64,000 nt of DNA, taken from positions 1 through 64,000 of the forward strand of contig JAAYBV010000108.1 in the NCBI GenBank assembly GCA_012744475.1, in the 5' to 3' direction. This DNA comes from Phycisphaerae bacterium. Its GTDB lineage: Bacteria; Planctomycetota; Phycisphaerae; Sedimentisphaerales; Anaerobacaceae. A program made the translations under genes and the position numbers. The notes beneath the pieces are model-generated. The model was not told the origin of the DNA, ran no database searches, and saw only the letters and a list, made by a program, of their open reading frames with translations. Of the stretch, positions 1-64,000 are shown piece by piece (position 1 is the stretch's first letter; each line of letters opens with the position of its first letter).

Positions 1-150
1 CTTGCCGATGGTGATACGCATGCCGTCGAAGCCATCGGCAAACTCCGCCTTGCTCCGTTTGCCGCTGCCACACAGGGCGCTCCGTGGTGGAAAACGGGCC
101 TTGCCGCGAAATTCGCACAGACACGATTTCCCACAAGCCCGCGTTTTGCC
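1..150. other. Left-edge sequence, no supported gene
   Basis: No complete gene is visible. The minus strand is open from about 173 to the left edge, but it has no start with a ribosome binding site; the only ATG is at 21. The translation is rich in Gly, Lys and Cys and I do not recognise it. It may be the end of something outside the window or chance openness in GC-rich DNA. Confidence 0.3.
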
Positions 151-178
151 TTGACTTGCCGTGCGAAACGACTATAAT
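151..178 (+). promoter_or_regulatory. Sigma70-like promoter for the ferritin-like gene
   Basis: TTGACT at 151-156 and a perfect TATAAT at 173-178 are separated by 16 bp. Transcription would begin near 185 and give a leader of about 105 nt before the ATG at 291. Confidence 0.7.
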
Positions 179-290
179 GATTTCTGGTCGGCTGCGTCCC
201 CAACATCGAGTGAGGCGCTTCGTCGTAGACCGGGCTGTGTCGTGGTGGCTGGGGGACAGATGAGTCTCTGCTTGCTCTGGAAGACACCGC

Positions 291-779
291 ATGGACACCA
301 AGTTCAACGTGTTTGAAGTCCTGCAAATCGCCGAGCAGATCGAGAACAAGGGGGCCCGATTCTATCTCAAGACCGCCCAGCTCTTCAGCGACCCGGAGAT
401 TCGAGACATTCACTACCGGCTGGCCAACTGGAAGGCCAAGCACGTCAAGATTTGGGCCCGGATGCGGAAACGCTTCTCTGAGAAAACCGGGGAGTTCGGG
501 ACGTTCGATCCGGACAACTACGTGCTGAGCAATCCCGAGGTGATGGCGGGACTGACGTGGTTCGGCACGAAACAGGATGAGCCGGGCCGGCTGACCGGCA
601 AGGAGACCAAACAGCAGATTCTCCGCGATGCCGTCCGCCGCGCCAACGAGGTCATCATCTTCTATCAGGGCCTGAAGGACTTCGCCCGCGATCCGGCAAC
701 GGAAGAAGTCATCGACAGGATCCTCCGCGAGCAGACACGCCAGATTCGCCTTCTCAACGAAGAGCTCGCGAAGGCCTGA
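291..779 (+). CDS. Ferritin-like / rubrerythrin-fold protein with degenerate metal ligands
   Basis: The 162-residue protein has the two helical pairs expected of a ferritin-like four-helix bundle. It begins with the rubrerythrin-style pattern IENKGARFYLKTA (E18, F24-Y25). A second pair starts near NEVIIFYQGL (about residue 119) and ends with REQTRQIRLL. In active rubrerythrins each second helix carries E-E-x-x-H; here the first reads WKAKH (residues 47-51) and the second EQTRQ, so several iron ligands are missing. That suggests a structural or altered-metal role rather than standard peroxidase or ferroxidase activity. There is no C-terminal rubredoxin domain. GGAAG at 279-283 lies 7 nt before the ATG, and a strong promoter lies upstream. 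The gene is monocistronic and converges on the AI-2E permease. Confidence 0.72.
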   Translation: MDTKFNVFEVLQIAEQIENKGARFYLKTAQLFSDPEIRDIHYRLANWKAKHVKIWARMRKRFSEKTGEFGTFDPDNYVLSNPEVMAGLTWFGTKQDEPGRLTGKETKQQILRDAVRRANEVIIFYQGLKDFARDPATEEVIDRILREQTRQIRLLNEELAKA

Positions 780-819
780 CCGCAACGCCGCTCGTCATCA
801 CCAGATCATCGAGGACCGC

Positions 820-2079
820 TCACGAGGCACTCGGCATCTCGGCCGGACTGAGGTCTCCCGCCAGGAGCTTGCCGATGGGCCTGAGCGTATCGTACTGCAT
901 CAGGAAGATTCGCAGCGCCGCCGTGATGGGCGCCGCCAGAAACATGCCCACGATCCCCCAGAGAAGTCCCCAGAACGACAACGCCAGCACAACGGTCACC
1001 GGATGCAGATTCAGGCCCTCTCCCTGCAGTTTCGGCTCGATCATGTTCCCCAGGAGATTCTGGATGGCTCCTGGAATGGCCACGACCAGAACGATGAGCC
1101 AGGGGGAGGATTGGAACTGGACCACCGCGATGGGTATGGGCAGGAGAGTGGCGATGATCGATCCGATCGAGGGGATGAAGTTGAGCAGGAAGGCCAGGAT
1201 GCCGAAGGCCCCGGCCAGTTCCAGACCGATAAGGGTCAGAGTCGCCCAGACCAGCAGGCCGGTGATCGCGGAGACGACCAACTTGATACCCACATAGCGT
1301 CGGATCTTCTGCACCACCTCGGAATAGACGGGGGAATGATGGCTGTAAGGATCGCGGCCCATCAGCAGGAAGATCACGAAGATGATGACGAAGAACATGC
1401 TGGAGATCAGACCGAGGATCGTTCCAAACGCGTTCGTTACGATATTGAAGATGTAGTTCCTCATATCCACGACGATCCGCTTGGTGTCGATGCGCAGTCC
1501 CTTGCTGGCCAGACCGCCCGGAGGGATGACCTGATTGGGATCGATCAGTCCGTTGGCATCGGTCACGAAGTCGTCCGTCTGGGGTCGCATCCCCAGAGTC
1601 GCCTGCTCGCCGGCGTCCTGTACAATGGGAAACAGTACCAGCGGCTCCGGTTCCGGTGGGGCCGGCGCCGGCAACGGCGCTCCCACATTGTTCGGCGCCG
1701 CCGGCGGTTGTCGCTCCTCCTCGTGATAGAGGTACTCGATCGGTTTGAGGATCTTGTCAGCCATGTAGGCGAAGCTGGCGCTGTACTCGTTGGCCGTCGA
1801 GACGATGATCGTCGTCGCCTGGGCGATCAGGAGAAACACCAGCACGATCACCGCCATCACGACGAGCAACGTCACCAGAATCGCGATGGCCCGGGGCAGG
1901 TGGAGCCGCTTGACCTGAAAATCCTCGACGGGGCTGACCAGCGCGACGATGAACAGCGCGACGACAAAGGGAACCATCACCGCACGAGTGTAGACCAGCG
2001 CCGCTGCCAGCGCCACCGCCGCCAGGACCACCAGGGACGCTGTTGTCAGCCACGTTTGTTCCTGTCGCTCACGCAGCAT
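820..2079 (-). CDS. AI-2E / PerM family transporter
   Basis: This 419-residue polytopic inner-membrane protein belongs to the AI-2E (PurR-regulated permease PerM) family, whose members are putative exporters or exchangers. Three hydrophobic segments lie within the first 90 residues. A large soluble loop (about 95-215) follows, with a Pro/Glu-rich stretch PAPAPPEPEPL near residue 140, and then a C-terminal block of helices. The family hallmark FIPSIGS lies before the last helices, in LAFLLNFIPSIGSIIATLL. The low-complexity Pro-rich insert is longer than in typical members. A GAGGA sequence lies 4 nt before the ATG. The gene is downstream of the RNase HII-like gene by 51 bp and is probably co-transcribed from the promoter at 3175-3203. 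The transported substrate cannot be inferred. Confidence 0.85.
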   Translation of the reverse strand: MLRERQEQTWLTTASLVVLAAVALAAALVYTRAVMVPFVVALFIVALVSPVEDFQVKRLHLPRAIAILVTLLVVMAVIVLVFLLIAQATTIIVSTANEYSASFAYMADKILKPIEYLYHEEERQPPAAPNNVGAPLPAPAPPEPEPLVLFPIVQDAGEQATLGMRPQTDDFVTDANGLIDPNQVIPPGGLASKGLRIDTKRIVVDMRNYIFNIVTNAFGTILGLISSMFFVIIFVIFLLMGRDPYSHHSPVYSEVVQKIRRYVGIKLVVSAITGLLVWATLTLIGLELAGAFGILAFLLNFIPSIGSIIATLLPIPIAVVQFQSSPWLIVLVVAIPGAIQNLLGNMIEPKLQGEGLNLHPVTVVLALSFWGLLWGIVGMFLAAPITAALRIFLMQYDTLRPIGKLLAGDLSPAEMPSAS

Positions 2080-2130
2080 AGATTCCTCAAAGCAATCGTC
2101 TTTGTGCCGCTGGGCTTGCGGTCATACGCC

Positions 2131-3090
2131 CTATCGGCAACGCACGAACCGATCCCTGTCGATCTGAAAATCAGGCAGATGCCTGGTCAGATCCTCCAGG
2201 AACCGCAACCCATCGGTCCAATAGCCGGCCGTGGGTTTCAGATCGGAACTCATCGACACAAAATAGGCGTTCATGCACTCCATCAGCAGCTCCCGGACGT
2301 ACTTGCTGACCATCGACGCCAGCGACACCGGCAGGCGCCGCTCGTCGGCGCCGACCTCGAAGCTCAGATGCATGCTCCGGGAACCGCCGCGCAGCACGTA
2401 GGCGCTTCGCCGCTCGTTCTCCTCGACGATCTGTAGTTCCATCGACTCGAAGCTGCGCAGCAGATGCTCCCGATAGTGGACGCGTCCCCCCTGCCTGTCA
2501 ATCAAAATGTGGATGTTCTGGTCGGCGAAACGCTTCATCAGGTCCTGCAACAATCGCGTGGTGGTGAAAAAGAGAACGTGAGACTTGTTCTTCATCCGCT
2601 CGATCAGCGTATTGTAGTAGGCGACGTCGACGCAGTAGGTCGACAGGCCCACGAGAGTCGCGCGGGCCGCGGTCATGTCGTCTGCGAACACGCCCGACGC
2701 GATGCGCAGTTCGGGTCGATCCGACGGCAGAAGCCGGGATTCGGCCCCGCGATACCACGGGTACTCCATCACACGCCGCTGGCATTCCGGACACACGAGT
2801 TTCAGAAGATCACTCAGACTCGCGGGGGCCTGTCCCAGGCTTCGGATCGCGGCAAGAACCGTTCGCTCCAGATGCCCCAATCCCTCGTCACGGTTGTAGG
2901 CCTTCTTGCTGTCGGCGATCAGCAGCCGGGCGCGAAGCTGCTTGCGGGTCTTGCCGACGCTCCTGCGGAGAACCTGCCAGAGGTCCGCTTCGATGTGCTC
3001 GGGCGCCACCGCGAACGCACACGACGAGACCACCAGCGGCCCAAGCAGAGGCCCGAACCCGGCCTCATCGATCCCCGCCAGAATAGTCAT
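2131..3090 (-). CDS. Enlarged RNase HII-like protein
   Basis: The N-terminus ([18 protein letters not shown]8, E9) is the RNase HII active-site strand, followed by IADSKK (58-63), the equivalent of the LADSKKL motif. A third acidic residue is at D198 (LIDRQGG), and [15 protein letters not shown] (254-268) matches the conserved ASxxAKxxRD helix. The RNase H fold and RNA-DNA hybrid cleavage are therefore plausible. At 319 residues the protein is about 100 longer than normal RNase HII. The extra sequence lies mainly between the DSKK motif and D198 and includes a CPEC pair (100-103). The start at 3090 is chosen because GAGGG lies 7 nt upstream and the conserved strand begins at once; an extension to 3138 would add 16 unconserved residues. 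It might be a specialised paralogue rather than the housekeeping rnhB. Confidence 0.72.
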
Positions 3091-3174
3091 GCGCGTGCCC
3101 TCGTCACAATCGATCGCCCCCGGCGCTCGCCCTCGCACACGCCGGCTCTCGTGCGCAGCGGCTCCGGATCGCGG

Positions 3175-3203
3175 TTCATAGCAGAAATCGCTTGCCCTGT
3201 CAA
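3175..3203 (-). promoter_or_regulatory. Promoter for the RNase HII-like / AI-2E genes
   Basis: On the minus strand a perfect TTGACA (3198-3203) is followed, after 17 bp, by TATGAA (3175-3180). It fires leftwards into the gene starting at 3090 and lies back to back with the plus-strand promoter at 3241-3269. Confidence 0.55.
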
Positions 3204-3240
3204 TGTCGCTGTCCGGCCCACACAGGCGGACGGATCGCCG

Positions 3241-3269
3241 TTGCCCGCTTGTGGCCGGTCTGCTACACT
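3241..3269 (+). promoter_or_regulatory. Promoter for the ABM / alcohol dehydrogenase pair
   Basis: TTGCCC (3241-3246), a 17 bp spacer and TACACT (3264-3269, five of six matches) precede the gene at 3306 by about 37 nt. Confidence 0.5.
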
Positions 3270-3305
3270 GGCCGGCCAGACAAACTGACCTGCAAGGAGT
3301 GGCCT

Positions 3306-3626
3306 ATGGTTATCGTGCACGTTCACGTCCACGTGAAGACCGATTGCGTCGAGGCGTTTGGCGCTGCGAGCCTGGAGAACGCCCGCAACAGTGTCAAGGA
3401 GCCGGGGGTCGCGCGATTCGACGTCGTCCAGCAGACCGATGATCCGACGCGCTTTGTCCTCGTGGAGGTCTACCGGACGCCGGACGACCCCGCCAGGCAC
3501 AAGGAGACCGCCCACTACCTGAAGTGGCGAGACACTGTCGCGGACATGATGGCGGAGCCTCGGACCGGGATCAAGTACAGCAATGTCTTTCCGGACGAGC
3601 GCGGCTGGGACTCGGCCAACGCCTGA
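3306..3626 (+). CDS. Antibiotic biosynthesis monooxygenase (ABM) domain protein
   Basis: This 106-residue protein has the dimeric alpha-beta barrel pattern of the ABM/LsrG/YgiN family: an opening strand [11 protein letters not shown], a helix carrying [19 protein letters not shown], the strand [10 protein letters not shown], and then [14 protein letters not shown], the helix with the conserved H..T.HY..W motif. Family members act as cofactor-free monooxygenases, quinol oxidases or isomerases on small molecules; the substrate here is unknown. The ATG at 3306 has AAGGAG 6 nt upstream, so the open frame further 5' is not used. It sits 13 nt before an iron-type alcohol dehydrogenase and is probably in the same transcript, which suggests a shared small-molecule oxidation or detoxification role. 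Confidence 0.85.
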
Positions 3627-3639
3627 CTGGACAACCGAT

Positions 3640-4797
3640 ATGAGATTCGAATTCGCCACCGCCAACAGAATCCTTTTCGGCCCCGGCGTCGCAGCCGATC
3701 TGCCTCGGATCGTTTCATCTTTGGGCCGCCGGCCTTTCGTCCTGACGGGCGGCACACCCGAGCGTCATGAGGGTATCCTGAACCCACTTGCCCGAGCCGG
3801 CCTGAAACCGGCGACCTTCGGCGTTGCGGGCGAACCGACGACCGAGACCGCTTCTGCGGCGGTCGCGGCCGCGCGACGGGCACAGGCCGACGTCGTTATC
3901 GGGATCGGCGGAGGCAGCGCGATCGACACGGGCAAGGTCGTCGCCGCCATGCTCACCAACGAGGGGACCATCGAGGACTACCTGGAGGTGGTCGGCCTGG
4001 GAGAGGCTCTACGGAACCACTCGGCCCCGTATGTCGCCGTCCCGACCACCGCAGGCACCGGCGCTGAGGTCACCCGCAACGCGGTGCTCCTGGTCGCGCA
4101 GCATCGGGTCAAGGTCAGCATGAGAAGCCCATTCCTGCTGCCGCACGTGGCGCTGGTCGACCCGGCGCTGACGCACTCGATGCCTCCGGAACTGACGGCG
4201 GGAACGGGCCTGGATGCGCTGACCCAACTGGTCGAGGCCTTTGTCTCAAAAAAGGCCAACCCCGTGACGGATGGGATCTGCCGCGAAGGGCTCAGGCGTG
4301 CCGCCCGTTCCCTGCGCCGCGCGTTCGAAGACGGCAGCGATGCAGTCGCTCGCGAAGACATGGCGCTGGCCGGGCTGTTCAGCGGACTGGCCCTGGCCAA
4401 CGCCGCCCTGGGAGCCGTGCATGGCTTCGCCGGCCCGCTGGGAGGCATGATCGAGGCGCCTCACGGGGTCATCTGCGGCAGGCTCCTGCCCCACGTCATC
4501 GCCGCCAACGTGCAGGCCCTGCGAGACCGGGCCCCTGGCTCGCCCGCCCTGGCCCGATTTGACGAGATCGCGCAAATCGTCACGGGCAACGAGTCGGCGC
4601 GTGCGTCGGACGGCGTCGCATGGGTGGAAGACCTCTGCAATGCCCTGGCCCTGCCCGGCCTGCGGCGCTATGGCCTGGCCGAGGCGGACTTCCCGGCGGC
4701 TGTCGCCCAAGCCCGAAAGGCCAGCAGCATGAAGGGCAACCCCACCGAGTTGCAGGACGATGAGCTGACCGCCATCCTGGCCGCCGCGACGGACTGA
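3640..4797 (+). CDS. Iron-containing (type III) alcohol dehydrogenase family protein
   Basis: The 385-residue protein has a Rossmann-like half with GIGGGSAIDTGK (88-99), which binds the NAD(P) diphosphate, then VPTTAGTGAEVT, and a helical metal-binding half. Ligand positions are D192 (TGLDALTQ), H261 (AVHGFAG) and H275 (APHGV). The usual second ligand, the His in DALTH, is Gln (Q196) here. The protein may therefore bind metal with three ligands or belong to a Gln-containing subfamily. Expected chemistry is NAD(P)H-dependent aldehyde/alcohol interconversion or a maleylacetate-reductase-like reaction. The start at 3640 follows the ABM gene by 13 nt; no strong ribosome site is visible, consistent with translational coupling. 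The gene converges on mutS2 with a 5 nt gap. Confidence 0.85.
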   Translation: MRFEFATANRILFGPGVAADLPRIVSSLGRRPFVLTGGTPERHEGILNPLARAGLKPATFGVAGEPTTETASAAVAAARRAQADVVIGIGGGSAIDTGKVVAAMLTNEGTIEDYLEVVGLGEALRNHSAPYVAVPTTAGTGAEVTRNAVLLVAQHRVKVSMRSPFLLPHVALVDPALTHSMPPELTAGTGLDALTQLVEAFVSKKANPVTDGICREGLRRAARSLRRAFEDGSDAVAREDMALAGLFSGLALANAALGAVHGFAGPLGGMIEAPHGVICGRLLPHVIAANVQALRDRAPGSPALARFDEIAQIVTGNESARASDGVAWVEDLCNALALPGLRRYGLAEADFPAAVAQARKASSMKGNPTELQDDELTAILAAATD

Positions 4798-4802
4798 CGG
4801 CC

Positions 4803-6914
4803 TCAGTACTTGCCTGCCTGGGGCTCCGGGCGGCCCACGTCCTCGAACGGGACCTCGATTTGCTTGTTCCCCACGAACACGACCAGCGTCTTGCGGTTGC
4901 GATGTATGCGATCGACGACGCCCTCGCGCCTGAAGGGCAGGACGAAGACGCTGTCGCCCCGCCTGAGCGTTTCAATGAACTGGGCCTGCCGAACGGCCAG
5001 CGGCGTTTCCGCCGCCCGTTCCGCGACACGCGCAGCCAGTTCGGACGCCTTGGCGCCCCAGACCTGCGGGGCATTCTGCATCTCGGCCGTGAAACGGTCG
5101 ACGAGATCGCGGACAGCCCGCATCGAGCGCTCGATCTCATGATCCGCCTGCTGCCGAAGGCGTCGCTCCTGCTCGCGAACACGGTTCAGCCTCTCTCGCA
5201 CGCGTTTGCGGGCCTCATGGGTCTCGTCGAGCACGCCCTGGGCCTCGGCCCGCTTGCGTTCGGCATCCTCGCGGGTCGCCTGGACCTGGTTGATCAGCTC
5301 GGAGGTCCCATCGGATTCCTGATCGAGCTGTGTCTCCGCCTGTTCGAGCACCGCTTTGGGCATTCCCAATCGCTTGGCGATGACCAGCGCGTTGCTGCTG
5401 CCCGGCGTGCCGATCAACAGGTGGTACGTCGGCCGCAGCGTCTCGCTGTCGAACTGGACTGAAGCGTTCTCGGCGCGGGGCGTCGTATAGGCATAGGTCT
5501 TGAGCTGGCCCAGGTGCGAGGTCGCCACGACCTTGCCCCCTTTCTTCATCAGGCCGTCCAGCACGCTCGTCGCCAGGACTGCCCCTTCGATCGGATCGGT
5601 TCCGGCGCCGAGTTCGTCCAGCAGCACGAGCGTACCCTCATTGGTCCCGGTGAGGATCTTGACGACCTGGCGCATGTGGGCGGAGAAGGTGCTCAGGCTC
5701 TGCTGGATGCTCTGCTCGTCGCCAATGTCAGCGTAGACCTGTCGGAAGACCGACAAGCTCGACCCGGCGCGGGCCGGAATGTGCATCCCGCTCTGCGCCA
5801 TCAGGGCCAGCAGGCCGATGGTCTTGAGCACGACGGTCTTGCCGCCGGTGTTCGGGCCGGTGACCAGCAGCAGATCGAAGTCGTCGCCCAGGCGGACGTC
5901 GATCGGCACGACTTCGTCGGTCAGCTCCCTGACGTCGCATCCCTTCTGCCGGGCGGCCCATTGAAGCAACAGCGGGTGGCGGGCCTGACGCAGGTGCAAC
6001 GCACCGTCCGAGCGGATCTCGGGCGCTGTCATGGCGTACGCGACGCTGAAGCGCGCCTTGGCATAGGTCAGGTCCACAAGGGCCAGCATCCGAACGCTGT
6101 CCAGAATCGCCTCCTGCTGATCCAGGACCAGCTTGGTCAGGTGCCAGAGGATGCGACCGACTTCTTTCTTCTCCTCGAAGAGGGCATCCTCCAGTTCGTT
6201 GCTCATCTCGACCAGCTCATCCGGCTCGACATACAACGTCGCTCCGGTGTTGGAGCGGTCGAGCACAGTACCTCGCAGGGCGTGGCGGTAGTTGGCCTTG
6301 ACCGCAACGACGGGGCGGCCGTGCCGCATGAGGAACTTGTCGTTCTCGAGAGCCCTTCGCAATTGGGCCGATGCAACGATTTCAGCGAATCTCTGGTGGA
6401 TCTTCTCGCTCAGCAGTCCGATGGTCCGTCGGATTTCCTTGAGTTTCTCCGAAGCGCTGTCGCGGACACGTTTGTCGCCGCCCACGCATCGGCCGATCTC
6501 ATCGACCAGTGCCGTGAATTCACCGAGTCTCTCGCCCATCGCGCACAGGTGCCGGCTCTCGGACGGCTCCAGATTCATCAGGAAGACCCTGAGCCTGCCG
6601 CTGGCTGCGAGCGTGTCGGCGATCTCCAGAAGCTGCTCCGGCTCGAAGACGGTCTCCTTCTTGCCGAACTGCTTGAGAACCGCCCGGATATCGCGCAGCC
6701 CCGCCATGGGAACCCGCTCGCCTCGATCCAGGACGGCGCGAAGCTCGGTGGTCTCGGCCATCCGCATCCGCGCCCATCGCAAGTCCACAGACGGATACAG
6801 GCTCGCGGCGGCGTCGCGGCCCAGGTCGCTGGCCGCGAACGAGCCCAAGGTAACCCGCACGGCGTTAAACTCCAGGACGCCGAGGCTGTGTTCATCGATC
6901 TGTTTGCGAGCCAT
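4803..6914 (-). CDS. mutS2: MutS2 family ATPase lacking the Smr domain
   Basis: MutS2 proteins act on branched DNA and, in Firmicutes, on collided ribosomes. This 703-residue copy has the helical core and clamp, Walker A GPNTGGKT (353-360), the ABC-type signature region STFSAHMRQ, and Walker B LVLLDELGAGTDP (429-441). A long Arg/Glu/Gln-rich coiled coil spans about 540-640, and a short beta domain ends at PEPQAGKY. Typical MutS2 is about 780-790 residues with a C-terminal Smr nuclease domain; here the chain stops before any Smr motif (no LDLRG-like sequence). Met at 6914 is preferred because it follows the upstream stop (6934) by 19 nt; an earlier start at 6956 would overlap that gene. It is the third gene of an apparent PLD-exonuclease-mutS2 operon. 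Confidence 0.93.
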   Translation of the reverse strand: MARKQIDEHSLGVLEFNAVRVTLGSFAASDLGRDAAASLYPSVDLRWARMRMAETTELRAVLDRGERVPMAGLRDIRAVLKQFGKKETVFEPEQLLEIADTLAASGRLRVFLMNLEPSESRHLCAMGERLGEFTALVDEIGRCVGGDKRVRDSASEKLKEIRRTIGLLSEKIHQRFAEIVASAQLRRALENDKFLMRHGRPVVAVKANYRHALRGTVLDRSNTGATLYVEPDELVEMSNELEDALFEEKKEVGRILWHLTKLVLDQQEAILDSVRMLALVDLTYAKARFSVAYAMTAPEIRSDGALHLRQARHPLLLQWAARQKGCDVRELTDEVVPIDVRLGDDFDLLLVTGPNTGGKTVVLKTIGLLALMAQSGMHIPARAGSSLSVFRQVYADIGDEQSIQQSLSTFSAHMRQVVKILTGTNEGTLVLLDELGAGTDPIEGAVLATSVLDGLMKKGGKVVATSHLGQLKTYAYTTPRAENASVQFDSETLRPTYHLLIGTPGSSNALVIAKRLGMPKAVLEQAETQLDQESDGTSELINQVQATREDAERKRAEAQGVLDETHEARKRVRERLNRVREQERRLRQQADHEIERSMRAVRDLVDRFTAEMQNAPQVWGAKASELAARVAERAAETPLAVRQAQFIETLRRGDSVFVLPFRREGVVDRIHRNRKTLVVFVGNKQIEVPFEDVGRPEPQAGKY

Positions 6915-6933
6915 TCCTGCCCGATTCTCCCCG

Positions 6934-7491
6934 CTACGCCACGCCGAGCTTGTCACGCAAGACGTGGAGGTTGACGACGTCCTCTCGATTGTACTCCAAC
7001 AGCGTCCTCAGGGCTCGCGCATTGGCGTTGTTGACGTAGTCCCACCAGAGTCGCACCGCCATGAAACCGTCCACATCCGTCAGCCGTCGGTGGATGCCCA
7101 GCCGCGTCTCCACCACCTTGAGCCCCCCTTTGAGATTCTGACGCCAGCAGGCGTACATCAGATCGGTGTGCCGAAGACAGGCCTTGAGGTCCAGGCCCAG
7201 CTTGCGTTTGATGAACGGCAGATCGAAGCGGCTTCCGTTGTAGGTGTAGACTTCGTCGGCCCCTTGCAGCAGTGAGAGCACGCCTTGCGCGACGATGCGC
7301 TCGCCGACAAGCTGCCCGACTCGACATCGCGCACCTCTGAACTTCGCCACGCCGACTACGGTTAGATCGCAGTTGTCCCAGCTCAGGCCCGTGGTTTCGA
7401 TGTCCAGGTAGGCGTAGCACTTCAGGCCCGTGCGGGCGGTTTCAAGAGGCCGGCTTCGTCCTGCCGGACAAGATATCGACGTATTCGTCAC
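6934..7491 (-). CDS. DEDD-type 3'-5' exonuclease (YprB-like RNase H fold)
   Basis: The protein carries the DEDD exonuclease motifs: D30 and E32 in YLDIETTGLS, D90 in YNGSRFDLPF, and Y167 with D171 in YNREDVVNL. This matches the YprB / ribonuclease H-like family that also contains DnaQ-type proofreading domains. The role is probably trimming single-stranded DNA or RNA, with the protein partner unknown. The start is uncertain. A GTG at 7491 is preceded by GGAAGGAG (spacing 4) and gives 185 residues; another GTG at 7518 is possible. Either start overlaps the 3' end of the PLD gene by at least 50 nt, which supports translational coupling. It lies 19 nt before mutS2, so all three are likely to work in nucleic-acid repair or processing. 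Confidence 0.8.
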   Translation of the reverse strand: MTNTSISCPAGRSRPLETARTGLKCYAYLDIETTGLSWDNCDLTVVGVAKFRGARCRVGQLVGERIVAQGVLSLLQGADEVYTYNGSRFDLPFIKRKLGLDLKACLRHTDLMYACWRQNLKGGLKVVETRLGIHRRLTDVDGFMAVRLWWDYVNNANARALRTLLEYNREDVVNLHVLRDKLGVA

Positions 7492-7987
7492 AGAACTCCT
7501 TCCTGTCACATTTCGCACAATGATCCCCCCGCCAGATCCGGTCGAACTGCTCCATCACCTGTTCGACGATGCCGGCGTCCGTGGTTGCGATGCCCGATTC
7601 GAAATTCCGTCGTCTCGGACTCTTGGCGCCGAGACCGGCGCCGGTGAGGTTGGCGCTGCCTGTGTAGGCGAACTGCCCGTCGACAACGGCGCATTTGAGA
7701 TGGACCCTCGGGCAGAGCATTCGTTCCAGCCCGCCGATCAGATTGGGATAGCGGTCGAAATCCCTGCGAAAACGGGGTCCCGGCTCCTTGGCGTGCAGCA
7801 GGCGAATCTCGACGTTCCGCGAGATCAGGTCCGAAAGCACCTCCAGGAAGGGCGCCATTCGCCCGCACTTGTCGACATACAAGTCCTTCAGGTCGGCGGT
7901 AGCGAGCCAGAGCTGGTGCCTGGCTCCGATAACAGCCGTACATATCACTTGCTCGTAAATCTGTCTATCTGTGATGAATTTGAGCAT
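7442..7987 (-). CDS. Single-HKD phospholipase D-like nuclease
   Basis: One HKD motif is present: HLKCAVVD (H96, K98, D103), followed by GQFAYTGSANLTGAGLG, the usual GS/N residues downstream. A protein of 181 residues with one HKD is the size of Nuc/BfiL-like PLD nucleases that dimerise to form the active site. The C-terminus has a cysteine cluster, HCAKCDRKEFC, that may bind zinc. The ATG at 7987 is used here; a GTG at 8011 would add eight residues. The promoter at 8033-8061 would put the transcript start near 8026, allowing either start. The gene leads an overlapping PLD, exonuclease and mutS2 set, so a nuclease function is favoured over a lipase function. Confidence 0.8.
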   Translation of the reverse strand: MLKFITDRQIYEQVICTAVIGARHQLWLATADLKDLYVDKCGRMAPFLEVLSDLISRNVEIRLLHAKEPGPRFRRDFDRYPNLIGGLERMLCPRVHLKCAVVDGQFAYTGSANLTGAGLGAKSPRRRNFESGIATTDAGIVEQVMEQFDRIWRGDHCAKCDRKEFCDEYVDILSGRTKPAS

Positions 7988-8032
7988 CGCCTCTGTGTCC
8001 ACTGGATCCACAGGGAAGTCAACAGCGCGGAG

Positions 8033-8061
8033 AGTCTAACCGTTCCGGTGTCGATTGACAA
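8033..8061 (-). promoter_or_regulatory. Promoter for the PLD / exonuclease / mutS2 operon
   Basis: TTGTCA (8056-8061, minus strand), 17 bp and TAGACT (8033-8038). The predicted start near 8026 gives a leader of about 40 nt to the ATG at 7987. Confidence 0.5.
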
Positions 8062-8255
8062 CCTTCGCCTGCCATATGCGGACCCTGCAGCAGAGACATC
8101 GACCCATCGGCAAGAAAAACTGCCGCTGCGCAGGATTTGGATTTTGTGAAAGTTGTCGCATACTTTATTCAGGAGACCGTGCAACGCTGGAACTTCTGGC
8201 CTGACATAGTGCTGAAGAGAGCGGAGGCGGTTGACGCAGATGAAGGGAGCACACC

Positions 8256-8615
8256 ATGGCCGTCGTGCAAGTGTCTGAGCAGATTCTCCTGATTGTTCTG
8301 TCTCGGGAATCCCGCTGTGGCAACGAACTGGACATCGCCGCAGGTATGGCTGACACAAAGCCAGGCCGGCACGTCATCGTCGACTTCTCGGCGACCCAGG
8401 TTCTGACGTCCGGGATGCTCTCCCAACTACTGGTCCTGGAGAGACAACTCGGCGCCGTCGAGAAGGATCTCATTCTCTGCTCTGTTCCCCCCAGTATCAT
8501 GAGGGTGTTCAAGTGCGTGGGATTGCAGAGCCTGTTTCGGTTTGCCGCCGACCGAACGGCTGCGCTGGAATCTCTCGGAGCGGCGTGGGCCAACGCTGCG
8601 AGACCTCGCGTGTAG
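8256..8615 (+). CDS. STAS domain protein (anti-anti-sigma factor-like)
   Basis: A 119-residue single-domain protein with the STAS fold: early strands (QILLIVLS), a central strand HVIVDFSATQVLTSGMLSQLLVLER that carries the position of the phosphorylatable Ser/Thr (LTSG), and closing strands with LILCSVPPSIMRVFKCVGLQSLFRFA. STAS proteins of this size act as phospho-switch antagonists of anti-sigma kinases or in related partner-switch modules. No kinase or phosphatase partner is adjacent, so its target is probably encoded elsewhere. A GGGAG-like site precedes the ATG at 8256. It converges on the glycerol-1-phosphate dehydrogenase-like gene with 6 nt between stops. Confidence 0.8.
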   Translation: MAVVQVSEQILLIVLSRESRCGNELDIAAGMADTKPGRHVIVDFSATQVLTSGMLSQLLVLERQLGAVEKDLILCSVPPSIMRVFKCVGLQSLFRFAADRTAALESLGAAWANAARPRV

Positions 8616-8621
8616 ATGGCG

Positions 8622-9959
8622 TCATCTCGACAGCCATTTCTGCATGATCTCGTCGAGCGAGTCCGGAAGAATCCCCAGCATCCACGCCAGGTCGACTACG
8701 GTGAAGCGCTTGCGAATCTCATGCATGTGCAGGGCTGCCTCTCGGAGTTGCTCCTTCGAACAGCCGATGGCCTCCGGCGACGTAGCGCCTCCGGCTCGCT
8801 GGAGCCAGTCGCGAACGGTCTGCGGCGAACGCGGCAGGCCGGCCAGATGGTTTCGGAGCCGATTCCAGCCGTCCTGCTGCATCAGGTATCGCTGAACCGC
8901 CTCCAGACTGTCCTTTTTGGCTTCATATTGCCGGGCGACTGCCTCGACGACCGGGCCGGTACCCCAGAAACGCGCGTCGATCGCGGGCGGCAAGGGGCGC
9001 AGCGTGGGCGCCTCTATGCGGAGAATCTCCTCGTATAGCGCTGCGGACAGAAGTGTGCCGACGCCAACCTGCCGCCCATGCAGATCATGCTCGTGACCTC
9101 GGGCCATGGCAATCATATCCAGGGTGTGGCTGAGCAGATGCTCACCCCCGCTGGCGGGGACGCTGGTCCCCATGAGTGTCATCGCCACACCGCTCCAGAA
9201 CAACGCCGCGAAGAGCCCTCCCACAGCCGATGCATCGCGTTCGCGAATGCCTTCGGGCCGCGTCAAGTACAGTGGCTCTAGATCACCTGCAATGCTCGCG
9301 CAGAAATCGCAATGGTATTCACCGAGCAGCAGGCGATTCATCCACCAGTCGCTATTGCTCTGATGCTTGGCTATCGTGTCGCCGAACCCGGCGGAGATCA
9401 TCTCCTGTGGGGCGCCCGCGATGACGTCCGGCTCGGCGATCACCGCCACGGGCGGTCGGGCTTCGATCAGGATCTTGACCCCACCAACCGTGGGCGCGAC
9501 GTTGGCCGCCGCGTATCCGTTCATAGACGCCGCCGTTGCGACAACGACATAGGGGATTCCCAACTCGAACGAGGTCCACTTGCACAGATCGTTCACCACG
9601 CCGCTGCCAACGCCAACGACGATCCCCGGCCCGGTCCCGCGCAGCCGGGCGAGCAGCATGCCAAAAGTCGCATCGTCACAGATCGGCGTGCCGTGCTCAC
9701 CGTCGGCGACAATCACCTCGACCGCATCGAATTGCGCTCGCTCGAGCGCCGCAAAAGCCCGCCGACCACAGACCTCCCACGTCCGGGCATCCGCTACGAC
9801 AGCGACGCGCAGCGAAGACGCGAGGTCTGTGCAGTCGCGCACGATTCCGGGCAACTGCTCCACGCCTGTGCTATCGTAGACGAATTTGCGCACCGGGAGG
9901 CGGTGCGTTCTCCCACACCGGCACTCAAATGCCGTGCCCAGCAACTGCGACAACTTCAC
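8622..9959 (-). CDS. sn-glycerol-1-phosphate dehydrogenase (AraM/EgsA-like)
   Basis: The protein (about 445 residues) belongs to the dehydroquinate-synthase/glycerol dehydrogenase superfamily and looks like bacterial AraM, an NAD(P)-dependent enzyme that makes sn-glycerol-1-phosphate from DHAP. Key features are the nucleotide-binding GVGSGVVNDLCKW, ATAASMNGYAA, and the metal ligands D in AGFGDTIAK, H in GGEHLLSHTLDM and H in HGRQVGVGT. The C-terminal 100 residues are helical and end in a region seen in longer family members. A GTG at 9959 with GGAG 9 nt upstream is chosen over a TTG at 9974. The gene lies 84 bp downstream of the UbiB kinase, probably in the same transcript. G1P chemistry is the archaeal lipid handedness, so its presence in a bacterium is notable. 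Confidence 0.82.
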   Translation of the reverse strand: MKLSQLLGTAFECRCGRTHRLPVRKFVYDSTGVEQLPGIVRDCTDLASSLRVAVVADARTWEVCGRRAFAALERAQFDAVEVIVADGEHGTPICDDATFGMLLARLRGTGPGIVVGVGSGVVNDLCKWTSFELGIPYVVVATAASMNGYAAANVAPTVGGVKILIEARPPVAVIAEPDVIAGAPQEMISAGFGDTIAKHQSNSDWWMNRLLLGEYHCDFCASIAGDLEPLYLTRPEGIRERDASAVGGLFAALFWSGVAMTLMGTSVPASGGEHLLSHTLDMIAMARGHEHDLHGRQVGVGTLLSAALYEEILRIEAPTLRPLPPAIDARFWGTGPVVEAVARQYEAKKDSLEAVQRYLMQQDGWNRLRNHLAGLPRSPQTVRDWLQRAGGATSPEAIGCSKEQLREAALHMHEIRKRFTVVDLAWMLGILPDSLDEIMQKWLSR

Positions 9960-10043
9960 TTCGATCCACTCCAATCAGGAAAACTCAGGCAGCCTTTGCC
10001 CGGACAAAACCCGGGAGCCGGCGCCACCCGTCGGCAGCAACCG

Positions 10044-11738
10044 TCACAGACGGCCGCTCCGAGAGATGGAAATCAGCAACCAGATGCCGATGACTGCGGC
10101 AATGACATAGCCGGCGATGCCCATCGTCTGCAACCGAAACAGGCCCAGCACCGTGCCCTGCTGGGCCACGAGCATGCTCGATGCCACGAGCAGTGCGGCG
10201 GTAATCAGTGCGAAGCTCATCCGATTCGAGCTCCTGTCCACGGTCTTGGCCAGATTCTCCAGGTGCTCGTGGTGGACCCGGACCTGGAACCGCCCCTGGC
10301 GGAACTTGCTCAGGATCACGTTGACGTCTTCCGGCAGCCGCATGACCAGATCGCCGGCATCCTGGACCACCTGGCGCATCTGCCGCACCAGGCGCTTGGG
10401 CTCCAGGTCGCGCAGCATCGCCCGGCGAGCATACGGCTTCATCGCCTCCATGATGTTGAAATCCGGGTCCAGCGACCGGGCAAACGACTCCACCGTCGCT
10501 AACGTCTTGAGCATCAGCGTGAACTGGGCGGGCGACCGAACGGAGTTCTTGCGAAACAGGTCGAACGTCCGGGTCACCACTGTGCCGAACGCAATGTTCT
10601 TCAGGGGCAAATTCCGGTACGTGTCGATCAGTTGCTCCATATCGCCGGTCAGCTTGTTTAAATCCGTCCGCTCATCCGTCATTTCCTCCCGTTCCAGACA
10701 GCGGATCACCCGCGAGCTTTCGTTCTCCACGATCGCCAGGATGATCTCGTTGAACAGCCGGCGGTACTGCGAACTCATCCGTGCGACCTGTCCGAAGTCG
10801 ATGGGGGCCAGCACGTTGTCGGGCAGCAAGAAGAAATTGCCCGGATGAGGATCGGTGTGGAAGAAGCCCAGCTCGAAGATCTGGCGGAGCACGAAATCGG
10901 CCCCGCGCTGGGCCACGAGCCGGCAGTCAATCCCCCGCTCGGCCAGCAGTTGCGGATCGGCGGGTTTGATTCCGTCGATGTACTCCATCGTGAGCACGCC
11001 GTTGGTGCAGTACTTCTCGTAAACCTTCGGGATATGGACGGTCGGGTCGTCCCGGAAATTGGCCGCGAAACGCAGTTGATTGCGGCGCTCGTCGGCGAGG
11101 TTCGTTTCAGCGGCCACGGCATCGACAAACTCCTTGACCATTTGCCGCGGATCGACGGTCTCGTGTTCAAAAAGGGTGACTTTGAGAATTGCGGTAAGCT
11201 CTTCGAGAATATCGCATTCGGCATGGATGATTTCGACGATGCCCGGCCGGCGGACCTTGATAACCACCGAATCGCCCTCTTTCGTCGTGGCGCGATGGAC
11301 CTGGGCGATACTGCCGGCCGCGAGCGGCTCAGTGTCGAAGCCGGCGAAGATGTCTTCGAGCTTGCCGTCGAGCTGGTATTCAATCTCGGCGCGGATCCGC
11401 TTGAACGGCTCCGGCTTGACCTGGTCCTGCAACCGCTCGAACTCGCGGACATACTCGGCCGGCACGATGTCCGGACGCGTGCTCAGCAACTGCCCGAATT
11501 TGATGAACGTTGGGCCCAGCTCTTCCAGGGCCAGTCGAACCCGTTGCGGGCGGCTCTGCCCGACGGCCGCCCGCTTGACGCGCAGCGGCGCCGCCTGTTC
11601 GCCGAGGCGCACGAGCAGCCGGGCGCGCAGCGCCTCGGCGACCTCTTCCAGGCCATACTTCATCAGCACGGCCATGATGTGCCGGTAACGACGCAGCCGC
11701 TGCAGCCGACTCCTGAAACGAGGCCGCCACACGGTCAA
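10044..11738 (-). CDS. ABC1/UbiB family atypical kinase with two C-terminal membrane helices
   Basis: Motifs of the UbiB protein-kinase-like family are all present in 564 residues: KxGQ as FIKFGQ (K80-Q83) with LLSTRPD, the Ala-rich nucleotide loop AAGSIAQVH (140-148), lysine K161 in VIKVRRP, the catalytic-type loop HTDPHPGN (294-301) and metal-binding IDFGQ (313-317). Two hydrophobic helices close the protein (about 505-555), anchoring it in the inner membrane. Homologues support ubiquinone and isoprenoid lipid metabolism by ATP hydrolysis. The likely start is a TTG at 11738 with AAGGGG 8 nt upstream, overlapping the stop region of the phasin-like gene. The order phasin, UbiB and then a lipid-headgroup dehydrogenase suggests a membrane-lipid theme. 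Confidence 0.92.
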   Translation of the reverse strand: MTVWRPRFRSRLQRLRRYRHIMAVLMKYGLEEVAEALRARLLVRLGEQAAPLRVKRAAVGQSRPQRVRLALEELGPTFIKFGQLLSTRPDIVPAEYVREFERLQDQVKPEPFKRIRAEIEYQLDGKLEDIFAGFDTEPLAAGSIAQVHRATTKEGDSVVIKVRRPGIVEIIHAECDILEELTAILKVTLFEHETVDPRQMVKEFVDAVAAETNLADERRNQLRFAANFRDDPTVHIPKVYEKYCTNGVLTMEYIDGIKPADPQLLAERGIDCRLVAQRGADFVLRQIFELGFFHTDPHPGNFFLLPDNVLAPIDFGQVARMSSQYRRLFNEIILAIVENESSRVIRCLEREEMTDERTDLNKLTGDMEQLIDTYRNLPLKNIAFGTVVTRTFDLFRKNSVRSPAQFTLMLKTLATVESFARSLDPDFNIMEAMKPYARRAMLRDLEPKRLVRQMRQVVQDAGDLVMRLPEDVNVILSKFRQGRFQVRVHHEHLENLAKTVDRSSNRMSFALITAALLVASSMLVAQQGTVLGLFRLQTMGIAGYVIAAVIGIWLLISISRSGRL

Positions 11739-11743
11739 GGCGA

Positions 11744-12034
11744 CTACCCCTTGGACAGCAACTGATCGAGCTTCTGTTCGATGCGCCGGACATCATCCTG
11801 CGTGGCCAGATGCAGCGTCGTGACCGTCTCCTGCACCTGCTTGGAGATCATCTTCTCCAGCTCGCTGCGTGTCCGCTCAGCGCTGTCCATCACTTCCTTC
11901 ACGAATCCGCTGCGGTTCTCGCGCTCGGCCCTTCCCTTGCTGACGTACTCGTCGAACATCTGTTCGGCGCGTTCGCGCGTCATCGATACCGCTCCCAGGC
12001 CGGCCAACATCACCTTGTCCAGTGTTTCAAACAT
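11744..12034 (-). CDS. Phasin-like coiled-coil protein
   Basis: A 96-residue, almost wholly alpha-helical protein (MFETLDKVMLAGLGAVS..., then charged heptad-like repeats EKMISKQVQETVTTLH and a short C-terminal helix RRIEQKLDQLL). It resembles the PhaF/PhaI-type phasins, which coat polyhydroxyalkanoate granules or membranes. No polymer synthase is nearby, so a PHA role is not shown. The start at 12034 is chosen because GGGAGGA lies 7 nt upstream; an ATG at 12055 lacks such a site. The gene lies 5 nt before the UbiB kinase start and the pair is likely transcribed from the promoter at 12101-12128. Confidence 0.7.
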   Translation of the reverse strand: MFETLDKVMLAGLGAVSMTRERAEQMFDEYVSKGRAERENRSGFVKEVMDSAERTRSELEKMISKQVQETVTTLHLATQDDVRRIEQKLDQLLSKG

Positions 12035-12100
12035 TGCGCGATCCTCCCGATTCATGGTTTGTCCGGTTCGTTGTTCTCGTTTGTTCACCGTCTTGGTGTG

Positions 12101-12128
12101 ATTATAGGGTTCGTTTGTCCGGGGACAA
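12101..12128 (-). promoter_or_regulatory. Promoter with palindromic -35 region for the phasin-ubiB operon
   Basis: Minus-strand TTGTCC (12123-12128), a 16 bp spacer and a perfect TATAAT (12101-12106). The -35 box lies inside the palindrome TTGTCCCCGGACAA, whose second half falls in the spacer, so a repressor could occlude the promoter there. Confidence 0.6.
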
Positions 12129-12660
12129 GCGCAACCTTTGCCCGCCGCCAAAGACATCGCTCGCGGTCTACCCCGGCGCGCTCCTTCACACACGACGATC
12201 TGTCACGCTTGCACCGACAGCGCCTGCTTGACCTGCTGTCCACTGCCTTGCCGAAAAGCCCAGCAAGCATCCCGGCCTTCCCGGATTATCACAGTCTGCG
12301 GCACTTCGGAGGTTTCGGTCAATTCGGTCGCTGCTCTCGGCACTGGCCGACGACAAACCGCTGCGAGCAGCGCGAATAGACCCTCCTGCTGCCGGTCCAG
12401 GTTGCGGCGTTGTGTCACATCCTCAGATGCGATTTACCTTTTCCTGCCCGTCGAGCATCTGCTGCACAGCGTTCCATTTTTCGACAGGCTGTCGTGTGTG
12501 GGGCTTCACACGACAAGCGAGCACCCGATATCCGACAACACCACCGTCTCTGTTGTGTGACACGCCGAACGGCTCGCGTGTACGCGGCTATCCGGCATCT
12601 GGCGGCGCGCCTCATCTACCGGCTGGAGAAATTCCCCACCGCGTGACAAATTAGCGAACA
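12129..12660. other. Intergenic region with overlapping alternative hairpins
   Basis: Over 500 bp without a convincing gene; open frames on both strands lack ribosome sites and look like noise. Two mutually exclusive stem-loops share bases: CGACAG-g-CTGTCG at 12482-12494, and GTCGTGTG / CACACGAC at 12491-12514 (8 bp perfect stem, 8 nt loop). Confidence 0.4.
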
Positions 12661-12666
12661 TTGCTC

Positions 12667-12694
12667 TTGACCTTGCACGTATAGGTGATAATTT
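12667..12694 (+). promoter_or_regulatory. Possible promoter for the glucan synthase / GH57 pair
   Basis: TTGACC (12667-12672), 16 bp and TAATTT (12689-12694) lie about 130 nt before the ATG at 12826. The -10 match is modest; GATAAT overlaps it at a shorter spacing. Confidence 0.35.
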
Positions 12695-12825
12695 CAATCT
12701 TGTCAATTTCTGCGACGTCAGAGAATAAGCATTCCCGTCGCGAAAGAACCCGAGCGAGCAGAGTGAGAGAGCGCCGGGGACAGGCCTCTCTTCGGTTACT
12801 GGTCTTACCCAGGAAGGAACGGACA

Positions 12826-14103
12826 ATGAAGATAAGAACACTCATGCTTGGCTGGGAGTTCCCGCCGTTCATCAGCGGCGGCTTAGGCACAGCATGTCTG
12901 GGACTGACCCGCGCGATGGATCGCCTGGGCATGCCCATCATCTTCGTGCTCCCGAAGGCCAAGCCGATGCGTGTGTCCGGCGGCCTGATCCCGGGATTCT
13001 ACGGGGAGGGCGCCACCGGATTCGCGTTTCAAAACGTGCAGTTTCGCCCGGTCCCGGCCGTTCTGAGACCGTACTCCTCTGCGGCCCAGCTTGCGTCGGG
13101 GACCGCGCTCAGCGAAGAGAAGGATGGGGCCGGCCTTTTGGACGACGACCTCGAATCCGGCGGTCAGGGCAATTATGGCGCGGACATCTATGCGGAGGTG
13201 GCTCGTTATGCCCGAAAGGTCCTGGCCCTGGGACTGACCGAGCATTTCGATCTGATCCACGCGCACGACTGGATGACGTTTCCGGCCGGCGTGGCCTTGG
13301 CCCAGCAGAGCGGCAAACCCCTCGTGATCCAGGTCCACTCGACGGAGTTCGATCGCAGTGGCGAGCACGTCAACCAGTACGTCTACGATATCGAGCGTCA
13401 CGCCATGCACGCGGCCGCCCGCATCATCGCGGTCAGTAACTACACGCGGAACATCATCATCAGCCGCTATGGCGTCCCGGCCGAGAAAGTCGAGGTCGTC
13501 TACAACGGGGTCGAACACCACAACGGTTCCTGGTCTTCCTCGCGCCAGACGTGGCCGGCCAAGACGGACAAGATCGTTCTGTTCCTCGGGCGGATCACCA
13601 TGCAGAAAGGACCGGAGTACTTCCTCCACGCCGCCAGGAGAGTCCTGGAGAAGATCGACAACGTCAAGTTCATCATGGCCGGCGACGGCGACATGCTCTA
13701 CCGCAGCATCGAGCTGGCCGCCCAACTGGGGATCGGCAACCGCGTCCTGTTCACCCGGTTCCTGCGCGGAGACGACGTCCGCAAAGTCTATCAGATGGCG
13801 GACCTCTATGTGATGCCCTCCGTTTCGGAGCCGTTCGGCATCGCCCCTCTTGAGGCGCTCCAGCACGACGTGCCGGTCCTGTTGAGCAAGCAGAGCGGCA
13901 TCGCCGAGGCCTTTCGCAACGCACTGAAGGTGGACTTCTGGGATGTCCAGGAAATGGCCAACAAGATGATCGCGGTGCTGCGGCATCCTCCTCTCCACCA
14001 GATGCTGCGCACCGAGGGGCACCGGGAGGCGCTGAAATTCCGCTGGGAGGATTCGGCCGCTCGGATGAACGAAATCTACCACGAGACGTTGGGCGTCGCA
14101 TAG
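12826..14103 (+). CDS. Glycogen-synthase-like glycosyltransferase (GT4/GT5, GT-B fold)
   Basis: A 425-residue GT-B glycosyltransferase. The N-terminal MLGWEFPPFISGGLGT carries the Gly-rich acceptor loop typical of starch/glycogen synthases. HAHDWMTFPAG is the conserved inter-strand region. The C-terminal half has VLFLGRITMQKGPEYFL (donor phosphate contacts) and the SEPFGIAPLEA motif (E-x7-E) that binds the nucleotide sugar. It is shorter than GlgA (about 480) and could be a GT4 enzyme making alpha-glucan or a related polymer. The ATG has AAGGAA at spacing 6. It is followed after 23 nt by a GH57 amylase-type enzyme, a pairing common in alpha-glucan metabolism of bacteria and archaea. Confidence 0.85.
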   Translation: MKIRTLMLGWEFPPFISGGLGTACLGLTRAMDRLGMPIIFVLPKAKPMRVSGGLIPGFYGEGATGFAFQNVQFRPVPAVLRPYSSAAQLASGTALSEEKDGAGLLDDDLESGGQGNYGADIYAEVARYARKVLALGLTEHFDLIHAHDWMTFPAGVALAQQSGKPLVIQVHSTEFDRSGEHVNQYVYDIERHAMHAAARIIAVSNYTRNIIISRYGVPAEKVEVVYNGVEHHNGSWSSSRQTWPAKTDKIVLFLGRITMQKGPEYFLHAARRVLEKIDNVKFIMAGDGDMLYRSIELAAQLGIGNRVLFTRFLRGDDVRKVYQMADLYVMPSVSEPFGIAPLEALQHDVPVLLSKQSGIAEAFRNALKVDFWDVQEMANKMIAVLRHPPLHQMLRTEGHREALKFRWEDSAARMNEIYHETLGVA

Positions 14104-14126
14104 GCGAACAGCGAGGGGAGATCTCT

Positions 14127-15395
14127 ATGGCCTCGGTGTGTTTCTATTTTCAGGTTCATCAACCCTATCGGTTACGACATTACACGATCTTCGACACGGC
14201 GGGTGACTACTTCGACGGATTCAAGAACGCCGAGATCTGCCGCAAGGTCGCGCGCAAGTGCTACCTGCCGACCAATCGGGTCCTTCAGGAACTCATCGAA
14301 CGGCACGGACGGCAGTTCAAAGTCTCTTTCAGCATCACCGGAACGGTGCTGGAGCAGTTCGCCGAGTACGCGCCGGAGGTCCTGGCCAGTTTCCAGTACC
14401 TGGCGGCCACCGGCTGCGTCGAGTTCCTGTGCGAGACGTACCACCACAGCCTGAGCTTCCTGTTCTCCCCGGACGAGTTCGTCCGTCAGGTCGTTGCGCA
14501 CCGGCAACTGATCCGCGACCTGTTCGGCCAGACGCCGCAGGTCTTCCGAAACACCGAACTGATCTACAACAACCAGGTGGCCGAGGCGGTCGCCCGGATC
14601 GGCGGCTTCAAGGCGATCCTCGCCGAAGGAGCGGACCACATCCTGGGCTATCGCAGCCCCAACTATGTCTACAGGCCCCCGAGCGCACCGGGGCTCAAGC
14701 TGCTCCTGAAGAACTACCGTCTCAGCGATGACGTCGCCTTTCGATTCTCCAACCGGTACTGGAGCGAGTGGCCGCTCAGCGTCGGAAAGTTCTGCCAGTG
14801 GGTCAACGCGGTCAACGGTAACGGATACGTTGTCAATCTGTTCGTGGACTACGAGACCTTCGGCGAGCATCAGTGGGAGGACACCGGCATCTTCGACTTC
14901 CTTCGAGAGCTGCCGACGGAAATCCTCAAGCACCCCGACAACGACTTCAAGACCCCCGGCGAAGTGGCCGACGCCTATGAGGCGGCGGACGTCGTCGACG
15001 TGCCCCACCTGGTCAGTTGGGCCGACACCGAGCGCGATCTGTCCGCCTGGCTGGGCAACGCCATGCAGCAGAACGCCATCGCGGAACTCTACCGGATGGA
15101 GCAGGCTGTCAGAGACAGCGGCGATCCGGACCTGCTGCGCGATTGGCGCAGGCTCCAGACCTCGGATCACTTCTATTACATGTGCACGAAGTACTTCGCC
15201 GACGGCGACGTTCACAAATACTTCAACCCGTACGATACACCCTACGACTCGTACATCAACTTTATGAACGTCCTGAACCACATGAGGTCCCGTTGCGGCT
15301 CGCGAGGCGTCGCACGGCCCCCGGCAGCCCGTCTCGTGGCAGCTACCGACGGGAAGAACCGTCGGCGTCCGGCGGACGAGTCCGTTGCCGTGTAG
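14127..15395 (+). CDS. GH57 family alpha-glucan hydrolase / transferase
   Basis: The 422-residue protein begins with FQVHQPYRLR, the GH57 first motif (HQP, 11-13). The catalytic nucleophile is E144 in FRNTELIYNN and the acid/base is D241 in LFVDYETFGEH, both canonical GH57 positions. Family members are alpha-amylases, 4-alpha-glucanotransferases and branching-type enzymes. No signal peptide is present, so the enzyme is cytoplasmic and should act on stored glucan made by the upstream synthase. The last 40 residues (after HMRSRCGSR) are Arg/Ala-rich and look like a non-conserved tail. A GGGGAGATCT ribosome site precedes the ATG, and the gene follows the synthase by 23 nt. Confidence 0.9.
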   Translation: MASVCFYFQVHQPYRLRHYTIFDTAGDYFDGFKNAEICRKVARKCYLPTNRVLQELIERHGRQFKVSFSITGTVLEQFAEYAPEVLASFQYLAATGCVEFLCETYHHSLSFLFSPDEFVRQVVAHRQLIRDLFGQTPQVFRNTELIYNNQVAEAVARIGGFKAILAEGADHILGYRSPNYVYRPPSAPGLKLLLKNYRLSDDVAFRFSNRYWSEWPLSVGKFCQWVNAVNGNGYVVNLFVDYETFGEHQWEDTGIFDFLRELPTEILKHPDNDFKTPGEVADAYEAADVVDVPHLVSWADTERDLSAWLGNAMQQNAIAELYRMEQAVRDSGDPDLLRDWRRLQTSDHFYYMCTKYFADGDVHKYFNPYDTPYDSYINFMNVLNHMRSRCGSRGVARPPAARLVAATDGKNRRRPADESVAV

Positions 15396-15460
15396 CAGCC
15401 GCACCGGGGACGCGTCGTCTCCCTGCCGCGTAGCCAGTCACAATCACACCGCGAAGCCCC

Positions 15461-15489
15461 TTGACGGATGCCTGGATCGGCGATATACT
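15461..15489 (+). promoter_or_regulatory. Promoter for the beta-CASP RNase gene
   Basis: TTGACG (15461-15466), exactly 17 bp, and TATACT (15484-15489). The transcript start would lie near 15496, about 33 nt before the ATG at 15529. Confidence 0.7.
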
Positions 15490-15528
15490 GTATGTTTTGC
15501 CGTGACTGTCGTACAGGGGATACAGCTC

Positions 15529-16935
15529 ATGCAGATCAAGCTACGCTTCCTGGGGGCGGCGCAGAACGTCACCGGGTCACGCCACATGCTCGAAGTCAAC
15601 GGAACGCGGCTGCTGATCGACTGCGGCCTGTATCAGGAACGACAGTTCAAGGGGCGCAACTGGGAGCCGTTCGACTTCCCGGCCTCCAGCATCGACGCGG
15701 TGCTCCTGACCCACGCCCATCTGGACCATTGCGGCCTGCTGCCCAAGCTGGTCAAGGAGGGATTCGCCGGACCGGTGTACTGCACCGCCGCGACCGCCGA
15801 GATCGCCCGCATCATCATGCTGGACTCCGCCCGGCTCCAGGAAGAAGACGCCGAATATAAGCGCAAACGACACGAGCGGGAGGGACGCAAAGGTCCGTAT
15901 CCCGTCGTCCCGCTCTATACAACCGCCGACGCCGAGGCGACCGGGCCCCTGTTCAAGAGGGTGCGGTACAAGACGCCCGTAGAGATCGCCGACGGCATCA
16001 CCGCGACGTTCTGCGAGGCCGGCCACGTTCTGGGCTCGGCGATCATCCACGTGTGCATCCAGAAGAACGGCGAAACCCGCAGCGTGCTGTTCAGCGGCGA
16101 CGTGGGCCGCCCGAATCAGCCCATCGTGCGCGATCCGGCGGAGGTGGACGAAGCCGATTACATTCTCGTGGAATCCACCTATGGCAATCGTGTCCATCGC
16201 GAGCACGGAGACATCAAGACGGACATCGCCGAGGTTATCAACGCCACGAAAGCCGCCGGCGGCAACATCGTCGTGCCCAGTTTCGCACTGGAGCGGTCGC
16301 AGGATCTGCTCTATTACATCAACGAGCTGCTGGCGGAGGATGCGATCCCCCACCTGATGGTCTTCCTCGACAGTCCGATGGCCGGTGCGATCACCAAGGT
16401 GTTCAAGCGCCACAGCGAATTGTTTGACGAAGAGATGACCGAACGCGTGGACAACGGACGATCCCCCTTCACGTTTGAGGGCCTGCACATCACCCAGACG
16501 GCCACGGAATCGAAGGCCATCAACCACATTCGCGGCACGGCTATCATCATCGCCGGCTCAGGCATGTGTACGGGCGGACGGATCAAGCACCACCTCGTCA
16601 ACAACATCGAACGGCCGGAAAGCACGATCATGTTCGTGGGCTACCAGGCGGTCGGCACGCTGGGCCGGCGAATCGTCGATGGAGAGAAGGAGGTCCGAAT
16701 CCTCGGCGAGACCCGCCAGGTCAACGCAAGGGTCGTGCAGATCCACGGCATGAGCGCCCACGCCGACAAAGAGGAGCTGCTGCGCTGGCTCAGCTCACTG
16801 AAGAACCACCCGAAGAAGATATTCGTCGTGCACGGCGAGTCGGAGAGCGCCAAGAGCTTCGGCGCCTACCTCCAGGAGAAGACCGGCTGGGACGTGATGG
16901 TGCCCCAGTTCAAAGACGAGGTGGTTCTCGACTGA
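15529..16935 (+). CDS. Metallo-beta-lactamase / beta-CASP ribonuclease
   Basis: The 468-residue protein starts with the MBL core (MQIKLRFLGAAQNVTGS) and the zinc motif THAHLDHCG (H62, H64, D66, H67). A further ligand is at EAGHVLGSA, and the metal-bridging Asp is in LFSGDVGR. A beta-CASP insert (about 195-330) follows, with VPSFALERSQ. IIAGSGMCTGGR and the C-terminal SAHADKEELLRW and FVVHGE motifs complete the CPSF-73/YSH1-type RNase signature. Such enzymes process or degrade RNA by endonuclease and sometimes 5'-3' exonuclease action. The start at 15529 is set by AGGGGA 9 nt upstream and by a consensus promoter just before it, excluding an in-frame extension to 15385 that overlaps the GH57 gene. 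Confidence 0.93.
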   Translation: MQIKLRFLGAAQNVTGSRHMLEVNGTRLLIDCGLYQERQFKGRNWEPFDFPASSIDAVLLTHAHLDHCGLLPKLVKEGFAGPVYCTAATAEIARIIMLDSARLQEEDAEYKRKRHEREGRKGPYPVVPLYTTADAEATGPLFKRVRYKTPVEIADGITATFCEAGHVLGSAIIHVCIQKNGETRSVLFSGDVGRPNQPIVRDPAEVDEADYILVESTYGNRVHREHGDIKTDIAEVINATKAAGGNIVVPSFALERSQDLLYYINELLAEDAIPHLMVFLDSPMAGAITKVFKRHSELFDEEMTERVDNGRSPFTFEGLHITQTATESKAINHIRGTAIIIAGSGMCTGGRIKHHLVNNIERPESTIMFVGYQAVGTLGRRIVDGEKEVRILGETRQVNARVVQIHGMSAHADKEELLRWLSSLKNHPKKIFVVHGESESAKSFGAYLQEKTGWDVMVPQFKDEVVLD

Positions 16936-16985
16936 CGCCGGCGGCGCACCGAGGACACTCGATTTCACGAAAAGGAGGATGTGAA

Positions 16986-18212
16986 ATGGGCCGACGGTTG
17001 TGTGGAGCATTCGTTGCATGGCTCTGTCTGATGGCTTGCTGTGACAGCGACGGTGCGGTGGTCGAATTCCCCGACGTGTCGGCCTGCCGGGCGCTGACGA
17101 ACGGGCCGGAGGAGCATCTGCTCGCCAGCTACTACGGGATCAACTCGTGGGACCTCTCCCAGCGATACGTGACGGTGCTCCAGACGCTTGTCAAGGACCG
17201 GATCCCGACGGAGAAAGATCCGGCGACGCTGGCCCTGGTCGATGTGCGGACGAAGGAATTCATCCCGCTGGCTCAGACGCGGGCGTGGAACTTCCAGCAG
17301 GGATGCATGGCCCACTGGCTGGGCACAGCGCCGGATTCACAGATCATCTACAATGACCTCCGCGACGGGCGATTTGTCTCCGTCGTCATGGACGTCCACA
17401 CGAAGCGGGAACTGAAGGTGATCGACTACCCCGTCAGCGCCGTTTCGCCCGACGGCAAGGAAGCCATCAGCATCAACTTCGCACGGTTGCGCATCACGAG
17501 GCCCGATTACGGTTACGGCGGCGATGGGCAGAACGCCCGCCGGACTGTCCAGTTCCCCGAGGACGACGGTCTTTTTCTTGTCGATCTCGAAACCGGCAAG
17601 GCCAGGCTTCTGATTTCCATTGCCCACGTTCGCTCGCTGGTGCCCGAGGTGCCCTCTGAAGGAATCGAGTATTTCAACCACACGCTGTTCAGCCGGGACG
17701 GCAGCAAGATCTTCTGGCTGGCCAGGGCCACACCGAACCGCAACACCACCTCGTTGACCCTCCATCGGGACGGCTCGAACCTGCGACGGTGCTTCCCCGA
17801 CGGTTGGGGCGGATCGCATTTCGACTGGCTCGACGGCGACAGGCTCATGATCACCGCTGCCTACGATGCGAAGGTCTATTGCCATATCCTCTTTACAGTT
17901 GGACAGAGCGACTATCAGCGGCTCGGCAACGGTCTGCTCGACTACGACGGCCACGGCACGTTCTCGCCCGACGGCCGCTGGATGGTCACTGACACCTACC
18001 CGGCCGGCCAGCTCCGCGAGCAGAAGCTCCATCTGATGGACATGAGGACGCAGGCGGTGTTGCCGCTGGGACGATTCGTCGAGCCCCCGGAGTTCAAAGA
18101 AGGATGGCGATGCGACCTGCACCCGCGCTGGAGCCCCCGGGGCGACATGATTGCGTTCAATTCCACCCGCACTGGCAGTCGCCAGGTCTATGTGTTCAAC
18201 CTGCATTGGTGA
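16986..18212 (+). CDS. Secreted PD40 / WD40-like beta-propeller protein (oligogalacturonate lyase-like)
   Basis: A 408-residue exported protein. The N-terminus (MGRRLCGAFVAWLCLMACC) is a signal peptide with a marginal lipobox (LMAC). The body has repeated TolB/PD40-type blades such as FSRDGSKIFWLA, FSPDGRWMVTDTYP and the terminal RWSPRGDMIAFNS. The ending (CDLHPRWSPRGD...RQVYVFNL) matches a group of planctomycete and verrucomicrobial proteins annotated as WD40-like or as PL22 oligogalacturonate lyase relatives. A lyase activity on unsaturated oligogalacturonides is possible but not shown. AGGAGG precedes the ATG. It lies 14 nt before a GH106-like gene and is probably co-transcribed, fitting a pectin-degradation role. 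Confidence 0.72.
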   Translation: MGRRLCGAFVAWLCLMACCDSDGAVVEFPDVSACRALTNGPEEHLLASYYGINSWDLSQRYVTVLQTLVKDRIPTEKDPATLALVDVRTKEFIPLAQTRAWNFQQGCMAHWLGTAPDSQIIYNDLRDGRFVSVVMDVHTKRELKVIDYPVSAVSPDGKEAISINFARLRITRPDYGYGGDGQNARRTVQFPEDDGLFLVDLETGKARLLISIAHVRSLVPEVPSEGIEYFNHTLFSRDGSKIFWLARATPNRNTTSLTLHRDGSNLRRCFPDGWGGSHFDWLDGDRLMITAAYDAKVYCHILFTVGQSDYQRLGNGLLDYDGHGTFSPDGRWMVTDTYPAGQLREQKLHLMDMRTQAVLPLGRFVEPPEFKEGWRCDLHPRWSPRGDMIAFNSTRTGSRQVYVFNLHW

Positions 18213-18226
18213 GCGTGGAGGCAAAA

Positions 18227-20389
18227 ATGCGACTGCGGAAGTCCGAATCGTTCTGTGCGTGGCTGGTGCTCTGCTCCTGCTGCATTGTCTCCGCCGGCAG
18301 TTCGACGACGCAGATGCGAAGCAACTTCCGCGACCCGCCAGTGCAGTATTGGCCGCGACCGCTGTGGTTCTGGAACGACACCGAGGTCACGATCGCTGGC
18401 GTTGGCGAACAGACGCGGAAATCGAAAGAGCTCAGCAAGTACGGCGGGTTCGGCATTCTGCCCTTCGGAAAGAGCTTCCGGCCCGAGTACCTGAGCGAGG
18501 AATATTTCGCGCTCTACGGCGCAGCGCTGGAGCAGGCCCGCCGGTTGGGCATGACCATGTCGCTCTACGATGAGTACGGCTTCCCCAGCGGCTCGGCCGG
18601 AGCGCCCAATTCGCGTGACACAAGCCTCTTCCAGCGGAAACACCCCGACCTGACGCTCAAACGGCTGGACAAGCACGAGCAGACCGTTGCCGGACCGAGC
18701 GTGTACGAAGCCACTATCCCGTCGGGAACGCTCATGAGTGTCGTGGCGATGAACACGGCCACGCTCGAACGGATACATCTGACAAACGCGGCGGACAGTC
18801 GCTCGCTCCGATGGGACGTCCCGCAAGGCACGTGGAAGGTCATGGTCTTCGTCTGCGTCATTGACGGCTATCCCTGCTGCGACTATCTCGATCCCGAAGC
18901 AGTGGACGCGTTCATTGAAATGACACACCAGGCGTACTACGACCGCTTCAAGGATCACTTCGGCACGACCATTGATTCGACGTTCCACGATGAGCCCACG
19001 CTCTATCGAGGCGAGGGCCGGACCTGGACGGACAGGTTCAACGAGAAGTTCAAAACGCGCCACGGTTTCGACCCAAGACCCTACTACCCCGCCCTGTGGC
19101 ATGACATCGGACCCGACACCCAGGCGGCGCGCAACTACCTGTTCGGATTCCGCACGGAGCTTTACGCCCAGGGCTTTCCCAAGCGGATCCAGGACTGGTG
19201 CGACGAGCACGGCATCGAAGCAACCGGCCACCAGGATCAGGAAGAGGTCGCCAATCCGGTCAGCGTCGCAGGTGACCTGATGAAATGCTTCCAGCACCAG
19301 GAGATCCCCGGCGTGGACAAGATCGGTGGCAACCGCCCCGCCGAACGCGTGTACAAGGTGATCAGTTCGGCCGCGTACAACTGGGACCGGACGCTCGTGA
19401 TGTCCGAGACCTATGGGGCGATGGGCAACCTGAGCTGGGACCAGATCTACACCGTTGCGATGGAGCAGTACACCAAGGGCATCAACCTGCTCATCCCGCA
19501 CGCCGTTTGGTACGACGACACACACGTCGCATTCGAGCCGGAGTTGTCATATCGCAGCCCAATCTATGCAGATGGGCTGCCCGAGTTCAACACTTGTCTG
19601 GCCCGGCTGAACGTGATGTTACAGAACGACGCCTGTCACGTCGCCGATATCGCAGTCCTCTACCCTATCGCCACTCTTCAGGGCAGCCATCATCTCGACG
19701 GGCCTCTGGGTTATTACCAGGGCGGCGTCGCGGTACCCGAGGCCGACTATCTCGACGTAGGCGAGACGCTGATCGCCGCCGGTCGCGACTACACATTCCT
19801 CCATCCTGATGTCCTCGACGAGCGATGCACGATCGAAGGCAACGAACTCCTCCTGAGGAACAAGATTCATCCAGGACGGTTCAAGGTGCTCGTGCTCCCG
19901 GGCCACAAGACCATCCGCTGGAGCAATCTCCGGAAGATCAAGGCCTTCCACGACGCCGACGGCAAGGTCATCGCCACAGGCGAGCTGCCGTCCAAGTCGG
20001 CCGAGTTCGGCCACGACGCCGACGTCGCCGGCGCAATCGCGACCATGTTCGCGAAGAAACCGGATGCCGCGACTCTACGAGAGCGGCTGGACAATGCATT
20101 GGCCGTCTACGACGTAGAATATGAAGGCGCACGTGCGCCCCGCTACATCCACAAGGTCAAAGACGGCGTGCACGTCTACCTGTTTGCCAACATCGATCCG
20201 ACGGCCCTGGACACACACGTCATCCTGCGCGGCCGACTGGAACTCGAAGCCTGGGACCCTCATACAGGAAATGTCCAGCCCGCCCAATATACACACGAGA
20301 TCGAAGGCGACTGCACCGTGACCAGGGTCCGATTGACCCTGCCCCCCGTTCGATCGCTCTTCTTTCTCGGCAGACAAAACGAAGGGTAA
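18227..20389 (+). CDS. GH106-like glycoside hydrolase (putative alpha-L-rhamnosidase)
   Basis: A 720-residue secreted protein with an N-terminal signal peptide (SFCAWLVLCSCCIVSAG). The mature start PPVQYWPRPLWFWNDTEV is the hallmark opening of GH106-type proteins, followed by GGFGILPFGKSF, SLYDEYGFPSG and STFHDEPT, which line the (beta/alpha)8 barrel and carry the likely catalytic acids (DE of HDEPT; E of SETYG). Later it has SEFGHDADVAG and a beta-sandwich-like end. Characterised GH106 enzymes are about 1000-1100 residues, so this is a short relative that lacks some accessory domains. GGAGG precedes the ATG at 18227. With the propeller upstream and an SGNH esterase downstream it suggests work on rhamnose-containing pectins. 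Confidence 0.78.
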   Translation: MRLRKSESFCAWLVLCSCCIVSAGSSTTQMRSNFRDPPVQYWPRPLWFWNDTEVTIAGVGEQTRKSKELSKYGGFGILPFGKSFRPEYLSEEYFALYGAALEQARRLGMTMSLYDEYGFPSGSAGAPNSRDTSLFQRKHPDLTLKRLDKHEQTVAGPSVYEATIPSGTLMSVVAMNTATLERIHLTNAADSRSLRWDVPQGTWKVMVFVCVIDGYPCCDYLDPEAVDAFIEMTHQAYYDRFKDHFGTTIDSTFHDEPTLYRGEGRTWTDRFNEKFKTRHGFDPRPYYPALWHDIGPDTQAARNYLFGFRTELYAQGFPKRIQDWCDEHGIEATGHQDQEEVANPVSVAGDLMKCFQHQEIPGVDKIGGNRPAERVYKVISSAAYNWDRTLVMSETYGAMGNLSWDQIYTVAMEQYTKGINLLIPHAVWYDDTHVAFEPELSYRSPIYADGLPEFNTCLARLNVMLQNDACHVADIAVLYPIATLQGSHHLDGPLGYYQGGVAVPEADYLDVGETLIAAGRDYTFLHPDVLDERCTIEGNELLLRNKIHPGRFKVLVLPGHKTIRWSNLRKIKAFHDADGKVIATGELPSKSAEFGHDADVAGAIATMFAKKPDAATLRERLDNALAVYDVEYEGARAPRYIHKVKDGVHVYLFANIDPTALDTHVILRGRLELEAWDPHTGNVQPAQYTHEIEGDCTVTRVRLTLPPVRSLFFLGRQNEG

Positions 20390-20472
20390 TCGCGCCTGAC
20401 CATATGGATCTCCTGCCAAATTTCAGCGTTTTTCAGTTGCCCGCCCCGGCATAACAGACTACAGTGACAGAC

Positions 20473-21777
20473 ATGAAAAAGCTCATGATGTCACTGCTGA
20501 CCCTCGTCGTGATCTCGGTTTCTCCGCTGCCGGCGCAGGAATACGAGCCGTTGCCCTCCGATCCCTATTTCGCCGCCTACAAGCTGCTCAAGGCGCCGCC
20601 TGTTGAGGGATTGGTGCTGCAGCGGGGCGATCGGCTGGCGATCTGCGGCGACTCGATCACCGAACAGAAGATGTATTCACGGATCATGGAGACCTATCTG
20701 ACGGTCTGCGTTCCGCAGCTTGACGTCACGGTCCGCCAGTTCGGCTGGAGCGGCGAGAAGGCCCCGGGCTTCCTGGCGCGGCTGGTCAACGACGTGCTCC
20801 GTTTCGATCCGACGATTGCGACGACGTGCTATGCGATGAACGACCACAACTACCAGCCCTACAAAGAGGAATACGCGCAGGTCTATCGCGACGCTTCGCT
20901 GGCGGCCATTCGCAGGTTCAAGGAGCGAGGCGTGCGCGTGATCCAGGGCTCGGCCGGCACGGTCGGCAAGATGCCGTCGTGGGTTCAGCGGGCCCAAGGC
21001 ACGGTCAACGACCTGAACCGGAGCCTCTCGGAGTTCCGCAACGTTGACGTGCGGCTGGCCGAGCAGGAACAGGTGGGATTCGCCGATGTGTTCCTGCCAA
21101 TGCTGGTCCAGGGGTACGAGGCCAAACGCCGGTACGGCGATGACTACATGATCTCAGGCAAAGACGGCGTGCATCCAGGCTGGGCGGGGCATCTCGTGAT
21201 GGCCTATGCCTTCCTGCGTGCGATGGGGCTCGACGGGCAGATCGGGACCATCACGGTGGACATGGCAAATGGGCAGGCTGCCGCTTCGGAGGGCCACCGG
21301 ATCGCCTCTGCCGAAGCGGGTCGCGTGGAAGTCGAGAGCAGCCGCTATCCGTTTTGTGCGAGCGGTCCGGCGGACGACGATTCAAGCATCCGCTCCGGTA
21401 TGACGCTGGTCCCGTTTAACGAGCATCTCAATCGCTTCATGCTGGTTGTGAAGAACGCCCCGGCCGGGGGTTGTCGCGTCACATGGGGCGATGGGTCGAA
21501 GAACTATACCGCCGCCCAACTGCGGGCCGGTGTCAATCTGGCCGCCGATTTCGAGAGCAACCCGTTCAGCGGGGCGTTCCATCGCGTGGATGAAGCGGTA
21601 GCTGCCAAACAGGCCTATGAGACCCGGCAGGTCAAGATGCTCTTCCACGGCCCGGAAGGCGCAGCCGATATGGATATGACCGTCACACTGACGGAAAAGA
21701 CGCGTGCACCGCTGGCGAAAGCCGTCAAGGCCGCCTTCGTCCCGGTCCGTCACACGATTCGCATCGAGGCCCAGTGA
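20473..21777 (+). CDS. Secreted SGNH/GDSL hydrolase (carbohydrate esterase-like)
   Basis: The signal peptide MKKLMMSLLTLVVISVSPLPAQ is followed by a GDSL-type esterase. Block I is ICGDSITEQ (nucleophile S61), block II lies around FGWSGEKAPG (Gly oxyanion), block III is the Asn in YAMNDHNY, and block V is KDGVHPGWAGH with the catalytic Asp/His. At 434 residues it has a C-terminal extension (about 260-434) without a recognised domain. Members near pectinases are often acetylesterases. The ATG at 20473 begins a cleaner signal peptide; a GTG three codons earlier is possible. No strong ribosome site is visible. It sits 83 bp after the GH106-like gene on the same strand. Confidence 0.82.
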   Translation: MKKLMMSLLTLVVISVSPLPAQEYEPLPSDPYFAAYKLLKAPPVEGLVLQRGDRLAICGDSITEQKMYSRIMETYLTVCVPQLDVTVRQFGWSGEKAPGFLARLVNDVLRFDPTIATTCYAMNDHNYQPYKEEYAQVYRDASLAAIRRFKERGVRVIQGSAGTVGKMPSWVQRAQGTVNDLNRSLSEFRNVDVRLAEQEQVGFADVFLPMLVQGYEAKRRYGDDYMISGKDGVHPGWAGHLVMAYAFLRAMGLDGQIGTITVDMANGQAAASEGHRIASAEAGRVEVESSRYPFCASGPADDDSSIRSGMTLVPFNEHLNRFMLVVKNAPAGGCRVTWGDGSKNYTAAQLRAGVNLAADFESNPFSGAFHRVDEAVAAKQAYETRQVKMLFHGPEGAADMDMTVTLTEKTRAPLAKAVKAAFVPVRHTIRIEAQ

Positions 21778-21784
21778 GAGACCG

Positions 21785-22192
21785 TCAGAGTCCTATGAGG
21801 TGGATCTGATCGAGCAGGCCCTGGTACGCCGCCGCCATCAGGTACATGCTCAGGACGGTCACCGCCAGCACCAGTGCGGTGATCCCGATCTTGGTCATGG
21901 GCTTATATCGCGGATGCCACCAGACCAGCGGAAGGGCCAGTGGACCGACGAACAACAACGCGAGGACTACGCTGCTCGTGGCGTGATACCACTTGCCGGT
22001 CTTCGGCGCAGGCATTGGCCGGCCTGAACCGTCGAGGAACTCGCCACAATGCCGGCACTTGATCGCCTCCCGCTGGATGTATTCGGCACAGAACGGGCAT
22101 TTCTTCATATCCGGCACGTGCGGGGTCGAGCGATCGTCCGGATCCTGCACCAATGGTTCCGCTTCGCCATGCGTCAGTAGTTCAGTCGCCAT
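21785..22192 (-). CDS. Small zinc-ribbon membrane protein
   Basis: The 135-residue protein has a treble CxxC zinc ribbon, CPFCAEYIQREAIKCRHCG, near residue 30, followed by a Pro/Lys linker and two hydrophobic helices (SVVLALLFVGPLALPLVWW and ITALVLAVTVLSMYLMAAA). The arrangement of a cytoplasmic zinc ribbon and a double-membrane anchor is common in bacterial proteins of unknown function. AGGGG at spacing 5 supports the ATG at 22192; an ATG at 22210 with AAGGAA is also possible. It is transcribed away from the FKBP gene and converges on the SGNH esterase. No function can be assigned. Confidence 0.7.
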   Translation of the reverse strand: MATELLTHGEAEPLVQDPDDRSTPHVPDMKKCPFCAEYIQREAIKCRHCGEFLDGSGRPMPAPKTGKWYHATSSVVLALLFVGPLALPLVWWHPRYKPMTKIGITALVLAVTVLSMYLMAAAYQGLLDQIHLIGL

Positions 22193-22327
22193 GATAGCCC
22201 CTATCGGCATATGGACCACGTTCCTTTAGAATGATCCGCTGACGCGTGCGACGGGCGATTGTGGTCTCCGGCCGTTTGTGATACGGTTTCTACGAATGCT
22301 GTGGTGGCCGGCAAGCAGGAGAATCGC

Positions 22328-22762
22328 ATGGCGCGCGTCGTGGAAGGTGATATCGTCAGAGTGTATTGTGCGGGTCGCTTGACGGACGGCCGCGAATTCG
22401 AGATGGCGCCGGACGGCGGAACCATCGAATTCATCGTCGGTCATGGCGATCTCCTGCCAGCCCTGGAGAGGGCCGTCATCGGCATGACCCCGGGCGAGTC
22501 CAGAACCGTGATCGTTCCCAGAGACAAGGCCTACGGCCCCCGCCGCGAGGACCGGGTCGAGGTTATCCCCCGCAAGGACTTACCCGACGGCATCACCCCC
22601 AGGGTCGGCCAACACATCCGCCTGCCCAGCGACGAATACGAGGTTGTCAGCGCGACCGTCATCAAGGTCTCGGACACCGAGATCGTCGTGGACGCCAACC
22701 ACCCGCTGGCCGGACAGGACGTGCTCTTCCAGATCACGCTCGAAGAGATCGTGACCCTGTAG
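22328..22762 (+). CDS. FKBP-type peptidyl-prolyl isomerase (SlyD-like)
   Basis: The 144-residue protein has the SlyD-type architecture: an FKBP half with VRVYCAGRLTDGREFEMAPDGG and the conserved GDLLPALERAVIGMTPGESRTVIVPRDKAYG block, an inserted IF chaperone-like flap (VEVIPRKDLPDG...RLPSDEYEVVSATVIKVSDTEIVVDANHPLAG), and the closing strand DVLFQITLEEIV. DANHPLAG is the family signature. It lacks the His-rich metal-binding tail of E. coli SlyD. The enzyme is expected to be cytoplasmic and assist proline-limited folding. AGGAG lies 7 nt upstream of the ATG. The sialidase-like gene starts 31 nt downstream. Confidence 0.92.
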   Translation: MARVVEGDIVRVYCAGRLTDGREFEMAPDGGTIEFIVGHGDLLPALERAVIGMTPGESRTVIVPRDKAYGPRREDRVEVIPRKDLPDGITPRVGQHIRLPSDEYEVVSATVIKVSDTEIVVDANHPLAGQDVLFQITLEEIVTL

Positions 22763-22792
22763 AACGGCGTGGGCTTTTCAGAGGAGACAACG

Positions 22793-24151
22793 ATGAACAC
22801 GCCTGATCGAGCCTTGGCCACAATACTATGTCTACTGACCGCTTTGCCCTGCATGGGCGCCGAGGGCGCACTGGCGGCGATGGAGATCTTTCCCTATGTC
22901 GCCCAGCACGTGCACGGTTCGACGATCGTCGAGCTTCCCAACGGCGATCTGCTGGCCGCATGGTTCCAGGGCTCTGGCGAACGATGGGCCGACGACGTCG
23001 CCATCATGGGCTCACGGCTGAGGCCCGGCGAGACCCAGTGGAGCGAGCCATTCATCATGGCCGACACGCCTGGGTTTCCCGACATCAACCCCATCCTGTT
23101 CATGGATGGTCAGAACCGCCTCTGGCTGATGTGGTACACTGTCATCGCCAACCAGTGGGAAACGTCCCTGCTGAAGTACCGCATCAGCGAGGATTGGACG
23201 CGTGACGAGGGCCCGCCCCAATGGGCATGGCAAGACGTATTGCACGTCAAACCGGGCGACAAGGCCGAACGGGGCATTCAGCCCAACGACCGCTTCGTGC
23301 GGTCCGTCGAGCGGCAGGTCAAGGAGTATGTGGAATACGTCAGCGGTCAGACCATGAACCCGACCTCCATCGCGGCGGGGGCAGCAGCCGCCCGGATCAA
23401 AACCTGGAGCGATGATCTGCTGGCCAAGGCGCGAGGCCAGGACATGGTGCGAAAGGGAATCCTCGTCGACGCCGCCGGCCGGGGAGTTGACCAGCCCCTC
23501 GGTTATCCCTATTTCCGGCGGATGGGCTGGCAGACGAAGAACAAGGCAGTCGTCCTCGCTGCCGGTCGAATCGTCGTTCCGCTGTATTCCGACGGTTTCA
23601 GCTTCTCCCTCATGGCCCTGACAGACGACGGCGGGCGAACCTGGACGTTCAGCGAGCCCCTCGTCGGCGGGGGAAACATCCAGCCCAGCATCGCGACGCA
23701 GCCCGACGGGATACTGGCCGCGTACATGCGGGACAACGGCCCTCCCCCGGCCCGCCTGCATGTCAGCCGCTCGGCCGATGCGGGAGCGACGTGGAGCTCC
23801 GTCCGCGACAGCGAGCTGCCCAATCCTGGTTCGGGCGCCGATGTCGTCACTCTGGCCAACGGACATTGGGTCCTGGCCTACAACGATACCGAGGACGGCC
23901 GGCACAGCCTCGCCGTCTCACTGTCGAGCGACCAGGGCCGGACCTGGACCCACACTCGGCATCTGGAGCGGGACCTGCGGGGACCGGCTGCGACCCGGAG
24001 CCACTACCCGTCGATCATCCAGGGGCGAGACGGGGCCCTTCACGTGGTCTTCAGCTATCATCGCAACGACCGGGGACAGGACCCTGCCAAAACCATCAAA
24101 TATGCCAGATTCACCGAAAGCTGGCTCCGGGAAACGAATGACCGGCCATAA
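22793..24151 (+). CDS. Secreted sialidase-like (BNR/Asp-box) protein
   Basis: A 452-residue exported protein with a signal peptide (ALATILCLLTALPCMGAEG) and a six-bladed propeller of the sialidase superfamily. Three Asp boxes (S/T-x-D-x-G-x-T-W) are visible: TDDGGRTW, SADAGATW and SSDQGRTW. HGSTIVELPNGDLLAAWFQG near the N-terminus and the LRGPAATRSHYPSIIQGRDG region near the C-terminus match a branch of bacterial exo-sialidase or rhamnosidase-like proteins. The true substrate may not be sialic acid, since this branch includes several uncharacterised polysaccharide enzymes. GAGGAG precedes the ATG at spacing 7. A stem-loop follows the stop at 24167-24193. Confidence 0.8.
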   Translation: MNTPDRALATILCLLTALPCMGAEGALAAMEIFPYVAQHVHGSTIVELPNGDLLAAWFQGSGERWADDVAIMGSRLRPGETQWSEPFIMADTPGFPDINPILFMDGQNRLWLMWYTVIANQWETSLLKYRISEDWTRDEGPPQWAWQDVLHVKPGDKAERGIQPNDRFVRSVERQVKEYVEYVSGQTMNPTSIAAGAAAARIKTWSDDLLAKARGQDMVRKGILVDAAGRGVDQPLGYPYFRRMGWQTKNKAVVLAAGRIVVPLYSDGFSFSLMALTDDGGRTWTFSEPLVGGGNIQPSIATQPDGILAAYMRDNGPPPARLHVSRSADAGATWSSVRDSELPNPGSGADVVTLANGHWVLAYNDTEDGRHSLAVSLSSDQGRTWTHTRHLERDLRGPAATRSHYPSIIQGRDGALHVVFSYHRNDRGQDPAKTIKYARFTESWLRETNDRP

Positions 24152-24166
24152 CACGCATGAAGAACC

Positions 24167-24193
24167 GTAACACCTTTTGGACAAAGGCGTTAC
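24167..24193 (+). terminator. Stem-loop after the sialidase-like gene
   Basis: GTAACACCTTT (24167-24177), loop TGGAC, then AAAGGCGTTAC: an 11 bp stem with one mismatch starting 16 nt after the stop. No U-tract follows directly, so it may be a transcript-end stabiliser or a weak terminator. Confidence 0.4.
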
Positions 24194-24595
24194 AGTGGTA
24201 TATCCGTCCGCACAGTCGATGCCTCCTTTGCCGCCACAGTGGATGCTGCCCACGCCAGGCGACTTTTTTTCATTTTTTTCCGGAAATGCATCCACAAGCG
24301 TTATCGGCAGACGCTTGATATGTGAGTGAAAGGAACACGTCGAGGCATGCGGCCGTGGGAGGGAAGGAAGCACCGGGGGGTCTGTGCGCCCTGCAGCGAG
24401 GTGCGTGCCGACCCCCTGTTTCATTGTTCCAGACTGATTGAGCCGCAGACATCCAGCCAGCCGCCGCGCCTTTTGTCTTGCTTGTCCCGCAGAGATTGGG
24501 GATGATATGCAGGGGGCGGAGCGGGTGGGCATATCCGCAAAGCACTTGTGCGGCCGGCCAGTCTGCCATCGGTTGGCCTGCGTGAAAGGACAAGG
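24194..24595 (+). ncRNA. Structured leader region before the small 94-residue gene (putative)
   Basis: No coding frame is supported here. A two-tier hairpin is visible: outer stem GGGGGTC (24376-24382) with GACCCCC (24410-24416), inner stem GCGCC with GGTGC (24386-24390 / 24400-24404). A smaller stem AAGCGT / ACGCTT lies at 24296-24316 next to two T-runs. These could form a 5' regulatory leader. No known riboswitch consensus is recognised. Confidence 0.3.
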
Positions 24596-24880
24596 ATGTC
24601 GGAAAAGATCAGACGCGGTCAGAGAATCCCCGTTCCGCTGCTCAGAGGCCAGCACAGACTCATCGTCGAGCATGCTCTTGCCAACGACCACCCGTTCACA
24701 CAGGCCGTCCTGACCGGCGGCAAGGGTGAGATCGACGTGACCCTGGGGGAGCTGGAGGACCTGCTCGGATGTATCGTGACTGCGGCGAATCACAGCCACG
24801 ATGCGAGCCTGACATATGGACTGGATGCCCTCTATGATCGGCTCGACGCGATTCTCTACTCCTACGAAGAAGTCGATTAG
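24596..24880 (+). CDS. Small conserved hypothetical protein
   Basis: A 94-residue soluble acidic protein. The first half is basic (MSEKIRRGQRIPVPLL). The second half, TLGELEDLLGCIVTAANHSHDASLTYGLDALYDRLDAIL, is a helical stretch that resembles a short domain in other planctomycete hypothetical proteins (an EDL..G.V...ANH pattern); I know of no function. AAAGGA precedes the ATG at 24596. It stands alone between long non-coding stretches, with a structured region upstream and a strong hairpin terminator about 155 nt downstream. Confidence 0.65.
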   Translation: MSEKIRRGQRIPVPLLRGQHRLIVEHALANDHPFTQAVLTGGKGEIDVTLGELEDLLGCIVTAANHSHDASLTYGLDALYDRLDAILYSYEEVD

Positions 24881-25033
24881 GGCCTTGGCGCCATCGAGCA
24901 GTGCCGGAACTCGTCGCCTTTTCTGAAAAAATCGCGAAATCGCATCCACATCACCCTGTCAGCGAACGCCTTCGGCACGGACGGAGAAAGGATGTACACC
25001 CAAGCGGCTGCGCGGGGCACCCAGGCGCAAGGA

Positions 25034-25083
25034 GACCGGCACGCGTTGCGGACGACCGCAGATCGTGCCGGTCGCCTGTTTTT
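25034..25083 (+). terminator. Nested Rho-independent terminator
   Basis: Outer stem GACCGGCACG (25034-25043) with CGTGCCGGTC (25064-25073), 10 bp perfect. An inner stem TGCGG / CCGCA closes an ACGA tetraloop, and five Ts follow at 25079-25083. It ends transcription from the small gene at 24596-24880 or from an RNA in the 24881-25033 gap. Confidence 0.65.
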
Positions 25084-25166
25084 GGGCACGACAACCCCCG
25101 AGCCAGCCCCTCGTCGAGCCTCCCACCGCGGGTAGCACCTCCCCTCGGGCCTGCGACCCTTTGCCC

Positions 25167-25195
25167 TTGAACCTGCGCCAAATCCAGGCGACAAT
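25167..25195 (+). promoter_or_regulatory. Possible promoter for the 96-residue protein
   Basis: TTGAAC (25167-25172), 17 bp and GACAAT (25190-25195, four of six) lie about 58 nt before the ATG at 25254. Confidence 0.35.
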
Positions 25196-25253
25196 ACGGA
25201 GACTGAATCAGGCCGCTGCGTCCCGGCTGAATAACTCGACATAAGGAGCGACT

Positions 25254-25544
25254 ATGGCGATCCAGTTCAAGGAGTTCACCCGACCGGCGTTCTCCGGAGA
25301 CGCCGACGAGCTGAAGAAGAAGGTCGTCAAATACTGCAACAGCCAGCTCAAGTGCTTCCGGATTATCTCCATTTCGGAGGCCAAGGGCATCTCGGACGAC
25401 TTCTACCGCATCACGGTATGGTACGACGACGAGGCGGAGAAATTCGAGCACCTTCTCTCTGCCTCAGTAGCCCAGAATGCGGACAAAGGATCATCTTCCC
25501 CTGCGACGGAGGACGAAGGGCCTGCAGGCAATCCTCTAAGGTAG
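25254..25544 (+). CDS. Small hypothetical protein
   Basis: A 96-residue protein with an N-terminal alpha/beta part (KKKVVKYCNSQLKCFRIISISEAKG, then DFYRITVWYDD) and a disordered acidic tail (SSSPATEDEGPAGNP). The strand-helix-strand pattern resembles small dodecin- or ACT-like folds, but no clear family match is recognised. AAGGAG lies 7 nt before the ATG. It converges on the esterase/beta-helix gene, with the stops 9 nt apart on opposite strands. Confidence 0.65.
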   Translation: MAIQFKEFTRPAFSGDADELKKKVVKYCNSQLKCFRIISISEAKGISDDFYRITVWYDDEAEKFEHLLSASVAQNADKGSSSPATEDEGPAGNPLR

Positions 25545-27716
25545 CGCCCCTACCGGGATTCCATTGTCCTGGAGCCGGCCTGCAGGGCTGTCGGGCGCCA
25601 GACGGTAGTCCCTGGCGGCGGCATCGACGAACTCCGGTTCCATGACCAGAGCATGCGTCGAAAACTCCCGCGTCCGCTGGTGCTCGGCGAACTCGGTAAC
25701 TCCAACGGAGGTCCGCCCCCATAGAAGCAGCGGCAAGCCTTCCGGCTGAAACCAGCAGTTCGCATCCATGGTCAGCGCCACGGTCCAATCGCGGCCGGCC
25801 AGACGCAGGCAACTGTCGGTGGCATTGCAGAAAATGTTGTAGCGGACGACGAAGTCGGACGTTCCGGCTGTGTTGTCGTAGAACATCAGGTGCCGCCCGT
25901 TGCGGTCGGGCCGCTGGGCGTGCCCCCAGCCATAGCCGGCATCGACGCAGGTATTGTGCTCGAAGCGGATGTTGTGCGTGCGGCTGGATTCGTCCCGATT
26001 CCAGTACTCGAACGAGTACTCGCAGTTCCAGATCACGTTGCGGCGGTATGTGATGTTCTCCTGAACGTTGGTCCCGCTGCCCTGGTTGGTCAAGGCGGCG
26101 TCGTAGATCTCCCACAGGCGGCAGTCTTCCACCAGACAGTCGCCGGCGCTGGACCAGAATTCGATCCCGTTGCCGTACCGCACCGGCCGGCCGTCGGCGG
26201 TGGTGTGCTGGTGTCCGCCGCCGATGTAGGACAGATCGCAGCGACGCACGATGATGTGCCGGACAGCGGACCCGCCGATGCCGTGGGCGGCCCCATACCG
26301 CAGGTCGAGGTCTTCATAGGTGACGTACCGCTTGCCGCTCTGGTCGATGATATGCTTGCGCAGGGCCAGTTCGATGCTGCGATGAAGACTCGCCGGATTG
26401 CCGTCCGAGCGGAGCAGCACGCGCTTTCCATTGGAGTCATAGAAGTAATCCCATGGCCTTTGAAGCTCGGCCCGGCTCCATTTCTTGACGCCGACCGCCG
26501 CACCGTGGTCGAAGATGATGTTGCCAACATCGACTGCAAGAGGGCCCTGAGAATCGGTCGTGCTCCAGATGCCGTCTTCAACGAGGCTCCACTCCGCAGC
26601 CGCATCCATAGCCACCGAGCCGAGCAGCGAAGGCTTGTCGCCCATGCCATACGCGCCGTACGTGATGGGAAGGCCGGGCGCGCCGCTCTGGGGAACGAGT
26701 TGGCCCCGCCAGAGCCCACCGCGTCTGAAGAGAACCGTGTCGCCTGGCTTCAGGGACGCCTGATTGACCTTCTCCAGGGATCGCCAGGCGGCCACTCGGC
26801 TTCGACCGTCCCGACCGTCATCTCCATGCACATCATCGACGTAATATACTCGTGACGACCGTCCGGTCTTGACAAAAGCCAGGATCGCACGAGCAACGAC
26901 GTCGTCCGGCTCTGAAATCCGACTGACGATGGTCCCGTGGTCGCGGCCTTCGACTTCGAGGTATTCGATCCGTTCGTGGCCGGCCGCCTTCATCGCCGCG
27001 ACAAACAGCCGATTCTCCTCGGCCCGCGCCGGCAGGTCCTCGCTGCCGCAGATACACACCGCAGGTGGCGCATCAGCGCGGACGTGATACAGCGGTGCCG
27101 CTTCATCGACGATCTGACGCGTGCGTCCGATTCGGCGCTCCGCGCGGACGGCTGAATGTGTGACCATCTGCCCGCTGACGGGGATCAAGCCCGCGACGAC
27201 ATCCGGACTCAGGCCGTATCGACCGAGATACCGCCCGTCCAGGCCGATCATTGCGGTCAGGTAGCCTCCGGCCGAATGGCCGCAGACGAAGATGCGCTTC
27301 GCATCGCCGCCGTGCGCCCCAACGTTCCGATGCAGCCAGGCCACACTGGCGGCCGCATCGTCCAGATAGGCCGGGAACGCCGCCGCTGGTGAAAGGCGAT
27401 AGTTGGGCAGCGCCACGGCCACCCCCTGCCCGGAGAACCATTTCGCAATCCCGACCGTCATCGGATCGGACTTGCTGCCCTCCGTGATGCCGCCGCCGTG
27501 GAACCACAACAACGTCGCAAAACCCTTCTCGCCTTCGGGCAGGTACAGATCGAGCTTGCACCGCTCCATCTCATAGGCCGTCAACCCATCGCCGCTCTTG
27601 TAGGCGATGTCCGCGACGACGGAGATCGGCTGTGCATTCGCTGCGGCGACGCCCGCCTGACTGACCAGCCAGACGAGCCACGCCAAGCCAACCGTCCATC
27701 TTGGCAACCGTGTCAT
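25536..27716 (-). CDS. Secreted alpha/beta-hydrolase esterase fused to a right-handed beta-helix domain
   Basis: A 726-residue exported fusion. After a signal peptide (about 1-28) comes an esterase of the HSL/BD-FAE type: oxyanion HGGG (73-76), nucleophile elbow GHSAGG (S148), CGSEDLPARAEEN with a catalytic acid, and EGRDHGT with the catalytic His. From about residue 290 a parallel beta-helix region begins (YYVDDVHGDDGRDG, then many short turns such as HIIVRRCDLSYIGG, DCLVEDCRLWEIYDAAL, NITYRRNVIWNC and IRFEHNTCVD), as in pectate-lyase-like or polygalacturonase-like proteins. This suggests combined de-esterification and chain recognition or cleavage. The ATG at 27716 has GGGAG at spacing 8; the earlier TTG at 27731 is not needed. 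It is the last gene of the minus-strand operon that starts at 33800. Confidence 0.83.
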   Translation of the reverse strand: MTRLPRWTVGLAWLVWLVSQAGVAAANAQPISVVADIAYKSGDGLTAYEMERCKLDLYLPEGEKGFATLLWFHGGGITEGSKSDPMTVGIAKWFSGQGVAVALPNYRLSPAAAFPAYLDDAAASVAWLHRNVGAHGGDAKRIFVCGHSAGGYLTAMIGLDGRYLGRYGLSPDVVAGLIPVSGQMVTHSAVRAERRIGRTRQIVDEAAPLYHVRADAPPAVCICGSEDLPARAEENRLFVAAMKAAGHERIEYLEVEGRDHGTIVSRISEPDDVVARAILAFVKTGRSSRVYYVDDVHGDDGRDGRSRVAAWRSLEKVNQASLKPGDTVLFRRGGLWRGQLVPQSGAPGLPITYGAYGMGDKPSLLGSVAMDAAAEWSLVEDGIWSTTDSQGPLAVDVGNIIFDHGAAVGVKKWSRAELQRPWDYFYDSNGKRVLLRSDGNPASLHRSIELALRKHIIDQSGKRYVTYEDLDLRYGAAHGIGGSAVRHIIVRRCDLSYIGGGHQHTTADGRPVRYGNGIEFWSSAGDCLVEDCRLWEIYDAALTNQGSGTNVQENITYRRNVIWNCEYSFEYWNRDESSRTHNIRFEHNTCVDAGYGWGHAQRPDRNGRHLMFYDNTAGTSDFVVRYNIFCNATDSCLRLAGRDWTVALTMDANCWFQPEGLPLLLWGRTSVGVTEFAEHQRTREFSTHALVMEPEFVDAAARDYRLAPDSPAGRLQDNGIPVGALP

Positions 27717-27738
27717 CCTCAGTGCTCCCAATGATGTC

Positions 27739-29715
27739 TCAACGAGCGGGCCTGTAGATTCGAGCGACCCAGCCGCCGCCAGGCGCCAGATCGATCTTCA
27801 TCGTTGTATCGGCCGTGACATTCCCCTTTTCTTTCTTGTAGTCGATGGCCCGAGTGGCCGCGTTGGCTCCGTCGCGGAGGAACTCCATTTCATATGAACC
27901 GGCGTCGAGGAAGTCGAATCGCAGATCGAACTGCCGAGGCTCCCAGTCCGTGATCGCGCCGACAAACCACGTTTCGCCCCTCCGGCGGGCCAGCACGACG
28001 TAGTCGCCCACTTGGGCCTCCAACACGCGCGTCTGGTCCCACTCGACGGGAATCTGCGCGATGAACTCGGTGCACTCGCGCTCGCGGTAGTAGTCCGACG
28101 GCGCATCGGGCAACATCTGCATGGGGCTCTCCAGGATGACGAACAGCGCAATGTCGTGGGCGCGGGTGCCCAGGCCCATCGGCCGGTCCCCCACCGGCCG
28201 GAACTCGTGCTTCTGGGCGTTGTTCATCGTGCCGGGGATGTAGTCCATCGGCCCGGCGACCATGCGAAGGAACGGCAGCAACGCGTGATGCTCCGGGTTG
28301 GCCTGGTCGCTCCAGCCGTTCTGCTCGACCTCGATCAGGCCCTCGCGCGTCAGGACGTTGGGATAGGCCCGTCGCAGGCCTGCCGGCTTGTACGCGCCGT
28401 GGAAGTCGACGACCATATGCCGTTTGGCGGTTTCCTTCGCGATCCGGTGGTAGAAGTTAACCATCCTCTGATCGTCGCGATTCATAAAGTCGATTTTGAT
28501 GCCCCTGATTCCCCACTTGGCAAACTGATCGAGCGCCTGCTCACACTGGCGGTCCAGGGTCGCCCAGATCACCCACAGCATGACGCCCACGTTCTTCTCT
28601 TTCGCGTAGGCGCAGACCGCCTCCATGTCCAGATCGGGATGAATCTTGAACAGGTCGGCTCCATCGGACCAGCCGTCATCAAAGAGGAAGTACTCGAATC
28701 CAAACTCCGAGGCGAAGTCGATGAAGTGCCTGGCGGTGGCGGTGTTGATACCCGCCTTGAAATCGACGCCGTAGATGTTCCGCCGGCCCCACCAGTCGAA
28801 CGTGACCACTCCCGGCTTGATCCACGAGACGTCGTCCAGAGCCAGAGGCGACGCCAGCAGATAGACCATCTGATTGGCGATCAGATCGCCGTCGTTTCGC
28901 GCGACGGCGATGATCCGCCAGGGATAGGCTCGCGTGCCCTCGGTCTTGGCGATGTAGTCCGCGTGCTTTGCCACACGGCCACGCACATAGGCGTTGCCTT
29001 CATACGATTCGTCGAGCGGATAGCCCGCAAATGCAGTTTCCAGGGAGGTCCCGCCCGTGCCCCGCAGCCACATGCCCGGATAGTCCCGCAGGTCCGACTC
29101 GGTGATGAGCACCCTGGGCCGGCCCGCTTGCGTCACAAGCAATGGCAGGCAGCACAGGTCCTCCGCCTTCAAATCACCGATTGCCTGCTCGCTGTAGGGC
29201 TCCTCATAGGCGGAGCGGAAGCTCTCCTCCTTCTGACAGATGACCGAGGCCGTGTCGGCGAACTGGAAGCGGGCCTGCTCCGACTGTATGACCACCTCGC
29301 CCGGCAGGGACGTCGAGATGCGATAGGCGACGCCGTTGTCGTATGCCCTGAACGCCAAGGCAAAGCCCCCTTCGAAGGTCAGCGTCAGCTCGTTGTAGCG
29401 GTCCTGTATCACCGCGTTCTTCTCGCGAATCTCCGGACGGACCTCTTGTACGATCGTTCTGCGATCCACGCGCGTGACAGGTGAACCAGCGCCAAGGACA
29501 ACGCCGTCCGTCACAGTCAGAGCCAGTCCTGTGACATCGGTTACTGTCCCGCCGTCGACGAGCACCGAGAAATCGATCCGCTCGCCCGCGTCCACGCGGA
29601 CGCCCACCGTCCCATCGGGAGATCGCAGATCGTATCGTTCACAGAGCCCCACGCTCACGTTCACAAGCAAGACCACAGCGGCAAGCGCCGCCGAACCGGT
29701 CATCTTCTCATCCAT
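27739..29715 (-). CDS. GH97 family glycoside hydrolase
   Basis: A 658-residue secreted enzyme with an N-terminal signal (AALAAVVLLVNVSVGLC). The GH97 N-terminal beta-sandwich begins at RYDLRSPDGTVGVRV, the catalytic TIM barrel has FDWWGRRNIYGVDFK and FLFDDGWSDGAD, and IKIDFMNRDDQR, VDFHGAYKPAGLRRAYPN and the REGLIEVEQNGW segment carry conserved acidic residues. A C-terminal all-beta domain ends at WVARIYRPAR. GH97 contains inverting alpha-glucosidases (SusB) and retaining alpha-galactosidases; which applies cannot be decided by eye. The ATG at 29715 has AAGGAGA at spacing 8. The gaps are 34 nt to the upstream PQQ-like gene and 22 nt to the downstream esterase, so it is co-transcribed. Confidence 0.9.
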   Translation of the reverse strand: MDEKMTGSAALAAVVLLVNVSVGLCERYDLRSPDGTVGVRVDAGERIDFSVLVDGGTVTDVTGLALTVTDGVVLGAGSPVTRVDRRTIVQEVRPEIREKNAVIQDRYNELTLTFEGGFALAFRAYDNGVAYRISTSLPGEVVIQSEQARFQFADTASVICQKEESFRSAYEEPYSEQAIGDLKAEDLCCLPLLVTQAGRPRVLITESDLRDYPGMWLRGTGGTSLETAFAGYPLDESYEGNAYVRGRVAKHADYIAKTEGTRAYPWRIIAVARNDGDLIANQMVYLLASPLALDDVSWIKPGVVTFDWWGRRNIYGVDFKAGINTATARHFIDFASEFGFEYFLFDDGWSDGADLFKIHPDLDMEAVCAYAKEKNVGVMLWVIWATLDRQCEQALDQFAKWGIRGIKIDFMNRDDQRMVNFYHRIAKETAKRHMVVDFHGAYKPAGLRRAYPNVLTREGLIEVEQNGWSDQANPEHHALLPFLRMVAGPMDYIPGTMNNAQKHEFRPVGDRPMGLGTRAHDIALFVILESPMQMLPDAPSDYYRERECTEFIAQIPVEWDQTRVLEAQVGDYVVLARRRGETWFVGAITDWEPRQFDLRFDFLDAGSYEMEFLRDGANAATRAIDYKKEKGNVTADTTMKIDLAPGGGWVARIYRPAR

Positions 29716-29749
29716 CACAGCAGTCTCCTTCCCATGCATTCTGTCGGCT

Positions 29750-31054
29750 TCATCGAGCCGATTCGATGCGGTAGAGGTGGGTCTTCGTTCGCAGCAACAG
29801 CGCCTTGCCGACGACGGCGGGCGAGGCCATGCAGCCGGAATCGAGTGTGTTCGTCGCGACAATCTCGAACTGTCGCGCAGCCTTGAAGACGGTCGATGTG
29901 CCGCTCTGGTTGAAGCAATAGATGTTGCCGTTGGCATAGAGCAGCGATGCGGCATAGTCGCCTCGGATGCGGTCCTTCCACACCTGCTCGCCCGTCGCCG
30001 CGTCCACGCAGACGACGATCCCCGTATCGTTGATGGTGAAGAGCAGATCGCCGATCAGGGCGGGCGAGGGCGTTCGGGGCACCGTCCGTGCGGTCTTCCA
30101 CAGCACGTGGCTATCGGTGACGTCGCCTGAGCCATCGACGCGAATGGCCATCAGCTCGGTCTGGCCGAAACCGCTGATCATGTAGGCGACACCGTCCTGG
30201 TAGATGGGGGCCGCGGCGCCGGAAAACGCAGGCGTACGAACTTTCCACAACTCGCGGCCGGTCGTCGGATCATAACCATAGAGCGCCTTGGCGCCGACGC
30301 TGAGCATCTGTGCGGCGCCGTTAGCTTGGACGACCAGCGGGGTCGAGTACGCCTTGCGCAGGTCGCCTTCGTCTCTCGGCTTGCCCTCGGCGTCCAGGTC
30401 GTCCCAGTCGGCGGTGCGGTCGGTCTTCCAGACGGTCCGGCCGGTGGCCTTGTCCAACGCGACGAGATACTGCACGTCCACGCCGTCCATGGTCAGGATC
30501 AGCAGTTTCTCGAACAGGATGGGCGACGAGCCAGGCCCGCGATAATGCCGACAAGGCAGGTCGTCCCGCTTCCAGAGCACCTGGAACGTGGTTGTGTCCA
30601 GACATGCGGTTCCATAGCTTCCAAAGTGCACGTAGACGCGGCCCGGCTCGACAACGGGCGTGGGCGAGGCATAGCCATTGAGCGGATTGCCCAGCGGCTC
30701 CGGATTCTCCGCATGGAAGATCCGCTCGCTGAAACGAACCATACCCGAGCCGGCATCGACGCAGATCGCGTAGAAATCGTGCCCATCCGCGGTCGCGCTG
30801 GTCAGCCAGACCTGTCCGTTCATCACCACCGGACTCGACCAGCCGATGTGGGGAACAGGCGTCTTCCACGCGATGTTCTCCGCCTCGTTCCAGTGCACCG
30901 GCAGGCCCAGCCGCACATCGCCACAGGGGCTGGTCGCCAGGCCATCACCGGAGGGCCCACGAAAGCGCGGCCAGTCGGCCTGGGCCGGCGCCATCATCGC
31001 GAAGAGAACCGCAACTATCCAGTATCGACACGCCCGCCCCGTGCTTGCTGGCAT
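29750..31054 (-). CDS. Secreted PQQ-like beta-propeller protein
   Basis: The 434-residue protein has a signal peptide (YWIVAVLFAMMAPAQA), then ADWPRFRGPSGDGL, the typical opening of planctomycete PQQ-like repeat proteins. Several tryptophan-docking blades follow (IAWKTPVPHIGWSSP, LDKATGRTVWKT, YDPTTGRELWKV, DAATGEQVWKD). The repeats match the BamB/PQQ-dehydrogenase propeller fold, but the calcium/PQQ-binding residues of true alcohol dehydrogenases are not evident, so it is more likely a scaffold or binding protein. It begins at an ATG at 31054, 44 nt after the amidohydrolase stop, and lies 34 nt before GH97. It is a middle gene of the operon. Confidence 0.86.
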   Translation of the reverse strand: MPASTGRACRYWIVAVLFAMMAPAQADWPRFRGPSGDGLATSPCGDVRLGLPVHWNEAENIAWKTPVPHIGWSSPVVMNGQVWLTSATADGHDFYAICVDAGSGMVRFSERIFHAENPEPLGNPLNGYASPTPVVEPGRVYVHFGSYGTACLDTTTFQVLWKRDDLPCRHYRGPGSSPILFEKLLILTMDGVDVQYLVALDKATGRTVWKTDRTADWDDLDAEGKPRDEGDLRKAYSTPLVVQANGAAQMLSVGAKALYGYDPTTGRELWKVRTPAFSGAAAPIYQDGVAYMISGFGQTELMAIRVDGSGDVTDSHVLWKTARTVPRTPSPALIGDLLFTINDTGIVVCVDAATGEQVWKDRIRGDYAASLLYANGNIYCFNQSGTSTVFKAARQFEIVATNTLDSGCMASPAVVGKALLLRTKTHLYRIESAR

Positions 31055-31098
31055 CACAAACTCATTCCTTCCCAAGCTGTCACCTGTCTGTGCAGAGG

Positions 31099-32184
31099 CT
31101 ACTTGTGCAAGATCTTCAAGGCGTTGGTCCGATAGACCCTTTCCAGCACCGAGTCGCCCAGCGCCAGGCCGTGCAGGGGCCAGTGGTAACTGAAATTGTC
31201 CCAGTCGTAGAAGTGCTCATCCGCCGACTCCAGGATGCGGAACGTGATCCGGTACACACCCGGGCTGAGACCCATGTCGGTGCCGTAGACAAGCCGGTCC
31301 TGATAGGTCTCGTAGAACTTGGCGGTGAATCGAGGGATGGCTGCTGTTTCCGCGTATCGCGCGGAGATGTCCGCGTACAGGTTTGGACATTCATCGAAGA
31401 GCTTAGCCAAGCGACCGAGATCGTATGAGCAGTTGGCGAAATGGCAAGCGACGAACGTGGTGTTCGGATGCCGCTTGACCGCACGTTCGAGGATATCGAC
31501 CATCCCGGCGTGGCCGACGATGCCGGGCTGATCGTCCAGTCGCCAGGTGTAGGCGTTCATCAGCCCGTCGTTGCGAGCGTCCATCGGCTCGTACATCCAA
31601 TACGGATCGGCTACGTGGATGTTGATGGGCATCTTCAGATCGGCGCACTTCTCCAGCAGCCCGTCCATGCGCGGGTCATCGAGATGTATGCCCCACGCCT
31701 TGGTGGGCCGGCAGTAGACCAGCCCCTTGCCCTTGTCGCCCAGCTCGCCCACCCCCCGAGCGCCGGCGTCGAAGCAGCGTTGGAGTTCCTTGACGGCCGC
31801 AGGCCCGAAACCGGGTTGGTCGTAGCCGGTGTAGTCGAAACCGCACCAAAGCTCGAACCGACCCGGATACTTCGAGTAGAGCGCCATCAGATCGTCGAAC
31901 TGCTTGCCCGTGGTTCCCGTCAGGACGACGGCCTTGGCGATGCCGTGCTCGTCCATAACCCGCACCCATCGGTCCACCTGCTCGGGTGTCTTCGCGTAGG
32001 CGTGGGCGTGCATGTCGATTGCCGGGTAGCGGGCTTTGGCAACCTCCGTCCGTGGGATCTTGTAGACCGAGCGAGGGTGAAAGTCTTTCAACAACAGCGT
32101 TTCGGGCGAAGGCTCTTCCGCCGCGGGCGACAATTCCCCGGCACAGCACACAATCCCCACCAGAATGGCAGCCATATGCTTCAT
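31099..32184 (-). CDS. Secreted amidohydrolase-2 family metal hydrolase
   Basis: A 361-residue protein with a signal peptide (MAAILVGIVCCAGELSPA) and a TIM-barrel amidohydrolase core. IDMHAHAY (H59, H61) is the metal motif on strand 1, NIHVADPYW lies on a middle strand, VGHAGMV and ACHFANCSYD come later, and YGTDMGLS carries the terminal metal-binding Asp. This pattern belongs to the Amidohydro_2 family, which includes decarboxylases and lactonases; many secreted planctomycete copies are uncharacterised. AAGGAG precedes the ATG. It lies 46 nt after the DUF5060 gene and 44 nt before the PQQ-like gene, so it is probably involved in the same polysaccharide or aromatic-ester turnover. Confidence 0.85.
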   Translation of the reverse strand: MKHMAAILVGIVCCAGELSPAAEEPSPETLLLKDFHPRSVYKIPRTEVAKARYPAIDMHAHAYAKTPEQVDRWVRVMDEHGIAKAVVLTGTTGKQFDDLMALYSKYPGRFELWCGFDYTGYDQPGFGPAAVKELQRCFDAGARGVGELGDKGKGLVYCRPTKAWGIHLDDPRMDGLLEKCADLKMPINIHVADPYWMYEPMDARNDGLMNAYTWRLDDQPGIVGHAGMVDILERAVKRHPNTTFVACHFANCSYDLGRLAKLFDECPNLYADISARYAETAAIPRFTAKFYETYQDRLVYGTDMGLSPGVYRITFRILESADEHFYDWDNFSYHWPLHGLALGDSVLERVYRTNALKILHK

Positions 32185-32230
32185 GATCGATCTCCTTTCA
32201 CATCACCAAGGCGATTCAATACGCCGGCGT

Positions 32231-33800
32231 TCATGGGACCCTTCGGATGCGCAGGGCCATGTAAGGTCTCTCAGGCAGGTCGATGGCCGCCCGGCTCTTG
32301 TCGATGTACTGGTAGCGGTCCAGGGACTCGACTTCAAACGTCCGCTCCACCGGAACAACGGTCATATTCCATGTGTCGATGATCTCCGCCCGGAATCGCA
32401 TGCCGTCCTGCAGCTCCGCACCGGGCAGCACAAACGGCCACTGCGCCATCTGCTCCTTGCCGAAGTAGATCAGGTAGTACTGCCCGGGCCGGCCTGCTAT
32501 TGGTCTCGTAGTACTGGTCGATCGGGTCAAGCCCCCCATCCGGGCCATCCTCGACGATCTGTCGCAGGAAGGCGATGCGGGCGGGACTGGCCCCGGCGAG
32601 CGTCCCACCGCGCGAGATCCAGCCGTCGCCGTCTGGCTGCACGCGCGTCTCACCGTGCGTGGCATAGGCTCCGCCAATGACGGCTATCCAGAACCGGTAG
32701 ACCATCTCTTCGCCCGTGAGCCGGCCCCAACGCTTGGCGATGGTGCCCTCGTAGTTGATCTCGTCGTGTACGATGGGCTTGCGATAGATGTCGCGCAACA
32801 AGGGCGAGACGCCGAAGAAACGCACCGCCATGTAATACTGAAGGCTCACGTGGGTGACCCAGGGCTTGCCATAATCGTAGATCCGTCCGGCGTTGTGAAT
32901 CGAACGCAGGTGTCCGTACGGGTCCTTCGCCTGGACCAGTTGGAACAGCCGGTCCCAGTCGGTGTCCGTCAGATGCCGTATGAAGCTGTTCTCGTTGGCC
33001 AGGGACCACCAGACATTGCGGTACGCCGCCAAACGGGCCACAAGATAGCGTACGAAGCGGTCGTTGGTCTCCGCATCCATCGTGTCGAAGCCCCACTTGC
33101 CGCCGTCGTACGGCCGAAACAGGATCACATCGGCCTCGATACCCAGATCGCGAAGCTGTACGACACACGCTTCCAGTCGCCGGAAATACTCCGGCTTGAA
33201 GCGGGAAAAATCCCAGGTCTCTTTCGATGTCCCCTCGAACGGAAAGCAGTCCAGCGCCCCGGGCCCTTTGACATAGCTCTCGCGCCAGGGCGGGACCGCC
33301 AGAAAGCGCGCCTTGTTGAAGGGGGACTGCTTGAGCGTTTCGAGAGTCTGCCGGCGTCGCTCCTCGGACTGAAACGGCCACTCGTAGATCGTGGTGCCGA
33401 ACGGGTAGAACGGCGTCCCGTCGGCATAGCCGAAGTGGTACTGGTTTCGGACCCGCACGGGACCGTGGCACCCGCGGGCGGGAGGGAGGCAAACGAACTG
33501 CCCTTCGTGGCCATCCAGGGCTTCGCGATTGCTCCTGGTCCGGTAGGTCCATATGCCTTCACGGTCGGGCATGAAACGGACCTTGAAGAGACCGTCTCCA
33601 TCGTAGAATCCCTCGGGCTCGAAGGCGCGATCGCCCTGCCGAAAGACGGCGCTGAACTCGATGCCGACGAACGGATTGCCTGTCGCCGGACCGGATAGCG
33701 TCAGTTCGAAGTCATCCCACATCCGAACTGATCTATCCTCGCCCGCCGAGGCGTCCGCCCACACCAGGAAAACCAGAGCGATCCTCACCAGACGCTTCAT
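32231..33800 (-). pseudogene. DUF5060 / apiosidase-like glycoside hydrolase with an internal frameshift
   Basis: From the ATG at 33800 the frame encodes a signal peptide (VRIALVFLVWADASAGE), a DUF5060 beta-sandwich (MWDDFELTLSGP...), a DUF4038-type barrel (YADGTPFYPFGTTIYEWP; acid candidates in SLANENSF and VHDEINYEG) and reaches DQYYETN near residue 434. The conserved C-terminal DUF5605-like domain (PGQYYLIYFGKEQMAQWPF...) then continues in another frame to the TGA at 32231-32233. The shift lies within 32481-32505, inside a CCCGGGCCGGCC run. Rejoined, the product would be about 522 residues, the family's usual length. It is either a recent loss-of-function mutation or a sequencing/assembly error. 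It heads the five-gene operon. Confidence 0.85.
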
Positions 33801-33869
33801 ACGAATGCGTTCCCTTCTCGTCAGAGGGCCATACCCTGCCCCGAAACCGCCTGGGCCGGGGCTCAGTAG

Positions 33870-33898
33870 ACTCTATCGCTTCCGCCACCGTCGGGCAA
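33870..33898 (-). promoter_or_regulatory. Possible promoter of the five-gene polysaccharide operon
   Basis: Minus-strand TTGCCC (33893-33898), 17 bp and TAGAGT (33870-33875), four matches in each box, about 70 nt before the ATG at 33800. Confidence 0.4.
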
Positions 33899-34186
33899 GC
33901 CTTTGCCCGCCAGCGCGTAGTGACACGTAGGCAATTGCCCCCATAGCAGGTTGAGGATTTTCCCTATGGCGGCCCCAATCCGGGCTCCGTACTATCCCTG
34001 TGCGTTGACAATGTCCGTTCAACGGGGATGGACATTGCGGAATGGGTGCTCTGCCATGGCAGGGCTTATGGGAAGGAGTTGGCACGCCGGCAGAGTTCCT
34101 TTTGGGAACGTCAAAAGGGCACACGAAGCGGAAGAGACCGGAAGACCGACCTCAGGAAGCGATCGTGCTGGAAGGCGGGCCGAGTT
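33899..34186. promoter_or_regulatory. Intergenic control region with two inverted repeats
   Basis: The gap between the divergent operon and the FixJ-like gene holds CCATAG (33941-33946) with CTATGG (33964-33969), and a perfect 8 bp pair CAATGTCC (34009-34016) / GGACATTG (34030-34037). The second pair overlaps a perfect TTGACA at 34005-34010. The spacings (17 and 13 nt) suit dimeric DNA-binding proteins. No gene is supported here. Confidence 0.4.
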
Positions 34187-34774
34187 ATGAACCATGGACG
34201 TCATAACATCTACTATGCCGACGGCGACCTAAAGAGCACAAGAGCCGTGCAGGCTGTCCTCGACCGGGCGGATGCGGCGGTATCCTGTTTCACTGACCCT
34301 GAGGAGTGTCTGAAAGCCATCCGTGACGCCGGGTGTCGGCTCCTCGTCACCAACGTCCCGGAGCCAGCGGTCGAGGGCATCAAGCTGCTGACCCGTGTCC
34401 GGCACATCGCACCCTGGTTGCCGGTCATCATGCTGGTCGAACCCGGTCAGATCGACACCGCCGTCCAGGCCATGAAGGCCGGCGCCACAGATTGCCTGGA
34501 GCGGCCTCCTCAGACGAGCCGGCTGCTGGCAGCCGTGAATCAGGCGCTCCACCGAACGGACGTCACGACACCGTCGAAACCTCTGACGGAGGTGGAACAG
34601 GCGGTGCTGCACCTCGTGCTGGAAGGAAAAACCAACGGTGAAATCGCCGCCGGACTCCATCGATCCCGACGCACGGTGGAAGTCCATCGCGCCAACATCA
34701 TGACGAAGCTCGGAGCGCGTCATATCGTCGATCTCGTGCGTCACGCCGGACTTGCCGGCCTGACGGACAAGTAG
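34187..34774 (+). CDS. FixJ/NarL-type regulator with a non-phosphorylatable receiver domain
   Basis: A 195-residue protein with a receiver domain (1-115) and a LuxR-type HTH (about 127-187: LTEVEQAVLHLVLEGKTNGEIAAGLHRSRRTVEVHRANIMTKLG). The receiver aligns well with FixJ (LLVTNVPEPAVEG against LVTDLRMPDMSG), but the phospho-acceptor Asp is Asn (N56). The conserved Lys near the end (EKP) is Arg (LERPP). Early acidic residues (D12, D14) remain. It is therefore probably a pseudo-receiver regulator controlled by ligand, protein partner or expression level. The ATG at 34187 begins the receiver directly; the open frame upstream lacks features. It is divergent from the polysaccharide operon and separated by a region with inverted repeats, so it may regulate that operon. 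Confidence 0.88.
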   Translation: MNHGRHNIYYADGDLKSTRAVQAVLDRADAAVSCFTDPEECLKAIRDAGCRLLVTNVPEPAVEGIKLLTRVRHIAPWLPVIMLVEPGQIDTAVQAMKAGATDCLERPPQTSRLLAAVNQALHRTDVTTPSKPLTEVEQAVLHLVLEGKTNGEIAAGLHRSRRTVEVHRANIMTKLGARHIVDLVRHAGLAGLTDK

Positions 34775-34814
34775 ATCCGCCGATGGCGCTGCTGGTTCGA
34801 CAGACGTGCCAGTA

Positions 34815-35372
34815 TCATGCGCAACAGGCTTGCAGCCGTCGTCGCAGTGATGCCTTGGCGCGGTGGAAGCGGATGCGGGCTCGTTCGGGTGTGGTTCGCG
34901 TGCGGGAGGCGATCTCATTGTAGGGCAGGTTCTCATAACAGCGTAGACGCACCACGTCCCTGTGCTGGCCCTGGAGCTGTTCGACTGCCATGGCGACCTG
35001 TTGTAGGGTCTCCTCGCGAATCTCCGACTGCAATGGGTTGTCGTCGCTGTCGGCGCATCGGCGGTCCTGGAGGAAACTGCTCTGCATGGCCGTCTGAAGG
35101 CGCCGCCGCCGGAAGGCGTCCTGAATCTTGGTGTAAGCGATCCGATACATCCACGGCCAGAATCGATCGGGATTGCGCAACGACTCGACGCCGCAGAGCA
35201 TCGCCAGCAGCGTGTCCTGGAGAATGTCCTCGGTCATGTCGTGGCTGAGCGTGATCCGCAGCACAAACGGGTAGAGCCGCTGCCAGACGACACCGGCCAG
35301 GTCTCCCAGGCCGGTCTTGTCTCCCGAGCCGGCTTGCCCCGGCAAGGTGTTCTGATTGTTCTCCGCACTCAT
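34815..35372 (-). CDS. ECF-type RNA polymerase sigma factor
   Basis: The 185-residue protein has sigma region 2 (QRLYPFVLRITLSHDMTEDILQDTLLAML...DRFWPWMYRIAYTKIQDAFRRRR), which binds core and melts the -10 element, and region 4 (VEQLQGQHRDVVRLRCYENLPYNEIASRTRTTPERARIRFHRAKASLRRRL), the -35-binding HTH. No anti-sigma factor is adjacent. The start at 35372 has GGAG at spacing 8 and avoids 14 unconserved upstream residues. It lies 162 bp downstream of the zinc-ribbon membrane protein of the ABC operon on the same strand, so it could be read through from that operon or use its own promoter. An inverted repeat at 35435-35479 sits upstream. Confidence 0.9.
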   Translation of the reverse strand: MSAENNQNTLPGQAGSGDKTGLGDLAGVVWQRLYPFVLRITLSHDMTEDILQDTLLAMLCGVESLRNPDRFWPWMYRIAYTKIQDAFRRRRLQTAMQSSFLQDRRCADSDDNPLQSEIREETLQQVAMAVEQLQGQHRDVVRLRCYENLPYNEIASRTRTTPERARIRFHRAKASLRRRLQACCA

Positions 35373-35434
35373 TTCCCATACTCCGTGTTGCGACCGATGC
35401 AGGTTGGTCACCACTGGTCCTGTGTCGCGCGCAC

Positions 35435-35479
35435 CATCGGCCGGAGCAAGACAATCCCGCCCGGGGTCGTCGGCCGATG
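35435..35479. repeat. Inverted repeat upstream of the sigma factor gene
   Basis: CATCGGCCG (35435-35443) and CGGCCGATG (35471-35479) form a perfect 9 bp inverted repeat with a 27 nt spacer. Folded, it could act as a weak terminator of the ABC operon or as a leader structure for the sigma gene. Confidence 0.4.
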
Positions 35480-35534
35480 CTGTTCACCCTCCGCCGTAGC
35501 CTTCACTGATAAAAGGCCGTTCTCGAAGAAGCGG

Positions 35535-37262
35535 TCACATTGATTCGACAGACGAATCGGTTTTCTGTTCCCCCGCATCAGAAGATCTTTCGGACTCGAC
35601 CGGCGGCTCAGACGCTTGCACGCCCCCATCCCGCACGCGCCAGGTGGGCGCAGCCAGTTCGGGTATGTCCCACGCGCCGCCGCACAGGTGGCATCGTTCC
35701 ATGTCGGCACGTCGCATCTTGCCGCACGCGGCACACGTCACCAGCCCCGCGCCTGGCCGGGTCATTCGGTACGTGATATAGGCGGGCAAGCCGAAGGCCA
35801 GCGTGCCCAGCAGCCAGAGACTTCGGGCGTTGCGCGACAGGCCCACCGCCGCTGCGTCGCGGACGACGCGCCACGCCAGGAAGATCGCCAGGCCGATCCC
35901 CGGCAGTATGATCCAGAGGGCCCCGAAGAATTGTGCGACGATGCCTTGTTCTGTCTGATCCCGATGCATCGCGGCGAACGAATTGGGAACGAGGAACAGA
36001 GTCCGGTGGCTCGCGCCGGCCTTGATCCGGTCGGCGAGAAAGAACGAGGCGAGCGTCAAGACAGGCGGATGCACGTTCTCCAGCAGGTACTTCGACACTG
36101 TCAGGGCCGGCGCCCAGGGCACATCGAACAGCGCCGCCCGGGCCGACCCGACCCACACCCCCTGACCGTGCTTCCGCGAGTAGGACTCCCTGCGCGTGTC
36201 GACGCGCGTCACCATGTTGCCGCCCTTGTCAAAGATGGACATCGCCAGGGATGTCCCCTGCCGGGAGACGCCGGCCGCCAGCAGTCCGGCGTACTCGTGT
36301 TCGGGCCCGATGCAGATCGCGTGCGCCTGGCGTACGAGCAACTGGGAGGGCCATCGGCGTCCTTCGCCGTACAACGTCTTGGGCGCGGGCAGTATGCCCT
36401 TTGCCGGGGTCAGCTCCAGCGTTCGCTGGTCCAGAAGGACAATCTGCCCCGAGGCGTCGATCACAGGGGCATACCGGCTCCAGTAGCCGCTGCTCGTGCT
36501 GAATCGTATCGTCCAGTGATACTCATATCGCGGCGGCGAATCTTCATCCTGCGCTTCCCGCAGCACTCGCTTCTTAGGCGGCTCCCAACCGAGAGACAGA
36601 CCTTCATAGTACGGCGGAGAGCCCACCACAAGCGGCCTGCGCAGCATGGCGTCGGTCAGTTCGGGTCCGGCCTTGACAGTCATGGCTTCGCAGTCGATCG
36701 CGAAGAAACGATGCAGCTTCCGGTCGTAGAGGATGTGGTGCATCGAGGCGCCGGCCACGTGGACGGGATCATGGAACCGGCCAAGTGTCTCTTCCGGGGT
36801 CATGGACACGTCGTCCGGTCCGGCATGGTAGATCGCCGTCTGCCGCTCGACGTTCCCTCCACCGTCGCGGCGTTCCCAGTACATATCGCGAAACACGATC
36901 TGTCCGGCCGACCGGTCGAAGTACATCCAGGCCCCGTCCCGCGCATAATAGAAGACATCCGACCGGTCACCGCCGGGAACCTTGGACATGAAGTAATCGA
37001 CGAATCCGAGGGTGGAGAGGAGCGCTTCGAGTTCCCTTCGGGCAAAGGCGACGGAGTGCTGGTCTGCATTGGGGTCGTTCTCGATCCCCCACGGCAGAAT
37101 CCCCGACGGCGAGAACTGCACCGCCCTGGCCTCCTCAGGCATACGGACGCAGAGCAGTAACTCCGCGAAGTACCGGCCCCAATACAAGGGGATAACGAAG
37201 AACACCAGAACCACAAAGCCCGTGGCCAGGACCCTGATGCCATAGTTCATAGTGGTTTTCAT
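35535..37262 (-). CDS. Large membrane protein with C-terminal zinc ribbon (ABC operon accessory)
   Basis: A 575-residue protein of unknown function. One N-terminal helix (GIRVLATGFVVLVFFVIPLYW) is followed by a large region of about 400 residues, likely beta-rich and extracytoplasmic (FDRSAGQIVFRD, VIDASGQIVLLDQRTLELTP). Two helices come near the C-terminus (FFGALWIILPGIGLAIFLAW, SLWLLGTLAFGLPAYITYR), then a cytoplasmic zinc ribbon CAACGKMRRADMERCHLCG and an acidic Ser/Glu tail. The order implies a sensor or coupling protein. It is the last ABC-operon gene: the permease stop at 37275 is only 12 nt upstream of its ATG (AGGAGT, spacing 8). No named domain is recognised apart from the ribbon. 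Confidence 0.75.
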   Translation of the reverse strand: MKTTMNYGIRVLATGFVVLVFFVIPLYWGRYFAELLLCVRMPEEARAVQFSPSGILPWGIENDPNADQHSVAFARRELEALLSTLGFVDYFMSKVPGGDRSDVFYYARDGAWMYFDRSAGQIVFRDMYWERRDGGGNVERQTAIYHAGPDDVSMTPEETLGRFHDPVHVAGASMHHILYDRKLHRFFAIDCEAMTVKAGPELTDAMLRRPLVVGSPPYYEGLSLGWEPPKKRVLREAQDEDSPPRYEYHWTIRFSTSSGYWSRYAPVIDASGQIVLLDQRTLELTPAKGILPAPKTLYGEGRRWPSQLLVRQAHAICIGPEHEYAGLLAAGVSRQGTSLAMSIFDKGGNMVTRVDTRRESYSRKHGQGVWVGSARAALFDVPWAPALTVSKYLLENVHPPVLTLASFFLADRIKAGASHRTLFLVPNSFAAMHRDQTEQGIVAQFFGALWIILPGIGLAIFLAWRVVRDAAAVGLSRNARSLWLLGTLAFGLPAYITYRMTRPGAGLVTCAACGKMRRADMERCHLCGGAWDIPELAAPTWRVRDGGVQASEPPVESERSSDAGEQKTDSSVESM

Positions 37263-37274
37263 GGTTCGGTACTC

Positions 37275-37916
37275 CTAAAGCGACGACGACGAGAAACGGC
37301 ACCAGGCGCCGATCAGGCAGGCGAGGATGAAGATCCCCAGGATCACGGCAACCTCCGCGCCAAATCCCTTGATCCCGAGCAGCAGAGGCACGAGCATGAC
37401 GATGGGCAACACGCCCAGCGTCGGCGCCAGCGAGCCCCGGTTCCATCCGGCGTAGATCCCGACGCTATAGCAGGCCAGGCACGTCAGAAAGACACTGCGG
37501 AACAGGTCCGCGAGTACCCCGCGATACAACGGGACCTCGGCTCGCTGAAGACCCAGCACGATCGAGCCCGCGATCATGAGGGGGAGCAGCAGGATCAAAA
37601 TCGCCAGCACGCCGGCTGCAATGCGGGCGGCAAAGATCTGCGGCCGCGTGACGGGCAGCGCGGTCAGGAAGGCCGACACATTTCGCGTCCGGTCCGTGTA
37701 CATCTGGGCCACTCCCAGGGCGCACAGCCCGGCGACGACCACAATCGTGGCCGGGATAAGCCCTCCGATAGCCACAAGCTCGCGATCGCCCCCTTCCAGG
37801 CCCAGACTGATCGAGACCAGCAACGCGGTCAGCAATCCGCTCAGGACCAAGGCCCCCACAAAATAGGCGATGTGGTCGATGACCTCGCGTTTCAGAAGCG
37901 TCCAGAACGTGCGCAT
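37275..37916 (-). CDS. ABC-2 type permease subunit (second transporter)
   Basis: The 213-residue protein has about six hydrophobic helices (AYFVGALVLSGLLTALLVSI, GLIPATIVVVAGLCALGVAQM, AGVLAILILLLPLMIAGSIVL, VFLTCLACYSVGIYAGW, LGVLPIVMLVPLLLGIKGF, VAVILGIFILACLIGAW) with short loops. This is the layout of ABC-2 / YtrC-like permeases paired with a separate ATPase. The sequence TDRTRNVSAFLTALPVTRPQIFAARI between helices 2 and 3 is a typical coupling-helix loop. The ATG at 37916 follows the ATPase stop by one base, implying tight coupling; GAGG lies at spacing 6. Substrate unknown. Confidence 0.82.
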   Translation of the reverse strand: MRTFWTLLKREVIDHIAYFVGALVLSGLLTALLVSISLGLEGGDRELVAIGGLIPATIVVVAGLCALGVAQMYTDRTRNVSAFLTALPVTRPQIFAARIAAGVLAILILLLPLMIAGSIVLGLQRAEVPLYRGVLADLFRSVFLTCLACYSVGIYAGWNRGSLAPTLGVLPIVMLVPLLLGIKGFGAEVAVILGIFILACLIGAWCRFSSSSL

Positions 37917-37917
37917 G

Positions 37918-38832
37918 TCAAACCTCACTTCCTTCGAGGACCGCGGCGTTCGACGGCCTCGTACACTCGATGAAGATGTCTTCGAGGGTCATCACCAACT
38001 CGCTGCAACTGTCAGGCCCGAACGTTTCGAGGATGGCCTGCTTCTGCTCGTTCCAGTTGGCGACGGTGAGCACCATCTCGCGTCCGGTGTTTCGCTGGTT
38101 GATGATCTCGGTGATGTACAGGTTCTCCGGAGCTTCCGACGGGAACAGAATCCGCAGCTTGCGGACGCGCCGCTTGAGCTCTTCGAGCTCGCAGTCCACG
38201 GCGAGTTTGCCGCCGGCCATGATGCCGACGCGGTCGGCGATGCGCTCGACGTCCCCGAGGATGTGCGAACTGAACAGGATCGTGCGGTCCTGCTTCTGGA
38301 TCAGGTCGATGGCCAGTTCGAGGAACTGGCGACGCGCGACCGTGTCGAGACCGAGCGTCGGGTCATCGAGGATCAGCAGCTCGGGATCGGCCGCCATCGC
38401 CAGCGCCAGGTTGAGCTGGGCCCTCATGCCGGCCGACAACTCCTTGACCTTGCGGTCCATTGGCAGCCGGAAGGTCTCCATGAGATGGTCGAAGAACTCT
38501 GCGTTCCACCGCAGAGACAGGTCTTTGCACAGCCCGATCAGTCGGCGGACGCGGTAGTTCTGGATCAGATTGTGTCCCTCGGCCACGTATCCGATGCGGG
38601 CCCGAGTCCCGGCGGTGAGGTTTCTCGAATCCTGCCCGAGCAGCAGGGTCCGGCCCCGCGTGGGCGGCTCCAGGCCCAACAGCGCGCGGATCAGCGTGGT
38701 CTTGCCGCACCCGTTGCGGCCCAGCAGCCCGTAGATGCAGCCACGAGGCACCTTCAGACCGATGCCGTCCAGCACGCAACGACCCTCGTAATACTTGACC
38801 AGATTCTCAACCACAATGGGGTGTTCATCCAT
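37918..38832 (-). CDS. ABC transporter ATP-binding protein (second transporter)
   Basis: A 304-residue ATPase. Walker A is GRNGCGKTT, the Q-loop lies near IGYVAEGHNL, the signature is LSAGMRAQL, Walker B is LLILDDPTLGLD, and the H-loop is ILFSSHILGD. In Walker B the catalytic Glu (DEP) is Asp (DDP), which usually slows ATP hydrolysis. A C-terminal 90-residue extension (ELKRRVRKLRILFPSEAPENLY...) resembles the regulatory domain of YtrB/bacitracin-type exporters. AGAGG lies at spacing 6 before the ATG at 38832. It is preceded by the thioredoxin-fold fusion and followed at once by its permease. Confidence 0.93.
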   Translation of the reverse strand: MDEHPIVVENLVKYYEGRCVLDGIGLKVPRGCIYGLLGRNGCGKTTLIRALLGLEPPTRGRTLLLGQDSRNLTAGTRARIGYVAEGHNLIQNYRVRRLIGLCKDLSLRWNAEFFDHLMETFRLPMDRKVKELSAGMRAQLNLALAMAADPELLILDDPTLGLDTVARRQFLELAIDLIQKQDRTILFSSHILGDVERIADRVGIMAGGKLAVDCELEELKRRVRKLRILFPSEAPENLYITEIINQRNTGREMVLTVANWNEQKQAILETFGPDSCSELVMTLEDIFIECTRPSNAAVLEGSEV

Positions 38833-38853
38833 ATCCGACCTCTCGTTCGTCAC

Positions 38854-40134
38854 TCAACCGCCCAAATCAGACACACCCGCCGCGTGCAACGCCGCCAAGG
38901 CGCGGGCGTGATTCTCGTCGAATCCGCTCCACGCGTCCACTACCTTCCCATCCGCGCCGATGACAAAACCGACGGGCGGGCTGTCGAACTTGACTCCATA
39001 GCCCTCGACGAGGAGACTCGCTGCCTCCTTGGAGGAATCGAGAACACAGGGAAAGGTGATCCCTTCGTCGCGAAGGAACGTCTGCGCGATGCGCCGGTCG
39101 TCGGCGACGTTGACGCCGAGAATCACAAGTCCCTTGTCCTTCGCCTTCCCATGCAGGGACTGAAGATACCGCACTTCATCGCGACACGCAGGTGACCCGA
39201 CTCGCCAGATACAGAGCCATACCACGCGGCCCTGAAAGTCGGCCAGACGAATCGTGTTTCCCGAGGCCGAGGACAGCTCGAAACCGGGCGCCTCTGTCCC
39301 AGGCTCCAAGAGGAACTCGTCCAACGACGGCGGATTCCACACACGATACCCTTCCGGCGGGGACCACGCGAACTGCTCGTTTGGGATCGAAGAGTCGATT
39401 TCCACGCGCCACCATTCCTCCACCACCACGTGGTTGTCGGCCAGGCGAACGATCTCCTTGATCCGCCGGGGCAGGTGGTCCTCCCGGGAGAGCCAGTAGT
39501 GCCGCATGCGTTGGGCCTTGACGTAGCTGACCTCGATCACGTCGCACGCTTCGCCGTGAATCTCGTTCCCACCGCGAAGCCGAATTCCGTCGATGTAAGG
39601 CTCGAATTCATCCGCACCGCCAAAGAACAGACGCGGAGACCAGATCAGATTGCTCCAGGCGACCCCGAGCCGGGTCATTTCGCTCAAAACATCGATGTCC
39701 GGGGAACAGGCCATGTCCACATAGACGTTGGATTGGGTCTGTTCGTAACGTGCAAAATCGTCAACTTTCAAAAAGGGACGGTCGCTCGACCAGAAGATCC
39801 GGAACCGATCGCCGTCGGCAAGAACGGTCGTGACTTTCGTGCTCATCCCGTTGGTCAGATCCACGCGAACGAGGTTCGGTTTCTTCAGGCGGACCGTGCA
39901 GGCCGAAGGTTCGCTGTCCGGGCCACTACAGATGCTTCGATACGACAGAGTCTGCGCGCGGCGCGCCGCTTCGAGCATTGCCTCATACAAAGCCCGCGCC
40001 TGCGGCTCGTTCTCCACAATCATCGTGGGTTGCCAGCGCGCGGCGGAGGCGCTGACCACATACAGAGCCCAGATCTCCGCAACCGCGGCCGCCGCCACTA
40101 CGATCCAGATGTTGATCTTGTCTTTCATCTGCAT
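38854..40134 (-). CDS. LolA-like / thioredoxin-fold (TlpA-AhpC) fusion protein
   Basis: A 426-residue protein with an N-terminal anchor (INIWIVVAAAAVAEIWALYVVSA). A central LolA/DUF2092-like beta domain follows (about 45-270; CTVRLKKPNLVRVDL, YWLSREDHLPRRIKEIV). The C-terminal redoxin domain (about 285-426) starts at PGTEAPGFELSSASGNTIRLADFQGRVVWLCIW and reads SPACRDEVRYL where TlpA/ResA have WCPPC. The first cysteine of CxxC is therefore Ser and only one thiol remains, so classic disulfide exchange is unlikely. A second Cys lies in FPCVLDSS. It sits between the two ABC pairs, 14 nt after the first permease. It may sense or process an envelope lipid or lipoprotein. Confidence 0.8.
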   Translation of the reverse strand: MQMKDKINIWIVVAAAAVAEIWALYVVSASAARWQPTMIVENEPQARALYEAMLEAARRAQTLSYRSICSGPDSEPSACTVRLKKPNLVRVDLTNGMSTKVTTVLADGDRFRIFWSSDRPFLKVDDFARYEQTQSNVYVDMACSPDIDVLSEMTRLGVAWSNLIWSPRLFFGGADEFEPYIDGIRLRGGNEIHGEACDVIEVSYVKAQRMRHYWLSREDHLPRRIKEIVRLADNHVVVEEWWRVEIDSSIPNEQFAWSPPEGYRVWNPPSLDEFLLEPGTEAPGFELSSASGNTIRLADFQGRVVWLCIWRVGSPACRDEVRYLQSLHGKAKDKGLVILGVNVADDRRIAQTFLRDEGITFPCVLDSSKEAASLLVEGYGVKFDSPPVGFVIGADGKVVDAWSGFDENHARALAALHAAGVSDLGG

Positions 40135-40148
40135 AGAGGTCACAATCG

Positions 40149-40913
40149 TCAATCCCGCACGCGCGAGAACTGCCGCCGACAGAGCAGCGACATTCCAACA
40201 GCGCCATAGACGCATGTCAGGATCAGGCTGTGCACCACACAGGCCACGCTCTTGGACAGACTGAACCGGCCGACCGTCAGCGAGTACGGGCCGTATTCTC
40301 CCTCGGCGAACTTGCGCAACAGCTCGAAGGGAGGCCAGGCGTACCGTACAAAGGCGGTCAGCCAGCCCGCCCCCGCTTCTCCGCGCAGCAAACCGATCAG
40401 GATGTTCACCAGGAGATAGCCCGCGATGAAAACAACGAGCAGCAGCAGGGAATTGAACGCCCGTCCCAGAACGACGGAAAGCGACGTCGAAAGGGCCGCG
40501 ACCGTGTTGAACAACAGCCACGAGGCCAGCAGCCACACGCCAATTCCGTCGATGCTGTTTCTGGGCGTCAACCAATCCAGCACGCTGAGCAGAACGCCGG
40601 TCAGCAGAAGATGGACGGCCGCCTGAAGCGACAGACCGATCCATCGGAAGAGGTAGAGCTTGCCCGTCCAAAACGGCTTGGTCACGAGCACGCAGATCCG
40701 GCCGGAGGCGATGTCGTCGCCGAGAATCCCCGCGCTGAGGGTCAAGGCCAGAAACAGGCCGCTTCCGAAGAGGATGAACTTGCCCGTAGTCTCCGTTTTG
40801 GTGGGAACGATACTCCACCAGTACACCCCGTACATCAGCAGCCAGGTCAGGTGCGCAATCCAGATGTAGCTCCGCCGGAAGTACGTTTCTCGTATCAGTT
40901 CATACGCTCTCAT
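40149..40913 (-). CDS. ABC-2 type permease subunit (first transporter)
   Basis: A 254-residue membrane protein with about six helices, including YIWIAHLTWLLMYGVYWW, FILFGSGLFLALTLSAGIL, GIGVWLLASWLLFNTVAAL and LLLLVVFIAGYLLVNILIGLL. The segment DDIASGRICVLVTKPFWTGKLYLFRW is the coupling region typical of ABC-2 permeases. Its ATG overlaps the TGA of the upstream ATPase (ATGA), showing translational coupling. It ends 14 nt before the thioredoxin-fold gene. Substrate unknown; two different ATPase/permease pairs in one operon may form a heteromeric exporter. Confidence 0.85.
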   Translation of the reverse strand: MRAYELIRETYFRRSYIWIAHLTWLLMYGVYWWSIVPTKTETTGKFILFGSGLFLALTLSAGILGDDIASGRICVLVTKPFWTGKLYLFRWIGLSLQAAVHLLLTGVLLSVLDWLTPRNSIDGIGVWLLASWLLFNTVAALSTSLSVVLGRAFNSLLLLVVFIAGYLLVNILIGLLRGEAGAGWLTAFVRYAWPPFELLRKFAEGEYGPYSLTVGRFSLSKSVACVVHSLILTCVYGAVGMSLLCRRQFSRVRD

Positions 40914-41890
40914 TGGCCGTTCCCCTCGCCACACAGACGCAGAAAGACGTCTTCGATGTTCTCGCGCTTCAGTACGACACTCGTGATCCTCGCGCCGTTC
41001 GTCACGAGGTCGCTCACAACATCAGGGACCTCATCGGCGTCGCTGATCGCAATCATCAGTTCCTTGTCGGAGGCACCAAGCACCTTGAAGGCGGGCAGCG
41101 TCGACCGGGCCAAAGCCTCCCCGTTGGAAACCACGCCCACGTGAAGCTGCCCCGCCTGGCTGGCGTTTAGCTCGTCGCCGAACTGCACGATCCGGCCCCG
41201 GTGCATGAAGATGTAGTCGTTCGTCAACTTCTCCAGTTCGCCCAATCGGTGGGAGCTGATCACGACCGACGTGCCGCGACCACGCAACTGCTGGAGCAGA
41301 TCGCGCAGCTCGATGATACCGATCGGGTCCAGACCGTTGCTCGGCTCATCGAGCAACAGCAACTGCGGATCGGACATCATGGCGATGGCCAGGGCCAGCC
41401 GCTGTTTCATGCCCTGCGAAAAATCGGAGGCCGGCCGATCGGCGAACTCCTCCATCTGCAGTTGCTCGATGGACTTGTCTACCTGCCGGGCGATGCCTTC
41501 GCGTGAGAGCCCCAGCAGCGCGCCGTGGTAGCAGAGCACGGCTCTGGCAGTATACAGGCCCGGGAAGACCGGGTGTTCCGGCATGAATCCCAGGTAGCGT
41601 CTGGCGCCCACCGACCGGGCCGGATGGCCGCAGACCGTGACCCGCCCTTGTGTGGGCAGGATCAGTCCAGCCATCAGGTTCAGCAGCGTGGACTTGCCCG
41701 CGCCGTTGGGACCGATCAGTCCGACGATCTGCCCCTTCCGCACGGACAACGACACGTCCCGCAGGGCACACACCGCCTTGTCAAGACTCGCAAACGGCCG
41801 GCGGAAGACCTTCGTCAGACCTGCGCATTCAACGACCATCGGCTGTACACCACATTCGCAAGCTGGCTTCTCACATGTCGGCACAAGCAC
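40910..41890 (-). CDS. ABC transporter ATP-binding protein (first transporter)
   Basis: A 326-residue ATPase with canonical Walker A GPNGAGKST, signature FSQGMKQRLAL, Walker B LLLLDEPSNGLDP and the H-loop ISSHRLGELEK, plus a C-terminal extension (ELNASQAGQLHVGVVSNGEAL...) as in YtrB/NatA-type exporters. A Cys-containing N-terminal tail (PTCEKPACECG) precedes the nucleotide-binding domain; it is unusual and could be a small metal-binding element. A GTG at 41890 with GGGAG at spacing 7 is preferred; a GTG at 41908 or an ATG at 41839 are alternatives. It overlaps the permease by ATGA. Confidence 0.93.
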   Translation of the reverse strand: MLVPTCEKPACECGVQPMVVECAGLTKVFRRPFASLDKAVCALRDVSLSVRKGQIVGLIGPNGAGKSTLLNLMAGLILPTQGRVTVCGHPARSVGARRYLGFMPEHPVFPGLYTARAVLCYHGALLGLSREGIARQVDKSIEQLQMEEFADRPASDFSQGMKQRLALAIAMMSDPQLLLLDEPSNGLDPIGIIELRDLLQQLRGRGTSVVISSHRLGELEKLTNDYIFMHRGRIVQFGDELNASQAGQLHVGVVSNGEALARSTLPAFKVLGASDKELMIAISDADEVPDVVSDLVTNGARITSVVLKRENIEDVFLRLCGEGNGQ

Positions 41891-41923
41891 AGTGCATCTC
41901 CCTTTCACAAATCCGTCAGAATC

Positions 41924-43315
41924 TCAGATGTTCTCGGTTGAGCTGCCCGCGCTGTCACTGAACCGCCAGAGCAGGTCGTACTCCGGCACCTTGCGGCGAG
42001 GATCATCCGACCTCTTGCGCTCCTTCGGAATGCCGCCGTTGTCGTGCATGTCCTCGCCGGCGCTGTAGACGAGAAAACCATCCTGTTCGGCACGGTAGTG
42101 GAGCGGTTGCTCCACGTACGGGTCGATGAGCTTCTCCAGCTTCAAATCGTCGAGCGATGACGGGAAGGCGCCGTGTTCCCTGCGGTATTCGAGTAGGCCC
42201 AGCCCGGCCCGGGTCATATCCAGCCGGGCTACCATGTCGCAATGGACCCCTTTGAAGAAGTCGTTCACCTGCGTTGCCCAATGGGTCAGAAAGTGCTTGC
42301 CCCTCGCGTCGTTGAACTCCTTTCGAATGCCTGTATCCCTCGGCACGTAGGGGCTCTCGAACATCTGTACCGCTTTGTGCATCGCACGCAGATAGGCGGC
42401 ATGAGCCGCGATGAACAACGGCCGGAAAGTCACGACGCGAAACATCGCCCGATTGATCGTATCCAGGGCACTTTCCTCGTTGCCCGCCGGCTGATCGTTC
42501 TGCATGGCCTCGTACAACTCGTCGCTCGACAGATGGAAGAACCACTCGCCTCGCACCAGCCGTTCGGCGTCCACCGCTCGCACCAGAGGTTCTACGCCGT
42601 CGAGATCTTTCAGCACATCCTGCATCTTCCGACAGGTATCCGCGTCTGGCGGGGCGACCCCGCAGAGCTTCTGAATCGTGTAGCAGCAGTCTCGGATCAG
42701 ACACAGACGCGCGAACTGGGTGTCCATACTCGGGTCGGAAACCAACGCATCGGCGATCTTGAACTGCCCCCGCACAATGTCCCAGACCTCGGTCCCACCA
42801 CCTGCTTTGATCTGGTGGTACGCCCTGGCCCGGGCAATGGCTGCCACGCGTCGCAGATCATGGAACCCGAACGGCCCATCGAGCTTGCCGGCTTTGTAGT
42901 CCCGATCGAATCGGCATTCGGGCCGCCGCATGGCCTCTTCGAGCGAAGACAGTGCCGAAGCCACTTCCTCTCGTTTGAGGAGTTCCTCGAACTCATCGAC
43001 CTGATTGGCATCGAGATCGTCGGCCAGAAAGCCATAGGCCAGCTTGCCGAGGTAGTCGAGCATGTCCTTCCTGGGGGCGGGCAACTCCTTGAGTGTCGCG
43101 ACGGCGCGCTGGTACAGCAGCGCGGCGTTCCTGTCTTCCGGAACCGGCTCGGGGATGACCTGGGCCGCCTTCATGGGCCGTCCCGCCGCTTCGAGGTCTG
43201 CGCACGCCTGCCGCAGCTTGACCGTGGACCGGATCAGCGCGACACCATAGGCGATGACCAGCACCGCCACAATGCCCCCAACAACTATCAGTATTCTCTT
43301 CGTCCTCTTGTGCAT
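41924..43315 (-). CDS. Membrane-anchored hypothetical protein of the ABC operon
   Basis: The 463-residue protein has an N-terminal anchor (RILIVVGGIVAVLVIAYGVALI) and a mostly helical extracytoplasmic domain (for example RRVAAIARARAYHQIKA, SLEEAMRRPECRFDRDY). It ends with a segment (LGLLEYRREHGAFPSSLDDLKLEKLIDPYVEQPLHYRAEQDGFLVYSAGED) found at the ends of many planctomycete hypothetical proteins, reminiscent of type II pseudopilin-like tails. Function unknown. It is 47 nt downstream of the GntR regulator and 33 nt upstream of the first ATPase, so it is part of the operon. It might be a substrate-binding or sensing component. Confidence 0.75.
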   Translation of the reverse strand: MHKRTKRILIVVGGIVAVLVIAYGVALIRSTVKLRQACADLEAAGRPMKAAQVIPEPVPEDRNAALLYQRAVATLKELPAPRKDMLDYLGKLAYGFLADDLDANQVDEFEELLKREEVASALSSLEEAMRRPECRFDRDYKAGKLDGPFGFHDLRRVAAIARARAYHQIKAGGGTEVWDIVRGQFKIADALVSDPSMDTQFARLCLIRDCCYTIQKLCGVAPPDADTCRKMQDVLKDLDGVEPLVRAVDAERLVRGEWFFHLSSDELYEAMQNDQPAGNEESALDTINRAMFRVVTFRPLFIAAHAAYLRAMHKAVQMFESPYVPRDTGIRKEFNDARGKHFLTHWATQVNDFFKGVHCDMVARLDMTRAGLGLLEYRREHGAFPSSLDDLKLEKLIDPYVEQPLHYRAEQDGFLVYSAGEDMHDNGGIPKERKRSDDPRRKVPEYDLLWRFSDSAGSSTENI

Positions 43316-43362
43316 CTTCGTCCCCTACCTTCTGGAGTCGTTTGATACGGCCGAAGCACCGC

Positions 43363-43758
43363 TTATCCCTCTTTCGAAGCCAGATTGAACCTCTCGATAG
43401 CACGATTGAACCACTCGACTAGCGTCGCCTTGTCGATCTGCATATGAAAAGCCTCGACCACGATCCGCTCCAGCTCTTCGCAGACGATCCGTTTCCGCAC
43501 CGCCTTGCTGAGATTGCTGTCCAGGTTCGCCACGAAGGCGCCGGCGCCCGCCCGGGTGACGATGATGCCCTCCTGTTCGAGCTGGCGATAGGCCTTGGCG
43601 ATGGTGTTGGGATTGATCGCCAGTTGCTGAGCCAGTTGGCGAACCGTCGGCAATCTCTCTTCCCTCGCGAGCCGGCCCAGGGCGATGTCCCGCTTGACCT
43701 GATCGATGATCTGAAGATACACGGGCCGGTCGGACGCGTTGTCGATGCGAAACTGCAT
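43363..43758 (-). CDS. Short GntR-family transcriptional regulator (YtrA type)
   Basis: A 131-residue protein with a winged HTH: RPVYLQIIDQVKRDIALGRLAREERLPTVRQLAQQLAINPNTIAKAYRQLEQEGIIVTRAGAGAFVA. The family motif LPSVRxLAxxLxVNPNTVxRAYxxLE is nearly intact. Only a short helical tail follows (about 85-131), with no effector domain, which defines the YtrA subfamily. In Firmicutes these repress ytr-type ABC operons and respond to cell-envelope stress. GAGG lies at spacing 6 before the ATG. It is the first gene of the ABC operon, downstream of the promoter at 43796-43824 and close to a possible operator, so autoregulation is likely. Confidence 0.92.
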   Translation of the reverse strand: MQFRIDNASDRPVYLQIIDQVKRDIALGRLAREERLPTVRQLAQQLAINPNTIAKAYRQLEQEGIIVTRAGAGAFVANLDSNLSKAVRKRIVCEELERIVVEAFHMQIDKATLVEWFNRAIERFNLASKEG

Positions 43759-43768
43759 AGGCCACCTC

Positions 43769-43789
43769 AGTATTTGTACTATTATTACT
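43769..43789 (-). promoter_or_regulatory. Candidate GntR operator
   Basis: AGTA (43769-43772), 13 bp and TACT (43786-43789) sit at the predicted transcript start, just before the SD of the regulator gene, in an AT-rich island. YtrA of B. subtilis binds AGTGTA-N13-TACACT; only the outer half-sites match in spacing, so this is a suggestion. Confidence 0.35.
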
Positions 43790-43795
43790 ATTACA

Positions 43796-43824
43796 ACCAT
43801 AACACCCTTCTGGTTCACGTTCAA
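43796..43824 (-). promoter_or_regulatory. Promoter of the GntR-ABC operon
   Basis: Minus-strand TTGAAC (43819-43824), 17 bp and TATGGT (43796-43801). Transcript start near 43789 places the AGTA-N13-TACT element directly over it. Confidence 0.5.
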
Positions 43825-43874
43825 GAGAAATCTTTCGGAATTCTCTTTCTCCGGTCGCATCGGCGCGCCCGGTC

Positions 43875-43903
43875 TTGACGAACGAACGGAACGCCGGTAT
43901 TCT
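43875..43903 (+). promoter_or_regulatory. Promoter for the MGMT-like gene
   Basis: TTGACG (43875-43880), 17 bp and TATTCT (43898-43903), about 38 nt before the ATG at 43941 and divergent from the GntR-operon promoter. Confidence 0.5.
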
Positions 43904-43940
43904 CTGCGATGGACAGGACTTGGGTACAGGAGACCAGGCG

Positions 43941-44429
43941 ATGGCAAGTGCGAAAGGAAAACGCAGGAGCTGGCGTGAGAAACTGGAGAACCCAGCGGTG
44001 GAAGGGCTGCCCAAGGTGGTGGACATCCCGGAGAAATGGCGGAAGATGATGGGAGGACGCCGCGTGCTGGTGCCCACGCCTCTGATGGCGGACGAGGAAA
44101 TCCGAACGGTGCGGAAGGGCCGACTCATCACGACCGGCCAGATCCGCCGGCGTCTGGCCGACCGCGAGGGCGCTGATTCAACATGCCCGATGACGCTGGG
44201 CATCTTCCTGCGGATCATCTCGGAGGCCGCTGAAGAGGACCGCGGCAACGGGAAGAAGCGTATCACCCCCTACTGGCGGGTCATCAAGGACGACGGCAGC
44301 CTCAATCCCAAGATTGCCGGCGGCGTCGAGGCCCAGACGGCCCGACTCCAGGAGGAAGGCCATACGATTCTGCCGGGCGAAGGCAAGAGACCGCCCCGCG
44401 TCAGCGATTTCGAGAAGGCTCTCGTCTGA
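43941..44429 (+). CDS. MGMT-like alkyltransferase-fold protein
   Basis: A 162-residue protein matching the family annotated as MGMT family protein. Family motifs: GLPKVVDIPEKWRKMMGG, VLVPTPLMADEEI, KGRLITTGQIRRRLADREGADSTCPMTLGIF and KRITPYWRVIKDDGSLNPKIAGGVEAQTARLQEEGH. The fold resembles the DNA-binding half of O6-methylguanine methyltransferase, but the active-site PCHR is absent; the motif at that place is TCPMT. Whether it repairs DNA is unknown. The ATG at 43941 has CAGGAG upstream. It is followed 55 nt later by a GNAT gene. Confidence 0.8.
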   Translation: MASAKGKRRSWREKLENPAVEGLPKVVDIPEKWRKMMGGRRVLVPTPLMADEEIRTVRKGRLITTGQIRRRLADREGADSTCPMTLGIFLRIISEAAEEDRGNGKKRITPYWRVIKDDGSLNPKIAGGVEAQTARLQEEGHTILPGEGKRPPRVSDFEKALV

Positions 44430-44484
44430 GTGACCGTCTGGAGTATCGGCGATCCGACGAAGGAGCCCCTTCAACGGGAAGAGT

Positions 44485-45270
44485 ATGAGCCTCATACAAC
44501 TCCGGGACAAAAATAGAATTGAGTCCTTCCTGCGCCAGGATCCTGAGCTGCGCATTTACGCCCTGGGGGATCTGGACGATTTCTTCTGGCCGTACACGAC
44601 TTGGTTCGGTCGCCAGGAGGCCGGCGAATTGAAGGACATCGTTCTTATCTACGCGGGCAGGGCGATGCCGACTGTGATTGCCGAGGCGGAACAAGCGGAG
44701 GGTATGTGCTCTCTGCTGGAGGAAATCGGTTCGCGCCTGCCCCGGCGGTTTCACGCCCATCTGAGCCTCGGCGTCGAAGACATCTTCCAGAACAGCCACA
44801 TCGTGCATCCGCACGGAATGCACTGCCGGATGGCTCTTCGCAAGGGCACGCGCGTGAGAGACGTTGACGATTCCAGGGTTGTCTCGCTTGGCCCGGCCGA
44901 CTTCGGCGAAGTGCTGGCGTTCTACGAAGAAAGCTATCCCGGCAACTGGTTCGACGGCCGGATGCTCGAAACGGGGCGGTACAACGGTCTGCGGGATGCC
45001 GGACGATTGCTGAGTGTGGCCGGTGTACACGTGTACTCGCCGCGCTATCGCGTTGCCGCTCTGGGGAATATCGCGACCCATCCGGCTCACCGCGGCAAAG
45101 GGTACGGGACACGTGTCACGGGGCAACTCTGCCGGACACTGCGGGATGAGGTCGAGCACATCGGTCTGAATGTCAAAGCCGACAACGAGCCGGCATTGCG
45201 ATGTTATCGCCGATTGGGCTTCGAGGTCGTCGCTCGTTACGCGGAGTTTGACTTCGAGCGGCGGACCTGA
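44485..45270 (+). CDS. GNAT family N-acetyltransferase
   Basis: The 261-residue protein has an N-terminal region of about 130 residues (IQLRDKNRIESFLRQDPELRIYALGDLDDFF...) and a C-terminal GNAT domain. The acetyl-CoA-binding signature is AALGNIATHPAHRGKGYGTRVTGQL, where the RGKGYG loop holds the pyrophosphate. The conserved end is LNVKADNEPALRCYRRLGFEVVARY. The two-part layout matches GNAT enzymes with a degenerate N-terminal GNAT-like half. Acceptor unknown. GGGAAGAG precedes the ATG. It converges on the methyltransferase, with stops 9 nt apart. Confidence 0.88.
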   Translation: MSLIQLRDKNRIESFLRQDPELRIYALGDLDDFFWPYTTWFGRQEAGELKDIVLIYAGRAMPTVIAEAEQAEGMCSLLEEIGSRLPRRFHAHLSLGVEDIFQNSHIVHPHGMHCRMALRKGTRVRDVDDSRVVSLGPADFGEVLAFYEESYPGNWFDGRMLETGRYNGLRDAGRLLSVAGVHVYSPRYRVAALGNIATHPAHRGKGYGTRVTGQLCRTLRDEVEHIGLNVKADNEPALRCYRRLGFEVVARYAEFDFERRT

Positions 45271-45278
45271 GGGCGAGG

Positions 45279-46271
45279 TCAGGCCTTCCACGCCCGGATC
45301 AGGGAATTCATGCCTTCGTCCGGGTACAGCAACTCGACGTCGGCAAAGCCGGTGGCGGACAGGTCGTCACGAAACTCCTCGAAGGTATAGGAGTTGCCCC
45401 CTTCAGTCCCCACCAGCATGTTGACGGCAAACAGCGCCCCTGCCGGCGGCTTCGTGCGCGACCGGTCCAGCACAACGTCGCGGATGGCCAGCGCCCCGCC
45501 CGGCGTCAGAGCGGCGTATGTCTTGGCGAAGAGGGCCCGATTCTCCTGGCGGGAGTTCTGGTGGGCGATGGCACTGAGCCACGCCAAATCCGCGCCGCCC
45601 GGCAAGTCGTCGCGGTTGTAGTCGCCGGCCACGAGGGTGACGCGATCGAGCAGATTGGCGCGCATCAAGCGCTGCCTGGCCAAAGGAACGACCTCGGGCA
45701 GGTCGAACAAAACCGCGGTCGCTTCGGGCGCCCCCCTCAGAAAGGCGATCGTCCAGGTGCCGGAAGCGCCTCCGATGTCCAGGAGCCGCTGGAACCTCAG
45801 AGGCCCCAGCCTGCCGACCACCGCCGGAGCGACGGCGACGCTGAAGTTGTCCATGGCGCCGATGAATGCCTCGGTGTCGGCAATTTCACCTCGTATGCTC
45901 GGCGTCCGCTGGGCGGGCCCACCGTCGCGGACCACCCTGGCAAGCTGAACCCAGCGGCGCAGGCAGTTGGCCTGATGACGCAGCCCGGCCAGTACGTTGG
46001 TCGGTGAATCTTCGCTCAGCAGATTGGCCACCTCGGGCGGGACCACATAGACGTCGCCCCGCTTCGCAAGCAGGTCCAGGGCCGCCAGAGCGTCCAGCAG
46101 GATCGCCGTGGCTCGCGGATCGGTGTCCAGAACCGACGCCAAGGCCGCAGCGGTCGCCGCTCCCCGGGCCAGGACGGTGAAAATGTCCAGATCAGCCGCC
46201 GCGAGAACCACACAGGCCGGCTGAAACGCCCGAGCGGTTTCCAGGAGTTTCGCTTCTGTCCACAACTGCAC
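45279..46271 (-). CDS. SAM-dependent O-methyltransferase-like protein
   Basis: The 330-residue protein has an N-terminal winged-helix dimerisation part (ACVVLAAADLDIFTVLARGAATAAALASVLDTDPRATAILLDALAALDLL), as in plant-type and polyketide O-methyltransferases. The C-terminal Rossmann fold has RLLDIGGASGTWTIAFL (SAM motif I), AVLFDLPEVVPLARQRL, LVAGDYNRDDLPGGADLAWLS and LTPGGALAIRDVVLD. The catalytic His of caffeic-acid-type enzymes appears as AIAHQNS. The substrate is probably a hydroxylated aromatic or other secondary metabolite. The GTG start at 46271 has AAGGAGA about 10 nt upstream. It is divergent from the lipoprotein gene. Confidence 0.86.
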   Translation of the reverse strand: MQLWTEAKLLETARAFQPACVVLAAADLDIFTVLARGAATAAALASVLDTDPRATAILLDALAALDLLAKRGDVYVVPPEVANLLSEDSPTNVLAGLRHQANCLRRWVQLARVVRDGGPAQRTPSIRGEIADTEAFIGAMDNFSVAVAPAVVGRLGPLRFQRLLDIGGASGTWTIAFLRGAPEATAVLFDLPEVVPLARQRLMRANLLDRVTLVAGDYNRDDLPGGADLAWLSAIAHQNSRQENRALFAKTYAALTPGGALAIRDVVLDRSRTKPPAGALFAVNMLVGTEGGNSYTFEEFRDDLSATGFADVELLYPDEGMNSLIRAWKA

Positions 46272-46424
46272 CGTAGAGACTCTCCTTCTGCGGATGACCC
46301 AATGATCCCGCCGGAGCGAAAGAATAGGACACGCAACGCCTTACGTGCAGCCGATGGTATCAGAAGCCTCCGGGGAAGGGCACCAATTTCCAACGGGCGC
46401 CCGGCAGTTTTTCCGCGTTCGCTC

Positions 46425-46453
46425 TTGACGAGACCCGTGACTTGGGGTTTACT
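46425..46453 (+). promoter_or_regulatory. Promoter for the lipoprotein gene
   Basis: TTGACG (46425-46430), 17 bp and TTTACT (46448-46453). The transcript would start near 46460, about 110 nt before the ATG at 46571. Confidence 0.6.
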
Positions 46454-46570
46454 GTGGTCTTTGGCATGCTCAAGTCGGGGTGCGAGCGAGGCTCGGCACC
46501 GTCGATGTGTCCGACGGGACTCGCCCCGGACCGGCAGTTTGGCGAATGTCAGTTGAAAGGAGACTCTCCG

Positions 46571-47362
46571 ATGACAAGGACCGTTATCATTGCCACAACC
46601 CTGCTCTTGCTGGTCGCTGCCGCAGGATGTACCCCCACGGATCGTGGGCTAAGTCACCGACTGCCCCAGCGAACCATTTATGAGAGCCCAACGCCTGCCG
46701 CGGAGGTGGACCAGGTCGTGGGCTCCACGGATGAAGTGGACCTCGTGGAACAGGTGGCGACGCATCGCCGGTCCTACCGCCGTAGTCTGGAACTGCTCAT
46801 GACCCATTACACCGTCGTCGGGGACAATCGCAAGCTCAGGTGGGCTCAGGAGGAATTGCGGGCGCTGGACCGGATGCCGCAGTACCGTTACATCATCGAC
46901 GCCCAAGTCATGCCGGCGAACCTCCAGGCCTCGACGCGAATCCCGGCGGCGGACGAGTTGTATCTGGACGCGGTCGAGACGCAGCGCCAGGCCGAACCGA
47001 TCGGAATCCTCAAGGATGAGGAACTGCTGCGCGTGGCGCTGACGAAGTACAATTCGTTGATTCGCCAGTATCCCAATTCCGACAAGATCGACGATGCGGC
47101 TTACCGGGCGGCGGGAATCTACGATTACTTCAAGGACTATGAGATCGCCCTGCTCTACTACCAGCGGGCGTATCAATGGGACCCGGACACGCCCTATCCG
47201 GCGAGATTCTACGCCGCTTCGCTTCTCGACAAGAAGCTGCACCGGCGAGACGAAGCGCTGCAAGTCTATCAGGAAGCTGTCCTGCGGGAAGGCGACCGGT
47301 ACGACGAGTGGAAGATGTACGGGGAACGCCGGATCAAGGAGCTCAGCAGCTCCCAGAACTGA
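46571..47362 (+). CDS. Lipoprotein with TPR-like repeats
   Basis: A 263-residue exported protein. The signal LLLLVAAAGC ends in a good lipobox (AAGC), so it is a lipoprotein. The mature part is helical and contains TPR-like motifs (LLRVALTKYNSLIRQYPNSDKIDDAAYRAAGIYDYFKDYEIALLYYQRAYQWDPDTPYPARFYAASLL). This suggests a protein-assembly or periplasmic scaffold role such as BamD-like; no catalytic residues are evident. AAGGAG at spacing 8 supports the ATG. It has its own promoter and ends in a textbook terminator, so it is monocistronic. Confidence 0.82.
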   Translation: MTRTVIIATTLLLLVAAAGCTPTDRGLSHRLPQRTIYESPTPAAEVDQVVGSTDEVDLVEQVATHRRSYRRSLELLMTHYTVVGDNRKLRWAQEELRALDRMPQYRYIIDAQVMPANLQASTRIPAADELYLDAVETQRQAEPIGILKDEELLRVALTKYNSLIRQYPNSDKIDDAAYRAAGIYDYFKDYEIALLYYQRAYQWDPDTPYPARFYAASLLDKKLHRRDEALQVYQEAVLREGDRYDEWKMYGERRIKELSSSQN

Positions 47363-47399
47363 TGCCGCTTGACAGGTCTATCGCCAGCGTGTCTTCTCA

Positions 47400-47428
47400 G
47401 GGTCTGACAGTACGTCAGACCCTTTTTT
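47400..47428 (+). terminator. Rho-independent terminator of the lipoprotein gene
   Basis: Perfect 9 bp stem GGGTCTGAC (47400-47408) / GTCAGACCC (47414-47422), AGTAC loop, and six Ts (47423-47428). It lies 37 nt after the stop and separates the lipoprotein gene from tilS. Confidence 0.9.
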
Positions 47429-47472
47429 GTGGGCCATGGCGGTCTGCCGGAAGGACCCCGTGAGGAACAGCT

Positions 47473-48894
47473 ATGGAACCGCTGGAGCGGAAGGTGGCGG
47501 ATTTCATCCGAGGCATGGATCTGTTCTCAGGGGCCAGACGTGTCCTGCTGGCTGTCTCCGGCGGGGCGGACTCTTTCGCCCTGCTGCACGTGATGCACCG
47601 ATTGACCGCGCATGAAGTGATCGGCGTCGAGCTTCTCTGCGGCCACATCAATCATGGACTTCGGGGGGCCGCCGGCGACGGCGACGAGGCTTTCGTAATC
47701 CAAGAGTCGCGCGAGTTGAACCTGCCTGTCGTCAGCCGAACTGTCAACGTCAGAGCGTATGCACAGGAGCATCACCTCTCAACGGAAACGGCAGCGCGGC
47801 AGTTGAGGCTGAATACCCTTATCGAGATCGCCGGCGCCCACGGTTGTGCCGCCATCGCCATGGGGCACCAGAAGAACGACAATGCCGAGACCATCATCCA
47901 GCGACTGGGACGCGGGACGGGCCTGCGAGGTCTGGGCGGCATCTGGCCGTCGCGATGGGCCCGCGACGGCCTCGCGTTGGTCCGCCCGCTGCTGGAGTGC
48001 TCGCGCATCGAGATCGTCGAGTATCTCCGATCGAGGAAGCTCTCCTGGCGGGACGATCACACCAACAGCGACTGCATCTATACACGGAACCGGATTCGCC
48101 ATCGCCTGCTGCCGGAATTGCAGGCCCGATCCGACAGCCTGCTGGTCGAGGAACTGGCCTCACTGGCGGCTTCTGCCAAGAAGTTGTACGCCCGAGTTGC
48201 TGACGAGGCCCAGCAGGCCGCGACAAGACATGCAGAGTTCAGCGCCAACGAAGCCAACGTTGAGCCGGAAGCACTGGCCGCCCTGCCCGAACCAGTCGGC
48301 GTCGAACTGGTCCGACAGGTGCTCACGAGACTGGGTCTTGGGGAACGTGACTTGAGCCGGCGACATTACCGAAGCCTGCTGGCATTGACCGGACCTGCGT
48401 CAGGCGGGCAAAAGGTGAACTTGCCCGGCGATTTCTGGGCACAGCGTCTGCGCGACACGATTGTTGTGCGCAGGCCGCTGCGCCGGGGTCAGCAACTCCC
48501 CGATCCGGTCGAACTGCGTATCCGCGGAACCACACGATTCGGATCGTATCGCATCGACGCGCAGATCCTCGACGCCGGGCAGATCAAGCCGGCAGCAATC
48601 ACCGGCAAGAAGAACCCCTTCCAGGAATACCTCGACCTCGGCCGTATCCGCCCTCCGCTCGTTGTGCGACCGCGCCGCCCCGGCGACCGGTTTGTCCCGC
48701 TGGGCCAACACAGTCAGAAGAAGGTCGGCAAGTTTCTCACGGCCGCCAAAGTCGCGGACAATCTCCGTTCGCGAGCCTTTGTAATCGAAGACGTCCAAGC
48801 CATTCTCTGGGTCTGCCCCATCCGCATCAGCGACCACGCCAAGGTCACCGAAAACACGTCGATCATCCTTGATCTGAGCGTCGCGGAAGTGTAG
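47473..48894 (+). CDS. tilS: tRNA(Ile)-lysidine synthase TilS
   Basis: TilS converts C34 of the CAU-anticodon tRNA-Ile to lysidine, an essential step for AUA decoding. The 473-residue protein has the PP-loop SGGADS (29-34) that binds ATP, then GHINHGLRGAAGDGDE, TETAARQLRL and MGHQKNDNAETIIQRLGRGTGLRGLGG (metal/AMP and tRNA contacts). LVRPLLECSRIEIVEYL and the linker with DHTNSDCIYTRNRIRHRLLP follow. The C-terminal domain has RPRRPGDRFVPLG and KKVGKFLTAAKV. The length and order of motifs are those of full-length bacterial TilS. A GAGGAA site precedes the ATG. Confidence 0.95.
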   Translation: MEPLERKVADFIRGMDLFSGARRVLLAVSGGADSFALLHVMHRLTAHEVIGVELLCGHINHGLRGAAGDGDEAFVIQESRELNLPVVSRTVNVRAYAQEHHLSTETAARQLRLNTLIEIAGAHGCAAIAMGHQKNDNAETIIQRLGRGTGLRGLGGIWPSRWARDGLALVRPLLECSRIEIVEYLRSRKLSWRDDHTNSDCIYTRNRIRHRLLPELQARSDSLLVEELASLAASAKKLYARVADEAQQAATRHAEFSANEANVEPEALAALPEPVGVELVRQVLTRLGLGERDLSRRHYRSLLALTGPASGGQKVNLPGDFWAQRLRDTIVVRRPLRRGQQLPDPVELRIRGTTRFGSYRIDAQILDAGQIKPAAITGKKNPFQEYLDLGRIRPPLVVRPRRPGDRFVPLGQHSQKKVGKFLTAAKVADNLRSRAFVIEDVQAILWVCPIRISDHAKVTENTSIILDLSVAEV

Positions 48895-48932
48895 CTTCTA
48901 TCGATAGCTGAGAATCGCAAAGGAGGGAAGAC

Positions 48933-49961
48933 ATGATCAGTCGCAGGCAGTTGCTGGAGCACGCCAAGGCTCAGGGAGCCACGGACATCCATGTTTGCGC
49001 AGGGGCGCCGATCCTCTTTCGCATTGGCGGCAGGCTTGTGCCTGTGACAAAGGAGAAGTTGACCGCGCAGCAAAGCCAGGAGATCGCCTATGACCTGCTG
49101 ACGGTCGAGCAGAGGAAACTCTTCGAGGAGAGACTCGACTACGACCTGATGCTGGCCGAGGACCAGGGGCGCTATCGTATCAATGTCGGGTATTTCGACA
49201 GCGCCGTCGGCGCCACCATCCGCATCCTACCCGCGTACGCCAGAACGATTGCCGAGCTGTTCCTGCCGGACGTCGTCAGAGATCTCGCCCATCGTCGCAA
49301 GGGACTCGTTTTGATCACCGGCGCGACCAGCCAGGGCAAGACCACCACGATGACGGCGATGATCGACGAGATCAACACGAGCAACGAGAAACACGTCATC
49401 ACCATCGAAGACCCGATCGAGTATACGCACGTCAACAAAGCCGGCGTCGTCCGCCAGCGCGAAATCGGCCGCGACACTCAGTCGTTCCAATCCGGATTGC
49501 GGGCGGCCCTGCGACAGGATCCCGACGTCATCGCCATCGGCGAGATGCGGGACTACGAGACCATCAAGATCGCCCTGACGGCCGCCGAGACAGGGGTGCT
49601 CGTCCTCTCGACGCTGCACGTGATCTCGATCGACAAAATCCTGGAGAGACTGCTCAGTTACGCACCGGCCCATGACGAAGGACAATTGCGGTTCCTGTTG
49701 GCCGAATCGCTTCAGGGCGTCATCCATCAGGAGTTGGTTCCCACCGTGGATGGCCGGCAACGCGTGGCGTGTGAAGTGCTGGTGGTGACCAGCGCCGCGA
49801 AGAACATCATTCGCCGCAAGGGCGGCTATTTTCTGCGCAGCGTCATCGAGACAGGCAAAAAGCATGGCATGGTCACCATGGAAGAGTCCATCAACGGATT
49901 GCTCGCTCAAAAAATCATCACCGAAGCCGTCGCGGAGAGTATCCTGGCCAACTACAAATAG
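48933..49961 (+). CDS. PilT-like twitching-motility / type IV pilus ATPase
   Basis: A 342-residue type II/IV secretion AAA-like ATPase. Walker A is GATSQGKTTT (130-139), the Asp box is EDPIEYTHVNKAGVVRQREIG, Walker B and the adjacent segment read RQDPDVIAIGEMRDYETI, and the His box is STLHV. The N-terminal domain begins GATDIHVCAGAPILFRIGGRL, like PilT (SDLHLSAGLPPMIRVDG). The usual GPTGSGKST of PilT is altered (ATSQ) but keeps the required G-x4-GKT. No pilin or pilus assembly genes are adjacent, so it may work with pili encoded elsewhere or in another assembly. AGGAGG precedes the ATG, 38 nt after tilS. Confidence 0.88.
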   Translation: MISRRQLLEHAKAQGATDIHVCAGAPILFRIGGRLVPVTKEKLTAQQSQEIAYDLLTVEQRKLFEERLDYDLMLAEDQGRYRINVGYFDSAVGATIRILPAYARTIAELFLPDVVRDLAHRRKGLVLITGATSQGKTTTMTAMIDEINTSNEKHVITIEDPIEYTHVNKAGVVRQREIGRDTQSFQSGLRAALRQDPDVIAIGEMRDYETIKIALTAAETGVLVLSTLHVISIDKILERLLSYAPAHDEGQLRFLLAESLQGVIHQELVPTVDGRQRVACEVLVVTSAAKNIIRRKGGYFLRSVIETGKKHGMVTMEESINGLLAQKIITEAVAESILANYK

Positions 49962-50004
49962 CAGGAGCGGAATTCATCGGACTTCCGCCCGTCAGGAGGC
50001 AAGC

Positions 50005-51486
50005 ATGGGCAAGAGCACGCGACGCGAATTTCTGAAGGCCGCCGGTCTGGGGGCGGCGTCTTTGGCGCTGACCGGCAGCATGCCGTTGTCGGCACAGGAC
50101 GGTGGGACAAGACCGCGTCCCAACATCCTGCTCTGCATCGCCGACGACTGGTCTTGGCCCCACGCGAGCATCGCCGGCGACCCCGTCGTCAGAACACCCG
50201 CGTTCGATCGTGTCGCGCGCGAAGGGGTGCTGTTCGAGAACGCTTTCGTCACGGCGCCGTCCTGCACCCCCTCGCGAGGTTCGATCCTCACCGGGCAGTG
50301 GCACTGGCGACTGGAAGAAGGCGGGAACCTCTGGAGCACTCTGCCAGCCAGGTTTGCGGTCTATCCCGATCTGCTGAAGAAGGCCGGCTACCACGTCGGC
50401 GTGACGCGCAAGGGCTGGGGACCGGGCCGGATCGAGCCGGGCGGTCGAACGCGAAACCCGGCCGGGCAGTCATATAAGGATTTCCGGGCCTTCCTCGAAG
50501 CCTGTCCGCCAGATGCGCCATTTTGCTTCTGGTTCGGCAGTACCGATCCACACAGGCCGTATGAACAAGGGTCCGGCGTCAAGAGCGGGATGAAACCACA
50601 AGACGTTCGTGTGCCCGCCTGCCTTCCTGACAACGAAATCGTTCGCAACGATTTGTGTGACTACTACGGGGAGGTGCAAAGATTCGACCGCGAGGTCTCC
50701 GAACTGCTGGGGTTGCTTAAGGCCAGTGGTGACCTGGACAACACGCTCGTCGTGGTCACCGGTGACAACGGATTGCCGTTTCCCCGATGCAAGAGCAACT
50801 TGTACGACCTTGGAACCCATGTGCCTCTGGCGATCCGCTGGCCCGCCAGAGTTCCGGGCGGCCGCATCGTGAAGGACTTCGTCAGTCTGCAAGACCTGGC
50901 CCCGACGTTCATCGAGGCCGCGAGTCTCACACCGCCATCGGAGATGACGGGGCACAGTCTGATCGCTATCCTTACATCAGGCAGGTCCGAACATGGGCAG
51001 TCGGGACGTGACCATGTTTTGACGGGCAAGGAGCGACACGCCTCGGTCCGCAAAGGGGGCTTGGGCTATCCGTGCCGGGCGATCCGCACGCACGACTTCC
51101 TCTACATCCGCAACTATGAACCTGGCCGATGGCCGGCAGGAGACCCCGTCGACGGCGGCGCACCCTACTACCCCAATTGGAGCTATGGGGATATCGACGG
51201 CTCGCCGACGAAAACGTACATGCTGGAGCACGCGGACAAGACGCATGTGAGAAAACTTTTTGAATTGGCCTGCGCGAAGCGTCCTGCCGAAGAGCTGTAT
51301 GACCTGCGAAGAGATCCGGAGCAGCTCAATAACGTGGTTGGCGTACCGGACTATGCCGCCGCTCGGAAAGAACTGGCGGCAGCCCTCCAGGCGGAGCTGG
51401 CGGCAACGGGCGACCCGCGTGCGCTGGACGCAGGCGATGTCTTCGACCGCTATCCCTACTACGGAGGCCAGCAGCCACGGAGATAG
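50005..51486 (+). CDS. Secreted Cys-type sulfatase
   Basis: A 493-residue type I sulfatase. A Tat-like signal (STRREFLKAAGLGAASLALTG, twin Arg at 6-7) is followed by NILLCIADDWSW (metal-binding D47-D48) and the formylglycine motif SCTPSRGSILTG (C87, R91). C87 must be converted to formylglycine by an FGE or anSME maturase not present here. Later come FGSTDPHRPYE and VVTGDNGLPFPR (metal ligands), the Lys in KSNLYDLGTHVPL, and a C-terminal LYDLRRDPEQLNN. The sequence looks like the heparan-N-sulfatase-type S1 branch. Many sulfatases in Planctomycetes act on sulfated algal or animal glycans. AGGAGG precedes the ATG. Confidence 0.93.
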   Translation: MGKSTRREFLKAAGLGAASLALTGSMPLSAQDGGTRPRPNILLCIADDWSWPHASIAGDPVVRTPAFDRVAREGVLFENAFVTAPSCTPSRGSILTGQWHWRLEEGGNLWSTLPARFAVYPDLLKKAGYHVGVTRKGWGPGRIEPGGRTRNPAGQSYKDFRAFLEACPPDAPFCFWFGSTDPHRPYEQGSGVKSGMKPQDVRVPACLPDNEIVRNDLCDYYGEVQRFDREVSELLGLLKASGDLDNTLVVVTGDNGLPFPRCKSNLYDLGTHVPLAIRWPARVPGGRIVKDFVSLQDLAPTFIEAASLTPPSEMTGHSLIAILTSGRSEHGQSGRDHVLTGKERHASVRKGGLGYPCRAIRTHDFLYIRNYEPGRWPAGDPVDGGAPYYPNWSYGDIDGSPTKTYMLEHADKTHVRKLFELACAKRPAEELYDLRRDPEQLNNVVGVPDYAAARKELAAALQAELAATGDPRALDAGDVFDRYPYYGGQQPRR

Positions 51487-51491
51487 GCGCG

Positions 51492-53633
51492 TCAGAAGTC
51501 GCACAGGCCACAGATGCACCCGCCGGAGTAGTCGTCCTCGACCGACACGAGATCGCTCGGCTGACGAATCTCGTCTCCCATCGAAAGAACCTGCTCGGGC
51601 TTCGAGCCATACCGGTAGATCGTGATGCCTTTGCAGCGGAGCCGATGGGCGGTCAGGTAGATTTCACGAACGTCTTCCACGGTCGCGGCAGCCGGGAGAT
51701 TGATGGTCTTCGAAACGGCGTTGTCGGTATACCTCTGAAACGCCGCCTGAATCTCAAGGTGCTGGCGCGCCGGGATGTCGAACGTCGTGACGAAGAGCTT
51801 CTTCACATCCGACGGCACACCCTTGACGTTCTTCAGAGAGCCGCGTCTTGCCATCTCCGCCAGCATGTCGCGGCGGTAGAAACCGCGATCGCGGGCGACC
51901 TTCTCAAACCACGGATTGGTTTCGAAGAGGCGCGTTCCGGACAGGACGTTGCGAACAAAGCTGATCGCGAACAACGGCTCGATGCCGCTGCAGCACCCGG
52001 CGATAATGCTGATCGTCCCCGTCGGCGCAATCGTGTTGACCGTGGCATTGCGAAGCTTGGAATTCCTCCGGGCATGGATCGATTTCCGGAAACTCGGAAA
52101 CGGCCCCCGGACGCGCGCCAGTTGCTCCGAAGCGACGAGCGATTCGGCGTGAATGAACCGCATGAGCCTGCGTGCAAACGTGACGGCCTGCGGCGAGTCG
52201 TAGGCGATGCCCAGCCGAATCAGCAGGTCGGCAAATCCCATTACGCCCAGGCCGATCTTCCGATTCGCTTTCGTCACGTCCGCGATCGACTCGAGCGGGA
52301 ACCGATTGACGTCGATCACATCATCGAGAAACCGCACACCCCAGTGGACCTGGTCTCGCAGCTTGTCCCAATCGACCCTCGCGCCGGCGCCTTTGCTGCC
52401 GGGGCTCTCCGTAACCATCCGGGCCAGGTTGATCGAGCCGAGGATGCAGCTCTCGAAAGGCAGCAGAGGCACCTCACCGCAGGGGTTCGTCGCTTCGATC
52501 CGGCCCTGCTCCGGCGTGGGATTGGCCCGGTTGATGTGGTCGAGAAAGACCAGACCCGGATCCCCCGTCCGCCAGGCCGCGTTGACCATCATGTCGAACA
52601 GAACTTCCGCCCGGATCTGTCTCGAACCTCGACCCGTCCTGGGATTGACCAACGCAAAGGTCCGTCCGTTGACCACGGCTCGCATGAACCGGTCTGTGAC
52701 ACCGACCGACAGATTGAAGTTCGCCAGAACACCCGCGCGGCTTTTCGCCTCGATGAACTCAACGATGTCCGGATGGTCACACCGCAGGATGCCCATGTTG
52801 GCGCCGCGTCGCTTGCCGCCCTGAACGATGATCTCGGTCGCCTTGTCGAAGATACTCAGAAACGAGATGGGGCCGGACGCATGTCCCTGAGTCGAAGCGA
52901 CCACGTCGCCGCGAGGACGAAGCCGCGAGAAGGCGAATCCGGTGCCGCCGCCGGTCTGATGGATGCGGGCCATCTCTCCCAGGGCCCGAAAGATGCCCTC
53001 AATCGAGTCTTCGATAGGGATGACAAAGCAGGCGGAGAGCTGTCCCAGACGCGTGCCGGCGTTCATCAAAGTCGGCGAGTTGGGCAGGAACTCCAGGTTT
53101 CGCATCATCTCGTAGAACTGCTGCTCGGCCTCGTCGACGACCGATGGCGGTCCGTAGTTCGCTTCCGCTTGGGCCACGTGATGAGCCACCCGGCGGAACA
53201 GCTCGCTGGGCGTCTCAACGATGCGACGCGTTTCATCCCTGAGCAAGTACCTTCTCTTGAGCACCTCGATAGCGTTGACGGACAGCTTGAGGTCGTCGCT
53301 GGAGCCAAAGGCCGCTTTGGCCAGGCGGATTTGCGAACGGCTCTCCCGATACAGAATGTAGGCCTTGGCGATGCGGCTGTGGCCCTCGCTCATCAGGACC
53401 GTCTCAACAATATCCTGAATGGTCTCAATACGGGGAACGCCCCTGGCATGCCGCTGAGCCAGGTGATCGACAACGACCTGGGTTGCCTGTGCCGCAACAT
53501 CGTCCGCGCTCTTCTGGTCCAGGAGGACCTCCAGCGAGGCGCGTCGGATGGCGTCCCGGATCTTGGACGCATCGAACGCCACCACGCGGCCGTCCCGTTT
53601 CTTCACGCCTTTGGGAAGATCAGTGTGAGCCAT
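51492..53633 (-). CDS. nrdJ: Adenosylcobalamin-dependent (class II) ribonucleotide reductase
   Basis: A single-chain enzyme of 713 residues that reduces ribonucleotides using coenzyme B12. It starts with an ATP cone (VVAFDASKIRDAIRRASLEV..., about 15-110). The ten-stranded barrel follows, with NSPTLMNAG, LSACFVIPIEDS (a redox Cys), the catalytic NPCGEVPLLPFESCILGSINLARM (N-C-G-E) and NTIAPTGTISIIAGCCSGIEPLFA. The C-terminal tail CICGLC (CxxC) is the redox relay that reloads the active site. No small beta subunit gene is adjacent, as expected for class II. No intein is present, although many homologues carry one. A weak AGAGGA site lies upstream of the ATG. It converges on the sulfatase. Confidence 0.94.
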   Translation of the reverse strand: MAHTDLPKGVKKRDGRVVAFDASKIRDAIRRASLEVLLDQKSADDVAAQATQVVVDHLAQRHARGVPRIETIQDIVETVLMSEGHSRIAKAYILYRESRSQIRLAKAAFGSSDDLKLSVNAIEVLKRRYLLRDETRRIVETPSELFRRVAHHVAQAEANYGPPSVVDEAEQQFYEMMRNLEFLPNSPTLMNAGTRLGQLSACFVIPIEDSIEGIFRALGEMARIHQTGGGTGFAFSRLRPRGDVVASTQGHASGPISFLSIFDKATEIIVQGGKRRGANMGILRCDHPDIVEFIEAKSRAGVLANFNLSVGVTDRFMRAVVNGRTFALVNPRTGRGSRQIRAEVLFDMMVNAAWRTGDPGLVFLDHINRANPTPEQGRIEATNPCGEVPLLPFESCILGSINLARMVTESPGSKGAGARVDWDKLRDQVHWGVRFLDDVIDVNRFPLESIADVTKANRKIGLGVMGFADLLIRLGIAYDSPQAVTFARRLMRFIHAESLVASEQLARVRGPFPSFRKSIHARRNSKLRNATVNTIAPTGTISIIAGCCSGIEPLFAISFVRNVLSGTRLFETNPWFEKVARDRGFYRRDMLAEMARRGSLKNVKGVPSDVKKLFVTTFDIPARQHLEIQAAFQRYTDNAVSKTINLPAAATVEDVREIYLTAHRLRCKGITIYRYGSKPEQVLSMGDEIRQPSDLVSVEDDYSGGCICGLCDF

Positions 53634-53785
53634 GGTCCGAATCCTCTACTCTCGTGAGCGGTGCCCGTCGCTCGCCAACAGTCGGTGCCTGCCATCCACC
53701 ATACGCATCCCCGCCCGCGTTAACCATCCGTTTTTGCGGTTTTCTGCAGTCGGCCGGCCCGAACGACGGATTTCTGTCAAGATTC

Positions 53786-53815
53786 TTGACCCAAAGTACG
53801 ATCTAAGATTATAAG
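53786..53815 (+). promoter_or_regulatory. Promoter for the polysaccharide export gene
   Basis: TTGACC (53786-53791), 18 bp and TATAAG (53810-53815), about 90 nt before the GTG at 53905, divergent from nrdJ. Confidence 0.5.
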
Positions 53816-53904
53816 CTCTCGCGCCCGGTTTCTCTATCGGATTGCGGAAGGGTGCCCGGGCACTGTAACAGAGTCCCATAATCTTGAAATAAAGGAGAGT
53901 CAGA

Positions 53905-54672
53905 GTGAATCCCTTGAAAGCACTTGGGCTCGTTGCGCTTTTGTTTGCCATCGGCTCGATCGCGGGATGCTTCTCTTCGAATCCCGATGATATCCGCGCC
54001 TTCGTCAAGCCCTACGAGGTTGACGTGACGGCGGAGAACTACGTCTTCGAACCGCCGGATGAGGTGGAGATTCATTGCCCGGACATCCCGCCGATCGACA
54101 TGCAGCGCCAACGCATTCGTCCCGACGGCAAGATCAGCTTCAAAGAACTGGGCGAGATCGAGGTGGCCGGCAAGACTCCCAAAGAGGTGTCCGCTCTGAT
54201 CGAGGGCATGGTTACCGAGCTGTATGCGCTGCCTGGCGACAACCGCATCGATGTCCGCGTGGCCGCCTTCACCAGCAAAGTCTACTACGTCGTTGGACAA
54301 GTGATGCGTCCGGGCCCCCGCAACTACACCGGACGGGACAACCTCGTGACCGCCCTGGCCGACGCTCAACCCAATTCCATGGCCTGGGAGAAGCGGATTC
54401 AGGTCATCCGCCCATCGGCAACCGAGGCCGAGAGGCCGATGATCTTCGAGATCGACTACATCAGGGTCATCAAGGAGGGCGACACCACGAACAACGTACT
54501 CCTGGAAGAAGGCGACATCGTATACGTGCCGCCGACCATCCTGGCCTCCTTCGGCCTGCTCCTCGAAGAGTTCATCAGCCCGATCGCGAGGGCCTTCTAC
54601 GGCGCATATCTCATCCAGAATCCGCCTTCCGGCGGCGGCGAGTACAGCCCCTACGGTGGCAGCCGGTATTGA
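53905..54672 (+). CDS. Wza-like polysaccharide export lipoprotein
   Basis: The 255-residue protein begins at a GTG (AAAGGAGAG upstream) with a lipoprotein signal ending in IAGC. The Poly_export domain lies at about 40-110 (IDMQRQRIRPDGKISFKELGEIEVAGKTPKEVSALIE). An SLBB domain follows at about 120-200 (KVYYVVGQVMRPGPRNYTGRDNLVTALADAQP, RPSATEAERPM, GDIVYVPP). The C-terminal segment (SFGLLLEEFISPIARAFYGAYL) is the amphipathic alpha-barrel helix of outer-membrane export channels. The tail is Gly/Tyr-rich. It should export exopolysaccharide through the outer membrane. The next gene starts 52 nt later on the same strand. Confidence 0.92.
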   Translation: MNPLKALGLVALLFAIGSIAGCFSSNPDDIRAFVKPYEVDVTAENYVFEPPDEVEIHCPDIPPIDMQRQRIRPDGKISFKELGEIEVAGKTPKEVSALIEGMVTELYALPGDNRIDVRVAAFTSKVYYVVGQVMRPGPRNYTGRDNLVTALADAQPNSMAWEKRIQVIRPSATEAERPMIFEIDYIRVIKEGDTTNNVLLEEGDIVYVPPTILASFGLLLEEFISPIARAFYGAYLIQNPPSGGGEYSPYGGSRY

Positions 54673-54724
54673 TGGCGCATCGCGGGGCTCGATCCGGCGC
54701 AACGTATCGCGGGAAGACGAACGT

Positions 54725-55537
54725 ATGACCGCACGACGCCTGCTGAAACTGACGCACGTGGTCAGCATGATCTGGTTCATGCTCTGCGTGGGCTACATCG
54801 TCGTGCGGGCACTCCACGAGGCGGGGTTCAACTGGTTGCTCATCTTCTCGCTTTCGGGCCACTCCGCGCTGGCCGTCTTTCTGCTGGTCAGTCTCTATCT
54901 GTTCGCTCTGTTTCGCGGCGTTGGCGGGACGCAGCATATCGCGCTGGAACACCCTCTCACGAGCACTCACTACTATATGGGGCTCTACGTAGCTGCCCCT
55001 CTTCTCGGAGGCTTGGCCGGCGTTCTGGGCATGTTGGGCGTCCAGGATATCGGTCGTTTCCTGGTGGGATTGGCGCTGGGGACTTTGTGCACGACGTTCA
55101 CGGTCTGGGTGATCATCGATCCGGTGGCTGGCTTGATCGAGATGCTGCTGCCGACCAGCCGAAAGCACCGAGCCGAACGATTGGCCCGGATCGAGGCCGA
55201 TCGGCGGGCCCGTCGCGAGCGACGCGAACGCGTCCTGGCCGAAGCCTTCGCCCGCGAAGCGCAGGAGCGACAACGATGGCAAGAGCGGCTCCAGCCACAC
55301 GCCGAGCGTCTGGCCGTGCTCTTGACCGCCGACGCCTCCGGCTTCCAAAAAGCCGAGCAGGAGGCGGTGGACATCGGCGCCAAAGCCTGGCGGTTGGGTG
55401 GCCTGATGTGTATGCGCCAACTCCGCGACATGGCAATGGATATCTGCAAGAACCAGCGCGGTCAGGCCAAGGCCGTCGACTACGTGTCCTACTGGTGGGA
55501 CGGCATCGGGGATTGGCGAAGACCCTCGCTGGGATGA
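54725..55537 (+). CDS. Hypothetical membrane protein
   Basis: A 270-residue protein with four hydrophobic segments in the first 135 residues (VVSMIWFMLCVGYIVV, WLLIFSLSGHSALAVFLLVSLYLFALF, YYMGLYVAAPLLGGLAGVLGM, LVGLALGTLCTTFTVWVIIDPVAGLIEML). A very basic Arg-rich stretch comes next (RKHRAERLARIEADRRARRERRERVLAEAFAREAQERQRW), probably a coiled coil, then a helical end with SYWWDGIGDWR. Function unknown. Being directly downstream of the export lipoprotein suggests a role in surface polysaccharide assembly. GGGAAGA precedes the ATG. Confidence 0.75.
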   Translation: MTARRLLKLTHVVSMIWFMLCVGYIVVRALHEAGFNWLLIFSLSGHSALAVFLLVSLYLFALFRGVGGTQHIALEHPLTSTHYYMGLYVAAPLLGGLAGVLGMLGVQDIGRFLVGLALGTLCTTFTVWVIIDPVAGLIEMLLPTSRKHRAERLARIEADRRARRERRERVLAEAFAREAQERQRWQERLQPHAERLAVLLTADASGFQKAEQEAVDIGAKAWRLGGLMCMRQLRDMAMDICKNQRGQAKAVDYVSYWWDGIGDWRRPSLG

Positions 55538-55647
55538 GCCGTGCCTCCACCTGCGTCACCACGTCCGCTCGCGGCAGCGGACAAATGCCGAAAACCGCCT
55601 TTCCTGGTTCCAAACCGCGCGGGCAGGCAGGTCAAAGCAGGCTTCCA

Positions 55648-56364
55648 TCACCCCGCTGAACGGAAGCCCGGGCGCCTTCGGAACCACCCAAGAATTCCCA
55701 GGCCTGCAGCCCCCAGTGCAACCGCGCCGGGAGCGGGAACCAGCAGAACGAGCATGTCCTGATCGTCCGCAGGCGGCTCATCGTCTGCAAGCGACGACAG
55801 ATTCAGAACCCGAACGTCTCCAACCGCATTCCATCCGGGATCCTCCGCCTCTGCAACGAACGCATTTGCCCAAGCGTGTTCGAGCGCACGGCCGTTCGCG
55901 GGATACCACTGCGGATCGGCGCTCAGAGTATCGAGAAGGCTTTCGCTCACGCCCTGCACGGACAGCACTGCGGCCCGGAGCACACGAGCCGGCGCCTGGC
56001 GCCCCAGGCCCAGCGCGTGATCGTAGTCGGTAACTGGTGTCCCACCGACAAACGAGTGGTAGAGATACGTCGCCTCAGGCGTCAGCGCACCGCCGCCCTG
56101 CACTACGCGGTCATAAAGCGTCCCCCCATAGGTCTTGGCAGGCACGGATTCGATTCCTGCGCCCGACCCGGCACGAGAGGACTGAAAGGGACTCTCCAGA
56201 GCCAAGCCGGGCACCGGATCCCCCTGCAGCGCGAGTTGATACTCGCCTGCCCAGTCCGGTCGATAAGAGGTGCCGTCGGCCCGCCCGACGGTAACCGTCT
56301 GGACCGCCACCGCAGGGCCTGTCAGAGCCAACAGGCCGAGCGTTGACACAACAAACCGCCTCAT
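55648..56364 (-). CDS. Exosortase-type sorted secreted protein (VPAPGA tail)
   Basis: A 238-residue protein with a signal peptide (FVVSTLGLLALTGPAVAV) and a C-terminal sorting tail: VPAPGAVALGAAGLGILGWFRRRPGFRS (about 210-235). The tail has the PEP-like motif, hydrophobic helix and Arg cluster that define PEP-CTERM substrates, here in the VPAPG variant common in Phycisphaerae. The mature region (TVTVGRADGTSYRPDWAGEYQLALQG...) is beta-rich and unclassified. AAGGAG precedes the ATG. It lies 63 nt after a small membrane-anchored gene and is probably co-transcribed from the promoter at 56942-56970. Confidence 0.85.
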   Translation of the reverse strand: MRRFVVSTLGLLALTGPAVAVQTVTVGRADGTSYRPDWAGEYQLALQGDPVPGLALESPFQSSRAGSGAGIESVPAKTYGGTLYDRVVQGGGALTPEATYLYHSFVGGTPVTDYDHALGLGRQAPARVLRAAVLSVQGVSESLLDTLSADPQWYPANGRALEHAWANAFVAEAEDPGWNAVGDVRVLNLSSLADDEPPADDQDMLVLLVPAPGAVALGAAGLGILGWFRRRPGFRSAG

Positions 56365-56427
56365 CTTTTTCTCCTTGCGTCCTTGCCGGACCCCTTATCA
56401 CCCGCCTGCAAAAAATGGAAACCGTCT

Positions 56428-56841
56428 CTATCTCATCACTTCCTGCCGAGCACCCTGGCGGCTCAAATCCCGACGGACCTGAGCACCGCACGCACTTATC
56501 GGAGGGACTCCCGCCCGCACGTGGCGTCGACACGCTGGTGAAACCGCGCCGATCACCACGCTGGAGCTACCCAACAGTCCGCCGGCCAGCCGCACCATCG
56601 GCGGTGTTTCCGCGGACCGGGCCACGACCAAACCACCTGCGCACTCGGTGCGCCAATGGCCGCACGCGCTGATCCAGAGCCTCACGGGGAAGGAATGCAG
56701 AAAAACCGCGTCGTCCAGACGAGACGACCCGACAACATACGCGCGCCAGCTCTCGACGACCGCGGCGTACCCCAACCCGACCAGAAAGGCTCCGCCCGCC
56801 AACAGAGTGCGCAGGATCCTATGGTCCCTGCCCCAGAACAT
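56428..56841 (-). CDS. Small membrane-anchored hypothetical protein
   Basis: A 137-residue protein starting with MFWGRDHRILRTLLAGGAFLVGLGYAAVV, a clear N-terminal helix. A short soluble part (AYVVGSSRLDDAVFLHSFPVRLWISACGHWRTE) and a less convincing Arg-rich end follow. AAGGAG lies 7 nt before the ATG and a consensus promoter is 101 nt upstream, which supports expression. The C-terminal 40 residues look like non-coding composition, so a frameshift near residue 100 is possible. It precedes the sorting-signal protein in the same direction. Confidence 0.5.
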   Translation of the reverse strand: MFWGRDHRILRTLLAGGAFLVGLGYAAVVESWRAYVVGSSRLDDAVFLHSFPVRLWISACGHWRTECAGGLVVARSAETPPMVRLAGGLLGSSSVVIGAVSPACRRHVRAGVPPISACGAQVRRDLSRQGARQEVMR

Positions 56842-56941
56842 CTCCCGTCTCCTTACGGTGTCGCGTTTTGTCGGAGTTATCGGACCTGCCGGTGACCAAC
56901 CCAACTACACGTGGAGATGGCCCTCGTCCAAACTCTCACGT

Positions 56942-56970
56942 TGTATAGTCGTGCGCTTCTCGGACGTCAA
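56942..56970 (-). promoter_or_regulatory. Promoter for the small membrane protein / sorting-signal pair
   Basis: Minus-strand TTGACG (56965-56970), 17 bp and TATACA (56942-56947). A start near 56935 gives a leader of about 94 nt. The remaining sequence of the 56842-57279 gap shows no gene. Confidence 0.65.
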
Positions 56971-57279
56971 GGCAAAAGCCCAGAAAAACCATAATTCGTC
57001 TGTCACGAGTGCAATTCTTCTCGGTCGTAGGCGATCTGTGTTGTCACATCCTCGGCAGGCGCACGGTGGGGTGATGCGGTGTGGACCCATCAACACACAG
57101 AAAGCGCGTCGTGGGCATGATGGATCCGCCTTCCCGCGAGTTGAGAGACGCGCACGGGTCCGCAATGCGGGCCGTGTGTGCAGCCCGCTCTGTGCGGCAC
57201 GGTCTGTACACCGCTCCATCGGTCTATCGCGGGGGATGGAAACCACGCATCGGTCAGCACCGGGCAAGACACTGAGACA

Positions 57280-57858
57280 TCAGCAGGTCCGCGCACGACG
57301 ACGCTTCAATGCCAACAAGGCGCCCATGCCCAGCAGGCCGACGGTTGCCGGTTCCGGCACGACGTCGGTAGTGTAGGTGATGGTCAGAACGGAACTGCCG
57401 AGGGTAACACGACTTCCGCCGGTTTCGGAGTCGACGTCCACGTAGATGGACAGCTCGCCGTCTTCCCAAAGATCGTTCAGCACGCTTGTCGGCAGCGAGA
57501 ACGTCGTTGTCCCCCATTGACGTCCCCATGTCTCGTCCAGCGTGCCGATAGCCACTCCGTTGGCATAGACCACGTCGATCTCCCCTTCGTAGTAATCGAC
57601 GTCCCAGGCCGAGATGGAGAGGGTGGCCGACAGGATTCCCTGTGCGCCGGCCGGGACAGTCGTCAGGTCGTGCGACCAGCCCCAGTCTTCCCAGGAGCCG
57701 CGGTAGTACGGTGGATGATCGAGGACCACGCCCGGGGGCGCAAAGTAGTACCCATCGTCCGAGTCCACCGTGTTAACCACTGTAACCGTAGCCGCGTGAA
57801 CGGCGCCGCACAGAAGAACAACGCAGACGACGCCCGCTGCAACTGCTGGCAGCCTCAT
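57280..57858 (-). CDS. Exosortase-type sorted secreted protein (VPEPAT tail)
   Basis: A 192-residue protein with a signal peptide (VAAGVVCVVLLCGAVHAA). The mature part is beta-sandwich-like (TVTVVNTVDSDDGYYFAPPGVVLDH..., TLSISAWDVDYYEGEIDVVYANG). The C-terminal tail VPEPATVGLLGMGALLALKRRRARTC is a classic PEP-CTERM signal. The mature region resembles DUF-type carbohydrate-binding or matrix proteins, but I recognise no family. AAGGAG precedes the ATG. It should be processed by an exosortase at the cell surface. Confidence 0.88.
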   Translation of the reverse strand: MRLPAVAAGVVCVVLLCGAVHAATVTVVNTVDSDDGYYFAPPGVVLDHPPYYRGSWEDWGWSHDLTTVPAGAQGILSATLSISAWDVDYYEGEIDVVYANGVAIGTLDETWGRQWGTTTFSLPTSVLNDLWEDGELSIYVDVDSETGGSRVTLGSSVLTITYTTDVVPEPATVGLLGMGALLALKRRRARTC

Positions 57859-58154
57859 ACTCCTTCCTCCAGATTCTTCTCACTCTCTTTTCCATCGATT
57901 GACACTGGACATCTGCAACCGCCGGCCGTGCGCCGTCTTCCTCCATGAGCGATTTCAGGTCCTGTGTCGGCCGGCAACGCAACCTGTGAAGTTGCCCTGC
58001 CTTGCACCGTGTCGAGAAATCCGAGAGGGACAACAACGACCCCGATCTGGAACACGTCACCCCTGGACGCGGCGAATCCGGGTCCCCCACCACTTCTCAA
58101 CGCTTCCCATTTTCTTCCATGGCGAGGCAATCGCCGCAGCGATCCGCCCCCTGA
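57859..58154. other. Intergenic, no supported gene
   Basis: No frame with a ribosome site or codon bias is seen on either strand. No clear promoter for the gene at 57858 was found. Confidence 0.4.
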
Positions 58155-58200
58155 AAAGAGGCCCCGGAGGGAACCTCGGTTCCCTCCGGGGCCTTTCGTT
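58155..58200 (-). terminator. Strong 15 bp hairpin terminator
   Basis: GGCCCCGGAGGGAAC (58160-58174) pairs perfectly with GTTCCCTCCGGGGCC (58179-58193) around a CTCG loop. On the minus strand TCTTTTC follows the stem, so it most likely terminates the gene at 58277-58984, whose stop lies 84 nt upstream. Confidence 0.75.
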
Positions 58201-58276
58201 CCATCACTCGATTTGTCTCCCACCGCCAACACCGTGTCAACCACCACGGGTCATGCGGCAAGACCAAATCCAGCCA

Positions 58277-58984
58277 TCACAGGGTCTTGCGCTTCCGCAG
58301 CCAGCCGACCAGACCCGCGCCCAGCGAGCTGAGCACGATCGCGCCGGGGGCCGGAATCGTCACCGGCTGTTCGGGCTCTTCGGGCTCTTCAGGCTCTTCA
58401 GGCTCCTGCACCTCTGCCGTGAAGGCATTCGCCGTCACATCGACGGTGAGATACAGCCAGCCCTGATTGCCGTACTTCGAACTGACCGTGATGCTGGGGA
58501 GGGGCACCTGGATGACGTCATCCAGGAGGTCGCCGTTGTTGACGACGAATGTGCTGCTCGCACTCTCCGCCGGGTCAACACCTTGCAGTCTATCGAACCT
58601 GAGACCCATGTTGACCAAGTAGTCGGCGCTGTCCCCGGTGAACTCGGTGAACAGATCCCTGGTGATGTCGAAGACCGCCGTGAAAACAGGATAGCCACTC
58701 TCAGTCCCCGCGATATGCTCAATGTACCACGCATGCGAAGCCGCGGCGCTGTCCGTTGCCCCTGCGCTTTCCGGGGCGACGGCGCTGGCGCCCACATGGA
58801 CCCAGTAGCTGCCGGTTGTGGCATCCGCACCCGACAGGGACGTCGACTCTTGCCCATTGAAGTCGAATTGACCGCCACTCCACGTGAGGTTGCCGGTGAC
58901 CCCCACCGTCGAGTATGCCGCGTGACTGGCCGACGCCGTCAGCAGCACCACAGCACACAATACCAATGCTTTTTTCACATTCAT
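58277..58984 (-). CDS. Exosortase-type sorted secreted protein with Glu-Pro repeat (IPAPGA tail)
   Basis: A 235-residue protein with a signal peptide (VLCAVVLLTASASHAA). A beta-rich mature domain follows (TGNLTWSGGQFDFNGQES, YWVHVGASAVAPES, LYLTVDVTANAFT), then a low-complexity linker (EPEEPEEPEEPEQP) and the tail IPAPGAIVLSSLGAGLVGWLRKRKTL, typical of Phycisphaerae sorting signals. The Glu-Pro repeat may be variable in copy number and probably spans the wall or surface layer. AAGGAGGAGA precedes the ATG. A strong terminator follows. Confidence 0.88.
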   Translation of the reverse strand: MNVKKALVLCAVVLLTASASHAAYSTVGVTGNLTWSGGQFDFNGQESTSLSGADATTGSYWVHVGASAVAPESAGATDSAAASHAWYIEHIAGTESGYPVFTAVFDITRDLFTEFTGDSADYLVNMGLRFDRLQGVDPAESASSTFVVNNGDLLDDVIQVPLPSITVSSKYGNQGWLYLTVDVTANAFTAEVQEPEEPEEPEEPEQPVTIPAPGAIVLSSLGAGLVGWLRKRKTL

Positions 58985-59330
58985 ACCCTGATCTCCTCCT
59001 TACTCTCTCTTGTCGGGCCGTCACACGAAATCGACGGCCTCTTGCGTCACGCCTGATTCTGCCTCACTCCATTGCAACAATCTCCTTCATCGCAAGCGAA
59101 CGCAGGTTCCCTCCGCTCGCGGCACCGCTACTGCCCGTCGAGAGCAGAGAACGTCATGGACGGATTCTTGATGCGAAGGCCTTGCGCGCATCGACCCTCG
59201 GCACCAACAAGCTCGCCGCAACGTTCTTCCAAAGAGCATGCGGACGCCCCGCGGACCGCGCCGCACTACATGGCCGCAACAAGCCGGCGATACTCCGATC
59301 ACCCGCTCGAGCCGGCACTCCACGATCCTT
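58985..59330. other. Intergenic, no supported gene
   Basis: No coding frame with a ribosome site is evident on either strand; open frames here are GC-driven noise. Confidence 0.4.
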
Positions 59331-59606
59331 TCAACCGCGGCAGCAGGACACCAGTGGCTGGCGCGATATCTCATCGTGCCTGGCGTTTCTGCTCTGGATC
59401 GTTACACGAAAACCAAAAACACAGGTCGGAATTTGCGAAACAGACATCGGCACCAATGCGGGGATCGGTTCGGCCGGAACTGCCCGAACGACAGGACATG
59501 GCGCCAGCATACCGCCAGCCCACGGACGGGCCGCACGGAGACTCTCCGTTCCCGTCGCCAGCAGCAGCAACGCCGGCACCAGCCATCGTTTTGACTTCCC
59601 GAACAC
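59331..59606 (-). CDS. Possible small secreted protein
   Basis: A 91-residue frame starting at a GTG with AGGAGG at spacing 4. The N-terminus (MFGKSKRWLVPALLLLATGTESLRA) is a plausible signal peptide with a cleavage site after ALRA-like residues. The rest is Pro/Cys-containing and unrecognised. A near-perfect promoter lies 150 nt upstream. Coding status is uncertain: the codon pattern after the signal is weak, so it may be a decayed gene. Confidence 0.35.
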   Translation of the reverse strand: MFGKSKRWLVPALLLLATGTESLRAARPWAGGMLAPCPVVRAVPAEPIPALVPMSVSQIPTCVFGFRVTIQSRNARHDEISRQPLVSCCRG

Positions 59607-59754
59607 CGCTCCTCCTCTCTGACGGCACTACGCAGCAGCGACACATCTTGCTCGCTGCGCACCATCAGAGAAAGTGCCCTCTCTCCAAGCGTCTATCCAT
59701 GACGTGACGAAAACGCGGTACACACCCCCTCCGATGAGGCGTACATACTCTGGT

Positions 59755-59783
59755 ATTCTACCGTTTCAGGCCATACCTGTCAA
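59755..59783 (-). promoter_or_regulatory. Near-consensus promoter
   Basis: Minus-strand TTGACA (59778-59783), 17 bp and TAGAAT (59755-59760, five of six). It fires towards the doubtful small gene at 59606. This is one of the best promoter matches in the window. Confidence 0.7.
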
Positions 59784-59985
59784 AGCAATTTGCACGAAAA
59801 AGATCAGATATTCCCTTCGACCGAAACCACTGCGGATGTCCCGCCGTCTGGGGGCCGAGAACCGATCTGGACCGTGGCACCGCCATGTGCCCTTCGCACG
59901 CGACCGGCGGCATCGCGCAGAGGATGAATCCTCGTGACACTGTCATACCACTTAGGAGCTATTCATTTAGTGGTAGACGATCTCC
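59784..59985. other. Intergenic, no supported gene
   Basis: Between the strong minus promoter and the terminator of the LuxR-type gene; nothing recognisable. Confidence 0.4.
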
Positions 59986-60018
59986 AAAAAATAAGTGACC
60001 GGACACCGGCGTCCGGTC
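59986..60018 (-). terminator. Terminator of the TPR / LuxR operon
   Basis: Minus strand: GACCGGAC (60018-60011), six-base loop, GTCCGGTC (60004-59997), then ACTTA and six Ts (59991-59986). It lies 118 nt after the LuxR-type stop. Confidence 0.7.
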
Positions 60019-60135
60019 GTTTCCGTCGGCCCATGGAACACCCACGGAACCGAACCGTGATTCGGTCAAGCGGAAGCATCCTGATATGTGGTTTTGGAGA
60101 TGCTGAGCCTGGATCACGGGCCGCAGGGGCCCGGC

Positions 60136-60486
60136 TCAGTCGAGGGATTGCGTGGAGGGCAGAGGGCTCTGGAGCCCGGCAGGACCGCTGGCCTCGTTGA
60201 CAAACCGCAGAAGCATCGCAATCTTGCTCTTGACCTTCACCTTGCGGTAGATGTTCCTGACGTGTGTCTTGACCGTCCCCGGGCGGATCCGCAGATCGCG
60301 TGCGATGCGGTCGTTTCGGAACCCCCGGCACACCAGTTCCGCGATCTGCAATTCCCGAGGAGTCAGCTCGTACCGCCTCCGCACATACGACCACTGTCGG
60401 CTGTCCAGGAGCACGGGGCGAACCTCCGGGCCGGCACGGTCGGGCCCCCGGCAATCGCCCTCTGTTGTTTCATGTGGCGGGGACAT
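60136..60486 (-). CDS. Stand-alone LuxR/NarL-type HTH regulator
   Basis: A 116-residue protein consisting of little more than a LuxR-type HTH (about 40-92: LTPRELQIAELVCRGFRNDRIARDLRIRPGTVKTHVRNIYRKVKVKSKIAML). The motif TVKTHVRNIYRKV is intact, and R/K residues follow. There is no receiver or sensor domain, so activity may be set by partner binding. The ATG overlaps the TAA of the upstream TPR gene (TAATG), which couples their translation. The pair may regulate and carry out exopolysaccharide or exosortase functions. Confidence 0.85.
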   Translation of the reverse strand: MSPPHETTEGDCRGPDRAGPEVRPVLLDSRQWSYVRRRYELTPRELQIAELVCRGFRNDRIARDLRIRPGTVKTHVRNIYRKVKVKSKIAMLLRFVNEASGPAGLQSPLPSTQSLD

Positions 60487-63400
60487 TATCCATTGCCTTT
60501 CTGCAACTGTTCCACAAGACGTTCTGCATCGGCCAGATCCTCCTGCGACAACTCGCTCTTGCGCTGCCCGGGATCGGTCGACTGCCTGCTGCTGCGATGC
60601 AGGGCCAAGGCCTGCTCAACGTGTCGAATCGCATCCGCCTTTCGTCCCATCTCCGCGTAGACTCTGGCAAGGTGGAAATGGGTCGAGGCTATTGCCGTGG
60701 CGTTGACCGGATACAACTCCAGGCTCCGGCTCAAGTCCTGGACGGCCTCGTCCAGACGTCCCAGGCGGTAGTGAATGACACCTCGCGTCTCGATCAGATC
60801 GATGTACTCCGGCCGCATCTTCAGACCCCGATTCGCCAGTTCCAGCGCCTTCTGATACTGCCCCTGCTCCTCGCAGAGAAGCCAGGCGAGGTTGTTCATG
60901 GCAAAGACGTTCTCTGGGTCGCTGTCCAGGATCTTCTGATTGAGGGCGGCGGCTTCCTCCGATCGCCCCGCCACAGTCACCAGGTTGGCCAGCAGATGCA
61001 GCGGCGGGAGAGCTTGCGGGTGGCGCTCGATCTCCGATCGCAGCAGTCTCTCGGCAAACTCAAATCCCTTCTGGCCGCCGTCGGCGATCAGGTTTCGCGC
61101 CACGGCCGTCGGAACCGCAGCGTCATCCGGGCGCTTGGCGCGCCAGTCTGCCAGAAGAGACTCCAGTTCGGTCCAGCGTTCGGCGGAAACCAGCAGTCCA
61201 GCCCATGTGACGACCAGCGACGCATCGTCCGGCTCGGCCTGTAGAAGGCCCCTGAGAATCTCGGCCGCCTCATTCGGCTCACCACTGCGATACAGCACCG
61301 TCGCCAAGGCGATCTCGCCCTGCTTTCGCCCCGGCCCTGTCTGGGCGCCCAAATGGTGGCGGAGAAGCCGGACGGCTTCCTGAGGCCGATCTGAGTGCAA
61401 GTACGAGAAGGCCAACTGCGAGACTACGCTCATGTCATTGGGGTCCTGATCGATCAACCCTCTGAGGGTCGGCACTGCCAGCATGGGCGACCGGCGCGCC
61501 TCCGCCTGGGCCTTGAGCAGCAACAGTTGCCGGCTGTCCGGATTCGCTGCCAGACCTCGAAGAGCCACATCCATGGCCCTGGCCACCTGGTCTTCGCGCA
61601 ACTCCAGTATTCCGAGCAACTCCCAGGCATCGGCGAGGTCTTGGTTCTTCTCCGTGATCTCGCGAAGCAGCGTACGCGCCTGCTCGGCAGCCGGCGCCGT
61701 TTCGCGACGGAGCAGCACGCGCGCTTTGTGCAACCTCAGCCCCATATCCTGCGGATGCAGTCGGAGCGCCTCTTCGAGCATAGCCTCCCCCCGCTGGAAC
61801 AGCACGGGGTCACCCGAGTTCAGGAACAGGAACAGCGCCCGCTGCTGCACCGGGAGGTTGTCGCGGGACAGTTCCAGAGCCTTCTCGATATCGGAAATGG
61901 CCTCTCTACTACGTCCGGTTCGGATGAAGAAATCGGACCGAGACAGCCAGATCTCTGCCTTCTCGGGAGCCAAAGCAACCATTCGATCGTAGTCGGCCTG
62001 TGCGTCGTCGTAGCGCTTCAAGGCCTCATACGTCCTGCCGCGCAGTAGCCGCGAGAAGACGCTGTCCTCTCGGGCAATGGTTTGGCCGCAGAGGCGCAAC
62101 GCCGCATCGGCATCGCCTCGCTCGACGTCGAGCTGCACCTGAGCGACAATGACCGAGACCGATTCCGGATCCCTCGCCTTCACCGCGTTAAGGGCGGCCT
62201 GGGCTTCGTCGTACTTCTGCTGCGCCCCGAGAATCGACACCAGTCGCAAACCGGCCGCTGTATCGTTCGGGTCCTGCCGAACCAAGTCCTGCAGTATATC
62301 TGAGGCAGACACCAAGGCATGCCGCCGCGCCGCAGAATCGCCGGCTTTCGCGCTGCGCCGCAGGTGTCCCTGCAACTGCAGTCTCTGAATGTCCGGGTCG
62401 TAAAGATCGCGCGACTTGGCCCGATCCAAGATCCCCTGTGCCTCTTCATCTTCGCCTGCCTGGTAAAGGGCCTGCACCGTTCGGGTGACCACTCCGACAT
62501 CGTTGGGCCATCGTTGGATCGCCTCCCGATACATGGCCAGAGCCAGTTGCAGGTCTCCGCCCTTCTCATACGCGGCCGCCAGAAGCAGGCGGCTGGAGCG
62601 GTCCTCCGGATTGGACAGGAGGTTTTCCTGCAGCAGCCGGACCACCTGGCCGTAGTAGCTCTGGAATCCCTCGGACAGAATCCAGACCCTTGCTTGCTCC
62701 ACGCGCCACTGCCAACCGTCCTGCCCCTCGATCGATTTGATTTGATCCACGATGGACTGCGACATCGCGGGATCTTCCAGCACACGATCGAGCGTCAGCA
62801 GACGGCGTTTGGATCCTATATCATCCGGAAACTCCTTTGACAGGTCCGTCAGCAATTCATAGAGGGGCTCATCTCGGCCCCACGAGACATACAACTCCGC
62901 CAGAAGCATGCCGAGACTCCGCCGGCCCGCCTTGTCCATTCTCGACATCGCGTCGCGGATAGCGGCCTCGCACTCCGACCGCTTATTCTGTCGGTTCAGC
63001 AGCAAGGCGAGGTTTCTGACAGGTTCCGTGCTCTGCGGGAACTTCTCGATCGTCTGACGCAGCAGCGACACGGCCTCGGACCCCTTTCCCTCGTCTACGC
63101 ACAATTGCGCCCGCAACAGCATGGCGGCAAGCCGATCCGTCTGGCCGGCCTCCAGTTGGCCGAGCATCGTCGCGGCCTCCGCATGTTTGCCTTGGAACAT
63201 GGCGGCCTGGACCCGGAGCAGTTGGACTTGACCCGCCTCGACGCCTGCGGCGCTCAGTGCGGCCAATCTTGCCTCAATGGCCCGCCAGCCGCTGCGCGCC
63301 GACTCTGAATCGCCCGCGCTGGCCAACAGGCGCATGCGCGCCTGGATCTCGAGCAGCGCGGCGCTGGTCCGCAGATCGGGAACCTTTCCGTCCGTCGGTT

Positions 63401-64000
63401 CGGGAACCAGCCGCTGCACCTGCTGGGCCTGGTCGAGGACACCAGACCAGTCTTCGGCCTGCGCCAGCAACTGTGCCAGAGCCAGATGGAACTGGGGGTA
63501 ATCCGGCACGTCCGAGACCAGAAGGCGGAGCTGTTCGATCGCGGAGTGGAGGTCGCCCATCTTCTGAAGAACGGAAGCCAGGAACATCCGGACCGGAGGA
63601 AAGTGGCCGCGCCACATCCGGTCCCGCCGTGACTGATATCCCAGCGCGATCGCCTTTCTCCAGAAGGTCGCCGCCTCCTGCAACTGCCCCTTCTGCTGCG
63701 CGAGATAGCCTTCGAGAAAGGCGCTTCTGGCAGGCTCGAAGTCCTTCTTCTGCATCTGAAGGATACAGTCGGCCGCCTGCTCAAACTGCTTGGCCCGGAT
63801 CAGCAGTTCCGCCGCCCAAGGCAGGAAATCCCAGGGGTAGACGGCCAGCTCTTTGAGGCCGGCCTCCGCTACAGCCTGCATCTCCTGTTCCGAGTTGGAT
63901 TGGATGGCCACCATGGCCCAGTACCGCCAGAGATCCGGCTCCGTGGGTGCCTTGGCTCGCAGGGCGGCAATCTGCACTCTGGCTTGGTCGTAGGCAGCGG
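60486..64000 (-). CDS. Very long TPR-repeat protein (partial, runs off the right edge)
   Basis: The frame is open to the window edge, giving at least 1171 residues; the true N-terminus is outside. The sequence consists of tandem tetratricopeptide repeats (for example AMYREAIQRWPNDVGVVTRTVQALYQAG, YDDAQADYDRMVALAPEKAEIWLSRSDFF, ALELANRGLKMRPEYIDLIETRGVIHYRLGRLDEAVQDLSRSLELYPVN). TPR proteins of this size in PEP-CTERM regions (PrsT-like) are linked to exopolysaccharide export and sorting. No enzymatic motif is seen. Its stop is coupled to the LuxR gene by TAATG. A signal peptide or membrane anchor may lie beyond the edge. Confidence 0.9.
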   Translation of the reverse strand, partial: AAYDQARVQIAALRAKAPTEPDLWRYWAMVAIQSNSEQEMQAVAEAGLKELAVYPWDFLPWAAELLIRAKQFEQAADCILQMQKKDFEPARSAFLEGYLAQQKGQLQEAATFWRKAIALGYQSRRDRMWRGHFPPVRMFLASVLQKMGDLHSAIEQLRLLVSDVPDYPQFHLALAQLLAQAEDWSGVLDQAQQVQRLVPEPTDGKVPDLRTSAALLEIQARMRLLASAGDSESARSGWRAIEARLAALSAAGVEAGQVQLLRVQAAMFQGKHAEAATMLGQLEAGQTDRLAAMLLRAQLCVDEGKGSEAVSLLRQTIEKFPQSTEPVRNLALLLNRQNKRSECEAAIRDAMSRMDKAGRRSLGMLLAELYVSWGRDEPLYELLTDLSKEFPDDIGSKRRLLTLDRVLEDPAMSQSIVDQIKSIEGQDGWQWRVEQARVWILSEGFQSYYGQVVRLLQENLLSNPEDRSSRLLLAAAYEKGGDLQLALAMYREAIQRWPNDVGVVTRTVQALYQAGEDEEAQGILDRAKSRDLYDPDIQRLQLQGHLRRSAKAGDSAARRHALVSASDILQDLVRQDPNDTAAGLRLVSILGAQQKYDEAQAALNAVKARDPESVSVIVAQVQLDVERGDADAALRLCGQTIAREDSVFSRLLRGRTYEALKRYDDAQADYDRMVALAPEKAEIWLSRSDFFIRTGRSREAISDIEKALELSRDNLPVQQRALFLFLNSGDPVLFQRGEAMLEEALRLHPQDMGLRLHKARVLLRRETAPAAEQARTLLREITEKNQDLADAWELLGILELREDQVARAMDVALRGLAANPDSRQLLLLKAQAEARRSPMLAVPTLRGLIDQDPNDMSVVSQLAFSYLHSDRPQEAVRLLRHHLGAQTGPGRKQGEIALATVLYRSGEPNEAAEILRGLLQAEPDDASLVVTWAGLLVSAERWTELESLLADWRAKRPDDAAVPTAVARNLIADGGQKGFEFAERLLRSEIERHPQALPPLHLLANLVTVAGRSEEAAALNQKILDSDPENVFAMNNLAWLLCEEQGQYQKALELANRGLKMRPEYIDLIETRGVIHYRLGRLDEAVQDLSRSLELYPVNATAIASTHFHLARVYAEMGRKADAIRHVEQALALHRSSRQSTDPGQRKSELSQEDLADAERLVEQLQKGNG

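Follow-up and report, generated by a model that had tools for sequence, protein, structure and literature searches.

A candidate variant exosortase/exopolysaccharide locus in a Phycisphaerae bacterium, with nucleotidyltransferase-like modules predicted on its exosortase and its priming transferase

Exosortase systems of the XrtA type are described, in the available part of Haft 2006 (PMC1569441), as using PrsK/PrsR and PrsT, and the same text reports four examples of EpsH fused to a CAAX protease-like domain, which were read as a functional link. For the archaeosortase ArtA, gene context led to mutants, and lipid enzymes proved to be needed for processing and lipid attachment (accessible text of PMC7157517). 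Control at the level of the priming phosphoglycosyltransferase (PGT) has precedent as well: the DUF of WbaP is reported to sense UMP (PMC10942596), and the priming protein EpsZ to be activated by EpsW (PMC12802240). Among the titles listed in literature searches, with subscription papers mostly out of reach, none described the fusion of an exosortase to a nucleotidyltransferase module.

To our knowledge, the target to which exosortases attach their cargo is not known. In the pairs GMPPA/GMPPB and eIF2B-epsilon/eIF2B-gamma, paralogous modules are paired and one or both of them are catalytically dead. Here we describe a locus whose exosortase carries a module predicted to have this same fold, with a candidate partner module on the PGT encoded nearby. 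Our preferred reading, to which we assign a probability of about 0.55, is that the analysed DNA covers the 3' half of an exopolysaccharide locus of the Wzx/Wzy type that has an exosortase of its own. On this reading it is a variant exosortase/EPS system whose sugar priming is linked to protein sorting by a pair of pseudoenzymes. If this is correct, the fusion and the partner module on the PGT would suggest both a definite acceptor and a definite complex, and the locus would be a bacterial, membrane-bound case of eIF2B/GMPPA-type pseudoenzyme pairing.

Genes of the locus within and beyond the window

The window, that is, the whole stretch of 64,000 nucleotides that was analysed, corresponds to C97:1-64000 in a genome of 5.75 Mb and 118 contigs. 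The original prediction had placed the exosortase outside the window and had allowed that the region continues to the right. Both proved correct: extension of the contig and searches of the added sequence found an exosortase gene 5 kb past the window edge (PF09721 match over cut-off at C97:69083-69850), together with a PGT, a Wzc-like kinase and glycosyltransferases in a run on the same strand (Table 1). A flank and genome devoid of exosortase and EPS genes, which would have refuted the original prediction, was not what the searches showed. The minus-strand order on C97 is glycosyltransferases, amidotransferase, PssD/PssE-like genes, methyltransferase, fusion exosortase, Wzc-like kinase, PGT, TPR, LuxR and tail-protein genes, and Wza and orf270 lie beyond the latter on the plus strand. 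The glycosyltransferases are of family 2 and the amidotransferase is asparagine-synthase-like, both on the exosortase strand.

Table 1. Coordinates of the features of the locus (window positions, or contig positions where prefixed with C97)
Feature	Position	Strand	Description
Wza-like polysaccharide export protein	53905-54672	+	255 aa; PF02563 (Poly_export) 47.2 bits, cut-off 28
orf270 (adjoins Wza)	54656-55537, alternative start 54725	+	hydrophobic segments followed by a charged one
Cargo protein, tail VPAPGAVALGAAGLGILGWFRRR	55648-56364	-	tail-model match 43.7 bits (genome search)
Protein with canonical PEP-CTERM tail VPEPAT, VPEPATVGLLGMGALLALKRRR	57280-57858	-	TIGR02595 23.6 bits, cut-off 16
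Cargo protein, tail IPAPGAIVLSSLGAGLVGWLRKRKTL	58277-58984	-	tail-model match 56.1 bits, the best in the genome
Possible small signal-peptide ORF (uncertain)	59331-59606	-	91 aa; 38% identity over 87 aa to a frame in L043, E 7.7e-8
Sigma-70-like promoter TTGACA-17-TAGAAT, ahead of cargo genes	59755-59783	-	11 of 12 positions match
Terminator-like hairpin 3' of LuxR	59997-60018	-	9-pair stem, then a T-rich tail
HTH-only LuxR-family regulator	60136-60486	-	116 aa; GerE PF00196 55.9 bits
TPR protein	60486-64775, of which the window holds 60486-64000	-	1429 aa in full; PrsT-like
Priming PGT	C97:64893-66611	-	572 aa; 1-345 nucleotidyltransferase/beta-helix-like, 376-565 Bac_transf
Wzc-like kinase	C97:66672-68984	-	770 aa; TIGR01007 125.2 bits, cut-off 108.05
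Fusion exosortase	C97:69002-70993	-	663 aa; 12-327 nucleotidyltransferase + beta-helix, 382-637 exosortase

The possibility that the genes of the window form a satellite did not survive the extension of the contig. The cargo genes do have their own promoter-like site beyond a terminator-like hairpin, and Wza is on the opposite strand, as would be expected of an independent group; set against this, among the 21 related loci that extend 3.5 kb or more past the TPR gene, tail-protein genes were found in 15 and Wza and/or orf270 in 11. The exosortase 5 kb past the edge and this recurrence in relatives ruled out a satellite without an exosortase, and we regard independence of the window genes from the exosortase as very improbable.

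Comparisons with relatives were made in part in the named loci, which are the 79 loci of the best 80 of 181 relatives, many of them from the same genomes as loci L042-L081. The TPR protein had been predicted to exceed 1170 residues and to be coupled by TAATG to a bare LuxR-HTH, all of which the complete gene confirmed. At the junction, GGATAATGTC, the last A of the TAA stop is the A of the LuxR ATG, so that one base is shared, and GerE was the sole Pfam domain over cut-off in the LuxR protein. In 35 of 40 distinct pairs the two genes are spaced by -4 to +4 bases. Of the named loci (best 80 of 181 relatives), 47 have a TPR gene that is complete and followed by 450 or more bases, and LuxR lay directly 3' of TPR in 38 of these, in 36 by gene call and in two (L118 and L152) by HMM; in the other nine, neither gene call nor HMM identified a LuxR after TPR. 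As a guide to the membrane topology of TPR, the charge bias of 32 TPR proteins was divided, with the N-side more positive in 8, the C-side in 15 and a tie in 9.

Genome-wide, exosortase matches numbered three, on C53, C97 and C13. The C53 and C13 loci (L010, C53:14001-34000, and L011, C13:21001-41000) encode giant TPR proteins of 1532 and 1660 residues without LuxR, for which the LuxR HMM search gave no match in either locus, and each has a possible gene that we label EpsI-like.

Terminator-like sites were more numerous in the region than in shuffled sequence (10 versus a mean of 3.7). The promoter scan alone is no proof, because its single site is at the shuffle level (mean 0.9). Promoter-like sites 3' of LuxR were also seen in the sister loci L042, L043 and L045, and a looser scan gave such sites 3' of LuxR in part of the loci only. 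A search for a LuxR binding site found none; LuxR may act on the promoter-like site at 59755-59783. In five loci (L049, L050, L052, L055 and L060) a recurrent protein of approximately 240-290 residues is encoded directly 3' of LuxR or, in L060, next in line. It has a signal-like start, an internal sorting-like motif LPAVPxA..MVLTGFICxSLxKDR and a C-terminal RGPP or HGPP, and the two examples tested had no Pfam match.

The Wza-like channel of the original prediction was supported by its Poly_export score. For orf270 no Pfam family was identified in a search at E 0.1; its relatives in two sister genomes are 83% and 79% identical and adjoin the same cassette, and conserved copies lie next to Wza in several relatives. 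The small signal-peptide genes were borne out weakly, by the one 91-residue frame in Table 1 that resembles a frame of a sister genome. No tRNA or tmRNA was found within the window, and 53500-64000 had no Rfam match at gathering score.

The exosortase fusion and the two modules

The exosortase half of the fusion matched PF09721 at 200.8 bits (cut-off 25.7) and TIGR02602 at 144.6 bits (cut-off 105.55). Residues C549, R594 and H615, which we take to be the Cys/Arg/His triad of exosortases, were identical in 32 of 32 aligned fusions. In the structure model (mean pLDDT 82.2), residues 12-327 are predicted to form a nucleotidyltransferase domain followed by a left-handed beta-helix, the fold of GMPPB and eIF2B-epsilon. 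The best matches were to chain 7d73_F of the GMPPA/GMPPB complex (Z 30.1, 2.9 A over 310 residues) and to the eIF2B chain 9hve_I (Z 29.7), and the fold-match list of the fusion exosortase was filled by this one domain and so covers the N-terminal module.

The positions presumed to be catalytic in nucleotidyltransferases, the signature lysine and the metal aspartate, were placed by alignment to two enzymes of the same genome (L162 and L164) and to eIF2B-epsilon; three others of the genome (L161, L163 and L165) were left out because their frames had been wrongly chosen. Lysine was present at the former in 0 of 32 module sequences and aspartate at the latter in 0 of 32, and the exosortase-side module thus looks catalytically dead from its sequence. 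The loss is not total, because D205, near a second metal site, is an aspartate in 21 of 32. Other positions were strongly retained. The GTAG loop kept its G, A and G in 32 of 32 and its T in 29, W37, Y173, D175, K177 and L180 were invariant in all 32, and a DFGRC motif occupied the former signature site at 27-30 of 32 per column.

The predicted full-length fold, the GTAG loop, the partial retention of D205 and the new conserved motif at the former signature site would all suit a working enzyme, atypical in its active site, that supplies this polysaccharide with its sugar nucleotide. We consider this quite improbable, as the lysine and the metal aspartate are missing from every sequence and five further PF00483 matches in the genome exceed the cut-off.

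The PGT matched Bac_transf (PF02397) at 200.4 bits, and D475 and E476, presumably the DE dyad of PGTs, were invariant in 30 of 30 sequences. In its structure model (mean pLDDT 76.2), residues 368-567 are predicted to have the PGT fold, with matches to PglC and WbaP (Z 16.4 and 16.3). The modelled residues 1-345 matched eIF2B chain 7f66_I (Z 16.2, 5.7 A over 290 residues) at approximately 9% identity, a weak match to the nucleotidyltransferase/beta-helix fold, and the first 200 residues matched no nucleotidyltransferase family model. A profile comparison of the exosortase module with the PGT module gave 99.2% (E 2e-19), strongest over the beta-helix. By prediction, then, the two modules share one fold. 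Residues 1-345 were modelled as short helices and strands, the longest helix being of 14 residues, and no N-terminal transmembrane helix bundle was seen. A WbaP-type DUF was absent from the fold matches and Pfam rows of the PGT, lists that could miss one.

The fusion recurred in relatives. The named relatives (best 80 of 181) are mostly titled Sedimentisphaerales, Phycisphaerales, Phycisphaerae or simply Planctomycetota; the odd titles are Pelotomaculum, Candidatus Kuenenia and uncultured bacterium, one each, and the first two are probably mis-binned. A usable exosortase gene call was missing in four of the 79 named loci, and in 70 of the remaining 75 the exosortase was fused. Among the five others, two were cut, L154 and L159 start less than 60 bases from a contig end, and in L158 the split is genuine, the neighbouring gene encoding the module. 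Gene order was likewise retained in the named loci, with Wzc next to the exosortase in 71 of 73, the PGT second in 62 of 65 and TPR third in 55 of 60. In another locus, L070, a split-off module (14512-15804) has a near-perfect repeat of the AENEQVAGSKKQ type inserted in its nucleotidyltransferase part.

Sampling was extended to the class (298 genomes), where the full fusion query matched 63 at E 1e-60, many via the exosortase part alone, and to the phylum (294 genomes), where the module alone matched 10 at E 1e-20. Outside the order, the fusion was identified in three genomes of family f57, which is also outside the class (37-38% identity), and in three of family f19 (28-33% identity; L176, L177 and L182, the last truncated on the 5' side). 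One starred clade of the tree (99/96) united the order with f57 and included four split cases, and f19 made up another on a long branch; the fusion in f19 may be of independent origin. In L186 and L181, from other lineages, a free nucleotidyltransferase-like module lies beside a PGT that has a beta-helix, near a separate exosortase.

Sorting tails and co-occurrence of the modules

All three predicted sorting tails of the window are present, and the label of variant is right for the outer two, VPAPGAVALGAAGLGILGWFRRR and IPAPGAIVLSSLGAGLVGWLRKRKTL, because these fall under the PF07589 cut-off of 20.7 (14.9 and 15.5 bits). The middle tail is canonical and was the one of three over cut-off with the PEP-CTERM models TIGR02595 and PF07589; the protein that bears it has relatives in L042, L043 and L045. 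A model built from 23 cassette tails gave the outer tails 40.6 and 52.8 bits in a direct scan, in which the VPEPAT tail had no match. Similar tails were found next to the same genes elsewhere (38 tails in 16 of 40 fetched loci). This recurrence and the tail-model scores argue that the outer tails are not chance.

Ninety-nine related genomes were sorted by hand into 54 with a cassette exosortase domain and 45 without, and the tail model matched 62 of the 99. Matches occurred in 52 of the 54 with the domain and in 10 of the 45 without (Fisher p 2.1e-15, a value that ignores kinship and so overstates the independence of related genomes). In genomes at least 90% complete, the figures were 30 of 30 and 4 of 24. 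Some of the tested genomes had contributed cassette tails to the model, so the 52 of 54 is partly by construction; the absence of tails in 35 of the 45 domain-less genomes, for which all candidates were scored, is not. Contig ends perhaps explain G018, G031 and G042 among the ten tail-positive genomes without the domain, and not the rest.

In the genome itself at least 13 tails matched the model, two of them in the window, with 150 of 225 candidates scored. The three tails beside the C53 exosortase (VPVPGAVLLG..ARLRRR) were absent from that search, which scored 150 of 225 candidates, and in a direct scan they reached 10.8-16.2 bits, whereas the two C97 tails reached 40.6 and 52.8. Their low scores, together with the VPEPAT tail outside the model, indicate that several sorting codes may coexist in this genome. 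A stronger version, two codes without any overlap, was softened, as the C53 tails still score.

In the same 99 genomes, the exosortase-side module was identified in 53 and the PGT-side module in 55; both were present in 51, neither in 42 and only one in 6. Because these genomes are kin, the Fisher p-value of this association, too, overstates their independence. In five of the six mismatches (G001, G018, G031, G046 and G086) the match positions put the missing gene at or past a contig end. The sixth, G041, is real: in this genome of one contig the fusion is present along with 39 tail matches, the PGT module is missing, and the operon is broken inside Wzc. At that locus (L047, G041:C1:2534001-2554000), the break is followed by unrelated-looking genes.

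Four further genomes depart from the common arrangement. In G019 and G025 both modules persist; the operon lacks an exosortase domain, and the tail model matched nothing in either genome. Their loci, L188 and L189, encode the module as a free protein and have shorter TPR proteins, called at 1296 and 804 residues. In G083 and G092 the exosortase domain was kept and neither module was found, and the G092 operon is without a PGT. The absences in G083, G092 and G025 are not firm, because these genomes are incomplete (84%, 78% and 77%).

These cases bear on two other interpretations. In one, this is an ordinary PEP-CTERM/EPS locus whose modules are inert, either membrane-proximal spacers or relics of sugar-nucleotide enzymes kept as stabilisers. 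The catalytic positions are gone, fusion between operon neighbours is common, and some exosortases without modules seem functional if tails are a guide (11 tail matches in G083 and 8 in G092). Relics decay, yet the invariant residues and the GTAG positions persist in all 32 sequences, DFGRC is conserved at the former signature site, and genomes that have lost the exosortase domain still keep the two modules, each on its own protein; we judge this interpretation unlikely, if still worth reckoning with. In the other, the module oligomer serves polysaccharide priming only, with the exosortase fusion incidental and sorting independent of it. This would explain why the module in G019 and G025 stays with Wzc, PGT, TPR and LuxR in operons lacking an exosortase domain. 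It sits poorly with the retention of the fusion in 70 of the 75 named loci (best 80 of 181 relatives) and with the separate-gene relatives L181 and L186, which also lie near exosortase genes, and we find it somewhat unlikely as well.

Proposed mechanism and comparison with known systems

Under our preferred reading, a pseudoenzyme pair coupling priming to sorting, the roles of the single enzymes would follow from their families. The PGT would prime the lipid carrier, the glycosyltransferases would extend the repeat, and Wzc and Wza would provide chain control and export. Cargo proteins, encoded at scattered sites in the genome, would have their IPAPGA..GWLRR tails cleaved by the exosortase, and the TPR protein may be a PrsT-like scaffold. 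The modules on the exosortase and the PGT, a peculiarity of this group, are presumably cytosolic and could pair in the manner of GMPPA/GMPPB or eIF2B-epsilon/eIF2B-gamma by mutual binding, in which a nucleotide or nucleotide sugar may take part. Such pairing would tie sugar priming and sorting at one site, and the PGT module would stand in place of the nucleotide-sensing DUF of WbaP. LuxR, encoded by the last gene of the operon, might activate the cargo genes from their separate promoter after the machinery has been produced.

We speculate further that the exosortase and the PGT form one hetero-oligomer, in which the paired modules sense a nucleotide sugar and cargo is handed to the lipid-linked glycan at the same site. 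We hold this extension to be doubtful, and if true, it would name the acceptor of an exosortase.

The C97 locus would work like an exosortase/EPS system. It resembles the XrtA/PEP-CTERM (EpsH) systems, as far as the available text describes them (PMC1569441), in its exosortase, PEP-CTERM-like cargo, EPS glycosyltransferases and PrsT-like TPR protein, and differs in the modules on the exosortase and PGT and in the HTH-only LuxR gene next to TPR. We did not file it as XrtA because PrsK (TIGR02916) had 24 matches in the genome and none over the cut-off of 300 (best 102.4), and because the full TPR protein and the fusion exosortase were under the cut-offs of the PrsT model (TIGR02917, 254.2 bits, cut-off 312.2) and the XrtA model (TIGR03109, 144 bits, cut-off 208). 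The EpsH-CAAX fusions in the same text (PMC1569441) are also fusions of an exosortase domain, with a different partner domain.

Like the large monotopic PGT WbaP, the C97 PGT has a C-terminal catalytic domain and an additional N-terminal part, which in WbaP is regulatory. In WbaP this part is a helix bundle and a DUF, as the accessible text has it (PMC10942596), whereas in the C97 PGT it is predicted to be nucleotidyltransferase/beta-helix-like. With GMPPA/GMPPB and eIF2B-epsilon/eIF2B-gamma the locus would share the predicted fold and the paired modules; unlike in those complexes, the modules, seen here through sequence and predicted fold, are joined to membrane enzymes. Finally, the archaeosortase ArtA with PssA/PssD is likewise a sorting enzyme tied by gene context to lipid-anchoring enzymes, and, in the available account (PMC7157517), it differs from the C97 system in being archaeal, in involving polar-lipid enzymes encoded by separate genes, and in having been tested experimentally.
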